A stretch of 64,000 bases of DNA from Herbiconiux solani NBRC 106740 (GTDB lineage Bacteria; Actinomycetota; Actinomycetes; Actinomycetales; Microbacteriaceae), in contig NZ_BCST01000001.1 in the NCBI RefSeq assembly GCF_001571005.1, forward strand, positions 248,001 to 312,000. Direction: 5' to 3'. Numbering within the stretch: the first letter of the stretch is position 1; each line of letters opens with the position of its first letter. The position numbers were made by a program, and so were the translations under genes. Positions 1 to 64,000 of this stretch are shown here, one piece after another. The notes under the pieces are model-generated. The model did no database searches and was not told the DNA's origin. It saw only the letters and a list, made by a program, of their open reading frames with translations.

Positions 1-849
1 CGGGCACGCACGGAGCAGGACGACTACCTCGCCGCGGTCGAGGTCGCCAAGGAGCACATCCGCGAGGGCGACATCTTCCAGGTCGTCGTCGCCCAGCGGT
101 TCGAGCTCGACTGCCCGGCCGACCCGCTCGACGTCTACCGGGTGCTGCGGATGCTCAACCCCAGCCCGTACATGTACCTCTTGACCCTGGCCGACACGGA
201 GGGCGTCCCCTTCCAGATCGTCGGCTCGAGCCCCGAGGCCCTGGTCAAGATCGGCAAGGGTCACGCCCACACCCACCCGATCGCCGGCTCCAAGCCCCGC
301 GGAGCCACCCCGCAGCTCGACCTCGAGCTCGAGCAGGAGCTGCTGGGCGACCAGAAGGAGAAGGCCGAGCACCTGATGCTGGTCGACCTGGCGCGGAACG
401 ACCTGCTCAAGGTCTGCGAGGCCTCCTCGGTGGAGGTGACCGAGTTCATGCGGGTCGAGCGGTTCAGCCACATCATGCACATCGTCTCCTCGGTCGAGGG
501 GCGGATGCGGGACGGCGTCGACGCGGTCGACGTCTTCCGGGCCACCTTCCCGGCGGGCACCCTCTCCGGGGCGCCCAAGCCGCGGGCACTCGAGATCATC
601 GACGCCCTGGAGCCCGCCCAGCGCGGGGTCTACGGCGGGGTCGTCGGCTACTTCGCCTTCGGGGGAGACGCCGACCTCGCGATCGCCATCCGCACCGCCA
701 CGATCCGCGAGGGCGTGGCCACCGTGCAGGCCGGCGGCGGAGTCGTCGCCGACTCGGACCCGGTGAGCGAGTTCCAGGAGTCGCAGAACAAGGCCGCCGC
801 GCCGCTGCGTGCCGTGGCCGTCGCCAACGCCATGACCCGGGTGCGCTGA
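1..849 (+). CDS. trpE: Anthranilate synthase component I, C-terminal part (cut by window start)
   Basis: Converts chorismate (with ammonia from the TrpG subunit) to anthranilate, the first committed step of tryptophan synthesis, in the cytoplasm. The window opens inside the gene: frame 1 is open from base 1 and leaves 282 residues of the chorismate-binding domain. Family hallmarks are visible: GSKPRG near fragment residue 97, GTLSGAPKPRA near 186, and a GGVVGYFAFGGD block near 220. The tryptophan-feedback N-terminus lies outside the window. Its stop codon overlaps the next gene's ATG (ATGA), so the two are translationally coupled. Following genes are also tryptophan genes, which favours TrpE over the related PabB or isochorismate synthase. 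Confidence 0.95.
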   Translation, partial: RARTEQDDYLAAVEVAKEHIREGDIFQVVVAQRFELDCPADPLDVYRVLRMLNPSPYMYLLTLADTEGVPFQIVGSSPEALVKIGKGHAHTHPIAGSKPRGATPQLDLELEQELLGDQKEKAEHLMLVDLARNDLLKVCEASSVEVTEFMRVERFSHIMHIVSSVEGRMRDGVDAVDVFRATFPAGTLSGAPKPRALEIIDALEPAQRGVYGGVVGYFAFGGDADLAIAIRTATIREGVATVQAGGGVVADSDPVSEFQESQNKAAAPLRAVAVANAMTRVR

Positions 850-1724
850 TGACCGCGGACACCGGCTCGGGCGCGGGCGCGAGCTCAGACGCCGGCGCGG
901 GCTCAGCCGCGGGCTCGGGTTCGGTCGCGCGCAAGCCCTCGACCGGAGGCCGCATCAAGGCCTTCACGATCCTCGCGGTGCTCGTGCTCAGCGGGCTGAC
1001 CTTCCTGGCCTGGTCCCAGTCCTGGGGCTCGTTGCTGATCGCCGGGGGCACCACGACCGAGGCGTCTCTGGATGTGCCCGGCTCGGCCGCCGCGCCCGCC
1101 CTCTCGGCCCTCGGGCTCGCGGGGATCGCGCTGGCCGGAGCCCTCGCCATCGCCGGCCCGATCATCCGGATCGTGCTCGGCGCGCTCGAGGTCCTTCTCG
1201 GGGCCAGCGTGCTCTGGTCGGCGCTCGGTGCGCTCGGCGACCCGGTCGCCGCGGGAGCATCCGTCGTGACCACCAGCACCGGCGTGGCCGGACTCGGCTC
1301 GATCCGCGAGCTCGTCACCGCCGGGCCCGCGAGCCCCTGGCCTGCCGTCACCGTGGTGCTCGGCATCGCGATGATGATCGCCGGGATCGCCGTGGTCGCC
1401 ACCGTCCGCCGCTGGCCGGCCGCGAGCCGCAAATACCAGGCCGTGACCTTCGAGGGCGCGGGCGGACGCCAGAGCGGCGACCCGGCCGACTTCTTCGACG
1501 ACGAGCCGGACGACGAGCGAGACGAGGCCGACGAGCGCGACCGGTCCTACGACGCCACCGCGACCAGGACGGCGACAGCGGGTAACGCCGAGACGCGAGA
1601 CGCATCCGCCGCAAAGCCCCCTGCCGGCGAGGCGCCCGAGACCGACGAACCCCTCCGTCGCGCCCGCGACGCCGCGGTCGACGACTGGGACAGCCTCTCC
1701 CGCGGCACCGATCCCACCCGCTGA
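849..1724 (+). CDS. Tryptophan-operon-associated integral membrane protein (Trp_oprn_chp family)
   Basis: A 291-residue membrane protein of the family found inside actinobacterial tryptophan operons; its biochemical role is not known to me. The N-terminus (residues 1-30) is a Gly/Ser/Ala-rich, probably disordered tail. Hydrophobic stretches near 37-54, 83-104, 105-127 and 165-188 suggest four membrane spans, and residues 215-235 form a very acidic cytoplasmic tail (DDEPDDERDEADERD). The ATG overlaps the trpE stop by the ATGA quartet. Position between trpE and trpC and the four-span pattern support the family call. Transport or sensing of tryptophan intermediates would be speculation. Confidence 0.8.
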   Translation: MTADTGSGAGASSDAGAGSAAGSGSVARKPSTGGRIKAFTILAVLVLSGLTFLAWSQSWGSLLIAGGTTTEASLDVPGSAAAPALSALGLAGIALAGALAIAGPIIRIVLGALEVLLGASVLWSALGALGDPVAAGASVVTTSTGVAGLGSIRELVTAGPASPWPAVTVVLGIAMMIAGIAVVATVRRWPAASRKYQAVTFEGAGGRQSGDPADFFDDEPDDERDEADERDRSYDATATRTATAGNAETRDASAAKPPAGEAPETDEPLRRARDAAVDDWDSLSRGTDPTR

Positions 1725-1731
1725 CACCCGG

Positions 1732-1737
1732 TAGACT
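1732..1737 (+). promoter_or_regulatory. Candidate -10 hexamer TAGACT upstream of the small membrane gene
   Basis: TAGACT lies 36 bases before the ATG at 1774, inside the only sizeable gap of the trp cluster. The same hexamer precedes rpsA, sodA, secG, uvrA and ctaB in this window. No clear -35 is visible, so a secondary internal trp promoter is only a suggestion. Confidence 0.35.
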
Positions 1738-1773
1738 TTCAACCGACGACCACTTTGAGACAGGAAGAGATCG

Positions 1774-2004
1774 ATGAGCCACGAAGAGGATGAAATCGGC
1801 GAAGGCCACTCGCTCGCAGCATGGACCGGCGTCATCGTCGCCCTGGTCGGCATCGCGATCGGCACGGTCGCGTTCTTCTTCGACGTCCAGTGGCTCGTCT
1901 GGGCCGCCGCGGGCCTCACGCTCCTCGGGTTCATCGCGGGCTTCGTGCTCTCGAAGGCCGGCTACGGCGTGAACGGCGGCCGTACGCTGCAGAAGGAGCA
2001 CTGA
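1774..2004 (+). CDS. Small two-span membrane protein (DUF6704-like)
   Basis: A 76-residue protein with an acidic start (SHEEDEIGEGHS), two hydrophobic helices near residues 17-37 and 42-62, and a short basic tail. Short proteins of this type with an EGHS...AAWT signature sit between the Trp-operon membrane protein and trpC in related actinobacteria; NCBI calls similar ones DUF6704. Function is unknown. The start is supported by the GGAAGAG purine tract 5 bases before ATG. It may partner the preceding membrane protein, but only the neighbourhood suggests this. Confidence 0.75.
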   Translation: MSHEEDEIGEGHSLAAWTGVIVALVGIAIGTVAFFFDVQWLVWAAAGLTLLGFIAGFVLSKAGYGVNGGRTLQKEH

Positions 2005-2009
2005 CCCCG

Positions 2010-2783
2010 GTGCTCGCCGATCTCGTCGCGGGTGCCCTCGAGGACGCGGCTGCGCGGCAGACGGAGCGGAGCAGTTCCGCCGTCGAGGCCGCCGCGCTCG
2101 CGCGCCCGGCCGCACTCGACTCGCTGGCGTTCCTCGCTCCGGCCGACCGGGTGAAGATCATCGCCGAGGTGAAGCGGGCGAGTCCGTCCCGCGGCGCCCT
2201 GGCCGAGATCGCCGACCCCGCCTCCCTCGCCGCGCAGTACGCCGAGGGCGGGGCCAGCGCGATCAGCGTGCTCACGGAGCAGCGCCGTTTCAAGGGGTCG
2301 CTCGCCGACCTCGAGGCTGTCCGTGCCGCGGTCTCCGTGCCGGTGCTCCGCAAGGACTTCATCGCGACCGAGTACCAGGTGCTCGAGGCGCGGGCCGCGG
2401 GTGCCGACCTCGTGCTCCTGATCGTGGCCGCACTCGACCAGCCGACGCTCGTGCGTCTGCACGAGTTCGTGCTCTCGCTCGGGATGACCCCGCTCGTCGA
2501 GACCCACGACGCCGCCGAGGTGTCGCGCGCCGTCGACATCGGCGCCTCCCTGATCGGGGTGAACGCCCGTGACCTCACGACCTTCGAGCTCGACCCCGAC
2601 CTCTTCGGCCGGCTCGCCGGCCGCATCCCCGCCGGAACGGTGAAGGTGGCCGAATCGGCCGTCAAGACCGTCGCCGACGTCGCCCACTACCGTGCGGCGG
2701 GGGCCGATGTCGTCCTCGTCGGAGAAGCCCTGGTCACGGGGGAGAACCCCGTGACGACCCTGAAGGAGTTCCTCTCCGTATGA
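2010..2783 (+). CDS. trpC: Indole-3-glycerol phosphate synthase
   Basis: Closes the ring of carboxyphenylaminodeoxyribulose phosphate to indole-3-glycerol phosphate in the tryptophan pathway. 257 residues, the usual length for a monofunctional TIM-barrel TrpC. Visible motifs: E53 and K55 in [27 protein letters not shown] and VAESAV. I chose the GTG at 2010, which begins [17 protein letters not shown], because family members start this way and AAGGAG lies about a dozen bases upstream in the preceding gene's end; the frame is open farther upstream, but that part overlaps the small membrane gene and reads as shadow. Its stop overlaps trpB by ATGA. Confidence 0.93.
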
Positions 2784-4015
2784 CCGATCTCCACTCCGTC
2801 CGTTCGCTCCGCGCCGAGGAAGGCCCCTTCTTCGGCGAGTTCGGCGGCCGCTTCATGCCCGAGTCCCTGATCGCCGCGCTCGACGAGCTCGACGAGGCGT
2901 ACCAGCTGGCCAAGCTCGACCCCGAGTTCCACCGCGAGCTCGCCGAGCTCGGCCGCACCTACACCGGGCGCCCCTCGATCATCACCGAGGTGCCCCGCTT
3001 CGCCCGCCACGCCGGCGGCGCCCGCATCATCCTGAAGCGCGAAGACCTGAACCACACCGGTTCGCACAAGGTCAACAACGTGCTCGGGCAGGCCCTGCTC
3101 GCCAAGCGCATCGGCAAGCACCGCCTGATCGCCGAGACCGGCGCCGGCCAGCACGGCGTCGCGACCGCGACGGCCGCCGCCCTGTTCGGCATGGAGTGCG
3201 TCGTCTACATGGGCGAGGTCGACACCGAGCGCCAGGCCCTCAACGTGGCCAGGATGCGCCTGCTCGGCGCCGAGGTCATCCCTGTCACGAGCGGCACCCG
3301 CACCCTGAAGGACGCCCTGAACGAGGCCTTCCGCGACTGGGTCGCGAACGTCGAGAGCACCCACTACCTCCTTGGCACGGTGGCCGGCCCGCACCCGTTC
3401 CCGGCGATGGTCCGCGACTTCGTCAAGGTCATCGGCGAAGAGGCGCGTCAGCAGGTCATCGACCTAACCGGTGCGCTTCCGGATGCGGTCACCGCGTGCG
3501 TCGGCGGCGGCTCGAACGCGATCGGCATCTTCCACGCCTTCCTCGACGACGCGACCGTCGGCCTCTACGGCTACGAGGCCGCCGGCGACGGCGTCGACAC
3601 CGAGCGGCACGCTGCCACGATCACGATGGGCCGCCCCGGCGTGCTCCACGGGTCGCGCAGCATCATGCTGCAGGACGAGGACGGCCAGACCAGCGACTCC
3701 CACTCGATCTCCGCGGGCCTGGACTACCCCGGCGTCGGCCCCGAGCACGCCTGGCTCTCCTCGATCGGCCGCGCCAGCTACCGCCCGGTGACGGATGCGG
3801 CGGCGATGGAGGCGTTCCGGCTGCTCTGCACCACCGAGGGCATCATCCCGGCCATCGAGACGGCACACGCCCTGGCCGGCACGATCGAGCTGGGCCGCGA
3901 GCTCGGCCCCGACGCCACCATCCTCGTCTCGCTCTCCGGGCGCGGCGACAAGGACGTCGAGACCGCCGGCCGCTGGTTCGACGTGCTCGACGAGCAGGGG
4001 AACGCGAAGATATGA
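2780..4015 (+). CDS. trpB: Tryptophan synthase beta chain
   Basis: PLP enzyme that condenses indole (channelled from TrpA) with serine to give tryptophan. 411 residues, normal for the TrpB1 type. The PLP-binding lysine is K97 in [10 protein letters not shown]; the phosphate-binding loop GGGSNAIG is present, as are the E and D residues of KREDLNHTG. Starts by ATGA overlap with trpC and ends by ATGA overlap with trpA, so subunit stoichiometry with TrpA can be set by coupled translation. No unusual substitutions seen. Confidence 0.97.
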
Positions 4016-4809
4016 CCGCCGTCACCGGCTCGCCCGTCGGCAGCACCATCGCCCAGGCGAAGAGCGATCGGGCCGGAGCCCTCGTCGGCTACCTCCCGGT
4101 CGGCTTCCCGACCCTCGACGCGAGCATCGACGCCGCCGTCGCCCTGGTCGAGAACGGGGTCGACGTGCTCGAGCTCGGCCTGCCGTACTCTGACCCGGTG
4201 ATGGACGGCCCGGTCATCCAGGCCGCCACCGTGACCGCGCTGGCGAACGGCACCCGGCTCCGCGACGCCTTCACCGCGGTGGAGCGCATCCGGGCCCGCG
4301 TCGACGCGCCGGTCCTGATGATGACCTACTGGAACCCGGTGCTGCAGTACGGCGTCGACCGCTTCGCCGACGACCTCGTCTCGGCCGGTGGCGCCGGGCT
4401 CATCACCCCCGACCTCACGGTCGACTCCGGCGCCGACTGGCTCGCCGCCAGCGACCGCACCGGGCTCGATCGCGTCTTCCTCGCCGCGCCCACCTCCACC
4501 GACGAACGGCTCCGGATGGCGGTCGAGAACAGCCGCGGCTTCGTCTACACCGTCTCGACGATGGGCATCACGGGAGCCCGCGGCGACCTCGACGCGGCGG
4601 CACGCACCCTCGCCGGCCGGCTCCGCGCGCAGGGCGCCGAGAGCCTCGCCGTCGGCATCGGCGTCTCGACCGCCGCGCAGATCGCCGAGATCCTGACCTA
4701 TGCCGACGGCGCGATCGTCGGTTCGGCCCTGGTCAAGGCGCTCTCCGACGGCGGCGTCCCCGCGGTCGGCCGTCTCGCGGCCGAGCTCGCGACGGGCACG
4801 GGCCGGTAG
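4012..4809 (+). CDS. trpA: Tryptophan synthase alpha chain
   Basis: Cleaves indole-3-glycerol phosphate to indole and glyceraldehyde 3-phosphate and passes indole to TrpB. 265 residues, a TIM barrel. Catalytic acids correspond to E54 ([11 protein letters not shown]) and D65 (MDGP). The later glycine-rich phosphate-binding segment (TGARGDL) is intact. The ATG at 4012 sits in the ATGA overlap with trpB; the frame is open farther upstream but only as a shadow of trpB. The gene ends 8 bases before the next start, so the lgt-like gene is probably co-transcribed. Confidence 0.95.
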
Positions 4810-4817
4810 CGGCGACC

Positions 4818-5843
4818 ATGCTGCCGCAGAGCATCCCGGCCCCGGGGGCCGTGTCCTTCGACCTCACCCAGTGGCTGGCGAGTCTGGGCCTGGAGTTCTT
4901 CGGGCAGTGGAACCTGCCCATCCGCTTCTCGGCCATCGCCGTGGTGGTCGCGATCGTGGTCGCCCTCTGGCTGACCTCGCGTCGGCTCACAAAGCGGGGC
5001 GCCGAGCCCGGCATCGTGGTCGATCTCGCGATCTGGGCCGTGCCGCTCGGCTACATCGGGGCCCGCCTCTGGTTCGTGCTCGAGCATCCGTCGGTCTACT
5101 TCGACGGCTCGGCCTTCCCCGGCGCGCTCTTCGCGGTCTGGGACGGCGGGTACACCTTCACCGGCGGCCTGATCGGCGGCGCGATCGGTGCGCTGATCGG
5201 CTCGCGGCTGAGCGGCATCCGATTCTGGTCGTTCGCCGACGCGCTCGCCCCGGCGCTCCTGGTCGGCCAGGCCATCGGCAGGGTGGGGGACTACTTCGAC
5301 CTGCTGCGCTTCGGCGTGCCGACGACCCTGCCCTGGGGCCTCGAGGTGCCGGCCACGACTCCCGGCTTCCCCGCGGGGCTCGCCGATGGCACCCTCTTCC
5401 AGCCCGTCTTCCTCTACGAGATCGTCTGGGATCTGGTCGGCGCCGCCCTCCTCGTGCTCGTGGCGCGCCGGTTCGCGCTGCAGTGGGGCAAGGTCTGGGG
5501 CCTCTACCTGATCTGGTTCGGCCTCGGCCGCTGGTGGATGGGCGGACTGCGGATCGACGTCGGCCCCCTTCTCGCGGGCGTGCGGCTCGAGGTCTGGGCC
5601 GGTTGGCTCGCGATCGTGCTGGGCCTGGTCGTGCTCGTCGTCCAGGCGCGGCGTCACCCCGGCGTCGAGACCGGCCCGTATCGGCCCGGTGCGGAGTGGG
5701 CCGGTCCTGCTGGGGTAGAATCGACCGACACGTATTCGGACGATGAGCTGGAGGGCGAGGACGCCCCCGAGCTCGCCGAGAACGAGGCAGTCGAACCGAG
5801 CGCCACAAGTGAAATCGGAGCGAAGTCCCCGTCCGCGCGATGA
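4818..5843 (+). CDS. Lgt-family membrane protein with substituted catalytic residues
   Basis: 341-residue, multi-span protein clearly of the prolipoprotein diacylglyceryl transferase fold, which normally moves diacylglycerol from phosphatidylglycerol to the lipobox cysteine. Alignment by eye to E. coli Lgt numbering (constant offset of 12) gives the arginine R143 as R155, G154 as G166 and R239 as R238, all kept. However Y26 is S38, H103 is T115, N146 is D158, E151 is L163, Y235 is F234 and E243 is G242. H103 is not conserved in all actinobacteria, but the others normally are. The tail after about 285 is acidic and probably disordered. An authentic lgt is therefore expected elsewhere, since a lipobox protein is encoded at 13703. 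The gene may be a repurposed paralogue; function unknown. Confidence 0.85.
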   Translation: MLPQSIPAPGAVSFDLTQWLASLGLEFFGQWNLPIRFSAIAVVVAIVVALWLTSRRLTKRGAEPGIVVDLAIWAVPLGYIGARLWFVLEHPSVYFDGSAFPGALFAVWDGGYTFTGGLIGGAIGALIGSRLSGIRFWSFADALAPALLVGQAIGRVGDYFDLLRFGVPTTLPWGLEVPATTPGFPAGLADGTLFQPVFLYEIVWDLVGAALLVLVARRFALQWGKVWGLYLIWFGLGRWWMGGLRIDVGPLLAGVRLEVWAGWLAIVLGLVVLVVQARRHPGVETGPYRPGAEWAGPAGVESTDTYSDDELEGEDAPELAENEAVEPSATSEIGAKSPSAR

Positions 5844-5875
5844 CAGCACCCGGCGCGGAGAAGGACAAGTAGACA

Positions 5876-5899
5876 CCGCAGGGCCGTGAGACCCCGCGG
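5876..5899 (+). other. Weak hairpin in the gap before gltB
   Basis: CCGC-A-GGG pairs with CCC-C-GCGG around an 8-base loop, in the 123-base gap between the lgt-like gene and gltB. There is no T-run after it. It could be a weak terminator for the trp-lgt transcript or part of a gltB leader. A TACCCT hexamer at 5901-5906 is a possible gltB -10. Confidence 0.25.
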
Positions 5900-5966
5900 A
5901 TACCCTGATATCAATGGGCCATTGGCGTCCCAGTTCCCTTATGAATCACGTAGAGGACGGTTCTCT

Positions 5967-11997
<6,031 letters not shown>

Positions 11998-12003
11998 TAG
12001 CCT
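11998..12003 (+). promoter_or_regulatory. Candidate -10 TAGCCT for pyk
   Basis: TAGCCT starts at the last base-pairs of gltD, 65 bases before the pyk ATG, and fits the TAnnnT pattern of other promoters here. No convincing -35 element. Confidence 0.3.
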
Positions 12004-12068
12004 CCCAACCGCTTCCACACACCACCACCACATGCGCCCCGGCGCAGAACTCGGAGCAGTACACACTG

Positions 12069-13514
12069 ATGAGACGCGCGAAAATCGTCGCAACACTCGG
12101 CCCGGCAACCTCCAGCTACGACACGATCAGGGCCATCATCGATGCCGGCGTCGACGTCGCGCGGATGAACCTGAGCCACGGCAGCTACGACGTCCACGAG
12201 GCGGTGTACCGCAACGTGCGGCAGGCCGCAGAAGACTCGGGCCGTGCCGTCGCCGTGCTGGTCGACCTGCAGGGTCCGAAGATCCGTCTCGGCCGGTTCG
12301 AGAACGGGCCGTACGACCTGGCCGAGGGTGACATCTTCAAGATCACCGTCGACGACATCATCGGCAACAAGGAGATCTCCTCGACGACCTACAAGGGTCT
12401 GCCGGGCGACGTCACCGCGGGCGACCCGCTGCTGATCGACGACGGCAAGGTCACCCTCCGGGTGCTCGAGACCGACGGCCGCGTCGTCACCACGGTGGTC
12501 GAGGTGCCCGGAGCGGTCTCGAACAACAAGGGCATCAACCTGCCCGGTGTCGCCGTGAACGTCCCCGCCATGAGCGAGAAGGACATCGCCGACCTGCGCT
12601 GGGGCCTCAAGCTCGGCGCCGACCTGATCGCCCTCTCCTTCGTGCGCAACGCCGAGGATGTGGTGCAGGTGCACGAGATCATGGCCGAGGAGGGCCGGAA
12701 GGTCCCCGTCATCGCCAAGATCGAGAAGCCGCAGGCGGTCGAGAACCTCGAGGAGATCATCGACGCCTTCGACGGCATCATGGTCGCCCGCGGCGACCTC
12801 GGCGTCGAGCTCCCGCTCGAAGCGGTCCCGATCGTGCAGAAGCGCGCGGTCGAGCTCTCCCGGCGGATGGCGAAGCCCGTCATCGTCGCCACCCAGGTGC
12901 TCGAGTCGATGATCTCCAGCCCGCGGCCCACCCGCGCCGAGGCCTCCGACTGCGCCAACGCGGTGCTCGACGGCACGGATGCGGTCATGCTCTCGGGCGA
13001 GACCAGCGTCGGCGAGTTCCCGGTGATCACCGTGCAGACCATGGCACGGATCATCGAGTCCACCGAGGAGCACGGCCTCGAGCGGATCCCTCCGCTCGGC
13101 ACCAAGCCCCGCACCCAGGCCGGCGCGGTCACCCTCGCCGCCGCCGAGGTGGGCGACTTCGTCGAGGCCAAGTTCCTCTGCGTGTTCACCGAGTCCGGCG
13201 ATTCCGTGCGCCGCATGACCCGCCTGCGTTCGAGCATCCCGATCCTCGGCTTCACGCCGGAGCCCGGCATCCGCAACCGGATGGCGCTGAGCTGGGGCGT
13301 GCAGTCCTACCTGGTCGACCGGGTGAAGCACACCGACGAGCTCATGGTGCAGGTGGACGACATCCTGCTGGGGCTCGGCCGCGCCCAGATCGGTGACAAG
13401 GTCATCGTCATCTCCGGTTCCCCTCCCGGGGTCGCCGGCACCACGAACGACATGCGCGTGCACGTCATCGGCTCGGCCCACAACCCGTCGGCCCCCGCGG
13501 TGATCGACAACTGA
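12069..13514 (+). CDS. pyk: Pyruvate kinase
   Basis: Final glycolytic step: phosphoenolpyruvate plus ADP to pyruvate plus ATP. 481 residues. N-terminal RRAKIVATLGPATSS and NLSHG are present, as are the metal/substrate block VIAKIEKPQAVEN, the MVARGDLGVE loop, and MLSGETSVGEFP. The C-terminal allosteric domain (about 350-481) contains VFTESGDSVRRMTRLRS. The ATG is preceded by GGAG about 14 bases upstream. It stands alone between gltD and a pair of hairpins. Confidence 0.97.
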   Translation: MRRAKIVATLGPATSSYDTIRAIIDAGVDVARMNLSHGSYDVHEAVYRNVRQAAEDSGRAVAVLVDLQGPKIRLGRFENGPYDLAEGDIFKITVDDIIGNKEISSTTYKGLPGDVTAGDPLLIDDGKVTLRVLETDGRVVTTVVEVPGAVSNNKGINLPGVAVNVPAMSEKDIADLRWGLKLGADLIALSFVRNAEDVVQVHEIMAEEGRKVPVIAKIEKPQAVENLEEIIDAFDGIMVARGDLGVELPLEAVPIVQKRAVELSRRMAKPVIVATQVLESMISSPRPTRAEASDCANAVLDGTDAVMLSGETSVGEFPVITVQTMARIIESTEEHGLERIPPLGTKPRTQAGAVTLAAAEVGDFVEAKFLCVFTESGDSVRRMTRLRSSIPILGFTPEPGIRNRMALSWGVQSYLVDRVKHTDELMVQVDDILLGLGRAQIGDKVIVISGSPPGVAGTTNDMRVHVIGSAHNPSAPAVIDN

Positions 13515-13530
13515 GGCACCCGCACGGCGA

Positions 13531-13560
13531 CTGAGCCGTAGCGTCTTCGCGCTACCTCAG
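13531..13560 (+). terminator. Hairpin just after pyk
   Basis: CTGAG-CC-GTAGCG, loop TCTTCG, CGCTAC-CTCAG: 11 paired bases interrupted only by a two-base bulge, 16 bases after the pyk stop. No T-run follows, as is common for actinobacterial terminators. Confidence 0.6.
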
Positions 13561-13563
13561 GAT

Positions 13564-13604
13564 TCGGCCAGGATTCGATCAAGGTTCGATCGGTTCCTGG
13601 CCGA
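13564..13604 (+). other. Second, bipartite hairpin between pyk and the lipoprotein gene
   Basis: CGGCCAGGA (13565-13573) pairs with TCCTGGCCG (13595-13603). Inside it CGATC pairs with GATCG across a 7-base loop, separated by a 2x2 internal loop. It begins four bases after the first hairpin and contains the repeated word TTCGATC. It could be a second terminator or an operator/RNA structure for the downstream gene. Confidence 0.45.
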
Positions 13605-13632
13605 TCGCCGTTTCCGGGCGGATCGGCGCTGC

Positions 13633-13638
13633 TAGATT
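13633..13638 (+). promoter_or_regulatory. Candidate -10 TAGATT for the lipoprotein gene
   Basis: TAGATT lies 64 bases before the chosen ATG and immediately downstream of the double hairpin. The hexamer fits the local TAnnnT pattern; no -35 is evident. Confidence 0.35.
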
Positions 13639-13702
13639 CCCAACTGCCCGGGGAGCGAACGGCTCGACGGGTCTGTGGAACCTCGACCTGAAAGTGCCGC
13701 CC

Positions 13703-14476
13703 ATGCCTCCGAAGAGACTCATCATCCGCCTCGTCGGCGCAGGTGCGGCGATCGCCACGGCCTTCGCCCTGTCCGGCTGCTCCACGATCATGCCGCTCTT
13801 CGGCATCCAGCCGACGCCGGGCGCCGCCAACTCCTCGACCACGACCACGACGAGCGAGGAGCCCGCCGCGACCACCGACGCCGGCCTCCAGTTCGCCTCG
13901 GTCTTCACCGACATGGGCTCGGTGCACCCGACGGTCGACATCGCGAACAAGCTCCAGCTGAAGCTCGACGTCTGGACCGAGCAGAAGACGCACGACTGGA
14001 CCCCGATGGCCGACAAGCGGTTCTCCTTCGTCATCGGCGTCTACGACAACACCGTCTCGGCCGAGGCCCCGTTCGACCAGAAGCGGCGCGTGTACATGTC
14101 GAACATCTCGGTCACGGCCAAGACCACCACCACCTCCGGCGCGGTTCAGACGGCGTACTCGCTGAACACCGACCCGCTGAAGGTGACCCTCGACCCCGAG
14201 GCCCTGCGATCCGATCAGGGCCTCGGTCTCCTCATCACCTCGCCCAAGGGCGGGTTCCAGCTGGAGTCGCAGCAGATCGGCGTGCTGAGCGACGACACCC
14301 AGGGCGTGATGCTCGACTTCGCGTTCCAGGTGTCGTACGAGAACAGCCCGCTCTCGAACACGTACACGACGCAGGTCGTGCACCAGTACGTGCCGATCGC
14401 CATCTTCTCCGAAGCCGTCGCCGCCGCGAGCACCCCGACCCCGACGGCGACCCCCACCCCCATTCCGGTGGGATAG
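13703..14476 (+). CDS. Putative surface lipoprotein of unknown function
   Basis: 257 residues. Residues 1-26 form a lipoprotein signal: basic MPPKR, hydrophobic core, and lipobox L-S-G-C with C26 as the predicted lipidated residue. A Ser/Thr/Glu-rich linker follows, then a region rich in alternating polar/hydrophobic strands (about 55-235) suggesting a beta-sandwich, and a short Thr-Pro repeat tail (STPTPTATPTPIPVG) typical of cell-wall-spanning linkers. I recognise no named family. I prefer the ATG at 13703 (GAAAG nine bases upstream) to an in-frame GTG at 13694. It stands alone between hairpins and is convergent with the tRNA. Confidence 0.75.
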   Translation: MPPKRLIIRLVGAGAAIATAFALSGCSTIMPLFGIQPTPGAANSSTTTTTSEEPAATTDAGLQFASVFTDMGSVHPTVDIANKLQLKLDVWTEQKTHDWTPMADKRFSFVIGVYDNTVSAEAPFDQKRRVYMSNISVTAKTTTTSGAVQTAYSLNTDPLKVTLDPEALRSDQGLGLLITSPKGGFQLESQQIGVLSDDTQGVMLDFAFQVSYENSPLSNTYTTQVVHQYVPIAIFSEAVAAASTPTPTATPTPIPVG

Positions 14477-14498
14477 CACCACAGCAGCAGTACCGGCG

Positions 14499-14529
14499 AG
14501 CCCCGTCCTCCGCACCAGAGGGCGGGGCT
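14499..14529 (+). terminator. Terminator after the lipoprotein gene
   Basis: AGCCCCGTCC pairs with GGGCGGGGCT (10 bp including one G-T) around an 11-base loop, 22 bases after the stop codon. Being nearly symmetric, it could also act on transcripts leaving the convergent tRNA gene. Confidence 0.6.
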
Positions 14530-14548
14530 TCGTCGTCCTGCCTGTGCG

Positions 14549-14634
14549 TGGTACCGGTGGTGGGACTCGAACCCACATGCCCTCACGGACAGCGCATTTT
14601 GAGTGCGCCGCGTCTGCCATTCCGCCACACCGGC
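14549..14634 (-). tRNA. tRNA-Leu (anticodon CAA), 3' CCA encoded
   Basis: On the minus strand the sequence folds as an 86-base class-II tRNA. The acceptor strand is GCCGGTG; the anticodon arm is GCGCA with loop CTCAAAA, giving anticodon CAA (codon UUG). A variable arm follows, then a T arm GTGGG-TTCGAGT-CCCAC, acceptor 3' strand CACCGGT, discriminator A and an encoded CCA. Position 1:72 reads as a G-U wobble. Without CCA the gene spans 14552-14634. It points away from the adjacent regulator gene and runs toward the lipoprotein terminator. Confidence 0.95.
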
Positions 14635-14661
14635 CTGCTACGAGCGAGGTCCAGAATACCG

Positions 14662-14667
14662 TAGGGT
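14662..14667 (+). promoter_or_regulatory. Leaderless -10 (TAGGGT) for the ANTAR regulator
   Basis: TAGGGT is followed by six bases and then the GTG at 14674, with no Shine-Dalgarno sequence, the layout of a leaderless actinobacterial mRNA. Confidence 0.5.
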
Positions 14668-14673
14668 TGAAAC

Positions 14674-15279
14674 GTGACTGACCAAGAACCAACGACAGCA
14701 GCGCCCCGCCGTGTAGTGGTGGCGGAGGACGAGTCCCTGATCCGCCTCGACATCGTCGAGATCCTGCGCGACAACGGGTTCGACGTCGTGGGTGAGGCCG
14801 GAGACGGCGAGACCGCGGTCGCCCTCGCGACCGAGCTGCGGCCCGACCTCGTGATCATGGACGTCAAGATGCCTCAGCTCGACGGGATCTCCGCGGCCGA
14901 GCGCCTCTCGAAGGACCACATCGCCCCCGTCGTGCTGCTCACCGCCTTCAGCCAGAAGGAGCTCGTCGAACGGGCCACCGAGGCCGGCGCGCTCGCCTAC
15001 GTCGTGAAGCCCTTCACCCCGAACGACCTGCTGCCCGCGATCGAGATCGCCCTCTCGCGCTACGCCCAGATCATCACCCTCGAGACCGAGGTCGCCGACC
15101 TCGTCGAGCGCTTCGAGACCCGCAAGCTCGTCGACCGGGCCAAGGGCCTGCTGAACGAGAAGATGGGCCTCACCGAGCCCGAGGCGTTCCGCTGGATCCA
15201 GAAGGCCTCGATGGACCGGCGTCTGACCATGCACGACGTCGCCCAGGCGATCATCGAGCAGCTCAGCCCGAAGAAGTAA
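14674..15279 (+). CDS. pdtaR: ANTAR-domain response regulator (PdtaR-like transcription antiterminator)
   Basis: 201 residues. The receiver domain (about 13-130) has the acidic pair E18/D19, phospho-acceptor D63 (IMDVKMPQLDG), T90 and K112 (VVKPF). The C-terminal ANTAR RNA-binding domain (about 136-196) has the typical K-D-R-AKGLLNEKMGLTEPEAFRWI pattern. When phosphorylated by a partner histidine kinase (PdtaS, not in this window) such proteins dimerise and bind paired hexaloop hairpins to stop termination. No kinase is adjacent, as usual for this family. The GTG start is predicted leaderless. Confidence 0.92.
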   Translation: MTDQEPTTAAPRRVVVAEDESLIRLDIVEILRDNGFDVVGEAGDGETAVALATELRPDLVIMDVKMPQLDGISAAERLSKDHIAPVVLLTAFSQKELVERATEAGALAYVVKPFTPNDLLPAIEIALSRYAQIITLETEVADLVERFETRKLVDRAKGLLNEKMGLTEPEAFRWIQKASMDRRLTMHDVAQAIIEQLSPKK

Positions 15280-15283
15280 CAGG

Positions 15284-15319
15284 AGCTCTTCTCCGTCGCC
15301 GCTGTTGCGGCCCGGAGCT
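15284..15319. terminator. Possible bidirectional terminator between convergent genes
   Basis: GCCGC-TGTT-GCGGC (15298-15311), flanked by AGCTC and GAGCT that can extend the stem, lies in the 38-base gap between the regulator and the convergent thioesterase gene. Confidence 0.35.
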
Positions 15320-15782
15320 ACTTCTGCTCGAAGACCTGGCCCGGCCGTCGGTCCTTGATGATGTTCGTGATGCGGACCGTCGAGAGCCGGCGGCCGTTCT
15401 CGTCGTCGATCTCGATCTGGTGGGTCGCGAGGCTCCGCCCGAGGTGGATCGCCGTGCAGGTGCCGGTCACCCAGCCCTCGGTCGCCGAGCCGGAGTGGCT
15501 GGCGTTGATCTCGATGCCCATGGCGACCTTGCCCGGGCCCGCGTGCAGGTTGGCCGCGGTCGAGCCGAGGCTCTCCGCCAGCACGACGTAGGCTCCGCCG
15601 TGCACGAGACCGAGGGGCTGCGTGTTGCCCTCGACCGGCATCCGCGCGACCGATCGCTCGGCGCTGAGCTCGAGGAACTGGATGCCCATCCGCTCGGCCA
15701 GCGCACCGATCCCGCGGTAGCCGAAGACGGCCATCACGTCGACCGGGAGGACGTCGTCGGGGGTGGGATGCGCATCCGTCAT
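15318..15782 (-). CDS. Hotdog-fold thioesterase, PaaI/YdiI-like
   Basis: 154 residues, the normal size of a single hotdog domain acting on acyl-CoA or related thioesters; the real substrate is not deducible. Family features: the LVHGGAYVVLAESLGS segment (about 59-74), with the HGG turn and following acidic residue on the long helix, and the AMGIEINASHSGSA strand. The ATG at 15782 begins MTDAHPTPDD; the open frame continues upstream but overlaps polA antisense. Divergent from polA with 54 bases between the starts. Confidence 0.88.
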   Translation of the reverse strand: MTDAHPTPDDVLPVDVMAVFGYRGIGALAERMGIQFLELSAERSVARMPVEGNTQPLGLVHGGAYVVLAESLGSTAANLHAGPGKVAMGIEINASHSGSATEGWVTGTCTAIHLGRSLATHQIEIDDENGRRLSTVRITNIIKDRRPGQVFEQK

Positions 15783-15808
15783 CGTCGTGATCCTGAACTC
15801 TGAGGGGG

Positions 15809-15830
15809 TGTCGGAGGCCGTGTGTAGGCT
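15809..15830 (+). promoter_or_regulatory. Candidate DNA-damage (PafBC/RecA-NDp type) promoter of polA
   Basis: TGTCGGAG (15809-15816), 8 bases, then TAGGCT (15825-15830), then six bases to the GTG. Spacing is identical to the uvrA, uvrB and uvrC promoters here. The motif differs by one base from TGTCGGTG. Confidence 0.5.
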
Positions 15831-15836
15831 TGCCGT

Positions 15837-18515
15837 GTGCCGGACAATCAACAGCCTACCCTCCTCGTCATCGACGGTCATTCGCTCGCATTCCGGGCCT
15901 TCTACGCCCTTCCCGTCGACAGTTTCTCGACCCGGGACGGGCAGCACACGAACGCGATCCACGGCTTCATCGCGATGCTCGTCAACCTGCTGAAGGCCGA
16001 GAAGCCCACCCATCTCGCCGTCGCGTTCGACATCTCCCGCCACTCGTTCCGCACCCGTGAGTACCCGGAGTACAAGGGCACCCGCGGCGAGACGCCGGCG
16101 GAGTTCATCGGCCAGGTCCCGCTCCTGCAAGAGGCGCTTCACGCGCTCGGCATCGTGACGATCGAGAAGGAGGACTACGAGGCCGACGACATCCTCGCCA
16201 CCCTCGCCAAGAAGGGGGTCGAGGAGGGCTACCGCGTGCTCGTCGTCTCCGGCGACCGGGATGCGATCCAGCTCGTCAACGACGACGTCACGCTGCTCTA
16301 CCCGTCGCGGCAGGGCGTCTCCGACCTCACCCGCTACGACGGCGCGAAGGTCTTCGAGCGCTACGGCATCCGGCCCGAGCAGTACCCCGAGGTGGCGGCG
16401 CTGGTCGGCGAGACCAGCGACAACCTCCCCGGCGTACCCAAGGTCGGCGAGAAGACGGCCGTCAAGTGGCTGAACCAGTACGGCTCGCTCGACGCGATCC
16501 TCGAGCACCGCGACGAGATCCCCGGCGTCGTCGGCAACAACCTCCGCGAGCACGCCGAGAACGTCGTCCGCAACCGCAAGCTCAACCGCCTGCTGACCGA
16601 CGTCGACCTTCCGGTCGGGCCCGCCGACTTGGAGCGCCGGCCCGCCGACGAGCAGCAGATCCGCGACGTCTTCGCGCGTCTGGAGTTCCGCACCCTGCTC
16701 GACCGCGTGCTGAAGCTCGAGGGCATCGCGGGCGACTCCGAGGTCGGTCAGGCCGCCGCGGCGGCCGCCGCCGAGAAGGCCGAGAACGCACCGACGCCGG
16801 TCACCCTGCTCGACGAGGAGCTGGCGGGCTGGCTGGCCCGCCACGGCTCGACCGGTGAGGCGATCTCGGTCCAGATCGAGACCATCGACGGCTACCCGAT
16901 CGCGATCGGCCTCGCGACCCAGCACGAGACCGTCTTCCTACCCTGGACGACGGGGAGCCGCGACTACGCCCCGTTCGAGGAGTGGCTGGCCGGCCCGGCG
17001 CCGAAGATCTTCTTCGAGGCCAAGCGCCAGGTGAAGGCGCTGCGGAACGCGGGGCTCGCGGTCGACGGCGTCTCGTTCGACCCGGTGATCGCGGCGTGGT
17101 TGCTGAAGCCGGATGCGAGTGCCGACCGCTCGCTCGCCCAGCTCGTCGACCGGCATCTGCTCGAGATCCTGCCGACGCCCGACCCCAACCAGCTCGTGCC
17201 CGACAGCGACACCGTCGTCGGGCCGGCGGAGGAAGCGTGGTACGCCTTCCGCGTGGCCCGCGCCCTCACTGCCCAGCTCGACGAGCGCACCCTGCGGGTG
17301 CTCACCGAGATCGAGATGCCCGTGCTGATGGTGCTGGCCGAGATGGAGCTCACGGGTGTCACCGTCAGCCACGACGAGCTGAGCGCGCTCTCGGCCGAGC
17401 TCGGCGAGTCGGCGTCGACCATCGCGACCGAGGCCTTCGGCATCATCGGGCGCGAGGTCAACCTCGGGTCGCCGAAGCAGATCCAGGAGGTGCTCTTCGA
17501 TCAGCTCGACATGCCGAAGACCCGCGCCACCAAGACCGGGTACTCGACCGACGCGGGGGCCCTCGCCGACCTGCAGGCCTCGAACCCGCATCCGTTCCTC
17601 GGTCTGCTGCTCGCGCACCGGGATGCGACGAAGCTGCGTCAGATCATCGAGAGCGTCGACAAGGCGATCGCGCCCGACAAGCGGGTGCACACGACCTACG
17701 TGCAGACCGGCTCGTCGACCGGGCGCATCTCGTCGACCGACCCGAACCTGCAGAACATCCCGGTGCGCACCGAGGAGGGCCGCCGCATCCGGCAGGCGTT
17801 CCAGGTCGGGGAGGGCTACGAGACACTTCTGACCGCCGACTACTCGCAGATCGAGATGCGCATCATGGCGCACCTCTCGCGCGACCAGGGGCTGATCGAC
17901 GCCTTCCACTCGGGCGAAGACCTGCACCGGTTCGTCGGCTCGCGCATCTTCTCGGTCGATCCCGAAGACGTGACGCCGAACATGCGCACCAAGGTCAAGG
18001 CGATGTCGTACGGCCTGGCCTACGGGCTCAGCGCCTTCGGGCTCTCGAAGCAGCTGCGCATCGAGACGGCCGAGGCCAAGCAGCTGATGAGCGACTACTT
18101 CGAGCGCTTCGGCGGCGTGCGCGACTACCTGCGCAACGTGGTCGTGCAGGCGAAGGTCGACGGCTATACCGAGACGATCTTCGGCCGCCGCCGCCCGTTC
18201 GCGAACCTCAACAGCACCAACCGCGTGCTGCGCGACAACGATGAGCGGGCCGCGCTGAACGCGCCGATCCAGGGCACGGCGGCCGACATCATCAAGATCG
18301 CGATGATCGACATCCTGGCCGACCTGCGCCGGCAGGAGCTGACGTCGAGGCTGCTGCTGCAGGTGCACGACGAGCTCGTGTTCGACGTGGCGCCGGGGGA
18401 GTGGGACGCGCTCGAGGCGATCGTCACGACCCGGATGAGCCGGGCCGCCGACCTCTCGGTGCCGCTCGAGGTGCAGGTCGGCCGCGGCCAGAACTGGAAC
18501 GACGCGGCCCACTGA
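15837..18515 (+). CDS. polA: DNA polymerase I
   Basis: Repair and Okazaki-fragment polymerase with 5' nuclease. 892 residues. Order: 5' nuclease (about 1-300; GDRDAIQLV, GVPKVGEKTA), a 3'-5' exonuclease-like domain (about 315-480), then polymerase (about 490-892) with motif A ADYSQIEMRIMAHLS, motif B KAMSYGLAYGLSAFG and motif C VHDE (about 843-846). The exonuclease motif that should read D-x-E-T appears as QIET, and the remaining exonuclease acids are not evident, so proofreading is probably lost, as in other actinobacterial Pol I. The GTG is predicted leaderless behind a damage-type promoter. Confidence 0.96.
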   Translation: MPDNQQPTLLVIDGHSLAFRAFYALPVDSFSTRDGQHTNAIHGFIAMLVNLLKAEKPTHLAVAFDISRHSFRTREYPEYKGTRGETPAEFIGQVPLLQEALHALGIVTIEKEDYEADDILATLAKKGVEEGYRVLVVSGDRDAIQLVNDDVTLLYPSRQGVSDLTRYDGAKVFERYGIRPEQYPEVAALVGETSDNLPGVPKVGEKTAVKWLNQYGSLDAILEHRDEIPGVVGNNLREHAENVVRNRKLNRLLTDVDLPVGPADLERRPADEQQIRDVFARLEFRTLLDRVLKLEGIAGDSEVGQAAAAAAAEKAENAPTPVTLLDEELAGWLARHGSTGEAISVQIETIDGYPIAIGLATQHETVFLPWTTGSRDYAPFEEWLAGPAPKIFFEAKRQVKALRNAGLAVDGVSFDPVIAAWLLKPDASADRSLAQLVDRHLLEILPTPDPNQLVPDSDTVVGPAEEAWYAFRVARALTAQLDERTLRVLTEIEMPVLMVLAEMELTGVTVSHDELSALSAELGESASTIATEAFGIIGREVNLGSPKQIQEVLFDQLDMPKTRATKTGYSTDAGALADLQASNPHPFLGLLLAHRDATKLRQIIESVDKAIAPDKRVHTTYVQTGSSTGRISSTDPNLQNIPVRTEEGRRIRQAFQVGEGYETLLTADYSQIEMRIMAHLSRDQGLIDAFHSGEDLHRFVGSRIFSVDPEDVTPNMRTKVKAMSYGLAYGLSAFGLSKQLRIETAEAKQLMSDYFERFGGVRDYLRNVVVQAKVDGYTETIFGRRRPFANLNSTNRVLRDNDERAALNAPIQGTAADIIKIAMIDILADLRRQELTSRLLLQVHDELVFDVAPGEWDALEAIVTTRMSRAADLSVPLEVQVGRGQNWNDAAH

Positions 18516-18537
18516 CCCGGTCGCACCCACCCCACTT

Positions 18538-18603
18538 CGCCGAGAAGTCACTTTTACGTCCAAAACCCATGGGTTAGACGTAAAAGTGACTTCTCGGCGT
18601 TTT
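18538..18603. terminator. Long perfect inverted repeat with T-run after polA
   Basis: A perfect 23-bp arm (18538-18560 and 18577-18599) encloses a 16-base loop that itself contains the palindrome AACCCATGGGTT. TTTTT follows. It lies between convergent genes, and the last bases serve the stop region of the minus-strand gene. The AT-rich, very long stem is unlike the other terminators in the window. Confidence 0.8.
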
Positions 18604-19781
18604 TAGAGGTCGTCGACGCCGGGGACCGCGGGGCCCGTGGTCCAGCGGAGGAGGGCCGCCACCGCGGCGCCCTCGGGCAGCGCCACCGGTTCGTCGTCCG
18701 AGCCGCGCTCCCGCGCGAAGAAGACCCGCGCATCCGTCACCAGGGCGGCCCGCACCAGCCCCAGCCGCGCCGGCACCGAGCCGAGGATGCCCGCGGTCAG
18801 CGCCTCTTCGGGCGCCGTCGCCACCCAGGGCGGTCCGTCCAGCGCCAGCACCTCCCGGTCGCCCAGCCGGGACTCGTCGATCAGCAGCGTCTCGACCTGG
18901 GCCGAGGCGAGCGCGTGCACGACCCCGCCCACGGTGAGCTCGGCACGGTTGTCGCCGCGGCCCTCGTGTTCGCGCACCAGCTCGGCGACGGCCTCCTCGT
19001 CGGCCCGGATGATCGCACCGATCTCCTCGTCGATGAACGCCTCCAGCCGGGAGCGGTCAGCTCCCTCGGCCTCCTGATCCGAGGCCTGCACGCGCACCAC
19101 GCCCTGCGCCTCGGTGGAGAGCTCGTCGATCAGCAGCTGCCGGGCCCGGATGTCGCCGGTCACCACGATCAGACGCGGCCGGTAGCGCTGCACCAGCGAA
19201 TCGATCGTGGTCGCGACCTCGGACTGCGTGCGGCGCCAGATCTCCTCGGCGTGGCGCTGGAAGTAGTCCTGCCGCCAGCCGCCCCCGCTCTTGGAGGCGT
19301 GGAGGGTGTCGGTGCGCCCCTGCTGCCTCGTCTTCTGGTCCGGCTCCGCCCGGCCGACCCGGCGGAGGGTGATGGTCGCGCCGTCGCGCGCGGTCTCGAC
19401 CACAAGGTAGTGGAAGGAGTCGGCCGCGTGCTTGAGCAAGGGCACCAGGTCGGGGAGCGGACCATAGGTCACCGACTCCTGGTCGAGCGGCGTCGCGGTG
19501 ATGAGGTCCTCCACGACGACCTCCCCGTCGCGCACGAGCGCGAAGGCCGTCACGGGGCTCGGCATCCCCTCGGCGCCGGCCAGGACGTCGATCACCGCAT
19601 CGACGTCCTCCTGCGGAGCCCCGGCCCGACCGAGCATGTCGGCGATGGATCGCCGCCGCTCCTCGGCGGCCTGGGGCGGATCCCCGGTGTCGAGGGAGAG
19701 GTCGAAATAGACCGTCGAGTAGTCGCCCGGCTGCCGGTAGACGTCGGCGAGGGCACGGAGAAGAGGGGATGCGGTACTCAT
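18603..19781 (-). CDS. Rv2629-like / baeRF family 2 protein (Vms1/eRF1-like domain)
   Basis: 392 residues. The architecture resembles Rv2629 of Mycobacterium tuberculosis and the bacterial eRF1-like family: an N-terminal alpha/beta part (about 10-130), then a central segment around SGGGWRQDYFQRHAEEIWRR (about 165-190) followed by a hydrophobic strand RLIVVTGDIRARQLLIDEL. The distal part carries TLLIDESRL. Homology to Vms1/ANKZF1 suggests peptidyl-tRNA hydrolysis on stalled ribosomes, but that is family inference. I use the ATG at 19781 (MSTASPLLRAL); AGGAG lies 14 bases upstream. It follows dnaE2 with a 54-base gap and may be read through from it. Confidence 0.75.
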   Translation of the reverse strand: MSTASPLLRALADVYRQPGDYSTVYFDLSLDTGDPPQAAEERRRSIADMLGRAGAPQEDVDAVIDVLAGAEGMPSPVTAFALVRDGEVVVEDLITATPLDQESVTYGPLPDLVPLLKHAADSFHYLVVETARDGATITLRRVGRAEPDQKTRQQGRTDTLHASKSGGGWRQDYFQRHAEEIWRRTQSEVATTIDSLVQRYRPRLIVVTGDIRARQLLIDELSTEAQGVVRVQASDQEAEGADRSRLEAFIDEEIGAIIRADEEAVAELVREHEGRGDNRAELTVGGVVHALASAQVETLLIDESRLGDREVLALDGPPWVATAPEEALTAGILGSVPARLGLVRAALVTDARVFFARERGSDDEPVALPEGAAVAALLRWTTGPAVPGVDDL

Positions 19782-19835
19782 GCATCCATTCGGCACTCCT
19801 GCACGAGCCGCGGGAGGGGGTTGACACGCGCCGCG

Positions 19836-22800
19836 CTACTGGAAGTCGCGGGAGCGGGTCTTCGCGCTGAGCACGAGCGGCTCGAAGCGGTCGGCCACGA
19901 GGTTGATCACGCCCTCGGCGGTGCACTCCAGGATGCCGCGCACGATCAGGGCCGGAGCCTCCCGCGCGATCCGGCGGTACCGCTTCCAGACCCCGACGCT
20001 GCAGATGACGTTCAGGATGCCGGTCTCGTCCTCGATGTTGAGGAAAGTGATGCCGCTGGCCGTCGCCGGACGCTGCCGGTGCGTCACGACCCCGCCCACC
20101 TCCACGCGGCGACCGTTCTCGGCGACGGCGAGCTCGGCGAACGACAGCGCCCCGCGCATCCGCAGTTCGTCGCGGGCGTGGGCCAGGGGATGGTCGTCCG
20201 GCGAGACCCCGGTGGCCCACAGATCGTAGACGACCTGCTCCTCGGCCGAGAGCATCGGCAGTAGGGGCGGCTGCACCGAGACGAAGGTGCCCGGCAGGTA
20301 CTCCGCGCGCTCCTGCGCGGCGTTGCCCGCCTCCCAGAGCGCCTCCCGCTTGGTCAGCCCGAACGACTCGAAGGCTCCGGCGGTCGCCAGCGCCTCCAGC
20401 TGCGGAGTGGTGAGCCCGACCCGGCGGGCCAGATCGGCCATGTCGAGGAAGGGGCCGTTCTCGTCGCGCTCGGCCACGATCCGGCCCGCCAGGGTGTCGC
20501 CGATCGAGGTGACCTCGGCCAGTCCCAGCCGCACGGCCAGGTGCCCGTCACGCCGGTGGGCGGCGGACTCGTCGGGGGCGGAACGGTCGAAGGTCTGCGG
20601 CACGGGCGGCGGCTCGTCGAGGCATCCGTCGCGGCCGGTCTCGGCCACCGGATGCGCGGGATCGGCGCCCAGCAGCAGGGGCTCGAGGCCCGAGTCGACC
20701 CCCGAGCGCGCGATGTCGGGCCGGCGCACCTCCACGCCGTGCCGCCGCGCATCCGCGGTCAGGGTCTGCGGCGAGTAGAAGCCCATCGGCTGCGCCCGCA
20801 GCAGCGCCGCCAGGAACGCCGCCGGGTAGTGCAACTTGAACCACGAGCTCGCGTAGACGAGCAGGGCGAAGCTCGTCGAGTGGCTCTCGGCGAAGCCGAA
20901 GTTCGCGAACGACTCGATCCTCCGGTAGATGTCGTCGGCGAGGTCGCCCGTGATCCCGTTGCCGGCCATGCCTTCGTAGAGCGTGGCGCGGAGCGAGGAG
21001 ATCTTCTCCAGCCCGCGCTTGGAGCCCATCGCCCGCCGCAGCAGATCGGCGTCCTCGCCCGAGCAACCACCCACGGCCATCGCCATCTGCATCAGCTGTT
21101 CCTGGAACAGCGGCACGCCGAGGGTGCGCTCGAGCACGGGCTTGAGCTTCGGGTGCATGTAGGTGACCGGCTCGGTGCCGAGCTTGCGACGGATGTAGGG
21201 GTGCACGGCGCCGCCCTGGATCGGACCGGGGCGGATGAGCGCGATCTCGACCACCAGGTCGTAGAACTTCCGCGGCTGCAGGCGCGGGAGCGTGCCCATC
21301 TGGGCGCGGCTCTCGACCTGGAACACACCGATCGAGTCGGCGCGGCAGAGCATGTCGTAGACGCCCTCCTCCTCCTTCGGGATCGTGTCCAGGCTCCACC
21401 GGCGCCCGGTCGACGCCTCGACCAGGTCCATCGTCTGGCTGAGCGCGGTCAGCATCCCGAGCCCGAGCAGGTCGAACTTCACCAGGCCCATCCAGGCGCA
21501 GTCGTCCTTGTCCCACTGCAGCACCGTGCGGTCCTCCATTCGGGCGTTCTCGATCGGGCAGACCTCCCCGACCGGGCGGTCGGTGAGCACCATCCCGCCC
21601 GAGTGGATGCCGAGGTGCCGCGGGAACTTCAGCACCTCGGTGGCCAGCCCGATCACCTCGGCCGGGATGTCGTGGTCGTCGCTCTCGACCATCGGCCCCC
21701 AGCGCTCGATCTGCTTCGACCAGGCGTCCTGCTGCCCGGCGCTGTGCCCGAGGGCCTTGGCCATGTCACGCACCGCGAACTTGGGGCGGTACTGGATCAC
21801 GTTCGCGACCTGCGCCGCGTTCCGCCTCCCGTACTTGGCGTAGACGTACTGGATCACCTCCTCCCGCCGGTCGGAGTCGAAGTCGACGTCGATGTCCGGC
21901 TCCTCGTCGCGCATGCTGGAGAGGAAGCGCTCGAACGGCAGGTCGCGGGCGATCGCGTCGACCGCGGTGATGCCGAGCAGGTAGCAGACCGCCGAGTTGG
22001 CCGCAGATCCCCGGCCCTGGCAGAGGATGCCCCGGCTCTTCGCCTCGCGCACGATGTCGTAGACGATCAGGAAGTAGCCCGGGAAGTCCTTCAGCTCGAT
22101 CACGCCGAGCTCCTTCTCGATCCGCGCCAGGTCGTCGGCACTCGCGTTCGGGTACTTCACCGGCACCGCCTCGAGCACGAGGGAGCGCAACCACGACATC
22201 GGCGTGTGCCCCTCGGGCACCGTCTGGCGGGGCAGGCGCGGCTTGGCCATCCGCAGCGGGAACGCCAGTTCACGGGCCACCTCGACGGTGGTCTGGATCG
22301 CTCCCGGGTAGCGGGCGAAGCGGCGGGCCATCTCGGCACCCGAGCGCAGGTGGGCGGTGGGGGCGGCGGGCAGCCAGCCGTCGAGCTCGTCGAGGCTCCG
22401 CCGGGCGCGCACGGCCGCGATCGCCTGGGAGAGGCGGTGCTGACGCGGGGTCGCGTAATGCACGTTGCCGGTGGCGACCGAGCGCAGGCCGCGGCGCTCG
22501 GCGAGGATGTGCAGCACGTCGTTGCGGGTGCTGTCGAGCGGATCGCCGCGGTCGGTGAGCTCGACGAGCACGTTGTCGGCGCCGAACAGGGCGACGAGCC
22601 GGTCGATCTCCCGCAGCGCGCCCTCGGCCCCCTCGACCTCGAGCGCCTGCCTGACCTGGCCCTTGCGGCAGCCGGTGAGCACCATCAGCTCGCCCCGGGC
22701 CTCAGCGGCGAGCTCGTCGAGGTCGTAGAGCGGGCGGCCCTTCTCGGCCTCGGGGGCGAGCTGGGCCGAGGTGATCGCGCCGGCCAGCCGGTGGTAGCCC

Positions 22801-23243
22801 TCCTTGCGGCGGGCGAGCAGGAGCAGATGGGAGCCCTCGGGATCGGGCACCCCGTTCTGCGGCTTGCTGAGCTCCAGCGACAGCTCGGCGCCGAAGATCG
22901 TGCCGACCTCGTGCTTCTCGGCGGCCTCGGCGAACCGCACCACGCCGTAGAACCCGTCGTGGTCGGTGAGCGCCAGCGCCTCGAGCCTGAGTCTCGCCGC
23001 CTCCTCGATCAGGGACTCGGGGGAGGAGGCGCCGTCGAGGAAGCTGAAGTTGGAGTGCGCGTGCAGCTCGGCGTAGGGCACGACCGGCCCGGTCTCGGCC
23101 GGCTCGGCGAGACCCTCCGGGTCGTACGGGGCGCGTTTGGCCGACTCTGTGACGCCATCGCCGGGCGGCGGGCCGGGACGGGTACGCCCGGACAGCGCCT
23201 GCTCGAGCTCGGACCAGGGGATCGGCGGGTTGTTCCAGCCCAT
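19836..23243 (-). CDS. dnaE2: Error-prone DNA polymerase DnaE2
   Basis: Translesion C-family polymerase of the ImuA-ImuB-DnaE2 mutasome. 1135 residues. It starts with the typical MGWNNPPIPWSELEQAL. The PHP domain has AELHAHSNFSFLDGASSPESL and LTDHDG (about 55-110), and the palm carries PDIDVDF with downstream acids. A zinc/OB region near the C-terminus has the VGGVVTHRQRP segment. An acidic/Pro-rich insertion of about 45 residues (about 850-897) precedes the conserved LAVRLGLAEV; I do not recall it from other DnaE2 proteins. Its ATG shares one base with the stop of a 37-codon ORF and lacks its own strong ribosome site, so it is probably coupled to that ORF. Confidence 0.93.
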   Translation of the reverse strand: MGWNNPPIPWSELEQALSGRTRPGPPPGDGVTESAKRAPYDPEGLAEPAETGPVVPYAELHAHSNFSFLDGASSPESLIEEAARLRLEALALTDHDGFYGVVRFAEAAEKHEVGTIFGAELSLELSKPQNGVPDPEGSHLLLLARRKEGYHRLAGAITSAQLAPEAEKGRPLYDLDELAAEARGELMVLTGCRKGQVRQALEVEGAEGALREIDRLVALFGADNVLVELTDRGDPLDSTRNDVLHILAERRGLRSVATGNVHYATPRQHRLSQAIAAVRARRSLDELDGWLPAAPTAHLRSGAEMARRFARYPGAIQTTVEVARELAFPLRMAKPRLPRQTVPEGHTPMSWLRSLVLEAVPVKYPNASADDLARIEKELGVIELKDFPGYFLIVYDIVREAKSRGILCQGRGSAANSAVCYLLGITAVDAIARDLPFERFLSSMRDEEPDIDVDFDSDRREEVIQYVYAKYGRRNAAQVANVIQYRPKFAVRDMAKALGHSAGQQDAWSKQIERWGPMVESDDHDIPAEVIGLATEVLKFPRHLGIHSGGMVLTDRPVGEVCPIENARMEDRTVLQWDKDDCAWMGLVKFDLLGLGMLTALSQTMDLVEASTGRRWSLDTIPKEEEGVYDMLCRADSIGVFQVESRAQMGTLPRLQPRKFYDLVVEIALIRPGPIQGGAVHPYIRRKLGTEPVTYMHPKLKPVLERTLGVPLFQEQLMQMAMAVGGCSGEDADLLRRAMGSKRGLEKISSLRATLYEGMAGNGITGDLADDIYRRIESFANFGFAESHSTSFALLVYASSWFKLHYPAAFLAALLRAQPMGFYSPQTLTADARRHGVEVRRPDIARSGVDSGLEPLLLGADPAHPVAETGRDGCLDEPPPVPQTFDRSAPDESAAHRRDGHLAVRLGLAEVTSIGDTLAGRIVAERDENGPFLDMADLARRVGLTTPQLEALATAGAFESFGLTKREALWEAGNAAQERAEYLPGTFVSVQPPLLPMLSAEEQVVYDLWATGVSPDDHPLAHARDELRMRGALSFAELAVAENGRRVEVGGVVTHRQRPATASGITFLNIEDETGILNVICSVGVWKRYRRIAREAPALIVRGILECTAEGVINLVADRFEPLVLSAKTRSRDFQ

Positions 23244-23356
23244 CAGCGGTCACCGCCCGGGCGGGGGTGCGGGTGAGGGGCGGGCAGGATGCGCGGCCGG
23301 TCCAGGATGCGCGGGGCGGCAGTGCGCGGCCGGTCGAGGATGCGCGGCTCAGTCAT
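23243..23356 (-). CDS. 37-codon ORF coupling imuB to dnaE2 (new small protein candidate)
   Basis: Encodes 37 residues rich in Pro, Arg, Ile and Leu, with the word PRILDRPR at residues 4-11 and again at 15-22, and a third PRIL after it. Its ATG overlaps the imuB stop (ATGACTGA, 8 bases) and has a perfect GGAGG six bases upstream (23363-23367). Its TGA shares one base with the dnaE2 ATG. This placement argues that it is translated, either as a true small protein or as a leader that carries ribosomes to dnaE2. I know of no family. The tail HPHPRPGGDR is low-complexity. Confidence 0.6.
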   Translation of the reverse strand: MTEPRILDRPRTAAPRILDRPRILPAPHPHPRPGGDR

Positions 23357-25025
23357 AGCGGGCCTCCGCCCACCAGAGACCCCGGTCGAGCGCGAGCAGC
23401 CAGGCCGTGCCGTCGGCGTCGACGATCTGCACCCGGTCGAACCGCCGAGCTGACCGTGCATCCCACCAGCGTTCCTCGGCGGGCCAGGGACCGGCCCAGG
23501 CGCGGAGGGCGCGCAGATCGCGATCGGAGAGCGTCTCGGAGAAGCGATCGGGGTCGCCCAGGAGTTCGCCCCGCTCGCCCAGGTCGACGAGGTCGCCGCC
23601 CGCGGTCACGAGCAGCACCGGCCGGCGGATCTCGAACACCGTCGTCGGCAGGGGCGGCGGCAGGCTCCCAGGCCACGGGGCGGCCGCCGCGGACGCCTTC
23701 ACGGCCGCCGTAGCCGTCGCCTTCGTTGGCGTGGCTTTCCCCGTCGCCTTCGCTGCCGTCTTCGCTATCGCGGCCGCCCCCGACCCCGCCGCGGCCCGAT
23801 CCCCCCAGGGCACCAGCACCTGGCGTTCGCGCGGCGACCGCCCTCCGCCGATGGAGGCGGTCAGCACCCCCTCGTGACCGACGATGCTCTGCACGCGGGC
23901 GAGTCCGTGGTGGATGCGCTCATCCGATCCGCTTCCCCACAACCCCGTCTCGTGGGCCGAGCTGTCGTCGACCGTCTCCGCGATCAGCCGCACCCGCTCG
24001 ACCGGGGCCGAGAGCGCGCTCTCGATCGTGCTGCCGCCCTGCAGCTGCCAGCGCACCCGGTCGACCACGTCACCCGAGCTGAACCAGCGCGGATGCAGCC
24101 AGCTGCGCTCGCGCACCTCGCCCCGTTCGGTGCGGATCTCCACCACCAGCTCGGTGCAGACCAGCCGCGCGGCCATCAGCTCGTCCACGAACCGGTCGGC
24201 CGCGGCCCGGAGGCTGAACACGATCTGGTCGATGCGCTCCAGCGGCGGCTCGAAGGCGTTGAGGCTCTCCTTGACCTGGGGCGGGATGCGCGGCACAACC
24301 CGCTGCGGGTCGGCCCCGCCCGCCCGGGTGTGCGCCCGCGCGCCGGCCTCGCCGAACCGCGAACGCACGTCCTCGGCGGGCAGCGCCGCGAAGTCGCCGA
24401 GGGTGCGGATGCCGAGCCGCCAGAGCAGCAGGGCGAGCTCCTCCTCCTGCAGCAGCTCCAGCGGGAGGCCGGAGAGGAACTCGGCCGATCGCCCCTCGGG
24501 CACGATCCGGATGAGGTCGACCCCGGGAAGCCGGGCCGCTTGGTCGGCCGCGAACAGGCCGTCGGCCACGCCGACCCGCGCATCCGTCACGCCGAGCTCG
24601 GCGAAGCGCTCGAGGAAGGCCAGGGCAGCGGAGTGCTCGTCGCCGTAGAAGCGCGCGGGGCCCCGGGCTCGGAGGGCGCAGCTGCCGGCGCGCATCACCT
24701 GCACGTTCGGGCTCATCTCCTCCAGCGCCGAGATGAGCGGTTCGAAGGCACGGTTGACCTGCACGGGATCGTGCTCGAAGTCCCGCAGCTGCGGACAGCG
24801 AGCCTGAGCCTCGCGGATCCGCAGCCCACGGCGCACCCCTGCGGCACGCGCCGACTGGGAGCAGGCGTAGACCAGGCCCTTCTCGATCACCGCGATCGGT
24901 GCATCCGGTGTCAGCCCCTCGGCGGCGGCCGTGGCGAGCACCGGCCAGTCAGGGCACCACACCACCATGGTGCGGGTCGCCGGGCCCGGGGCGACCGCGC
25001 CGCTCCTGCTGCCGCCGGCCCTCAT
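23349..25025 (-). CDS. imuB: ImuB, inactive Y-family polymerase-like mutasome hub
   Basis: 558 residues. Related to DinB polymerases but starting with MVVWCPDWPVLA where active enzymes carry the catalytic acids, as in ImuB of other actinobacteria. It links DnaE2, ImuA and the beta clamp. The finger/little-finger core is followed by an Ala/Lys/Thr-rich linker (about 405-450) and a conserved C-terminal domain (VFEIRRPVLLVTAGGDLVD ... RRFDRVQIVDADGTAWLL). The ATG at 25025 sits in an ATGA overlap with imuA; in-frame codons farther upstream overlap imuA and are not credible. A second ATG (MVVWCPDWP) 23 codons in is possible. Confidence 0.9.
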   Translation of the reverse strand: MRAGGSRSGAVAPGPATRTMVVWCPDWPVLATAAAEGLTPDAPIAVIEKGLVYACSQSARAAGVRRGLRIREAQARCPQLRDFEHDPVQVNRAFEPLISALEEMSPNVQVMRAGSCALRARGPARFYGDEHSAALAFLERFAELGVTDARVGVADGLFAADQAARLPGVDLIRIVPEGRSAEFLSGLPLELLQEEELALLLWRLGIRTLGDFAALPAEDVRSRFGEAGARAHTRAGGADPQRVVPRIPPQVKESLNAFEPPLERIDQIVFSLRAAADRFVDELMAARLVCTELVVEIRTERGEVRERSWLHPRWFSSGDVVDRVRWQLQGGSTIESALSAPVERVRLIAETVDDSSAHETGLWGSGSDERIHHGLARVQSIVGHEGVLTASIGGGRSPRERQVLVPWGDRAAAGSGAAAIAKTAAKATGKATPTKATATAAVKASAAAAPWPGSLPPPLPTTVFEIRRPVLLVTAGGDLVDLGERGELLGDPDRFSETLSDRDLRALRAWAGPWPAEERWWDARSARRFDRVQIVDADGTAWLLALDRGLWWAEARYD

Positions 25026-25873
25026 CCCGCCACCCCCTGGAGGAGCCGCTGACGGGTGCCGGAGCGCTCGTGGCGGCGCGCGTCGATCGACTCGTCGACG
25101 CCCGTGCCGGTGCCGGCGCCGGCACCTGCGCCGGTGCCGCCCGCGTTCGCGCCGCCCGTGCCCATGCCCGCGCCGCCGCCCATCCCGGCACCGCCGCCCG
25201 CGAGCTCGACCACCGGCCGGAACGCCTCCGACCCGTCCGGCAGCCACAGCCGCCCGCGCCGGGGCCGGCCCGATCCCGCCCGCGCCGTCACCGACACGGT
25301 CGCCTGCCGCCCGGCGAGGTAGCCGTGCCCGGATCCGATGCCCGCCCACGAGCTCTCGGTCACCCGCAGCGTCGCCTCGCTCTGCGGCCAGTCGCCAAGG
25401 ACGATCAGGGTGGCGTCACGCTGCCGGATGCGCGCCTGCAGCCGGGCGACCGCCCCGTCCGAGACCCGGCCGGGCACCCGGGTGACCACCACGCCCACCA
25501 CGTCGGCCATCGCCGCCGTGACGCTCAGCCATTCCTCGCCCGGATGCGGCACCAGGGCCAGCCGGTCGAGATCGATGCCGAAGCGCGACGCCGCCTCGAT
25601 GCCGAAATCGGGCAGGCCGACGACCCCGCACCAGACGCCGTCGGCCGAGGGCCCGGCCATCAGCGCCATCAGCAGGGCGGTCGAGCTCTCGACCGAGTAC
25701 GCCGAGCCGGCCCGCAGCGTCCCACCCGGCAACAGGGGCGCCAGAGCCGGATGCGTGCGGATCGCCCGGGTGTCGAGTTTGGTGGCCTGCATGGCCTGGA
25801 TGCGGGACTGCAGCGCACGGATCTCCTCCGCCGCGGAGGCGGCGGGGGAGAGGCTGAGCGCGGCATCCGTCAT
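25022..25873 (-). CDS. imuA: ImuA-like mutasome protein (SulA/RecA-like fold)
   Basis: 283 residues. First gene of the translesion operon; homologous proteins are required with ImuB and DnaE2 for damage-induced mutagenesis. A short helical N-terminus (SAAEEIRALQSRIQAMQ) is followed by a RecA/SulA-like region with LLPGGTLRAGSAYSVESSTALLMALM and hydrophobic strands, but no clear Walker A. Residues 223-256 are a Gly/Ala/Met/Thr low-complexity stretch before a short basic tail. The ATG at 25873 lies exactly six bases after the candidate -10 hexamer, so the mRNA is probably leaderless. Controlled by the LexA box at 25884-25899. Confidence 0.85.
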   Translation of the reverse strand: MTDAALSLSPAASAAEEIRALQSRIQAMQATKLDTRAIRTHPALAPLLPGGTLRAGSAYSVESSTALLMALMAGPSADGVWCGVVGLPDFGIEAASRFGIDLDRLALVPHPGEEWLSVTAAMADVVGVVVTRVPGRVSDGAVARLQARIRQRDATLIVLGDWPQSEATLRVTESSWAGIGSGHGYLAGRQATVSVTARAGSGRPRRGRLWLPDGSEAFRPVVELAGGGAGMGGGAGMGTGGANAGGTGAGAGAGTGTGVDESIDARRHERSGTRQRLLQGVAG

Positions 25874-25879
25874 GCCCTC

Positions 25880-25908
25880 ATGTTCGAACACATGTTCGAA
25901 TAAGTCAA
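25880..25908 (-). promoter_or_regulatory. Core promoter of imuA, overlapped by the LexA box
   Basis: On the minus strand TTGACT (25908-25903), a 17-base spacer, and GAACAT (25885-25880) form a sigma-70-like promoter. Six bases then lead to the ATG. The LexA operator fills the spacer, so bound LexA would exclude RNA polymerase. Confidence 0.6.
25884..25899. promoter_or_regulatory. SOS box (LexA operator) of imuA-imuB-dnaE2
   Basis: TCGAAC-ACAT-GTTCGA is a perfect match to the actinobacterial LexA consensus TCGAACnnnnGTTCGA. It is centred 18-19 bases upstream of the imuA start codon, between the core promoter elements. Confidence 0.93.
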
Positions 25909-25932
25909 CCGGGCGGAACGCTCCGTGGGCGA

Positions 25933-25954
25933 TGTCGGAGCCGTGCTCTAGGGT
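25933..25954 (+). promoter_or_regulatory. Candidate DNA-damage (PafBC/RecA-NDp type) promoter of the DUF885 operon
   Basis: TGTCGGAG (25933-25940), 8 bases, TAGGGT (25949-25954), then six bases to ATG: the same octamer and spacing as polA. Divergent from the LexA-controlled imuA promoter. Confidence 0.5.
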
Positions 25955-25960
25955 CGAAGA

Positions 25961-27664
25961 ATGAGCGTAATCCCACCCGCTGACAGCCCTCGTCCGCAGA
26001 CCCCGATCGACCTCGTCGCCGAGCGCTGGGTCGACACCCTGGTCGAGCTCGAGCCGGTGATCGGCACCTACATCGGCCGCACCGAGGTGGGCGGCCGTTT
26101 CGGCGATCTCTCGCCCGAGGGGCACGAGCGCTACACCGCCGCGGTCTCCGGCGTGCTGGTCGAGCTGGCCGCCACCGAGCCGCGCGACGAGGTCGACGAG
26201 GTCACCAGAACCGACCTCACGAACGAGCTCGGCCTCACCCTCGCGAGCGCCGAGGCCCGGCTGCACCTGCGCGACCTGAACGTGATCGACTCGCCCAGCC
26301 AGCACATCCGCGAGGTCTTCGACCTCATGCCCACCGCGACCGTCGACGACTGGGAGACCGTCGCCACGCGACTCGGTGCGGTGCAGGAGGCCCTCGACGG
26401 CTACATCCTCACCCTGCGCGAGGGCATCCGCGAGGGTGTCACCCCGGCCCGCCGCCAGGTCGCCGAGGTGCTCGAGCAGGCGCGCAAGAACGCCGGGCCC
26501 GAGAGCTTCTTCGCCGAGTTCGCCGCCGGGGCCCAGACCACCGGCGACGGCGGCGAGACCGGTGAGCTGCCCTCCACCCTCCGGCGCGAGCTCGAGCGCG
26601 GCGCCGGCGAGGCCGCCGAGGCCTACTCGCGCTTCGCCCGCTTCCTGGCCGACGAGCTGGCTCCCGCCGCGACGGAGGAGGATGCGGTTGGCCGCGAGAT
26701 CTACGCCCTCCAGTCGCGCCGCTTCCTCGGCGCCACGATCGACCTCGACGAGACCTACGAGTGGGGCATCGACGAGCTGAGCCGCATGGTGCGCGAGCAG
26801 GAGACGATCGCCGAGGAGATCCTGCCCGGCGCCACGGTCGAGGAGGCCATCGCCTTCCTCGACGGCGACCCGAAGCGCAAGCTGCACGGCACCGACGCCC
26901 TGAAGGCGTGGATGCAGGAGACCAGCGACCGGGCGATCGCCGAGCTCGGCGCCACCCACTTCGACATCCCGGAGGAGATCCGCGCGCTCGAGTGCATGAT
27001 CGCCCCCACCCACGAGGGCGGCATCTACTACACCGGCCCCACCGACGACTTCTCGCGCCCTGGCCGCATGTGGTGGTCGGTGCCCGACGGGGTGACCGAG
27101 TTCGACACCTGGCGCGAGCTCACGACCGTCTACCACGAGGGCGTCCCCGGCCACCATCTGCAGATCGGTCAGGCCGTCTACAACCGCGGCACCCTCAACA
27201 CCTGGCGTCGTCAGCTCGCCGGCACGAGCGGTCACGCCGAGGGCTGGGCGCTCTACGCCGAGCGTCTGATGGAGGAGCTGGGCTACCTCGACGACCCGGC
27301 CGACCGCCTCGGCATGCTCGACGGGCAGCGGATGCGCGCGGCCCGCGTCGTGCTCGACATCGGCGTGCACCTCAAGAAGCCCCGCCTCGACGGCCAGGGG
27401 GTGTGGGATGCGGAGTACGCGCTCGAATTCATGCGCCGCAACGTGAACATGGATGACGCGTTCATCCGATTCGAGGTCAACCGCTACCTCGGCTGGCCGG
27501 GCCAGGCACCCTCGTACAAGGTCGGCCAGCGCATCTGGGAGGAGATCCGCGACACCCTCCGCGACCGCGAGCAGCAGGCCTTCTCGTCGAAGGAGTTCCA
27601 CCGCCGCGCGCTCGACCTCGGCGGCGTAGGGCTCGACACCCTCCGCGCGGTGATGCTCGCGTGA
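25961..27664 (+). CDS. DUF885 family metallopeptidase-like protein
   Basis: 567 residues, normal for the family of predicted zinc carboxypeptidase-like enzymes. The signature HEGVPGHH falls at residues 392-399, with E393 the likely catalytic glutamate. Further conserved helical segments include AEGWALYAERLMEELGYLDDP and the C-terminal QAPSYKVGQRIW. No signal peptide, so probably cytoplasmic; the substrate is unknown. Leaderless start behind a damage-type promoter. The stop overlaps the next gene by GTGA. Confidence 0.88.
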   Translation: MSVIPPADSPRPQTPIDLVAERWVDTLVELEPVIGTYIGRTEVGGRFGDLSPEGHERYTAAVSGVLVELAATEPRDEVDEVTRTDLTNELGLTLASAEARLHLRDLNVIDSPSQHIREVFDLMPTATVDDWETVATRLGAVQEALDGYILTLREGIREGVTPARRQVAEVLEQARKNAGPESFFAEFAAGAQTTGDGGETGELPSTLRRELERGAGEAAEAYSRFARFLADELAPAATEEDAVGREIYALQSRRFLGATIDLDETYEWGIDELSRMVREQETIAEEILPGATVEEAIAFLDGDPKRKLHGTDALKAWMQETSDRAIAELGATHFDIPEEIRALECMIAPTHEGGIYYTGPTDDFSRPGRMWWSVPDGVTEFDTWRELTTVYHEGVPGHHLQIGQAVYNRGTLNTWRRQLAGTSGHAEGWALYAERLMEELGYLDDPADRLGMLDGQRMRAARVVLDIGVHLKKPRLDGQGVWDAEYALEFMRRNVNMDDAFIRFEVNRYLGWPGQAPSYKVGQRIWEEIRDTLRDREQQAFSSKEFHRRALDLGGVGLDTLRAVMLA

Positions 27665-28380
27665 AGCAGCCCGCGCGTTCTCCCTACGAACTCACCGCCG
27701 GGTCGGCGCTGGACGACCTGCATCCGGTACTGCGGCGCTACCTCGGCGCGATCCCGGCCGGCCACCGCGGCTACGGCTCGGGCGTCTTCGAGGCCGCGGG
27801 CACGCCCCGGCGCTGGCTTCGGCCTCTGGTCGCGCTCGTCTCGTCGTGGACGGGGTTGTTCCCGGTCTGGGAGACGAACGTCCCCTTCACCGTCGTGAAC
27901 GCCCCGATGACCGACCGCGAGGGCCGCACGGCCGTGGTCGCGGTGCGCCGCTTCCACTTCTCTCGCGGGGTGCAGACGATGGTCGACGCCATCACCGCCG
28001 AGAACCCGGGCCGCGACGGGCTCACCGACCACCTGGGGCTCGACCGCCGCTTCCGCATCCGGTTGCGGAGCACCGTGCTCCGCGGCGAGCTGCACCTCGA
28101 CTCGACCGCGGTCGAGGTGCGGATCGGGCGTCAGCACTTCCGGCTGCCCGGCGCTCTGGCACCGCGCCTCGCGCTGGTCGAGCGGTACGACGACGCCGCG
28201 CGCGGCGGAGAGGGCGCCCAGCGGGTGACCGTCACGGTCGTGGCGCCCGTCGTCGGCCTGCTCTACCAGTACACCGGCGCCTTCACCTACGAGGTGCGGC
28301 CGGAGGTCGTGGATGCGGCTGATGCGGCACCCGAGGGCGTGGAGCCGCGAGACGCGTCGACCACGAGGCCGGCCGAGTGA
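27661..28380 (+). CDS. DUF4166 domain protein
   Basis: 239 residues. The region LDDLHPVLRRYLGAIPAGHRGYGSGVFEAAG (about 14-45) and the later HFSRGVQTMVDAI and TVLRGELHLDS segments match my memory of DUF4166, a small beta-rich domain often next to or fused with saccharopine-dehydrogenase-like or epimerase genes. Function unknown. The C-terminal 25 residues are acidic and probably disordered. It starts at GTG in a GTGA overlap and ends the same way into the epimerase gene, so the three proteins are made together. Confidence 0.75.
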   Translation: MKQPARSPYELTAGSALDDLHPVLRRYLGAIPAGHRGYGSGVFEAAGTPRRWLRPLVALVSSWTGLFPVWETNVPFTVVNAPMTDREGRTAVVAVRRFHFSRGVQTMVDAITAENPGRDGLTDHLGLDRRFRIRLRSTVLRGELHLDSTAVEVRIGRQHFRLPGALAPRLALVERYDDAARGGEGAQRVTVTVVAPVVGLLYQYTGAFTYEVRPEVVDAADAAPEGVEPRDASTTRPAE

Positions 28381-29348
28381 GCGGGCCGACGGGGGAGCGC
28401 ATCGTCCTCGCCGGCGCCAGCGGTTTCATCGGCTCGCGGATCGCCGAGGCCTTCCGCTCCAACGGCGCGCAGGTCTCGCTGATCGGCCGTTCCGGCCCTG
28501 ATGCACGCTGGGGCGACACCGACGCGATCACCCGGCTGATCGACGGCGCCGACCTCCTGGTGAACCTCGCCGGCAAGAGCGTGAACTGCCGATACACCCC
28601 CGAGAACCGCGCCGAGATCTTCCGCTCGCGGGTCGACACCACGCGCGAACTGCACGCCGCCGTCCGCCGGGCCGAGAGCCCGCCGCCGCTCTGGCTCAAC
28701 TCCTCCACGGCCACGATCTACCGGCACGCCGACGACCGGCCGATGACGGAGGCTGCCGGCGAGCTCGGCGAGGGTTTCTCGGTCGAGGTGGCGACGGCGT
28801 GGGAAGAGGAATTCTTCCGCGGCTACCTCCCGGGCACCCGCCGGGCGGCACTCCGAATGGCGATCGTGCTGGGCGACGGCAGTGCTCTCGCGCCGATCCG
28901 GGCTCTCGCCCGCGCGGGCCTGGGCGGTCCGCAGTTCGACGGGCACTGGCCTGCGACCCGTGCCCGGCTCGCCGCGGGCACCTACCACCGCTACCGCGCC
29001 GGCTCCCGGGGAGGGCGGCAGCGCTTCAGCTGGGTGCACCTCGACGACGTGGTCGGCGTCATCCGCTTCCTCCGCGAGCATCCCGAGCTCGACGGCCCGA
29101 TCAACGTCTCGGCACCCCACCCCACCGACAACCGCACCTTCATGGCCTCGGTGCGCCGGGCCGTCGGGGCGCGCGTCGGGCTGCCCACCTGGCGCTGGAT
29201 GCTCGAGGTCGGCTCGGCCGCGATCCGCACCGAGACCGAGCTGGTACTGAAGAGCCGCTGGGTGCTGCCCGAACGCCTCGAGGCCGCCGGCTACGCCTTC
29301 CGCTTCCGCGACCACGAGGCCGCCCTCGCCGACATCGTCCGCCGCTGA
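28377..29348 (+). CDS. TIGR01777 family NAD(P)-dependent epimerase
   Basis: 323 residues, a short-chain dehydrogenase-like sugar-epimerase family protein (YfcH/SDR39U1 type). The Rossmann nucleotide loop is GASGFIGSRIAEA (about 13-25); NLAGKSVNCRYT and NSSTATIYRHADDRPMTE follow. The C-terminal DUF1731-like region contains PTWRWMLEVG and KSRWVLPERLEAAGYAF. The catalytic tyrosine appears as Y in STATIYRH. Substrate unknown. GTG start in a GTGA overlap. Last gene of the DUF885 trio, followed by the rpsA promoter region. Confidence 0.87.
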   Translation: MSGPTGERIVLAGASGFIGSRIAEAFRSNGAQVSLIGRSGPDARWGDTDAITRLIDGADLLVNLAGKSVNCRYTPENRAEIFRSRVDTTRELHAAVRRAESPPPLWLNSSTATIYRHADDRPMTEAAGELGEGFSVEVATAWEEEFFRGYLPGTRRAALRMAIVLGDGSALAPIRALARAGLGGPQFDGHWPATRARLAAGTYHRYRAGSRGGRQRFSWVHLDDVVGVIRFLREHPELDGPINVSAPHPTDNRTFMASVRRAVGARVGLPTWRWMLEVGSAAIRTETELVLKSRWVLPERLEAAGYAFRFRDHEAALADIVRR

Positions 29349-29424
29349 CCCGGATGCCTCCGGCCCGCCCGGGGAATGCTGAAAGCGGTCTCGATGTTGA
29401 GGGAAACAGCGCTGAAAGCACGGC

Positions 29425-29454
29425 TTGCCGTCTGCCCAGCGCGCTAGCTAGACT
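29425..29454 (+). promoter_or_regulatory. rpsA promoter (TTGCCG / TAGACT)
   Basis: TTGCCG (29425-29430), an 18-base spacer and TAGACT (29449-29454) form one of the better sigma-70-like promoters in the window. They imply a leader of about 100 bases before the rpsA ATG. Confidence 0.6.
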
Positions 29455-29459
29455 AGAGC

Positions 29460-29473
29460 GTCACTCTTGTGAC
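29460..29473 (+). other. Small hairpin at the predicted 5' end of the rpsA mRNA
   Basis: GTCAC-TCTT-GTGAC, five perfect pairs, begins about six bases after the -10. It could protect the 5' end or take part in S1 autoregulation. Confidence 0.35.
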
Positions 29474-29559
29474 TTCCATCCGCCTGCCAGTCGCGGAAAA
29501 CACATGAATGCACCACCCGCGGCCGGCCCGAACTATGTCCACAACGGAGCAACCACTAC

Positions 29560-31011
29560 ATGACAATCGCAACGACCGAAAAGGCAACCAAGCAGGTCGC
29601 CATCAATGACATCGGATCTGCTGAAGACTTCCTCGCCGCGGTCGAAAAGACTCTGAAATTCTTCAACGACGGAGACCTCATCGAGGGCATCGTCGTGAAG
29701 ATCGACCGCGACGAGGTCCTCCTCGACGTCGGTTACAAGACGGAGGGCGTCATCCCTTCGCGTGAACTTTCCATCAAGCACGATGTCGACCCGACCGAGG
29801 TCGTCCAGGTCGGCGACAGCGTCGAGGCCCTCGTCCTCCAGAAGGAAGACAAAGAAGGCCGCCTCATCCTGTCGAAGAAGCGCGCTCAGTACGAGCGTGC
29901 GTGGGGCGACGTCGAGAAGATCAAGGACGCTGACGGCGTCGTGACCGGTTCGGTCATCGAGGTCGTCAAGGGCGGCCTGATCGTCGACATCGGACTCCGT
30001 GGCTTCCTCCCGGCTTCGCTGATCGAGCTCCGCCGTGTCCGCGACCTGACCCCGTACCTGGGCCAGGAGATCGAGGCCAAGATCCTCGAGCTCGACAAGA
30101 ACCGCAACAACGTGGTCCTGTCGCGTCGCGCGCTGCTGGAGCAGACCCAGTCCGAGAGCCGCACCACCTTCCTCAACAACCTCCAGAAGGGGCAGGTCCG
30201 CAAGGGCGTCGTCTCGTCGATCGTCAACTTCGGTGCGTTCGTCGACCTGGGCGGCGTCGACGGTCTGGTCCACGTCTCCGAGCTCTCCTGGAAGCACATC
30301 GAGCACGCCTCCGAGGTCGTCGAGGTGGGCCAGGAGGTCACCGTCGAGATCCTCGAGGTCGACCTCGACCGCGAGCGCGTGTCGCTCTCGCTCAAGGCCA
30401 CCCAGGAAGACCCGTGGCAGGTGTTCGCCCGTACCCACGCCATCGGCCAGGTCGCGCCCGGAAAGGTCACCAAGCTGGTGCCGTTCGGTGCGTTCGTCCG
30501 CGTCGCCGAGGGCATCGAGGGTCTGGTGCACATCTCCGAGCTCTCCGGCAAGCACGTCGAGCTCGCCGAGCAGGTCGTGTCGGTCGGCGACGAGGTCTTC
30601 GTCAAGGTCATCGACATCGACCTCGAGCGTCGCCGCATCAGCCTCTCGCTGAAGCAGGCGAACGAGGGCGTCGACCCCGAGGGCACCGAGTTCGACCCGG
30701 CGCTCTACGGCATGCTCACCGAGTACGACGACCAGGGCAACTACAAGTTCCCCGAGGGCTTCGACCCGGAGACGAACGAGTGGAAGGAAGGCTTCGACAC
30801 GCAGCGCGAGGCATGGGAGCAGCAGTACGCTGAGGCCCAGGCTCGCTGGGAGGCCCACAAGAAGCAGGTCGCCACGTCGGCCGAGGTTGCCGCCGCCAGC
30901 GACATCCCTGCCGGTTCGTCCTCGTTCTCGAGCGAGTCGGCCGGCGCGGGTACCCTCGCCGACGACGAGACCCTCGCCGCACTGCGCGAGAAGCTCAGCT
31001 CGAACAACTAG
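29560..31011 (+). CDS. rpsA: 30S ribosomal protein S1
   Basis: RNA-binding ribosomal protein that helps load mRNA on the 30S subunit. 483 residues with four S1 repeats (about 37-105, 123-188, 209-277 and 294-363), each with the beta-barrel pattern such as GIVVKIDRDEVLLDVGYKTEGVIP and GAFVDLGGVDGLVHVSELSWKH. The C-terminal 120 residues are acidic and Ser/Ala-rich. This is the four-domain actinobacterial form rather than the six-domain E. coli form. GGAG ten bases upstream supports the start. Codon choice is strongly biased, as expected for high expression. Followed by a terminator. Confidence 0.97.
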   Translation: MTIATTEKATKQVAINDIGSAEDFLAAVEKTLKFFNDGDLIEGIVVKIDRDEVLLDVGYKTEGVIPSRELSIKHDVDPTEVVQVGDSVEALVLQKEDKEGRLILSKKRAQYERAWGDVEKIKDADGVVTGSVIEVVKGGLIVDIGLRGFLPASLIELRRVRDLTPYLGQEIEAKILELDKNRNNVVLSRRALLEQTQSESRTTFLNNLQKGQVRKGVVSSIVNFGAFVDLGGVDGLVHVSELSWKHIEHASEVVEVGQEVTVEILEVDLDRERVSLSLKATQEDPWQVFARTHAIGQVAPGKVTKLVPFGAFVRVAEGIEGLVHISELSGKHVELAEQVVSVGDEVFVKVIDIDLERRRISLSLKQANEGVDPEGTEFDPALYGMLTEYDDQGNYKFPEGFDPETNEWKEGFDTQREAWEQQYAEAQARWEAHKKQVATSAEVAAASDIPAGSSSFSSESAGAGTLADDETLAALREKLSSNN

Positions 31012-31035
31012 TCCGTTCTGCAGCACAGCACCACA

Positions 31036-31065
31036 GGAAGGCCGTCCCCTCGGGGGCGGCCTTCC
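31036..31065 (+). terminator. rpsA terminator
   Basis: GGAAGGCCGTCCCC pairs with GGGGGCGGCCTTCC: 13-14 bp with one T-G pair and a tight loop, 25 bases after the rpsA stop. Confidence 0.8.
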
Positions 31066-31151
31066 GCTGTTCCCGGGGGAGGAACAACGGGGAGACGCTC
31101 CGCCGGCAGCTCGTCGCGGCGCGCGGCCACTGGCGCCGTCCCCGCCCCGGC

Positions 31152-31157
31152 TAGCAT
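31152..31157 (+). promoter_or_regulatory. Leaderless -10 (TAGCAT) of coaE
   Basis: TAGCAT, six bases, then the GTG of coaE, with no ribosome-binding site. This would start the coaE-pxpABC transcript. Confidence 0.5.
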
Positions 31158-31163
31158 GGGCAC

Positions 31164-31784
31164 GTGTTCGTCATCGCAGTCACCGGCGGAATCGGCGCCG
31201 GCAAGTCCACGGTCGCCCGACGCCTCCGCGAGCTCGGAGCCGTCGTGGCCGACGCCGACCAGCTCGCCCGTGAGGCCGTCGAACCCGGCACGCCGGGCCT
31301 CGCCGCGATCGCCGAGCGCTTCGGCCCCTCGGTCATCGCCGCCGACGGCAGCCTCGACCGCCCCGCCCTCGGGGCCGTCGTCTTCGCCGACGAAGCTGCC
31401 CGGCGCGATCTGAACGCGATCACGCATCCGGCCGTCCACGACCTGACGGTGCAGCGCATCCGCGAGGCCGGCGAGGCGGATGCGCACGCCGTGTTCGTCT
31501 ACGACGTCCCGCTGCTCGTCGAGTCGGGCGGGCGCCGAGGCGGCCTGTTCGAGTACGTGATCGTGGTCGAGGCGCCCGAAGAACAGCGGCTCGAGCGTCT
31601 GATGACCCTGCGCGGCATGTCCCGCGAGGAGGCCGAACGGCGGATCGCCTCCCAGGCGACGGACGAGGAGCGCCGCGCCCTGGCCGACGTCGTCATCGAC
31701 GCGAGCGGCACGGTCGAGGAGACCATCCGGCAGACCGACGCGGTCTGGCCGACGCTGGTCGAGCAGGCGATCGCATCCCGATGA
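31164..31784 (+). CDS. coaE: Dephospho-CoA kinase
   Basis: Last step of coenzyme A synthesis: ATP-dependent 3' phosphorylation of dephospho-CoA. 206 residues, a single kinase domain; some actinobacterial CoaE proteins carry an extra UPF0157 (GrpB-like) domain, absent here. The P-loop GGIGAGKST is at about residues 7-15. [13 protein letters not shown] (substrate binding) and the lid region [14 protein letters not shown] follow. Adjacent to rpsA as in other actinobacteria. The stop overlaps pxpA by ATGA, so CoA synthesis is co-expressed with the 5-oxoprolinase genes. Confidence 0.94.
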
Positions 31785-32545
31785 CCGCCATCGACCTCAA
31801 CGCCGACCTCGGCGAGTCCTACGGCGCCTGGACGCTCGGCGACGACCGCGCCCTGCTCGAGGTGGTGTCGAGCGCGAACGTGGCGTGCGGGTTCCACGCC
31901 GGCGACCCCAGCATCCTGCTCGAGACCGCGCGGCAGGCGACGGCGCACCGCGTGGCGATCGGCGCCCAGGTCTCCTACCCCGATCTGCGCGGCTTCGGCC
32001 GGCGCGATCTCGACCTTCCCGCCGACGACCTGATGGCCGACGTGGTCTACCAGCTCGGCGCTCTGCAGGGCATCGCGACCGCGGCGGGTACCCGGGTCGG
32101 CTACGTGAAGCCGCACGGCGCGCTCTACAACCGGATCGTGCACGACGAGCACCAGGCGGCCGCGGTCGTCGCCGCGGTCGTCGCCGTGGATCCGGCGCTC
32201 GCGCTCGTGGGGCTGCCCGACTCCGAGGTGGGGCGGATCGCCGAGGCGGAGGGGCTGCGCTTCGTGCCCGAGGCCTTCGCCGACCGCGCCTACCGCCCCG
32301 ACGGCACCCTGGTGTCGCGCCGCGAACCAGGCGCCGTGCTCCACGACCCCGCCGAGATCGCCGAGCGGATGCGCCGCCTGGCGACCGAGGGCGTCGTCAC
32401 CGCGATCGACGGCAGCGAGCTGGCCCTCTCGGCCGAGACGATCTGCGTGCACGGCGACACCCCGGGCGCGGTCGGCATCGCGCGAGCGGTGCGGGCGACG
32501 CTCGAGGCGGCAGGACTCACGATCACCCCGTTCTCGGGTCGTTGA
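31781..32545 (+). CDS. pxpA: 5-oxoprolinase subunit A (LamB/YcsF family)
   Basis: With PxpB and PxpC forms the widespread bacterial ATP-dependent 5-oxoprolinase that opens pyroglutamate, a damage product of glutamine, to glutamate. 254 residues, full length. It begins [14 protein letters not shown] and contains the strongly conserved [13 protein letters not shown] (about 36-48), [15 protein letters not shown] and VKPHGALYN motifs, with [10 protein letters not shown] near the end. Overlaps coaE by ATGA; pxpB follows after 22 bases. Confidence 0.95.
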
Positions 32546-32567
32546 GCCTGGGCCCGGGAGCGACGCG

Positions 32568-33281
32568 GTGGGGGCCGAGTGGGGATCGCCGACGTCGGGC
32601 ACGGTGCCGGCGGCCGACCTTGAGCTCCGCCTGCTGCCGATGGGGGAGTCGGCACTGCTGATCGAGCTGACGGATGCGCGCCGGGTCGTTCCGCTGTACG
32701 CGCGGCTCCGAGCGGCCGCGCCCGCGTGGGTGATGGAGCTCGTGCCCGCCGCGAAGACGATCCTGGTGGTGTTCGACGCCAGGCGGGTGGGCCGCGCGGC
32801 GGTGGGGCACTGGGTCGTCGACCAAGCCGCTCGGGATGCGCCGGCTGCGCCGATCGCGGACGCGGATCCGGTGACGGTCGAGCTGGCGCTGCGATACAAC
32901 GGGCCCGACCTCGACGAGGTGGCCTCGTCGACCGGGCTCGGCGTCGAGGAGGTCATCCGGGCGCACACCGCGGCCGTCTGGGTCTCGGCGTTCATCGGCT
33001 TCGCGCCCGGATTCGCCTACCTCGAGCCCGAGGACGTGCTCGGCGGAAGCGGGGCTCGGGACGTGCCTCGGCTCGACGTCCCTCGCCGTGCGGTACCCCG
33101 CACCGCCGTCCCGGCCGGATCGGTCGCCCTCGCTGCCGGGTACTGCGGCATCTACCCCCGGGAGTCGCCCGGCGGCTGGCAGCTCATCGGGAGCACGGAG
33201 GCGGTGCTCTGGGATCCGTCCCGCGCGCATCCGGCCCTCCTCGCCCCCGGCACCCGCGTGAGGTTCGTCCGTGACGAATGA
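32568..33281 (+). CDS. pxpB: 5-oxoprolinase subunit B
   Basis: 237 residues, KipI-like fold. Conserved blocks LRLLPMGESALLIEL (about 20-34), GFAPGFAYL (about 144-152) and the Pro/Val run leading into VPAGSVALAAGYCGIYPRESPGGWQLIG are all present. The GTG at 32568 has GGGAG seven bases upstream. Overlaps pxpC by 11 bases. KipI/KipA names come from Bacillus sporulation work; here the ABC gene set favours the 5-oxoprolinase role. Confidence 0.93.
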   Translation: MGAEWGSPTSGTVPAADLELRLLPMGESALLIELTDARRVVPLYARLRAAAPAWVMELVPAAKTILVVFDARRVGRAAVGHWVVDQAARDAPAAPIADADPVTVELALRYNGPDLDEVASSTGLGVEEVIRAHTAAVWVSAFIGFAPGFAYLEPEDVLGGSGARDVPRLDVPRRAVPRTAVPAGSVALAAGYCGIYPRESPGGWQLIGSTEAVLWDPSRAHPALLAPGTRVRFVRDE

Positions 33282-34230
33282 GTCCGTGATGAGTGGGCAG
33301 GAGAGGCGGGATGCCCCGGCACTCCCGATCTCCCCGGCACTCTGGATCGAGGCGACCGGGCCGCTCGCCCTGCTGCAGGATGCCGGCCGCCCCGGCTCGG
33401 CGCAGCTCGGCGTGCCCGCATCCGGAGCCGCCGACCGAAGCGCTTACGCAGCAGCCAACCGCCTGGTGGGCAACCGTGCGGGCGCCGCCTGCATCGAGAC
33501 GGTCTTCGGCGGCCTGGTCGTCCGGGCCCTCCGCGCGGTGTTCGTCGCGGTGGCCGGGCCGCCCGCCGAACTCGTCGTGACCGGGGCCGACGGGAGGACG
33601 CGGGTCGTGCATCCGGTGGGCTACTCGTTCCTGCTCGACGCCGGCGAGACCGTGACCGTCGGCGTGCCCGAGCGGGGGCTCCGGCACTACCTCGCCATGC
33701 GCGGAGGGATCGAGGCCGAGCGCGTGCTGGGCTCGCGAGCGAGCGACGTGCTGAGCGGTCTGGGTCCGGTGCCACTCGAGGCGGGCGCGGTGCTCGCGAC
33801 CGCGGGGGAGCAGGAGGGGTGGCCGGCGGCCGATCACCTCGTGCCGGCACCGGTCAGGTCCGAGGCGGACGGACCAATCGTGCTGGATGTCAGTGCGGGA
33901 CCGCGGGCCGACTGGTTCGGCGAACCGGGGTTGCGTTCCCTGCGCGACACGATCTGGACCGTGAGCCCCGAGTCCAACCGCGTCGGCGTCAGGCTGACGG
34001 GAGAGCACCCGATCGTCCGGCTGCCCGGACGCCGCGACGACGAGCTCCCCTCGGAGGGGATGGTGGCGGGTGCCGTCCAGGTGCCGCCGAGCGGGTTTCC
34101 GGTGCTGTTCCTCCGCGACCATCCGGTGACCGGGGGCTACCCCGTGATCGCGGTGCTCACCGAGGCGTCGGTCGACGCGCTCGCCCAGCTGCGGCCGGGG
34201 GAGCCGGTCAGGATGCGCATCCGGCTCTAG
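33271..34230 (+). CDS. pxpC: 5-oxoprolinase subunit C (KipA family)
   Basis: 319 residues, biotin-dependent-carboxyltransferase-like fold of the KipA family. Motifs: LQDAGRPGSAQLGVPASGAAD near the N-terminus, NRLVGN, and the C-terminal WTVSPESNRVGVRLTG and GFPVLFLRDHPVTGGYPVIAVL. The GTG at 33271 overlaps the pxpB end; an ATG six codons later is an alternative start. Convergent with pfkA: both stop codons are read from the same CTAG palindrome at 34227-34230. Confidence 0.93.
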   Translation: MTNESVMSGQERRDAPALPISPALWIEATGPLALLQDAGRPGSAQLGVPASGAADRSAYAAANRLVGNRAGAACIETVFGGLVVRALRAVFVAVAGPPAELVVTGADGRTRVVHPVGYSFLLDAGETVTVGVPERGLRHYLAMRGGIEAERVLGSRASDVLSGLGPVPLEAGAVLATAGEQEGWPAADHLVPAPVRSEADGPIVLDVSAGPRADWFGEPGLRSLRDTIWTVSPESNRVGVRLTGEHPIVRLPGRRDDELPSEGMVAGAVQVPPSGFPVLFLRDHPVTGGYPVIAVLTEASVDALAQLRPGEPVRMRIRL

Positions 34231-35252
34231 CCGAAGAGCATCGCCGCTTCCTCGTAGCGGTGCTGCGGCACGGTCTTGAGCTTGCCGAGCGCGTCGCCGA
34301 AGTTGACCGTGACGATGTCGGTGCCGCGGAGCGCGACCATCTCGCCCCAGGCGTTCTCCTCGACGATGTCCGAGGCCGCCATCCCGAGCCGGGTCGCGAG
34401 CACGCGGTCGTAGGCCGTCGGCACGCCGCCGCGCTGGATGTGGCCGAGCGTGGTGGCGCGGGTCTCGATGCCCGTGAGCTCCTCGATCATCGGGGCGAGC
34501 CGCTCACCGATGCCGCCGAGGCGGGGGCGGCCGAAGGCGTCGAGTCCGCGCTCGGAGTGGGCGTCGTCGGCGTGGTCGGGCGTGAAGCCCTCGGCCACGA
34601 CCACCAGCGGTGCGCGACCGCGACCGGCGGCGCTCCGCACCCACTCGGCGACCTGCTCCATGCTGGTCTTCTGCTCCGGGATGAGGATGGCGTGCGCCCC
34701 CGCGGCCATGCCGGAGTGCAGCGCGATCCAGCCCACGTGGCGGCCCATCACCTCGGCGACCATGCAGCGGCTGTGCGAGTCGCCCGTGGTGCGGAGCCGG
34801 TCCATCGCCTCGGTCGCGATCTCGACGGCGGTGTCGAAGCCGAAGGTGTAGTCGGTGGCGTCGAGGTCGTTGTCGACGGTCTTGGGCACGCCCACGATCT
34901 TGAGCCCGGCATCCGTCAGCCGCTTCGCCGCGGCCAGGGTGCCTTCGCCGCCGATCGCCATGATGGCGTCGATGCCGAGGTCGTCGAGGGTCTGCTGGAT
35001 GCGCTCGGGGCCGCCGTTGCCCTCGAAGGGGTTCGTGCGGGAGGTGCCGAGGATGGTGCCGCCCTGCTTGGCGATGCCGCGCACGTCGCTGCGCTCGAGG
35101 GGGCGGATGTCGCCGGCGACGACACCGCGCCAGCCGTCCTTGAAACCGACGAACTCCTGGCCGTGGATCTCCGTGCCCTTCAGCACGGCGCCGCGGATGA
35201 CGGCGTTCAGGCCGGGGCAGTCGCCGCCGGAGGTGAGGATTCCGATTCTCAT
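34227..35252 (-). CDS. pfkA: 6-phosphofructokinase (ATP-type, group III)
   Basis: Phosphorylates fructose 6-phosphate to the 1,6-bisphosphate in glycolysis. 341 residues. SGGDCPGLNAVIRG starts the protein; GGEGT is at 101-105 and PKTVDNDLD at 123-131. G104 rather than D at the donor-specificity position and K124 argue for ATP instead of pyrophosphate as donor, following the rule worked out in actinomycete enzymes. The ATG at 35252 begins MRIGILTSG. The frame remains open far upstream as a GC-rich antisense artefact. Divergent from uvrB and convergent with pxpC. Confidence 0.95.
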   Translation of the reverse strand: MRIGILTSGGDCPGLNAVIRGAVLKGTEIHGQEFVGFKDGWRGVVAGDIRPLERSDVRGIAKQGGTILGTSRTNPFEGNGGPERIQQTLDDLGIDAIMAIGGEGTLAAAKRLTDAGLKIVGVPKTVDNDLDATDYTFGFDTAVEIATEAMDRLRTTGDSHSRCMVAEVMGRHVGWIALHSGMAAGAHAILIPEQKTSMEQVAEWVRSAAGRGRAPLVVVAEGFTPDHADDAHSERGLDAFGRPRLGGIGERLAPMIEELTGIETRATTLGHIQRGGVPTAYDRVLATRLGMAASDIVEENAWGEMVALRGTDIVTVNFGDALGKLKTVPQHRYEEAAMLFG

Positions 35253-35326
35253 GATGCCTGCCTCGATGTGGTGGTGGTGAGGTGAGGGACGCTCGGCATG
35301 ACGCTCTGAGCGAGCACCGGCCCGGG

Positions 35327-35348
35327 TGTCGGTGGCTCTCCCTAAACT
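35327..35348 (+). promoter_or_regulatory. DNA-damage (PafBC/RecA-NDp) promoter of uvrB
   Basis: TGTCGGTG (35327-35334), 8 bases, TAAACT (35343-35348), six bases, ATG. Matches the TGTCRGTG-N8-TAnnnT consensus of the LexA-independent damage response. Confidence 0.7.
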
Positions 35349-35354
35349 TATTGC

Positions 35355-37424
35355 ATGGAACCCACCCGCTCTGTCCACCCCTTCGAGGTCGTCAGCGAAT
35401 ACACCCCGAGTGGCGACCAGCCCGCCGCGATCGCCGAGCTGGCGGGCCGCATCAACGCCGGTGAGACGGATGTCGTGCTGCTCGGTGCGACCGGTACGGG
35501 TAAGTCGGCCACCACGGCGTGGCTGATCGAGCAGGTGCAGCGTCCCACCCTGGTCCTCGCGCACAACAAGACCCTGGCCGCCCAGCTGGCGAACGAGTTC
35601 CGCGAGCTGATGCCCAACAACGCGGTCGAGTACTTCGTCTCGTACTACGACTACTACCAGCCCGAGGCCTACGTGCCGCAGACCGACACCTTCATCGAGA
35701 AGGACTCGTCGGTCAACGCCGAGGTCGAGCGTCTCCGGCACTCCACCACGAACTCGCTGCTCAGCCGGCGCGACGTCGTCGTGGTCTCCACCGTCTCCTG
35801 CATCTACGGCCTGGGTACGCCCGAGCAGTACCTCAACGCGATGATGGCGCTGCAGGTCGGTCAGCACATCGACCGCGACTGGCTGATCCGGCGCTTCGTG
35901 TCGATGCAGTACCAACGCAACGACGTCGACTTCTCGCGCGGCAACTTCCGGGTGCGCGGCGACACCATCGAGATCATCCCGATGTACGAAGAGCTGGCCA
36001 TCCGCATCGAGATGTTCGGCGACGAGATCGAGGGGCTCTACAGCCTGCATCCGCTCACCGGCGACATCGTGAAGAAGCTCGACAGCGTCTCGGTGTTCCC
36101 CGGTTCGCACTACGTGGCCGACACGAACGTGATGCACCGCGCGATCGAGACCATCCAGACCGAGCTGCACGACCGGCTGACCGAGCTCGAGCGCGAGGGC
36201 AAGCTCCTCGAGGCCCAGCGGTTGCGGATGCGGACGACCTTCGACCTCGAGATGATGCAGCAGATCGGCTTCTGCTCGGGTATCGAGAACTACTCGCGAC
36301 ACATCGACGCCCGTGCGCCCGGCGAGGCACCGCACTGCCTGCTCGACTACTTCCCGGACGACTTCCTCGTCGTGATCGACGAGTCGCACGTCACCGTTCC
36401 GCAGATCGGCGCGATGTACGAGGGCGACTCGTCTCGCAAGCGCACGCTCGTCGACCACGGGTTCCGGCTGCCGAGCGCGCTCGACAACCGGCCGTTGAAG
36501 TGGAACGAGTTCAAGGAGCGGGTCGGCCAGACGGTCTACCTCTCGGCGACCCCCGGTCGCTACGAGATGGGCATCGCCGACGGCGTGGTCGAGCAGATCA
36601 TCCGCCCGACCGGCCTGATCGACCCGGCGCTGATCGTGAAGCCCTCGAAGGGCCAGATCGACGACCTGCTGGAAGAGATCCGCATCCGCGCCGACCGTGA
36701 CGAGCGCGTGCTCGTCACGACCCTGACCAAGAAGATGGCCGAAGAGCTCACCGACTTCCTCACGGAGGCCGGGGTGCGGGTGCGCTACCTGCACTCGGAT
36801 GTCGACACGCTGCGACGGGTCGAGCTCCTGACCGAGCTGCGCGCCGGCGTCTACGACGTGCTGGTCGGCATCAACCTGCTGCGAGAAGGCCTCGACCTGC
36901 CGGAGGTCTCGCTGGTGGCGATCCTCGACGCCGACAAGGAGGGCTTCCTCCGGTCGTCGACCTCGCTCATCCAGACCATCGGCCGTGCCGCTAGAAATGT
37001 CTCGGGCGAGGTGCACATGTACGCCGACAAGATGACCGACTCGATGCGTCTGGCGATCGACGAGACCGACCGGCGCCGCGAGAAGCAGGTGGCGTACAAC
37101 ACGCTTCACGGCATCGACCCGCAGCCGCTCCGCAAGAAGATCGCCGACATCACCGAGGCCCTGGCCCGGGAGGGTGCCGACACGGCCGACCTGCTGCGCG
37201 AGCGCTCCGGCCGGGGCAAGAAGAGCCCGACCCCGAACCTCCGCCGCGAGGGCATCGCCGCTCAGGGCGCGAACGACCTCGAGTCGATCATCGCCGACTT
37301 GAACGGGCAGATGCTGGAGGCCGCCGCCGAGCTCAAGTTCGAGCTGGCCGGGCGCCTGCGCGACGAGGTCTCCGAGCTCAAGCGCGAACTCCGCCAGATG
37401 GAGAAGGCCGGCCACATCAGCTAG
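35355..37424 (+). CDS. uvrB: Excinuclease ABC subunit B
   Basis: Damage-verifying helicase-like subunit of nucleotide excision repair. 689 residues. Walker [13 protein letters not shown] (about 36-47), the DNA-gripping beta-hairpin [12 protein letters not shown] (about 97-108), the DEAD-like VVIDESHVT, and the SAT motif YLSATPG are present. The C-terminal UVR domain (about 640-680) binds Uvr[17 protein letters not shown] is a normal start, predicted leaderless. Convergent with the small membrane gene, sharing a CTAG stop palindrome at 37421-37424. Confidence 0.97.
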
Positions 37425-37786
37425 GCCCAGGCGTTGCCGAGCAGCGGTGCCATCAGGAAGCCGAACGCGACCAGGTCGAACAGGGCGAGCGCCCCGCCGA
37501 TCACCGCTACAGGCACCGGCCGGCCCGTCCGGTCTACGCGGGTCGCGGCGATGACGCCGGAGACCGCCGCGAGGGTGCCGAGGAGCGCGCCTGCCGGCGC
37601 GAACAGCGGGGCGAGCCAGAGGGAGACGACGAGGGGCCATTCGAGCGGAGAGAACATCCATCCGACGCCCCCACCGACGCCGGAGGTCGTCGCGACGACC
37701 GCCACGACGACGACGATGCTCAAACCGGTCGTCGCCGCTGCCGACCCGACAGACACGATCAGGAGGACAGGCGGGCGGACGGGCAT
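37421..37786 (-). CDS. Small hydrophobic membrane protein, unknown
   Basis: 121 residues with about four hydrophobic segments (near 8-30, 50-65, 66-82 and 93-115), short polar loops and no recognised family. Predicted integral membrane protein. The ATG at 37786 is preceded by CAGAAT and exactly six bases, the leaderless layout of its neighbours. Its end is locked to the uvrB stop. The codon pattern is normal for the region, and the hydrophobic segments are uninterrupted, supporting a real gene. Confidence 0.65.
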
Positions 37787-37792
37787 ACTGAG

Positions 37793-37798
37793 ATTCTG
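37793..37798 (-). promoter_or_regulatory. Leaderless -10 (CAGAAT) of the small membrane gene
   Basis: On the minus strand CAGAAT, six bases, ATG. Weaker than the TAnnnT examples because the first base is C. Confidence 0.4.
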
Positions 37799-37888
37799 TC
37801 ACATATGCCCATGAGTCTCGCCAGGCGGCCGTGCAGGTCTCGGTGGGATGCCGGTGGGGATGCCGCCCAGAGCGTAATCGGGGGGCAG

Positions 37889-37910
37889 TGTCGGTGGGTC
37901 GACATAGACT
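37889..37910 (+). promoter_or_regulatory. DNA-damage (PafBC/RecA-NDp) promoter of uvrA
   Basis: TGTCGGTG (37889-37896), 8 bases, TAGACT (37905-37910), six bases, GTG. Identical octamer and spacing to uvrB. Confidence 0.7.
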
Positions 37911-37916
37911 TTCGAG

Positions 37917-40853
<2,937 letters not shown>

Positions 40854-40911
40854 CCACGAGCCTGCGGTCACCGCGGCGGGGGCGCCGCTGACACTGCCGC
40901 TGCCACGAACG

Positions 40912-40949
40912 ACGAGGTGCCCCACGGTCTTCACCGCGGGGCACCTCGT
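40912..40949. terminator. Terminator between uvrA and the convergent pRiA4b-like gene
   Basis: ACGAGGTGCCCC pairs with GGGGCACCTCGT (12 bp). Inside the loop CGGT pairs with ACCG, so the stem extends after one mismatch. Suitable for both directions. Confidence 0.75.
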
Positions 40950-40968
40950 TCGTTCAGGCCGAAACCCG

Positions 40969-42411
40969 CTACAGGATGCGGAGCGGGGCGAGCAGGCGGT
41001 CGGCCTCGGCCGCGTCCACGCCCGCCGAGGCGGCGATGCAGCGCGGCAACACGGTCTCGGTGGCCTCACCGACGCTTTCGAGTGCGACCACCACCCGGCG
41101 GGGGTTCGTGTCGCCGTAGCGGTACTCGATCTCGTCGCCGTCTGCGACGAGGAACTCGCCGATCTCGACCTCGTTCTCGTCGACGATCTCGGCTTCCTGG
41201 CCGTCGGCGTCCGATCCGAGCAACCCGACCGGCGCGTACACTGTCTCGGGCTCGTCCACCGACACGAACGAATGCTCCTCGGTGTTCGCCCAGTCGAAGC
41301 TCAACTGGATGGCGAGGTGGAGGGCCCCCAGGTCGGAATCGGCCGCGACCTGCAGTCGGCGCCACTCCTCGGGAGCGGCATCCGCGACGGTCGCGAGAAC
41401 CTCGAGCACGGTCCCCTCGGGATGCGGGTTCTCACCCTCGTCGTCGAGCAGGCCGAACTCGTCGGCCACCGCCACGATCGCGTCAGCCAGGGCGGCCCGG
41501 ATGCCGGCCGGTGCCTCGAGGCGGCCGCCCCCGGCTCCGGCGACGGGCGCGATCAGGCCGAGCCGCTCGAGCTCGGAGAGCAGGTCGTCCGTCAGCGGAC
41601 CCGCCGCGGCCGCCTGCTCCGGCGTCACCCCGGCAGCCGTGTCGAGCATCCCGAGGATCTGGGCGGTCGTCGCACCCGGCAGCAGCCCCGGCGAGACCGC
41701 GACGCAGAGTAGTCCGAGCACGCGCTCGAGCGCCAGGGCGCCGGGCACGGATGCGGGGTCGCCGGTCTCGAACACGGCGAGAACCCGCTCGGTCAGGGCG
41801 GAAGCGGGGTCTGTGGAGGATGCTGCTCCCGGAAGCGCCGCCAGCGCAGCCCGCTCCTGCCCCTCCGGCACGTCGGCCACGTCGTCGAGCGCGTCGATCA
41901 GGTACAGCAGCAGCCCCGTGCTCACGTCGTACGCGACCTCGAGATACTCGGAGCTCTCGTCGATCGCCGAATCGCTCGCGCGCCAGGTGCCGCTCTCGAC
42001 CGCGAAGTCGAGGTAGTGCTCGAGCGTCTCGATCACCTCGGGCAGCCGCGGAGCGAGGTCGCCGGAGGACTCGACCTCGGCGAGCACCCCTTCGAGCACC
42101 GAGACGACGGGCTCGTGCAGCCGGCCTCTGCTGAGCACGAACAGCGCCGAGAGCAGTGCGGTCGCCTCGGCGGCCGACGGATGCTCGTGCCCGGCCCCCG
42201 CGGAATGACCGGCGTACCAGCGCTCGAACCGGATCAGCAGCGCCGTCGTCTTCGCCCCGCCGCCCGACGCAGCTCCGCCGCCCGAACCCGAACCGCCGCG
42301 CGAGCCCGAACCCCCGCCCGGGCGCGAACCGCCGCGCGAGCCAGAGCCCGAGCCCCCGCCCGAGCGCGAACCGCCCGCGCCGCCGCCCCTGTTGTCCTTC
42401 TTCGCGCTCAT
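40969..42411 (-). CDS. pRiA4b ORF-3-like domain protein with an RGG-type low-complexity N-terminus
   Basis: 480 residues from the ATG at 42411 (MSAKKDNRG); an in-frame ATG four codons earlier is possible. Residues 8-55 are almost only Gly, Ser and Arg. A helical, acidic middle (about 60-300) matches no family I know. The C-terminal part, with WRRLQVAADSDLGALHLAIQLSFDW (written here for about residues 350-375), EEHSF, and EIEYRYGDTNPRRVVVALE, follows the plasmid pRiA4b ORF-3 domain (LHEVIQ...W...HEF...YDYGD). That domain is found in many chromosomal proteins and has no settled function. Gly/Arg-rich tails often bind RNA, but that is inference. Confidence 0.7.
   Translation of the reverse strand: MSAKKDNRGGGAGGSRSGGGSGSGSRGGSRPGGGSGSRGGSGSGGGAASGGGAKTTALLIRFERWYAGHSAGAGHEHPSAAEATALLSALFVLSRGRLHEPVVSVLEGVLAEVESSGDLAPRLPEVIETLEHYLDFAVESGTWRASDSAIDESSEYLEVAYDVSTGLLLYLIDALDDVADVPEGQERAALAALPGAASSTDPASALTERVLAVFETGDPASVPGALALERVLGLLCVAVSPGLLPGATTAQILGMLDTAAGVTPEQAAAAGPLTDDLLSELERLGLIAPVAGAGGGRLEAPAGIRAALADAIVAVADEFGLLDDEGENPHPEGTVLEVLATVADAAPEEWRRLQVAADSDLGALHLAIQLSFDWANTEEHSFVSVDEPETVYAPVGLLGSDADGQEAEIVDENEVEIGEFLVADGDEIEYRYGDTNPRRVVVALESVGEATETVLPRCIAASAGVDAAEADRLLAPLRIL
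42250..42390 (-). repeat. Gly/Ser/Arg low-complexity coding repeat
   Basis: Imperfect units coding GGSR, GSRGG and GSGSGGG recur in the 5' end of the preceding entry; the plus strand shows repeated gcgaaccgcc and gagcccgaac words. Such runs are prone to length change between strains. Confidence 0.7.
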
Positions 42412-42478
42412 CGCCCATCCCATCCTGTCGTCGGTGTCCGCTCAGCGCGCACCCGTCCACGATCGTACGGGCCCTGAG

Positions 42479-42500
42479 TGTCGGTGCCGGATGCGAGAAT
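42479..42500 (+). promoter_or_regulatory. DNA-damage (PafBC/RecA-NDp type) promoter of uvrC
   Basis: TGTCGGTG (42479-42486), 8 bases, GAGAAT (42495-42500), then ten bases to the ATG. The octamer and the 8-base spacing match uvrA and uvrB. The -10 lacks the initial TA. Confidence 0.6.
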
Positions 42501-42510
42501 TGTCTCAACC

Positions 42511-44418
42511 ATGGCAGACACCGTTTCCTACCGCCCCAAGGCCGGGGAGATCCCCACCCAGCCCGGGGTGTACCGCTTCAAGGACGCGAAGGGCCGCGTG
42601 CTCTACGTCGGCAAGGCGAAGAACCTCCGCGCCCGGCTCAGCAACTACTTCGCGCCGCTCCGCAGCCTGCACGAGCGCACCCGCCGCATGGTGATGAGCG
42701 CGTCCGGGGTGGAGTGGACGGTCGTGAAGACCGACATTGAGTCGCTCCAGCTCGAGTACACCTGGATCAAGGAGTTCGATCCGCCGTTCAACGTCAAATT
42801 CCGCGACGACAAGACCTACCCCTTCCTCGCGATCACGCTGGGCGACGAGGCCCCGCGGGTGATGGTCACGCGCAATCACCGCATCAAGGGCGCCCGCTAC
42901 TTCGGCCCGTACCCCAAGATCTGGGCCGTCCGCGACACGATCGACCTGATGATCAAGGCGTTCCCGATCCGCACCTGCTCCGACTCGAGCTACAAGCACG
43001 CGATGCAGGCCGGCCGACCCTGCTTCCCCGGCCAGATCGGGCGCTGCGGCGGCCCCTGCTCGGGCAAGGTCACGATCGAGGAGCACCGGGCCATCGTCGA
43101 CGACTTCGTCGCGTTCATGGCCGGCGGCGACCGCCGCTTCGTCACCGCCGCGACGAAGAAGATGAAGGATGCGGCCGAGCGGCAGGACTACGAGGCCGCC
43201 GCCCGCTACCGCGACCAGCTCCAGGCCCTCGAGGCGGTGCTCGCGAAGAGCGCCGTGGTGCTCCGCGACAGCGTCGACGCCGACCTGTTCGGAATCGAGC
43301 ACGACGAGCTGGCGGCCTCGGTGCAGCAGTTCATCGTCCGCGGCGGGCGCATCCGGGGTGAGCGGTCATGGACGGTCGACAAGGAGATCGACGTCGACAC
43401 CGCCGAGCTGGTCGACTCGATCCTCCAGCAGGCCTACGACGGCGAGGTGCCCCCGAAGGAGATCCTGGTCCCGGCCCTGCCGGACGACACGGACGAGCTC
43501 GAGGCGTGGCTCGGCGAGCGGCGCAGCAGCGGCAAGGTCCACCTGCGGATGGCGCAGCGCGGCGAGAAGGCGGCGCTGATGAGCACCGCCACGATGAACG
43601 CCAAGAACAACCTGATGCTCTACAAGACCCGTCGCAGCTCGGACTTCGTGGCGCGCTCCCAGGCGCTCACCGACATCCAGGAGGCCCTCGGCATGACCGA
43701 CGCGCCGCTCCGGATGGAGTGCTACGACGTCTCGCACCTGCAGGGCACGAACATCGTCGCCTCGATGGTCGTCTTCGAAGACGGCCTGGCGCGGAAGGAT
43801 CAGTACCGCCGGTTCTCGATCGCCGACTCCACGGACGACACCGAGTCGATCTACCAGGTCATCACCCGACGCCTGGCCTACCTGAAGGACGACCCCGAGA
43901 GGGAGGCCGAAGCAGACGCCGCGGCCCGCGCCCAGGTCTTCGAGGCGGGGGAGGGCCCGGTCGAGCCCACCAAACGCAAGAAGTTCTCCTACCCGCCGAA
44001 CCTCCTGATCGTCGACGGCGGCCAGCCCCAGGTCAACGCGGCCGCCCGTGCCCTCGAAGAATCCGGGGTGCAAGGCATCTTCCTCGCCGGGATCGCCAAG
44101 CGGCTCGAAGAGGTCTGGCTCCCCGACACCGACTACCCCGTCATCCTGCCGCGCGGCAGCGAGGCCCTGTTCATGATCCAGCGCATCCGCGACGAGGCCC
44201 ACCGCTTCGCGATCACGCACCAGCGGTCCCGGCGCAAGCGCGACATCACCTCGGTCCTCACCGAGGTGCCGGGCCTCGGCCCGTCGCGCGTCCGCGAGCT
44301 GCTCCGTCACTTCGGGTCGGTCGCCGAACTCAAGAAGGCCGACACCGCCGCGATCGCCGAGGTCAAGGGCATCGGCCCTGTGCTGGCCGAGACCATCCGG
44401 AGCACCCTCTCACAGTGA
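42511..44418 (+). CDS. uvrC: Excinuclease ABC subunit C
   Basis: Makes the two incisions flanking a lesion after UvrB loading. 635 residues. The N-terminal GIY-YIG nuclease is at about 17-95 ([26 protein letters not shown]). UvrB-interacting UVR helices lie near 205-240 and the RNase-H-like nuclease starts near [13 protein letters not shown] (about 405). The C-terminal helix-hairpin-helix pair is [16 protein letters not shown] and [11 protein letters not shown]. The ATG at 42511 ([15 protein letters not shown]) is preferred; an in-frame GTG at 42478 lies inside the promoter motif. rapZ follows after 46 bases. Confidence 0.96.
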
Positions 44419-44423
44419 CTGGG

Positions 44424-44429
44424 TAGGCT
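44424..44429 (+). promoter_or_regulatory. Candidate -10 TAGGCT for rapZ
   Basis: TAGGCT starts six bases after the uvrC stop and 36 bases before the rapZ stretch GAAAG-N6-ATG. It suggests rapZ-whiA can be transcribed apart from uvrC. Confidence 0.4.
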
Positions 44430-44464
44430 AGAGCAACCGACCCGACTCACCACGAAAGCGTGCA

Positions 44465-45343
44465 ATGACTCCCGAAACCCCTCAGCAGCAAGAAGTGCTG
44501 ATCGTCACGGGCATGTCGGGTGCGGGGCGCTCCACGGTCGCCAACGCCCTCGAAGACCTGGGCTGGTACGTCGTCGACAACCTCCCGCCGCAGATGCTGA
44601 AGCCGCTCGTCGACCTGGCCGAGCGTGCCGGATCGACCCTGCCGCGCATCGCGGCGGTGGTGGATGTCCGGGGTCGCGACTTCTTCTCCGACCTGCAGGA
44701 GATCATCCAGGCCCTCCGCGGCGGCATCCAGCTCCGGGTCGTGTTCCTCGAGGCGACCGACCAGACGCTCGTGCGCCGGTTCGAGCAGGTGCGGCGCCCG
44801 CATCCGCTGCAGGGCAACGGTACGCTGCTCGACGGCATTGGCGCCGAGCGCTCGCGCCTCAGCCCGATCCGCGAGTCCAGCGACATCATCATCGACACCT
44901 CCGACCTCAACATCCACCAGCTGGCCACGGCGGTGCAGGAGAAGTTCTCCGGCGCCGACGCCGCGGGCGTGCAGGTGACGGTGATGAGCTTCGGCTTCAA
45001 GTACGGCGCCCCCACCGATGCCGACGGGATCGCCGACGCCCGCTTCCTGCCCAACCCGTTCTGGGTGCCCGAGCTGCGGGCGCATACCGGGCTGGATGCG
45101 GATGTCAGCGAGTACGTGCTCGGCCAGCCCGGCGCGCGCGAATTCGTGGATGCGTATGCCAAGGCCCTCGAGCCCGTGCTCGCCGGGTACCAGCGCGAGA
45201 ACAAGCGTCACGCCACCATCGCCATCGGCTGCACGGGAGGCAAGCACCGCTCCGTCGCGATCGCGCGCGAGCTCGCCGAGCAGCTCGGCACCTTCCCGGG
45301 GGTCGTCGTCAGCGTCAAGCACCGCGACCTCGGCCGGGAATGA
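44465..45343 (+). CDS. rapZ: RapZ-family nucleotide-binding protein
   Basis: 292 residues, the YvcJ/RapZ family. The P-loop GMSGAGRST (16-24) carries Arg where kinases have Lys, as usual for the family. SSDIIIDTSDLNIHQL and the C-terminal GCTGGKHRSVAIARELAE (about 255-272) are the other signatures. In E. coli RapZ guides RNase E to the small RNA GlmZ. In actinobacteria the role is unclear, since GlmZ is absent. Sits between uvrC and whiA as widely conserved, but the yvcK/cuvA gene normally between rapZ and whiA is missing here. Confidence 0.93.
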   Translation: MTPETPQQQEVLIVTGMSGAGRSTVANALEDLGWYVVDNLPPQMLKPLVDLAERAGSTLPRIAAVVDVRGRDFFSDLQEIIQALRGGIQLRVVFLEATDQTLVRRFEQVRRPHPLQGNGTLLDGIGAERSRLSPIRESSDIIIDTSDLNIHQLATAVQEKFSGADAAGVQVTVMSFGFKYGAPTDADGIADARFLPNPFWVPELRAHTGLDADVSEYVLGQPGAREFVDAYAKALEPVLAGYQRENKRHATIAIGCTGGKHRSVAIARELAEQLGTFPGVVVSVKHRDLGRE

Positions 45344-45407
45344 CGGCGCCTCCCACGGCGCCCGGAACACACCACCACGTAGTAGAAGAAGTTAAGAAGG
45401 TTTCTCA

Positions 45408-46385
45408 TTGGCTCTGACAGCCGACGTCAAAGACGAACTCGCCCGGGTCGTGGTCAGCAAGACCACCACGCGCGCCGCTGAGCTCGCCACCATCCTGCGA
45501 TTCGCCGGCGGTCTGCACCTGATCTCGTCACGGATCGCGATCGAGGCCGAGCTCGACACCCCGGACATCGTCAAGCGCGTGCTGCGCGACCTCGCCGAGC
45601 TCTACGGCGTGAAAGGCGACGTCTCGATGATCGCCGCGTCCGGCGGGCGCCGCGAGGGCACGTACCTCGTCCGCATCCTCGACGGCGGCGAGACCCTCGC
45701 GCGCCAGACCGGTCTCCTGGATGCGCGCCGCCGCCCGATCCGCGGCCTCCCCAACCGGCTCACGACGGGTGGCCGCGACGACCTCGCCGCCGTCTGGCGC
45801 GGCGCCTTCCTCGCCGCCGGCTCGCTCACCGACCCCGGCCGCTCGGCGGCGCTGGAGATCACCTGCCCCGGCAACGAGGCGGCCATGGCGCTGGTCGGCG
45901 CCGCATCCCGTCTCGGCATCTCGACCAAGGCGCGCGAGGTGCGCGGTGTGCACCGCGTCGTCATCCGCGACGGCGAGGCGATCGCGGCCATGCTCTCGGC
46001 CATGGGTGCGGCGAAGACCGTGAAGACCTGGGAGGAGATGCGCCAGCGCCGCGAGGTGCGGGCCACCGCCAACCGCCTGGTCAACTTCGACGACGCGAAC
46101 CTCCGCCGGTCGGCGCAGGCCGCCGTCGCCGCATGCGCGCGGGTCGAGCGGGCGATGGAGATCCTCGGCCCCGACATCCCCGAGCACCTGAAGTACGCCG
46201 GCGAGCTGCGCCTGGCGCACCGCGACTCGAGCCTGGACGAGCTCGGCCACCACGCCGACCCGCCCATGACGAAGGATGCCATCGCCGGCCGGATCCGCCG
46301 CCTCCTGGCGATGGCCGACAAGCAGGCCACCGACCTCGGCATCCCCGGCACGGAGGCCAACCTCCCGCCCGACCTCGACGACTGA
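45408..46385 (+). CDS. whiA: WhiA sporulation/cell-division transcription regulator
   Basis: 325 residues. The N-terminal domain resembles a degenerate LAGLIDADG homing endonuclease (about 1-215; [17 protein letters not shown] and [13 protein letters not shown] segments) and the C-terminal helix-turn-helix (about 220-325) includes [17 protein letters not shown] and [22 protein letters not shown]. In Streptomyces WhiA works with WhiB on division genes; it is also present in non-sporulating actinobacteria. The TTG start is set by AGAAGG seven bases upstream. Confidence 0.94.
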
Positions 46386-46402
46386 GCGACGGCGAATCGC
46401 AA

Positions 46403-46408
46403 TAGACT
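46403..46408 (+). promoter_or_regulatory. Candidate -10 TAGACT for sodA
   Basis: TAGACT 17 bases after the whiA stop, giving a leader of about 58 bases to the sodA ATG. Confidence 0.4.
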
Positions 46409-46424
46409 GAAAGGGTCACTCACA

Positions 46425-46448
46425 GCCGCCGCTCATCGGGTCGGCGGC
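46425..46448 (+). other. Hairpin in the sodA 5' leader
   Basis: GCCGCCG pairs with CGGCGGC around a 10-base loop, between the candidate promoter and the ribosome site GAGGAG (46458-46463). It could stabilise the mRNA or modulate translation. Confidence 0.35.
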
Positions 46449-46472
46449 CATACGAACGAGGAGATCATCACA

Positions 46473-48207
<1,735 letters not shown>

Positions 48208-48221
48208 GAACCCGATTCCCC

Positions 48222-48263
48222 GCGGGTGGCGCCGTCGCAGCGATCTGCGGCGGCGCCACCCGC
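48222..48263 (+). terminator. Very strong hairpin between gap and pgk
   Basis: A 13-bp stem (48222-48234 with 48251-48263), one T-G pair, then CGCAG with CTGCG around CGAT: 19 continuous pairs. No T-run. It may terminate most gap transcripts, or protect the gap mRNA 3' end after processing. Confidence 0.7.
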
Positions 48264-48297
48264 ATCACCCGTTCTACCCGAAAGCGAATCCGATCCC

Positions 48298-49512
48298 GTG
48301 ACGCTCCGCACCATCGACTCCCTCGGTTCCCTCGCCGGCAAGCGCGTCATCGTCCGATGTGATCTCAACGTCCCCGTGAAAGACGGGGTCATCACCGACG
48401 ACGGACGCGTGCGCGCGAGCCTGCCGACCCTCACCGCCCTGCTCGAGCAGGGTGCCCGGGTCGTCGTGATCAGCCACCTCGGCCGGCCCGACGGCGCGCC
48501 TGACGCCAAGTACACGCTCGAGCCGGTGGCCACGCGCCTCGGCGAGCTGCTCGAGAAGCCGGTCGTGTTCGCGCACGACACGGTCGGGCAGTCGGCGACG
48601 GATGCGGTCGACGGGCTCGGAGACGGCCAGATCGCCCTGCTCGAGAACCTGCGCTTCAACGCCGGCGAGACGAGCAAGGACGAGGGGGAGCGCCGCGCGT
48701 TCGCCGATCAGCTCGCCGCATTGGGCGACGCCTTCGTGTCGGACGGATTCGGGGTCGTGCACCGCAAGCAGGCGAGCGTCTACGAGCTCGCCGAGATCCT
48801 CCCAAGCGCCGCGGGTCTGCTCATCCAGACCGAGCTCGAGGTGCTCGACCGGCTGACCGAGAACCCCGAGCGCCCCTACACGGTCGTGCTCGGCGGGTCG
48901 AAGGTCTCCGACAAGCTCGGCGTCATCGGCCACCTGCTGCCGAAGGTGAACACGCTGCTGATCGGCGGCGGGATGCTCTTCACCTTCCTCAAGGCGCAGG
49001 GCCACGCCGTCGGCGCGAGCCTCCTCGAGGAGGACCAGCTCGACACCGTCCGCGGCTACCTCACGAAGGCCGACGAGCTCGGCGTGCGGATCGTTCTGCC
49101 CACCGACATCGTCGTGGCCTCGAAGTTCGGCGCCGACGCCGAGGTGGCCGTCACGGCCGCCGACGCGATCGAGGAGACGCGCTTCGGCGCGAAGGGTCTG
49201 GGCCTCGACATCGGCCCCGACACCGCGGCGGCGTTCGCCGAGATCATCGCCGCCTCCAAGACGGTCTTCTGGAACGGCCCGATGGGCGTGTTCGAGCTGG
49301 AGCCGTTCGCGGCCGGCACGAAGGCCGTCGCCCAAGCACTCACCGAGGTGGACGGGCTCGGGGTGGTCGGCGGAGGAGACTCCGCCGCAGCCGTCCGCGC
49401 GCTCGGGTTCACCGACGACCAATTCGGTCACATCTCAACCGGAGGCGGTGCCAGTCTCGAATTCCTCGAGGGCAAGCGTCTCCCCGGCCTGGAGGTCCTC
49501 GGATGGTCCTGA
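48298..49512 (+). CDS. pgk: Phosphoglycerate kinase
   Basis: Transfers phosphate from 1,3-bisphosphoglycerate to ADP. 404 residues. RCDLNVPVKDG near the N-terminus, ISHLGRPDG, LLENLRFNAGETSKDE, VLGGSKVSDKLGV and the ATP-site GVVGGGDSAAAV are all present. The GTG at 48298 begins MTLRTIDSLGSLAGK as in relatives; the upstream open frame covers the hairpin. Overlaps tpiA by 10 bases, so the two are translationally coupled. Confidence 0.96.
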   Translation: MTLRTIDSLGSLAGKRVIVRCDLNVPVKDGVITDDGRVRASLPTLTALLEQGARVVVISHLGRPDGAPDAKYTLEPVATRLGELLEKPVVFAHDTVGQSATDAVDGLGDGQIALLENLRFNAGETSKDEGERRAFADQLAALGDAFVSDGFGVVHRKQASVYELAEILPSAAGLLIQTELEVLDRLTENPERPYTVVLGGSKVSDKLGVIGHLLPKVNTLLIGGGMLFTFLKAQGHAVGASLLEEDQLDTVRGYLTKADELGVRIVLPTDIVVASKFGADAEVAVTAADAIEETRFGAKGLGLDIGPDTAAAFAEIIAASKTVFWNGPMGVFELEPFAAGTKAVAQALTEVDGLGVVGGGDSAAAVRALGFTDDQFGHISTGGGASLEFLEGKRLPGLEVLGWS

Positions 49513-50291
49513 AGCGCACGCCCCTGATCGCGGGCAACTGGAAGATGAACCTCGACCACCTGCAGGCCATCGCCTTCGTGCAGAAGCTCGCCTGGAGCCT
49601 GGACGACGCGAAGCACGACTACAACGACGTCGAGGTCGCGATCTTCCCCCCGTTCACCGACCTCCGTTCGGTGCAGACCCTCATCGCCGCCGACAAGCTC
49701 TCGATCGCCTACGGTGGTCAGGACATCTCGCAGCACGAGTCCGGCGCCTACACGGGTGAGATCTCGGGCCAATTCCTGGCCCGGCTCGACACCAAGTACG
49801 TCATCATCGGGCACTCCGAGCGGCGCACGCTGCACGGCGAGACCGACGCCGACGTCGCCGCCAAGACCAAGGCCGCGATCGCCAACGGCATCGTGCCGAT
49901 CATCTGCGTGGGCGAGACCGCCGAGGATCTCGAGAAGCACGGCCAGAGCGCCGTGCCCGTGGCGCAGCTGAAGGTCGCCCTCGAAGGGCTCAAGAAGGGT
50001 GCCGACATCGTCGTCGCCTACGAGCCCGTCTGGGCGATCGGCTCCGGCCAGGCGGCGACGCCCGACCAGGCCGAGACCGTCGGCGCCGCCCTGCGGGCCG
50101 TCGTCGCGGAGTCGCTCGGTGACGACGCGGCCGCGGCCACGCGCATCCTCTACGGCGGCTCGGTGAAGTCGGGCAACATCGCCGGTTTCATGCGCGAGCC
50201 CAATGTCGACGGCGCCCTGGTGGGCGGTGCGAGCCTCGACATCGGCGAGTTCGCGAGCATCGTGCGCTACCAGAAGCACGTCGGAGTGTAG
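49503..50291 (+). CDS. tpiA: Triose-phosphate isomerase
   Basis: Interconverts dihydroxyacetone phosphate and glyceraldehyde 3-phosphate. 262 residues, TIM barrel. AGNWKMN has the catalytic lysine, IGHSERR the histidine and VAYEPVWAIGSG the glutamate; YGGSVKSGN binds phosphate. The stop codon TAG is also the start of the TAGACT -10 hexamer proposed for secG. Confidence 0.97.
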   Translation: MVLKRTPLIAGNWKMNLDHLQAIAFVQKLAWSLDDAKHDYNDVEVAIFPPFTDLRSVQTLIAADKLSIAYGGQDISQHESGAYTGEISGQFLARLDTKYVIIGHSERRTLHGETDADVAAKTKAAIANGIVPIICVGETAEDLEKHGQSAVPVAQLKVALEGLKKGADIVVAYEPVWAIGSGQAATPDQAETVGAALRAVVAESLGDDAAAATRILYGGSVKSGNIAGFMREPNVDGALVGGASLDIGEFASIVRYQKHVGV

Positions 50292-50294
50292 ACT
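50289..50294 (+). promoter_or_regulatory. Candidate -10 TAGACT of secG overlapping the tpiA stop
   Basis: TAGACT begins with the tpiA stop codon itself. A transcript from here would carry the hairpin at 50310-50329 in a leader of about 48 bases. Confidence 0.4.
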
Positions 50295-50309
50295 TACCTC
50301 TGGTCTTCG

Positions 50310-50329
50310 GGGGAGCGACCCGGCTCCCC
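50310..50329 (+). other. Hairpin between tpiA and secG
   Basis: GGGGAGC pairs with GCTCCCC around a 6-base loop. Either a weak terminator for the glycolytic transcript or a secG leader structure. Confidence 0.45.
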
Positions 50330-50348
50330 GGCATGTGAAAGGCAAGCA

Positions 50349-50600
50349 GTGCAAATCCTTCAGGTCATCCTCCAGGTGGTGCTCGGTATCACGAGCCTGC
50401 TCTTGACCCTTCTCATCCTTCTCCACAAGGGCCGCGGCGGCGGGCTGTCCGACATGTTCGGCGGTGGCGTCACCTCGAACCTCGGGGCGTCGGGAGTTGC
50501 CGAGCGCAACCTCAACCGCATCACCGTGATCCTGGGCCTCGTCTGGGTCTCGAGCATCATCATCCTCGGACTCATCACGAAGTTCGAGACCGGCATCTGA
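50349..50600 (+). CDS. secG: Preprotein translocase subunit SecG
   Basis: 83-residue component of the SecYEG protein-conducting channel. Two hydrophobic helices (about 3-24 and 55-76) flank the conserved cytoplasmic loop LLHKGRGGGLSDMFGGG, which is diagnostic. The GTG start has AAAGG six bases upstream. Location after tpiA is the common actinobacterial arrangement. Confidence 0.94.
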   Translation: MQILQVILQVVLGITSLLLTLLILLHKGRGGGLSDMFGGGVTSNLGASGVAERNLNRITVILGLVWVSSIIILGLITKFETGI

Positions 50601-50606
50601 ATGTAT

Positions 50607-50635
50607 TGTCGTCGGCGTCCTCGCCGCCGACGACA
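50607..50635 (+). terminator. Hairpin between secG and rbpA
   Basis: TGTCGTCGGCG pairs with CGCCGACGACA (11 bp, 7-base loop), six bases after the secG stop. Could end the gap-secG transcript or lie in an rbpA leader if TATTGT at 50604-50609 is a -10. Confidence 0.6.
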
Positions 50636-50676
50636 GCTCGACTGAGACGTTAGTAGCTCGACGAAGGAGAACGTAC

Positions 50677-51039
50677 ATGGCATCAGGAGGTAGCGCGATC
50701 CGAGGATCGCGTGTCGGAGCGGGCCCCATGGGCGAGCAGGATCGCGGCTTCCACGCCGAGCGCATCCAGGTCTCGTACTGGGACGCGCTGGGCAACGAGA
50801 CGGTGCGGTACTTCGCGGCGAACCTGCCCGACGACGAGATCCCCGAGACGATCGACTGCCCCACCTCGGGGCTGCCGGCCGGTCGCGACAAGGAGAACCC
50901 GCCGTCGGTCGCCAAGCTCGAGCCCTACAAGACGCACCTCGCCTATGTGAAGGAGCGCCGCACCGAGCAGGAGGCGGCCCAGCTGCTCGAGGATGCTCTG
51001 CAGCAGCTGCGCGAGCGCCGCGGCACCGCAGCATCCTGA
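50677..51039 (+). CDS. rbpA: RNA polymerase-binding protein RbpA
   Basis: Actinobacterial transcription factor that binds the primary sigma factor and RNA polymerase and stabilises open complexes. 120 residues. The N-terminal tail GGSAIRGSRVGAGPMGEQDRG is typical, the core ERIQVSYWDALGNETVRYFA (about 28-47) is the beta-barrel, and the C-terminal sigma-interacting helix (LEDALQQLRERRG) ends the protein. GAAGGAGAACGTAC precedes ATG. A classical terminator follows. Confidence 0.95.
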   Translation: MASGGSAIRGSRVGAGPMGEQDRGFHAERIQVSYWDALGNETVRYFAANLPDDEIPETIDCPTSGLPAGRDKENPPSVAKLEPYKTHLAYVKERRTEQEAAQLLEDALQQLRERRGTAAS

Positions 51040-51060
51040 TCAGCGAGATCGTCTGAAACC

Positions 51061-51100
51061 AAAAAGGGAAGCCCCACGATGATGTGAGGCTTCCCTTTTT
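51061..51100. terminator. Bidirectional terminator between rbpA and pgl
   Basis: AAAAAGGGAAGCC pairs with GGCTTCCCTTTTT (13 bp), with CAC/GTG pairing inside. A-run on one side and T-run on the other make it a textbook intrinsic terminator for both convergent transcripts. Confidence 0.95.
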
Positions 51101-51153
51101 GCATGCCCGGAGGACGACCACCCGAAGGCGGCCGCCCGGCGGGCGGCAAGAAC

Positions 51154-51924
51154 TCAGTACGACGGCGCGATGAGCGACTCGGGGACTTCGGCCGCCGCTT
51201 CCTGGTCGACGAAGAACACCGTGCGCTTGCGCCCCTCGGCACCCGCGACCGGGACCTCGTCGATGCTCGCGCCCGCGAGGGCGAGACCGATCGCCGAGGC
51301 CTTGTCGGCACCGGCGAGCACCATCCAGATGCGGTCGGCCGACTGGATGACCGGCAGCGTGAGGGTGAGGCGCTCGGGCGGCGGCTTGGGGGAGTTGCGA
51401 ACCGGGACGACCGTCGCATCCGTGATGCGGATCTCGTCGTGTCCCGGGAAGAGCGACGCGATGTGGCCGTCCGGCCCTACGCCCAGGAACATGATGTCGA
51501 AGCGCGGGTAGCCGGCCCCGGAGGGCGCGGCCGCCGCGAGCTCCTCGGCGTAGAGCACCGCAGCCTGGTCCAGGGCCACGCCCTCGTCGCTGGCCGGGAA
51601 GGGGTGAACCTTCGCCGGGTCGACGGGGACGTGGTCCAGGAGGGCTTCGCGCGCCTGCAGCTCGTTGCGATCCGCGTCGTCCTTCGGCACGAAGCGCTCG
51701 TCGCCCCACCAGAAGTGCAGGCGCGACCAGTCGATCGTGTGCGATGCGGCCGAGGTGCGGATCGCTGCCAGCACCGCACTGCCCATGGTGCCGCCGGTCA
51801 GCACGATGTGCGCCTCGTCGAACTCGTCGAGGATGTCGATCACCTTCGTGATGAACCGGGCGGCGACCGAACCGGCCAGCGCCTCCTTGTCGGGTGAGAC
51901 GAGTACGCGGCGGTCAGTTGTCAT
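51154..51924 (-). CDS. pgl: 6-phosphogluconolactonase
   Basis: Hydrolyses 6-phosphogluconolactone in the oxidative pentose phosphate pathway. 256 residues, the DevB/NagB-like type. LTGGTMG near the N-terminus, HFWWGDERFVP (about 70-80), the catalytic-region GVGPDGHIASLFPG, and the C-terminal GADKASAI are present. GGAAGG about 15 bases upstream of ATG. Last gene of the tkt-tal-pgi-zwf-opcA-pgl operon, 23 bases after opcA. Confidence 0.95.
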   Translation of the reverse strand: MTTDRRVLVSPDKEALAGSVAARFITKVIDILDEFDEAHIVLTGGTMGSAVLAAIRTSAASHTIDWSRLHFWWGDERFVPKDDADRNELQAREALLDHVPVDPAKVHPFPASDEGVALDQAAVLYAEELAAAAPSGAGYPRFDIMFLGVGPDGHIASLFPGHDEIRITDATVVPVRNSPKPPPERLTLTLPVIQSADRIWMVLAGADKASAIGLALAGASIDEVPVAGAEGRKRTVFFVDQEAAAEVPESLIAPSY

Positions 51925-51947
51925 GGGTGCGGTATACCTTCCGGCGG

Positions 51948-52922
51948 TCAGATCGCGTCGGGGACGCTGGCCTCGTTCGTCTCCAGGAGCTCGGCGAGCC
52001 CCCGGGAGATCACTTCACCATACAGGTCGTCGGGATCGAGTCGGCGCAGCTCCTCGGCCAGGCAGTCGCGCAGGTTGCGGCGCGGCAGCGAGAGGTCGTG
52101 GGTGGGCTGGTTCGGCTGGCTCAGGCGGGCCACATTCGGCACCTCGCGGACCAGTTCGATCGGTCCGTCCGACCGGGTGAGGATCACGCCGTGGATGCCG
52201 CTGGATCCGGTCGCGCGCGACAGCAGCCCGTACTTGACCGGCACCTGCAGCTGCAGGCGGAGCCACGCGGCGAGCAGCAGCGTCGACGGCGAATCGGATG
52301 CGCCCGACACCTCGATGCCGGTGACCGGCTCGTAGGGCGGCTGGTCGAGCACCGCGGCGAGCTGGGCACGCCACAGGGTGAGCCGGGTCCAGGCGAAGTC
52401 GGTGTCGCCCGGGGCATAGCTCTTGGCGCGGCTCAGCAGCGCTTCGTAGGGATTCACCTGGTTCGAGGAATCAGTGATCCTGCGGGTGGCGATGCGGCCC
52501 AGGCTCGAGGCCGAGACGTTCTCGGGGGCCTTTCCGGGCCACCAGACGACGACCGGGGCATCCGAGAGCAGAAGCCCGGTGACGAGCCCTTCCTGGTCGC
52601 TCGCGGCGGCGCCGTAGGCGCGAAGCACCACGACCTCGCTCGCGCCGGCGTCGCCGCCGACCCGGATCTGGGCGTCCAGGCGCGCACCGCGCCCGGTGTC
52701 CAGACCGCTGTCCTCGTGGTCGGTCGAGACCACGAGCACGCGCATCGGGTGTTCGCGGGAGGCGTCGTTGGCCGCCTCGATCGCGTCTTCTTCTTCTCCG
52801 AGCGAGGTCACGATGACGAGCGTGAGAACGCGGCCGAGGGCGACGGCGCCGCCCTCTTCGCGGATCTTCACGAGCGACTTCGAGATCTTGCTCGTGGTGG
52901 TGTCGGGCAGATCGACGATCAC
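51948..52922 (-). CDS. opcA: Glucose-6-phosphate dehydrogenase assembly protein OpcA
   Basis: Activator/assembly partner of Zwf, known from cyanobacteria and present in most actinobacteria beside zwf. 324 residues. I chose the GTG at 52922, giving MIVDLPDTTTSKISKSL, the family's usual beginning. It lies in a GTGA overlap with the zwf stop and has GGAG six bases upstream. A TTG four codons earlier is possible. Middle segment PVVVWWPGKAPENVSA and C-terminal SGIHGVILTRSDGPIELV fit the family. No enzymatic motif expected. Confidence 0.92.
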   Translation of the reverse strand: MIVDLPDTTTSKISKSLVKIREEGGAVALGRVLTLVIVTSLGEEEDAIEAANDASREHPMRVLVVSTDHEDSGLDTGRGARLDAQIRVGGDAGASEVVVLRAYGAAASDQEGLVTGLLLSDAPVVVWWPGKAPENVSASSLGRIATRRITDSSNQVNPYEALLSRAKSYAPGDTDFAWTRLTLWRAQLAAVLDQPPYEPVTGIEVSGASDSPSTLLLAAWLRLQLQVPVKYGLLSRATGSSGIHGVILTRSDGPIELVREVPNVARLSQPNQPTHDLSLPRRNLRDCLAEELRRLDPDDLYGEVISRGLAELLETNEASVPDAI

Positions 52923-54460
52923 GGGCGTCTCCAAGTTCTTCCATCACGGGCGAGCAGTTCGTCGGCCGAGCTCGGTCCCCAGGTTCCGGGGCGGTACTGT
53001 TCGGGCTGACCCTGGGTCGCCCAGTAGTCCTCGATCGGGTCGAGGATCATCCAGGAGAGCTCGACCTCCTTTTGGCGGGGGAACAGCGGCGGGTCGCCGA
53101 GCAGCACGTCGAGGATGAGCCGCTCGTAGGCCTCGGGGCTCGCCTCGGTGAAGGCGTGGCCGTAGCCGAAGTCCATGGTCACGTCGCGCACCTGCATCCC
53201 GGCGCCCGGGACCTTCGAGCCGAACCGGATGGTCACACCCTCGTCAGGCTGCACCCGGATCACCAGGGCGTTCTGCCCGAGCTCAGAGGTCTGGCTCTCG
53301 GCGAAGAGGTACTGCGGTGCTCGCTTGAACACCACCGCGATCTCGGTCACCCGGCGGCCGAGACGCTTGCCCGCCCGCAGGTAGAACGGCACGCCCGACC
53401 AGCGGCGGGTACCGATGTCGAGCTTCACGGCCGCGTAGGTCTCGGTGGTGGACTGCGGGTTCATGCCGTCCTCCTCGAGGAAGCCGAGCACCTTCTCGCC
53501 GCCCTGCCAGCCGCCGGAGTACTGTCCCCGGGCGGTGACCTTGCTCAGGTCGGCCGGCAGCTTGACCGCGGCCAGCACCTTCTCCTTCTCGGCGCGCAGG
53601 TCGGCCGCGTCGAAGGAGATGGGCTCCTCCATCGCGGTCAGCGCCAGCAGCTGGAGGAGGTGGTTCTGGATGACGTCGCGGGCCGCGCCGATGCCGTCGT
53701 AGTAGCCGGCACGACCGCCGACGCCGATGTCCTCGGCCATGGTGATCTGCACGTGGTCGACGTAGTTGGCGTTCCAGATGGGCTCGTAGAGCTGGTTCGC
53801 GAAGCGGAGGGCCAGGATGTTCTGGACCGTCTCCTTGCCGAGGTAGTGGTCGATGCGGAACACCGAGTCCGGCGGGAAGACCGACTCGACCACGTCGTTC
53901 AGCTCGCGCGCCGTGGTGAGGTCGCTGCCGAACGGCTTCTCGATCACGACGCGGCGCCAGTAGTCGTCCGACTGGTCGGCGAGCCCCGAGCGGCGCAGCT
54001 GCTCGGTGACGAGCGGGAACGCCTTCGGCGGGATCGACAGGTAGAAGGCGTAGTTGCCCATGGTGCCGCGGTCGCGGTCGAGCTCGTCGATGGTCGACTT
54101 GAGCTGCTCGAAGGCGTTGTCGTCGTCGAACTCGCCCGAGACGAAGCGGATGCCCTCGGACAGCTGGCGCCACACGTCCTCATCGAACGGGGTGCGGGAG
54201 TGCTCCTTCACGGAGTCGTGGACGACCCGCTCGAAGTCCTGGTCCTCCCAATCGCGCCGGGCGAACCCGACGAGGGAGAAACCGGGCGGCAGGAGCCCCC
54301 GGCTGGCGAGGTCGTACACGGCCGGCATCAGCTTCTTCCGCGACAGGTCGCCGGTGACACCGAAGATGACGAGGCCCGAGGGCCCCGCGATCCGGTTCAG
54401 CCGGCGATCGGTGGGAAGCCTGAGCGGGTTGTACTCCGGCGTTATCTCAACGGGAGGCAA
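52919..54460 (-). CDS. zwf: Glucose-6-phosphate 1-dehydrogenase
   Basis: First step of the oxidative pentose phosphate pathway, producing NADPH. 513 residues. Nucleotide loop GVTGDLSRKKLMPA (about 34-47) and the active-site RIDHYLGKETVQN (about 198-210) are intact; the C-terminal domain carries the usual QSTTETYAAVKL and GVPFYLRAGKRL. The TTG start is convincing because AAGGAG lies five bases upstream. Coupled to opcA by GTGA. Confidence 0.97.
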   Translation of the reverse strand: MPPVEITPEYNPLRLPTDRRLNRIAGPSGLVIFGVTGDLSRKKLMPAVYDLASRGLLPPGFSLVGFARRDWEDQDFERVVHDSVKEHSRTPFDEDVWRQLSEGIRFVSGEFDDDNAFEQLKSTIDELDRDRGTMGNYAFYLSIPPKAFPLVTEQLRRSGLADQSDDYWRRVVIEKPFGSDLTTARELNDVVESVFPPDSVFRIDHYLGKETVQNILALRFANQLYEPIWNANYVDHVQITMAEDIGVGGRAGYYDGIGAARDVIQNHLLQLLALTAMEEPISFDAADLRAEKEKVLAAVKLPADLSKVTARGQYSGGWQGGEKVLGFLEEDGMNPQSTTETYAAVKLDIGTRRWSGVPFYLRAGKRLGRRVTEIAVVFKRAPQYLFAESQTSELGQNALVIRVQPDEGVTIRFGSKVPGAGMQVRDVTMDFGYGHAFTEASPEAYERLILDVLLGDPPLFPRQKEVELSWMILDPIEDYWATQGQPEQYRPGTWGPSSADELLARDGRTWRRP

Positions 54461-54500
54461 TCGAACTCCTTGTTTCGTGCTCGGGATGGCGGACGGCCCG

Positions 54501-56105
54501 TCAGCGCAGTGCGCTGAGCAGGGCCGGTACGTCGGCCGTGGCGTCGGTCAGATTGAGGCGGAGGACAGGACGACCGTGCTCGGCCAGGACCCCGGCGTCG
54601 CCGGCGGCCTGCGCCTGGATGAGCTGGCCGAACGTGAACGGGCGGCCCGGGATGTCCAGGTCGTCCTTCGTGTCGGCCGTGATCTGCAGGAACACCCCGG
54701 TGGCCGGGCCGCCCTTGTGGTACTGCCCGGTGGAGTGGAGGAACCGCGGGCCCCAGCCGAAGGTCACCGGCCGGTGCGAGCGGAGCGCGAGGAGGTCGCG
54801 GAGTTCCGCGAGCTCGGGCGACTCCAGGCGGTCGACGTACGCCATGACCGCCACGTAGCCGCCCTCGGGCAGCTGGGCGAGCAGGGCGTCCACGGCGCCG
54901 GCGATGGTGCCTGTGCCGGTCAGTGCGGCGGAATCGGACCGGACCTCGATGCCGCCCTCGACGAAGGCCGGCGCCGTGGTGGCGGGACGCTCCTCGAGGA
55001 GACCCCGCGCCGCGACCTTGGCCGACTCGACGTCGGGCTGGTCGAAGGGGTCGATGCCGAGGAGGCGCCCGGCGACCGCGATCGCGTACTCCCAGGTGAG
55101 CAGGAGGGCGCCGAGCGATCCGCTGATCAGGATCTCTCCGGGGTGCCGCTCGCGCAGGTGGAACTCGTTCGCGTTGGCGACGAGCCGCACGATCTGCACG
55201 TCGGGGAGCTGCTCGGAGAGCTCGGGGGAGTCGACGTCGAGGACGACGGGGAGAAGTCCCTTGCCGTCCTTCCCGGTCGACTCGGCGATCAGCTGCTCGG
55301 CCCAGTCCGCGAAGCCGACGACATGGGTGCCGTCCGCGACGATGCCGGTCTTGTCCCGCAGGGGAGACGTTCCGGCCAGGGCCGCGCCGAGGATGAGGCC
55401 GAAGTTCTCGGACCCGTCCTCGGCGAGGTTGAGCGAGATCGCCTCGGCCTCGTCGAGCAGTTCGTCGATCGCCGCGCCCGCGAGCCCGGAGGGCACGAGG
55501 CCGAACGCTGTGAGGGCCGAGTACCGGCCCCCGACGTTCGGGTCGGCGAGGAACACGCGGTAGCCGGCCTCGTTCGCCTCCTGCTCGAGCGGGGAGCCCG
55601 GGTCGGTGACGATGACGATCCGCTCGGCCGGGTCGATGCCGGCGTCTCGGAAGGCCTGCTCGTAGGCCCGTCGCTGGCTGTCGGTCTCGAGCGTTCCGCC
55701 CGACTTCGACGAGGCGACGAGGACGGTGCTCGACAGACGGTCCGCGATCGCGGCGCGGATCTGCTCCGGCGCCGTCGAGTCGAGGATCGTCAGCTCCACG
55801 CCCAGGGTCTTCGTGATGACCTCGGGGGCCAGCGACGAACCGCCCATGCCCGCGAGCACGACGTGGTCCAGGCCCGCGGCGAGGAACTCCTCACGGAGCG
55901 CCTCGATCCGGGGGACGAGGGGCCGCGAGATCGCGACCGCCTCGGTCCAGCCGAGCCGCTTCGAGGCCTCCGGCTCGGCCTCAGGACCCCAGAGGGCCGG
56001 GTCGAGACCCGTGATGCCCGACGCGACCAGGTCGGAGACCAATCGCGGGACGTGGGTCTCGACCGCGGTCTTCGCGTCGCCCGAGACGTGGATGGCGACG
56101 GTCAT
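54501..56105 (-). CDS. pgi: Glucose-6-phosphate isomerase (actinobacterial operon type)
   Basis: Interconverts glucose 6-phosphate and fructose 6-phosphate. 534 residues. The SIS-type sugar-binding segments [11 protein letters not shown] (about 88-98) and [10 protein letters not shown] (about 132-141) are clear, as are [15 protein letters not shown] and [18 protein letters not shown]. It is more like the isomerase part of fused transaldolase/isomerase proteins than classic E. coli Pgi. The ATG lies in an ATGA overlap with tal, the same order as in the fusions. An upstream open stretch overlaps tal and is rejected. Confidence 0.92.
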
Positions 56106-57214
56106 TTGGCGGCTTCCAGCGCCTTCGTGACGGTGTCCAGGAGCTCGTTCCAGGACACGATGAACTTCTCGACGCCCTCCTTCTCGAGGAGTTCGGTGAC
56201 CTCGGCGTACGAGATGCCCAGGTCGCCGATCGCGTCGAGCACCTTGTTCGCCTCGGCGTAGGAGTGGGCGATGGTGTCGCCCTTCACCACACCGTGGTCG
56301 GCGAGGGCGTCGAGCGTCTTCTCGGGCATCGTGTTGACCACCGAGGGGGCGGCCAGCTCGACGACGTAGGTGGTGTCGGGGACCGAGGGATCCTTCACAC
56401 CGGTCGAGGCCCAGAGCGGACGCTGCGTGTTCGCGCCGGCCTCGAGCAGCAGCAGGGCGCGCTCGGTGGCGAACGCCTGGGTCCACACCTCGTAGGCGAG
56501 CTGGGCGTTGGCGACGCCGGCCTTGCTCTTGAGCGCGAGGGCCTCGTCGGTGCCGATCGCCTCGAGTCGCTTGTCGATCTCGGTGTCGACGCGCGACACG
56601 AAGAACGAGGCGACCGAGTGGATCTTCGACAGGTCGTGGCCGGCCTCCTTGGCCTTCTCGAGGCCGGAGAGGTAGGCGTTGATGACGTCGCGGTAGCGCT
56701 CGAGCGAGAAGATCAGCGTGACGTTGACCGAGATGCCCGCGGCGATCGTCTCGGTGATCGCCTCGAGTCCCTCGACGGTCGCGGGGATCTTGATCAGGAC
56801 GTTCTCGCGGTCGACCTTCTCGAACAGGGCCTTGGCCTGCTCGATGGTGCCCTGCGCGTCGTGCGCCAGGCCCGGCTCGACCTCGATCGACACGCGGCCG
56901 TCGAAGCCCTTGGTGGTGTCGTAGATCGGCTTGAAGATGTCGCTCGCGGCGGCGACGTCGTCGGTGGTGATCTCGAAGACGGCGCTCGTCACATCCGTGC
57001 CGGCGGCGGCGAGCGTCTTGACCTGCTCGTCGTAGGACTCGCCCTTGGCGAGGGCTGCGGCGAAGATCGTCGGGTTGGTGGTCACGCCGACGACGTTCTT
57101 CTCGTCGATCAGCTTCTGCAGTCCGCCGGACGAGATGCGCTCGCGCGACAGGTCGTCGAGCCAGATGCTGACGCCGACGTCGGAGAGCTGCTGGGTGGGC
57201 TTGGATTCGGTCAT
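56102..57214 (-). CDS. tal: Transaldolase
   Basis: Moves dihydroxyacetone units between sugar phosphates in the non-oxidative pentose phosphate pathway. 370 residues. Schiff-base lysine K142 in [14 protein letters not shown]-terminal [12 protein letters not shown] and GVTTNPTIF. The ATG at 57214 has AGGAG ten bases upstream. 58 bases after tkt, coupled to pgi. Confidence 0.97.
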
Positions 57215-57272
57215 TTTCTGATATCTCCTAAGTGCTGGTTCTCTAGTGTTCTCGAGCGCGGGTGCAGCCGGA

Positions 57273-59366
57273 CTAGAGGGCGGCCAGCGAGGTCTTCGCC
57301 GCTTCGACGGCGGCTTCGGTGGTGATGCCGAACTCGCGGAACAGCGTCTTGTAGTCGGCCGAGGCACCGAAGTGCTCGATCGAGACGCTGCGGCCGGCGT
57401 CGCCGACGTAGCCGCGCCAGCCGAGGCCGATTCCGGCCTCGATCGACACGCGGGCCTTGACGGCGGCGGGGAGCACCGACTCCTTGTACTCGGCCGACTG
57501 CTCCTCGAACCACTCGAGCGAGGGAGCCGAGACGACGCGGGCGTTGATGCCCTCGCCCTTCAGGATCTCGCGGGCCTCGACGGCCAGCTGGACCTCGGAG
57601 CCGGTCGCGATGAAGATCACGTCGGGCGTTCCGTTCGGCGCCTCGGCGAGCACGTACGCGCCCTTGGAGGTGTTGGCGGCCGAGGCGAAGACCTCGCCGG
57701 TGGCCTCGCCCTCGCCGCGCTCGAACACCGGGATGTTCTGGCGGGTCAGCGCGATGCCGGCCGGGTTGTGGCGGCGGTTCAGGATCTCGAGCCAGGCGTA
57801 GGCCACCTCGTTCGCGTCGGCGGGACGGACGACGTCCAGTCCCGGGATGGCGCGGAGCGCGGTGAGCTGCTCGATCGGCTGGTGCGTCGGGCCGTCCTCG
57901 CCGAGGGCGACCGAGTCGTGCGTCCAGACGAAGACCGAGGGGACCTTCATCAGGGCCGCGAGACGCACGGCGGGACGCATGTAGTCCGAGAAGATCAGGA
58001 AGGTGCCGCCGAAGGGGCGGGTCTTCCCGTGCAGCACGATGCCGTTGAGGATCGCACCCATGGCGTGCTCGCGGATGCCGAAGTGCAGCACGCGGCCGTA
58101 GGGGTTCCCTGTCCACTCGTGGGTCGAGTGCTCGGTGGGCACGAAGGACGCGCCGGACTCGATCGTGGTGTTGTTCGACTCCGCGAGGTCGGCCGAACCG
58201 CCCCAGAACTCCGGCAGCACCTCGGCCAGGGCGTTGATGACCTTGCCGGAGGCGGCACGGGTCGACACGTCCTTCCCGGGCTCGAAGACCGGGAGCGAGG
58301 ACACGATGTCGGCGGGCAGCTCGCCGGCCTCGAGCCGGTCCAGGAGCGCCTTCTTGTCGGGGTTGGCGGCGGCCCAGGCGTCGAAGCCCTCGCGCCACTC
58401 GGCGTGCGCCTCGGCACCGCGGGCGACGAGGCCCCTGGTGTGCTCGAGGACGGCGTCGGAGACCTCGAAGTGCTGCTCGGGGTCGGCCCCGAGCACCTCC
58501 TTCAGGCCCTTGAGCTCGTCGGCGCCGAGAGCGGAGCCGTGGATCTTGCCGGTGTTCTGCTTCTTGGGCGAGGGCCAGCCGATGATCGTCTTGAGGATGA
58601 TCAGCGAGGGCTTCGAGGTCTCCGCCTTCGCGGCCTCGATCGCGTCGAAGAGCGCCTGCACGTCTTCGACGTACTGGCCCGTCTTCTTCCAGTCCACGAC
58701 CTGCACGTGCCAGTGGTACGCCTCGTAGCGTGCCTTGACGTCTTCCGTGAAGGCGATGTTCGTGTCGTCCTCGATCGAGATCTGGTTGGAGTCGTAGATC
58801 GCGATCAGGTTGCCGAGCTGCTGGTGGCCGGCGAGCGAGGAGGCCTCGCTCGTGATGCCCTCCTCCATGTCGCCGTCTCCGGCGATCACGTAGGTGTAGT
58901 GGTCGAAGGGGCTGGTGCCCGCCTCGGCCTCGGGGTCGAACAGGCCGCGCTCGAAGCGCTGCGCGTAGGCGAAGCCCACGGAGGAGGACAGGCCCTGGCC
59001 GAGCGGCCCGGTCGTGATCTCGACTCCGTCGGTGTGTCCGTACTCGGGGTGGCCGGGCGTCAGCGAACCCCAGGTGCGGAGCGCCTTGAGGTCGTCGAGC
59101 TCGAGGCCGAAGCCGCCGAGGTAGAGCTGGATGTACTGGGTGAGCGAGGAGTGGCCCACCGAGAGGATGAAGCGGTCGCGCCCGAGCCAGTGCTGGTCGG
59201 ACGGGTCTTTGCGCATGACCTTCTGAAACAGCAGGTAGGCCGCCGGCGCGAGACTGATCGCGGTTCCCGGGTGGCCGTTGCCGACCTTCTCCACGGCGTC
59301 GGCCGCGAGGATCTTGGCTGTCTTTACTGCTTCGTCGTCAATGGGTTCCCATTGGAGTGTCGCCAC
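57273..59366 (-). CDS. tkt: Transketolase
   Basis: Thiamine-diphosphate enzyme transferring two-carbon units in the pentose phosphate pathway. 697 residues from the GTG at 59366 ([18 protein letters not shown]), with AGAAGG about 12 bases upstream; an in-frame codon farther upstream would add an unconserved tail. GHPG with H32, GHSS with H72 and the diphosphate motif GDGDMEEG...N194 are seen. The pyrimidine domain has [12 protein letters not shown]. First gene of the minus-strand pentose operon. Confidence 0.97.
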
Positions 59367-59467
59367 GAGGTGTTGGACCCTTCTGATTGCGAACCCGTCA
59401 GCGGGTTCCGGTGGTGGTGCGGGACAGACTGAAAGGATGATCGTCACCACGTCTGCGTCGCACTGCA

Positions 59468-59473
59468 ATTATA
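59468..59473 (-). promoter_or_regulatory. Candidate -10 TATAAT of the tkt operon
   Basis: A perfect TATAAT on the minus strand about 100 bases upstream of the tkt start; GGCGGA at the -35 distance is poor. It faces the divergent ctaB promoter. Confidence 0.5.
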
Positions 59474-59505
59474 TGGATGCGGACGGCTCCTCCGCCCGGA
59501 TCGAA

Positions 59506-59511
59506 TAGACT
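59506..59511 (+). promoter_or_regulatory. Candidate -10 TAGACT of ctaB
   Basis: TAGACT 38 bases before the ctaB ATG, divergent from the tkt TATAAT. Confidence 0.45.
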
Positions 59512-59549
59512 TGCTGCGGGGATTGACCACCGGCAGTTTATGAGGAGCG

Positions 59550-60470
59550 ATGGACGTAGCGGTTGACGGCCGGGTAGAACATCGGCGGATCAGCGCGATG
59601 GAGAAGGTCAAGGCATACGTGTCGCTGACCAAACCACGGGTGATCGAGCTCCTCCTGGTCACGACGGTTCCCGTCATGATCCTGGCCCAACAGGGCATCC
59701 CGAGCCTCTGGCTCGTCTTCGCCACCCTGATCGGCGGAGCACTGAGCGCGGGCAGCGCCGGCGCCTTCAACTGCTACTTCGACCGCGACATCGATCGCGT
59801 GATGAACCGCACGTCGAAGCGTCCCCTGGTCACCGGGGTGCTCTCTGACCGCGAGGCCCTCGTCTTCGCCTGGGCCGTCGGCATCGTCTCGATCGCCTGG
59901 CTCGCCGTATTCGTCAACCTGCTGAGCGCCGCGCTGTCGCTGACCGCGATCCTCATCTACGTGCTCCTGTACACGCTCGTACTGAAGCGCCGCACCCCCC
60001 AGAACATCGTCTGGGGCGGGATCGCCGGCTGCATGCCCGTGCTGATCGGCTGGGCCGCCGTCACGAACTCGCTGTCGTGGGAGGCCTTCATCCTCTTCGG
60101 CATCATCTTCCTCTGGACCCCGCCGCACTACTGGCCGCTGTCGATGAAGTACCGCACCGACTACAAGACGGCCGGCGTGCCGATGCTCGCGGTCGTCCGC
60201 GGGCGCGTCGTCGTCGGGCTCCAGATCGTGCTCTACGCCTGGGCGATGGTGGCCTGCTCGCTGCTCCTGATCCCGGTCGGCCACATGGGCCTGGTCTACT
60301 CGGCGACTGCCGTGCTCGCCGGCGCCTGGTTCCTCTACGAGTCGCACCGCCTGTACAGCCGGTCGATCCGCGATCTGACGATCAAGCCGATGCGCGTGTT
60401 CCACGGCTCGATCACCTACCTCACCCTGATCTTCCTCGCGGTCGCCATCGACCCGCTGCTCCCGTTCTGA
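59550..60470 (+). CDS. ctaB: Protohaem IX farnesyltransferase (haem O synthase)
   Basis: Adds a farnesyl group to haem B, giving haem O for aa3-type cytochrome oxidase; integral membrane, UbiA superfamily. 306 residues with about nine hydrophobic helices. The prenyl-diphosphate-binding motif [19 protein letters not shown] (about 71-89) and the second aspartate region [10 protein letters not shown] (about 204-213) are clear. GAGGAG is only two bases from the ATG at 59550, so an internal ATG ([15 protein letters not shown], 16 codons on) is an alternative start. Confidence 0.95.
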
Positions 60471-60478
60471 GGAGCGAG

Positions 60479-61444
60479 ATGACCACCCCCTTCAGCTGGC
60501 TCGCCGAGCGCGTCACCCTCACTCCCCGCGCCCTGCGCTGGGGGACGACGGCGGCACTGATCGTCAGCATCCTGATCATCGTCACCGGCGGAGTCGTCCG
60601 AGTCACGGGCTCCGGACTCGGCTGCCCGACCTGGCCCACCTGCGACGGCACCTCGATCTCGACCACGCCCGAGCTCGGCATCCACGGCTTCATCGAGTTC
60701 GCGAACCGCGCACTGACCGGCGTGCTGATCCTGGCCGTCGGCTGGGCGATCGTCGCCGCGCGGCTGCAGAAGCCGCGCGTGCGGAGCATGACCCGCCTGG
60801 CCTGGTCGCAGTTCTGGCTCGTCGTGGCCAACGCGATCGCCGGGGGAGTGACCGTCCGCACCGACCTGAACCCCTGGGTCGTCGCGATGCACTTCATCAT
60901 GGCCATGGCCCTGCTCACCACCACGACCCTCACCTGGCACCGGGCGCACCGCGGTCAGTCGGCCGCGGTCGACTTCCCGCGCGGCATCGGCCCGCTGGCC
61001 TGGGTGCTCGTCGCCGTCACCGCCGTGCTGATCATCGTGGGCACGCTCGTCACGGGAACCGGCCCGCACGCCGGCGACTCGGCCGACGTCCCGCGGATGC
61101 CCTTCGTCTGGGAGCAGGTGACGATCGTGCACGGCGTGCTCGGCACGCTCGCACTCGTGCTCGGCGTGCTGCTGCTCGTCCGCGTGTGGCGCATCCCGGG
61201 CGCGTCGCTGGCCCGCCGCCGCGCCGCCACCTTCGTCGTCGTGGTGCTGCTCCAGGCCGGTCTCGGCCTCGCCCAGGCGCTCCTCGGCCTTCCCGAGTGG
61301 ATGGTGGTGCTCCACCTCCTGGGGTCGGCCCTCGTCTGGGTCGGCGCGCTCCGTGTGCTGCTGGACGTGCATCCCCGTCTTTGGGCCGCCACCCCGGCGG
61401 GCACGTATACAATGGGAAGTCACGAACCCGCTGTTCACGCGTAG
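60479..61444 (+). CDS. ctaA: Haem A synthase
   Basis: Oxidises the C8 methyl of haem O to the formyl group of haem A. 321 residues, about eight membrane helices. Family features: [19 protein letters not shown] (about 37-55) with the paired cysteines. Haem-ligating histidine segments are [36 protein letters not shown] and [12 protein letters not shown]. The ATG follows ctaB by eight bases with GGAGCGAG upstream. Its last codons overlap the proposed sufB promoter. Confidence 0.93.
61408..61413 (+). promoter_or_regulatory. Candidate -10 TACAAT of the suf operon inside the end of ctaA
   Basis: TACAAT within the last 12 codons of ctaA gives a leader of about 140 bases to sufB. No clear -35. Confidence 0.4.
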
Positions 61445-61556
61445 GTTCCCCCCGACACACAATCCGCCCAGAGTCCGGCATCGCCAGATAGATCGATGCG
61501 ACGATGGAATGTCGGAGACCTCACGCAGGTTGTCATCAGCAGGAAGGGAGTCAGTC

Positions 61557-62975
61557 ATGTCAGACGTCCTCATCGACCGACCGGAACTCGAGAACCTGGG
61601 GGTGTACGAGTTCGGCTGGTCCGACTCCGACGCCGCAGGGGCATCCGCGAAACGCGGAATCAACGAGGCGGTCGTCACCAACATCTCGGCCCTGAAGAAC
61701 GAGCCGGAATGGATGCTGAAGACGCGCCTGAAGGCCCTTCAGATCTTCGGCCGCAAGCCCATGCCGACCTGGGGCGCCGACCTCTCGGGCATCGACTTCG
61801 ACAACATCAAGTACTTCGTGCGGTCGACGGAGAAGCAGGCCCAGACCTGGGACGACCTGCCCGACGACATCAAGAACACCTACGAGAAGCTCGGCATCCC
61901 CGAGGCGGAGCGTCAGCGCCTCGTCTCCGGTGTCGCCGCGCAGTACGAGTCCGAGGTGGTCTACCACCAGATCCGCGAAGACCTCGAGGCCCAGGGCGTC
62001 ATCTTCATGGACACGGACACCGCGCTCCGCGAGCACCCCGAGTTCTTCGACGAGTACTTCGGCACCGTGATCCCGTCCGGCGACAACAAGTTCGCCGCGC
62101 TGAACACGGCGGTCTGGTCCGGCGGCTCGTTCGTCTACGTCCCCAAGGGCGTACACGTCGAGATCCCGCTGCAGGCCTACTTCCGGATCAACACCGAGAA
62201 CATGGGCCAGTTCGAGCGCACGCTGATCATCGCCGACGAGGGCAGCTACGTGCACTACATCGAGGGCTGCACCGCCCCGATCTACAAGAGCGACTCGCTG
62301 CACTCGGCCGTCGTCGAGATCATCGTGAAGAAGAACGCCCGCGTTCGTTACACGACGATCCAGAACTGGTCGAACAACGTCTACAACCTGGTCACGAAGC
62401 GTGCGATCGCGCACGAGGGCGCGACCATGGAGTGGATCGACGGCAACATCGGCTCCAAGGTGACGATGAAGTACCCGTCGATCTACCTGGTCGGCGAGCA
62501 CGCCAAGGGCGAGACCCTCTCGGTCGCCTTCGCCGGCCCCGGCCAGCACCAGGACGCCGGAGCCAAGATGATCCACATGGCTCCCTACACGCAGTCGTCG
62601 ATCGTCTCGAAGTCGATCGCCCGCGGCGGCGGCCGTGCCGGCTACCGCGGTGAGGTCAGGGTGGCGGAGAACGCGCACCACTCGGCGAACACCGTGCGCT
62701 GCGACGCGTTGCTGGTCGACACGATCTCGCGCTCGGACACCTACCCGGCCATCGACATCCGTGTCGACGACGTGCAGCTCGGCCACGAGGCCACGGTCTC
62801 GAAGGTCTCCGAGGAGCAGTTGTTCTACCTGATGTCGCGCGGTCTTCCCGAAGACGAGGCGATGGCGATGATCGTGCGCGGCTTCATCGAGCCGATCGCC
62901 CGGGAACTCCCGATGGAATACGCACTCGAACTGAACAAGCTCATCGAGATGGGCATGGAAGGCAGCGTCGGCTAA
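61557..62975 (+). CDS. sufB: Fe-S cluster assembly protein SufB
   Basis: Scaffold of the SufBCD complex on which iron-sulfur clusters are built. 472 residues. [21 protein letters not shown], the [18 protein letters not shown] segment with the conserved Cys, and the C-terminal [20 protein letters not shown] are diagnostic. The ATG at 61557 ([15 protein letters not shown]) has AAGGGAG seven bases upstream; in-frame codons earlier lie in ctaA. No sufR-like regulator precedes it, unlike many actinobacteria. sufD follows after two bases. Confidence 0.96.
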
Positions 62976-62977
62976 AG

Positions 62978-64000
62978 ATGGCGGCACCCCAGATTTCCGA
63001 GACGGATCAGCCGGCGGCACCCCTGATCGACCGGCCCGACCCGGCTCAGCACGGGCTGCAGGCGCACTCCGACGGAGGCTCCGCCTTCGTTCCCGTGCAG
63101 ACCCGCTCCGAGCGCTTCACCTCGACCTCGCCCGACGATTTCGAGGCGGTGACCGGCCGTGAGTTCGAGTGGAAGTTCGTTCCTCTCGCCAAGGTCGCGC
63201 ACCTGATCTCGGATGCGGTCGACGGCTCGCCGACGGCCTTCAGCTACACCGAGAACGGCGGGGCCACGGTCGACTGGATCGACCGCACGAACGCCCTGAT
63301 CGGGTCGGCCGGCGCCCCCGAGGAGCGGGCTTCGGCCAACGCCTGGTCGAGCGCCGAGAAGGCCCTGCACATCCTGGTGACCGGCGAGGACGGCCAGGAG
63401 ACCGTCATCCGCCGCGACCGCTTCGACGGGTCGGCCCGCGCGGCGCACGTCGTGATCGAGGCCGCGCCGAACAGCAAGGGCACCGTGATCCTCGAGCACG
63501 CCGGCGACGCGAACCTCGCCGAGAACGTCGAGATCGTGGTCGGCGACAACGCCCAGCTCACCGTCGTGACGGTGCAGGAGTGGGACGACAGCGCCATCCA
63601 TCTCTCCAGCCACTTCGCCCGGATCGGGCGCGACGCGAACCTCAAGCACGTGATCGTGTCGCTCGGCGGCTCGGTCGTGCGGGTGAACCCCTCGTTCCAC
63701 CTGGTGGAGCAGGGAGCGTCGATCGACTCCTTCGGCCTCTACTTCGCGGATGCCGGGCAGTACTTCGAGCAGCGCCCCTACGTCGACCACGTCGCCGCCA
63801 ACACGCGCAGCCGGGTCAACTACAAGGGTGCGCTCCAGGGTGAGGGCGCCCACACGGTCTGGGTGGGCGACGTGCTGATCGGCCCGCACGCTGACGGCAC
63901 CGACAGCTACGAGCAGAACCGCAACCTCGTGCTCAGCGAGGGGACGCGCGCCGACAGCATCCCGAACCTCGAGATCGAGACGGGCAACATCCTCGGTGCG
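62978..64000 (+). CDS. sufD: Fe-S cluster assembly protein SufD (cut by window end)
   Basis: Partner of SufB and the ATPase SufC. The frame is open from ATG 62978 to the end of the window (341 codons, no stop), so the C-terminus lies outside. Visible features: ERFTSTSPDDFEAVTGREFEWKFVP near residues 48-72, the beta-helix core, and the conserved stretch ASIDSFGLYFADAGQYFEQRPYVDH (given by position only: about 246-270). The later QNRNLVLSEGTRADSIPNLEIE matches the SufD dimer interface. The start is 2 bases after the sufB stop, without a strong ribosome site. Confidence 0.94.
   Translation, partial: MAAPQISETDQPAAPLIDRPDPAQHGLQAHSDGGSAFVPVQTRSERFTSTSPDDFEAVTGREFEWKFVPLAKVAHLISDAVDGSPTAFSYTENGGATVDWIDRTNALIGSAGAPEERASANAWSSAEKALHILVTGEDGQETVIRRDRFDGSARAAHVVIEAAPNSKGTVILEHAGDANLAENVEIVVGDNAQLTVVTVQEWDDSAIHLSSHFARIGRDANLKHVIVSLGGSVVRVNPSFHLVEQGASIDSFGLYFADAGQYFEQRPYVDHVAANTRSRVNYKGALQGEGAHTVWVGDVLIGPHADGTDSYEQNRNLVLSEGTRADSIPNLEIETGNILGA

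What the first reader, a model, noticed from the sequence alone, without database searches (positions are those of the whole stretch)
4818..5843. Lgt-family protein that has lost most known catalytic residues
The fold-level match to prolipoprotein diacylglyceryl transferase is strong, and a constant 12-residue offset to E. coli Lgt shows R143, G154 and R239 kept. Y26 has become S38, N146 D158, E151 L163, Y235 F234 and E243 G242. Y26 and N146 are reported as essential in E. coli. The trp-linked gene in related Microbacteriaceae, as I recall it, has the canonical GNWFNHELFG block where this reads GDYFDLLRFG. Loss at exactly the conserved positions with the rest preserved suggests a repurposed paralogue (lipid binding, altered chemistry) rather than decay. 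A lipobox protein at 13703 implies a second, active lgt in the genome.
Basis: partly seen in the sequence, partly recalled or inferred. Interest (0 to 1): 0.75.

Follow-up and report, generated by a model that had tools for sequence, protein, structure and literature searches.

The report
Lgt copy with altered active site
This bacterium carries two copies of the enzyme that attaches a lipid to lipoproteins, and the copy in the ancestral place has lost residues thought essential yet has still been preserved by natural selection, a change that also arose in several related genera.

Summary
It is the ancestral copy: trpA-lgt-gltB is the usual order (72 of 80 named loci). In the genus, 3 of 16 genomes keep it canonical, 2 keep it altered (this one and G009), and 11 have deleted its body.
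It is not simple decay. The altered pair share 18 derived residues, so the loss predates their split, and both stayed constrained afterwards (codon positions 1/2/3 differ 23/18/43%; dN/dS=1 on both tips rejected, 2dlnL 215).
The change recurs: seven altered trp-linked Lgts in five genera, at least four origins, all N146->D and six of seven Y26->S/D; six of the seven genomes also carry a canonical Lgt.
Best reading: a membrane pseudo-transferase, or altered transferase, kept after another Lgt took over lipidation. Activity and role are untested. A new variant of a known kind; a reported M. smegmatis homologue with Y26H/N146C is the nearest precedent.

The parts
4818..5843 (+). lgt-B: trp-linked Lgt-fold protein with altered active site, 341 aa
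4929..4931 (+). S38 codon, position of E. coli Y26
   Evidence: alignments
5289..5291 (+). D158 codon (GAC), position of E. coli N146
   Evidence: alignments
5304..5306 (+). L163 codon, position of E. coli E151
   Evidence: alignments
5517..5519 (+). F234 codon, position of E. coli Y235
   Evidence: alignments
5541..5543 (+). G242 codon, position of E. coli E243
   Evidence: alignments
5712..5843 (+). C-terminal tail, predicted disordered; pieces of its DNA survive in congeners that deleted the lgt body
   Evidence: pLDDT under 50 in four stretches within 299-338
5716..5721 (+). TAGAAT: probable -10 box of a gltB transcript inside the lgt tail
   Evidence: TAG[AG]AT in 16 of 16 congeners; rare GTA codon in 139 of 151 tails against 2.4% background
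4012..4809 (+). trpA, upstream neighbour in the ancestral order
5967..10547 (+). gltB (glutamate synthase large subunit), downstream neighbour; start codon chosen by me

Best explanation
The gene is the ancestral, trp-linked lgt of its lineage. An Lgt of a different, trp-unlinked clade, present in all 16 genomes of the genus, now does the ordinary lipidation (inferred from its intact residues). Freed from that job, the trp-linked copy lost residues that bind and select phosphatidylglycerol (Y26, N146, E151) and, in this genus, also Y235 and E243 (shown by alignment). It is therefore probably dead or strongly altered as a diacylglyceryl transferase (inferred from E. coli mutants). It kept the Lgt fold and R143 (shown by sequence and model) and has been under purifying selection since the loss (shown by the codon analyses). 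The most likely role is non-catalytic: it binds lipid or prolipoprotein in the membrane and modulates the active Lgt, much as an E. coli Lgt-E151A variant disturbs the endogenous enzyme. That last step is inference.
For: Second canonical Lgt in the genome. The five genus B copies form one clade and the altered pair G000+G009 is sister, both at SH-aLRT 99. The pair share 18 identical derived residues at 237 columns invariant in the three canonical B copies, among them the positions of Y26, N146, N149 and Y235, so loss predates the split. Afterwards: divergence at codon positions 1/2/3 is 0.227/0.177/0.431, p(pos2=pos3) 3.7e-10; omega=1 rejected on G000 (2dlnL 28.8), G009 (37.8) and both tips together (215.2), against a maximum of 2.3 in 40 simulations under the G000 null. 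Parallel cases: G321, G454, G056, G175, G220, all N146D; starred branches force at least 4 label changes. The G321/G454 pair repeats the pattern: 21 identical derived residues at 160 invariant columns, including Y26S, G142E and N146D, then constraint (0.300/0.218/0.446, p 1.2e-8; omega=1 rejected, 33.8 and 24.9). Models of both altered g1 proteins keep the Lgt helices. E. coli Y26A/F/Q, Y235F, E151A/Q and E243A/Q/R failed to complement (PMC4728403, passages); Y26A and N146A failed, and E151A showed a dominant-negative growth effect (PMC13251419, passages).
Against: No expression, binding or activity data. Constraint is weaker than in canonical copies (pos2/pos3 ratio 0.41 against 0.11-0.20). 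11 of 16 congeners deleted the gene, so whatever it does is dispensable. Synonymous sites are saturated: in the 40 null simulations the estimated omega ran from 0.015 to the bound of 10, so only the likelihood-ratio and codon-position tests count, not the point values. omega=1 is also rejected on G056 (53.6) and G175 (93.2), but these are single sequences whose branches include time before the loss, so they do not bear on selection after it. PMC13251419 finds E151A and E243A functional in a lpp-less strain, against PMC4728403. G220 has an S26/D146 Lgt as its only detected Lgt, which could mean that such variants still work; but that genome is 93% complete and LspA was not found in it either.
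Confidence: 0.55

Rival explanations
1. Altered but active transferase: the site now uses another lipid donor or another set of lipoprotein acceptors, with R143 and R239 still doing the chemistry.
For: R143 is kept in 7 of 7 altered proteins and R239 in 6 of 7. Y26 and E151 contact the first PG molecule, called a substrate-selection filter, whereas R143 and R239 line the second site (PMC4728403, passages). N146->D in all five genera suggests a specific change. G220 has S26/D146 in its only detected Lgt. Three g48 genomes have Y235Q in their only detected Lgt, so E. coli rules do not all transfer.
Against: This window's copy also lost Y235 and E243, and G009 deleted the R239-R246 segment, which removes part of the second site. 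Y26F alone inactivates E. coli Lgt.
Confidence: 0.2
2. Relic in slow decay: the gene is on its way to deletion and its constraint only reflects time before the loss.
For: 11 of 16 congeners have already deleted the gene body. The branch is long (0.54-0.55 for G000 against 0.03-0.08 in canonical B copies). G009 has lost 19 residues around TM6-TM7 and about half of the tail. In GC-rich DNA a stop-free frame is weak evidence: 7-33% of neutral simulations at 9-20% divergence have none.
Against: Shared derived residues place the loss before the G000/G009 split, and both tips are constrained after it. G009's gaps leave its frame open. The G321/G454 pair in another genus behaves alike.
Confidence: 0.15
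3. Constraint without a function of its own: the frame is kept because a misfolded membrane protein made with TrpA would be toxic, or because its 3' end carries the gltB promoter.
For: The tail holds a conserved -10-like box, and the gene follows trpA by 8 bases.
Against: The codon tests leave out the tail. Deletion of the body has been tolerated in 11 of 16 congeners, so selection could have removed the gene instead of preserving it.
Confidence: 0.1

Closest known systems
Prolipoprotein diacylglyceryl transferase Lgt (E. coli, PDB 5azb/5azc)
   Different: Y26S, H103T, N146D, N149D, E151L, Y235F, E243G; signature motif broken
Second mycobacterial Lgt homologue MSMEG_5408 of M. smegmatis
   Same: Second copy beside a canonical Lgt, altered at the same two positions, Y26 and N146; presumed low activity (PMC13251419, passages)
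   Different: Y26H and N146C there, S and D here. L120-L123 (H26, C146) look like that class and have neither trpA nor gltB in the stretches fetched; here it is the trp-linked copy that changed
Actinobacteria with two lgt genes (Streptomyces coelicolor)
   Same: Two lgt genes in one genome (statement of PMC13251419)
   Different: That both copies work in S. coelicolor is my recollection; here one copy has lost active-site residues

Membership tests
Lgt family (homology) | Match to PF01790 above the curated cut-off | tested here: met
   160.9 bits, cut-off 24.9
Lgt family (homology) | Lgt fold | tested here: met
Functional Lgt enzyme | Signature motif with N146 and E151 (G142 R L G N146 F I N G E151 L W G154) | tested here: not met
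   reads GRVGDYFDLLRFG
Functional Lgt enzyme | Residues reported as absolutely required in E. coli: Y26, H103, R143, N146, G154, R239 | tested here: not met
   Y26 and N146 replaced; H103 is T here but mostly F or Y in canonical relatives too; R143, G154, R239 kept (list from PMC13251419)
Functional Lgt enzyme | Transfers diacylglycerol from PG to the lipobox cysteine | not testable with these tools
   needs an assay
Pseudoenzyme | Enzyme fold with reported catalytic residues lost | tested here: met
Pseudoenzyme | Maintained by selection after the loss | tested here: met
Pseudoenzyme | Has a non-catalytic function | not testable with these tools
   needs deletion and binding experiments
Pseudogene | Stops or frameshifts, or dN/dS of 1 | tested here: not met
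   open frame; omega=1 rejected on both tips
MSMEG_5408-type second Lgt | Y26H and N146C | tested here: not met
   S and D here

The most novel reading that the evidence does not exclude
When an unlinked Lgt takes over lipidation in Microbacteriaceae, the resident trp-linked Lgt can be converted, repeatedly and along the same path (N146 to Asp, Y26 mostly to Ser, E151 mostly lost), into a new kind of membrane protein that binds lipid or prolipoprotein and regulates, or chemically diversifies, lipoprotein modification.
Probability: 0.25. Interest if true: 0.75.

Novelty: new variant of a known kind. Interest (0 to 1): 0.5.

Why it matters
Lgt is a proposed antibiotic target (PMC13251419, abstract), and the catalytic residues discussed here were mapped with E. 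coli mutants on which two papers disagree (E151, E243). Natural Lgts that lost such residues in parallel, mostly in genomes with a canonical Lgt, give a ready-made test of which residues are catalytic and of whether Lgt-fold proteins can act without catalysis. The NCBIfam equivalog model TIGR00544 passes its cut-off here, so automatic counts of Lgt enzymes may be too high.

Tried and rejected
Rejected: (1) misalignment hiding the Tyr, Asn or Glu: searches agree. (2) Recent duplication inside the genome: copies A and B lie in distant clades. (3) One horizontally spread altered lineage: starred branches force at least four label changes. The catalytic columns were left in that tree, which would pull altered rows together rather than apart. 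G056 and G321/G454 do group (SH-aLRT 87), so those two genera may share one origin or attract as long branches. (4) A known RNA element at the lgt-gltB junction: no Rfam match up to E 1 in window 4700-6200. (5) The stop-free frame as evidence: weak in GC-rich DNA. (6) Conservation of the tail as evidence for the protein: better explained by a promoter.

Led nowhere or limited: the trpBA tree and gltB-region tree do not resolve whether G000 and G009 are sister species. Synonymous sites are saturated in the core alignments (branch lengths reach the bound of 30); rejection of omega=1 on each tip held at caps 1.5, 3 and 6. The stem's omega depends on the alignment: 0.36 and not distinguishable from 1 with the tail (2dlnL 1.3), 2dlnL 4.1-16.5 without it. 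Seven rows were cut from the wrong stretch and were corrected. Some gaps at Y26 are trimming or alignment artefacts (the G002 B copy has the Tyr). One search lacks the two fragments of G168 and one fragment of G266, which were not fetched; rows of G428 (two pieces, 65% complete), G345, G026 and G261 are partial and were not judged. The tree holds one row per genome with trpA in the stretch; left out were L125, L126 and L326 (identical copies of L323, L271 and L324), partial or broken L322, L325, L342, L344-L347, and all but 8 canonical g31 rows. The tree left out L064, L102, L105, L111 and the E. coli row. The 80 loci are the best 80 of 148 found by similarity to the window protein, a biased sample. 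Single-copy genomes were not sampled evenly: the 21 were chosen by me for weak scores, and the 30 g31 loci are the best-scoring ones. Literature; no held paper had both 'lipoprotein diacylglyceryl transferase' and 'pseudoenzyme', nor all three terms; 'N146D' is not in the main text of PMC13251419. Supplements were not read, and of both papers I saw passages only.

Full report

Copies in the genome. PF01790 finds two matches: this one and a canonical one on contig 4. LspA is present, so a lipoprotein pathway exists.

Which copy is ancestral. Of 80 loci from named genomes, 69 have trpA and gltB beside lgt, 3 show gltB alone, and 8 have neither; these 80 were chosen by similarity to the window protein. 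In the protein tree the unlinked copy A of the genus (16 rows, one for each of 16 genomes) falls in a clade with eight other unlinked Lgts, among them Agreia and Frigoribacterium (SH-aLRT 100). The five trp-linked B copies form one clade (99) beside trp-linked Planctomonas sequences (88). So the altered copy is the resident gene.

Fate of the resident gene in the genus. Of 16 genomes, three have a canonical B (G001, G002, G005), two an altered B (G000, G009), and eleven have only 166-286 bases between trpA and gltB. Of these eleven, four still match the encoded tail of lgt at E under 0.001, five weakly (E 0.04-3.5) and two not at all; the hexamer TAG[AG]AT is present in all sixteen.

Decay or use. 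G000 and G009 share 18 identical derived residues at 237 columns where the three canonical copies agree, including the positions of Y26, N146, N149 and Y235; a further 19 columns differ in both but to different residues, 38 differ in G000 alone and 14 in G009 alone. Their common ancestor had therefore already lost these residues. The two differ from each other by 23, 18 and 43% at codon positions 1, 2 and 3. With a home-made codon model on the full-length alignment the estimates are 0.057 for canonical branches, 0.13 and 0.096 for the G000 and G009 tips and 0.36 for the shared stem. On the core alone omega=1 is rejected for each tip (2dlnL 28.8 and 37.8) and for both together (215.2), while 40 data sets simulated under the G000 null gave at most 2.3. 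Caps on branch length of 1.5, 3 and 6 give the same answer. The simulated estimates of omega scatter from 0.015 to 10, so the point values are not reliable; the script is mine and was checked only in this way. The constraint is weaker than in canonical copies. The pair G321/G454 of another genus shows the same: 21 identical derived residues at 160 invariant columns, with Y26S, G142E and N146D among them, and constraint between the two.

Parallel cases. A scan of 398 genomes of the family found a match in 392; 63 of them, read off the table by eye, have two or more. Matches of these 63 plus G002 and G005 were listed and, except for the fragments of G168 and one of G266, fetched. With the sole copies of 11 congeners this made 147 rows from 75 genomes. 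Of 64 rows linked to trpA and/or gltB, five are altered: G000, G009, G321, G056, G175. Of 83 unlinked rows, two have E243N (G285, G150) and five belong to divergent classes with Cys at N146. Genus searches added G454, with two identical loci in an assembly of 12% contamination, and a set of 21 genomes chosen by me for weak scores added G220. All seven altered proteins have N146D; Y26 is S in five, D in one and Y in one; E151 is lost in six and kept in G220; R143 is kept in seven and R239 in six. Six of the seven genomes have a canonical unlinked Lgt; in G220 no second Lgt and no LspA was found, but the genome is 93% complete. Starred branches force at least four changes of this state on the tree. 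In a mutation model with g1 codon frequencies and kappa set to 1.5, an AAC codon first changes to Asp in 24% of cases, so four parallel changes to Asp have a chance of about 0.003. This was noticed after the fact, and Asp may simply be the substitution that the fold tolerates best, since N146A lowers the amount of E. coli Lgt (PMC13251419). A pattern search for the exact altered motif found it in 2 of 398 genomes, G000 and G009.

What the replaced residues do. In E. coli, Y26 and E151 contact the first PG molecule and R143, Y235 and R239 line the second site (PMC4728403, passages). Y26A/F/Q, E151A/Q, Y235F, the tested R239 changes and E243A/Q/R failed there. PMC13251419 (passages) confirms Y26, N146, R143, G154 and R239 as essential but finds E151A and E243A functional in a lpp-less strain, and reports a growth delay with E151A in wild type that its authors read as dominant-negative. 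Three genomes of genus g48 have Y235Q in their only detected Lgt, so E. coli rules do not carry over fully.

Conclusion. The copy is best read as a pseudo-transferase, or an altered transferase, under selection. Shown: homology, fold model, lost residues, second canonical copy, ancestral position, constraint after loss in two pairs, recurrence in other genera. Inferred: loss of ordinary activity, and a role in binding lipid or prolipoprotein and modulating the active Lgt.

Noticed in passing
window 5715-5723 and the tails of trp-linked lgt in other genera: The lgt tail carries a -10-like hexamer TANANT inside a Val-x-Ser motif: Val is the rare codon GTA in 139 of 151 tails with the motif (173 distinct linked loci, 22 without it or not readable) against 2.4% of 3631 Val codons upstream in these genes. 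TAG[AG]AT persists in 16 of 16 congeners, 11 of which deleted the lgt body: probably the gltBD promoter.
   Followed up: yes
window 5914-5963: A block [A/T]TGGGCCAT..., possibly a leader ORF MGH(R/W)RPSS, lies 47-51 bases before the gltB start used in the script in 15 of 16 congeners and 88 bases before it in G013.
   Followed up: partly
L120-L123 (G151, G399, G226, G264): Divergent unlinked Lgt homologues with His at Y26, Cys at N146 and a GRxGC motif, beside a canonical Lgt in the same genome; they resemble the reported MSMEG_5408 class.
   Followed up: partly
L124 (G050:C1:871326-871877): A very divergent Lgt homologue (86.3 bits) with GRFGCFFSGCCVG, Cys at E151 and Leu at E243 in the alignment.
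   Followed up: no
L217 (G285) and L232 (G150), genus g74: Unlinked second Lgt with E243N while the trp-linked copy is canonical: the reverse choice of which copy changes.
   Followed up: no
L330, L339, L340 (G233, G185, G131), genus g48: The only detected Lgt carries Gln at the Y235 position.
   Followed up: no
L341 (G220, genus g16): The only detected Lgt has S26, S142 and D146, and LspA was not found; genome 93% complete in 120 contigs.
   Followed up: partly
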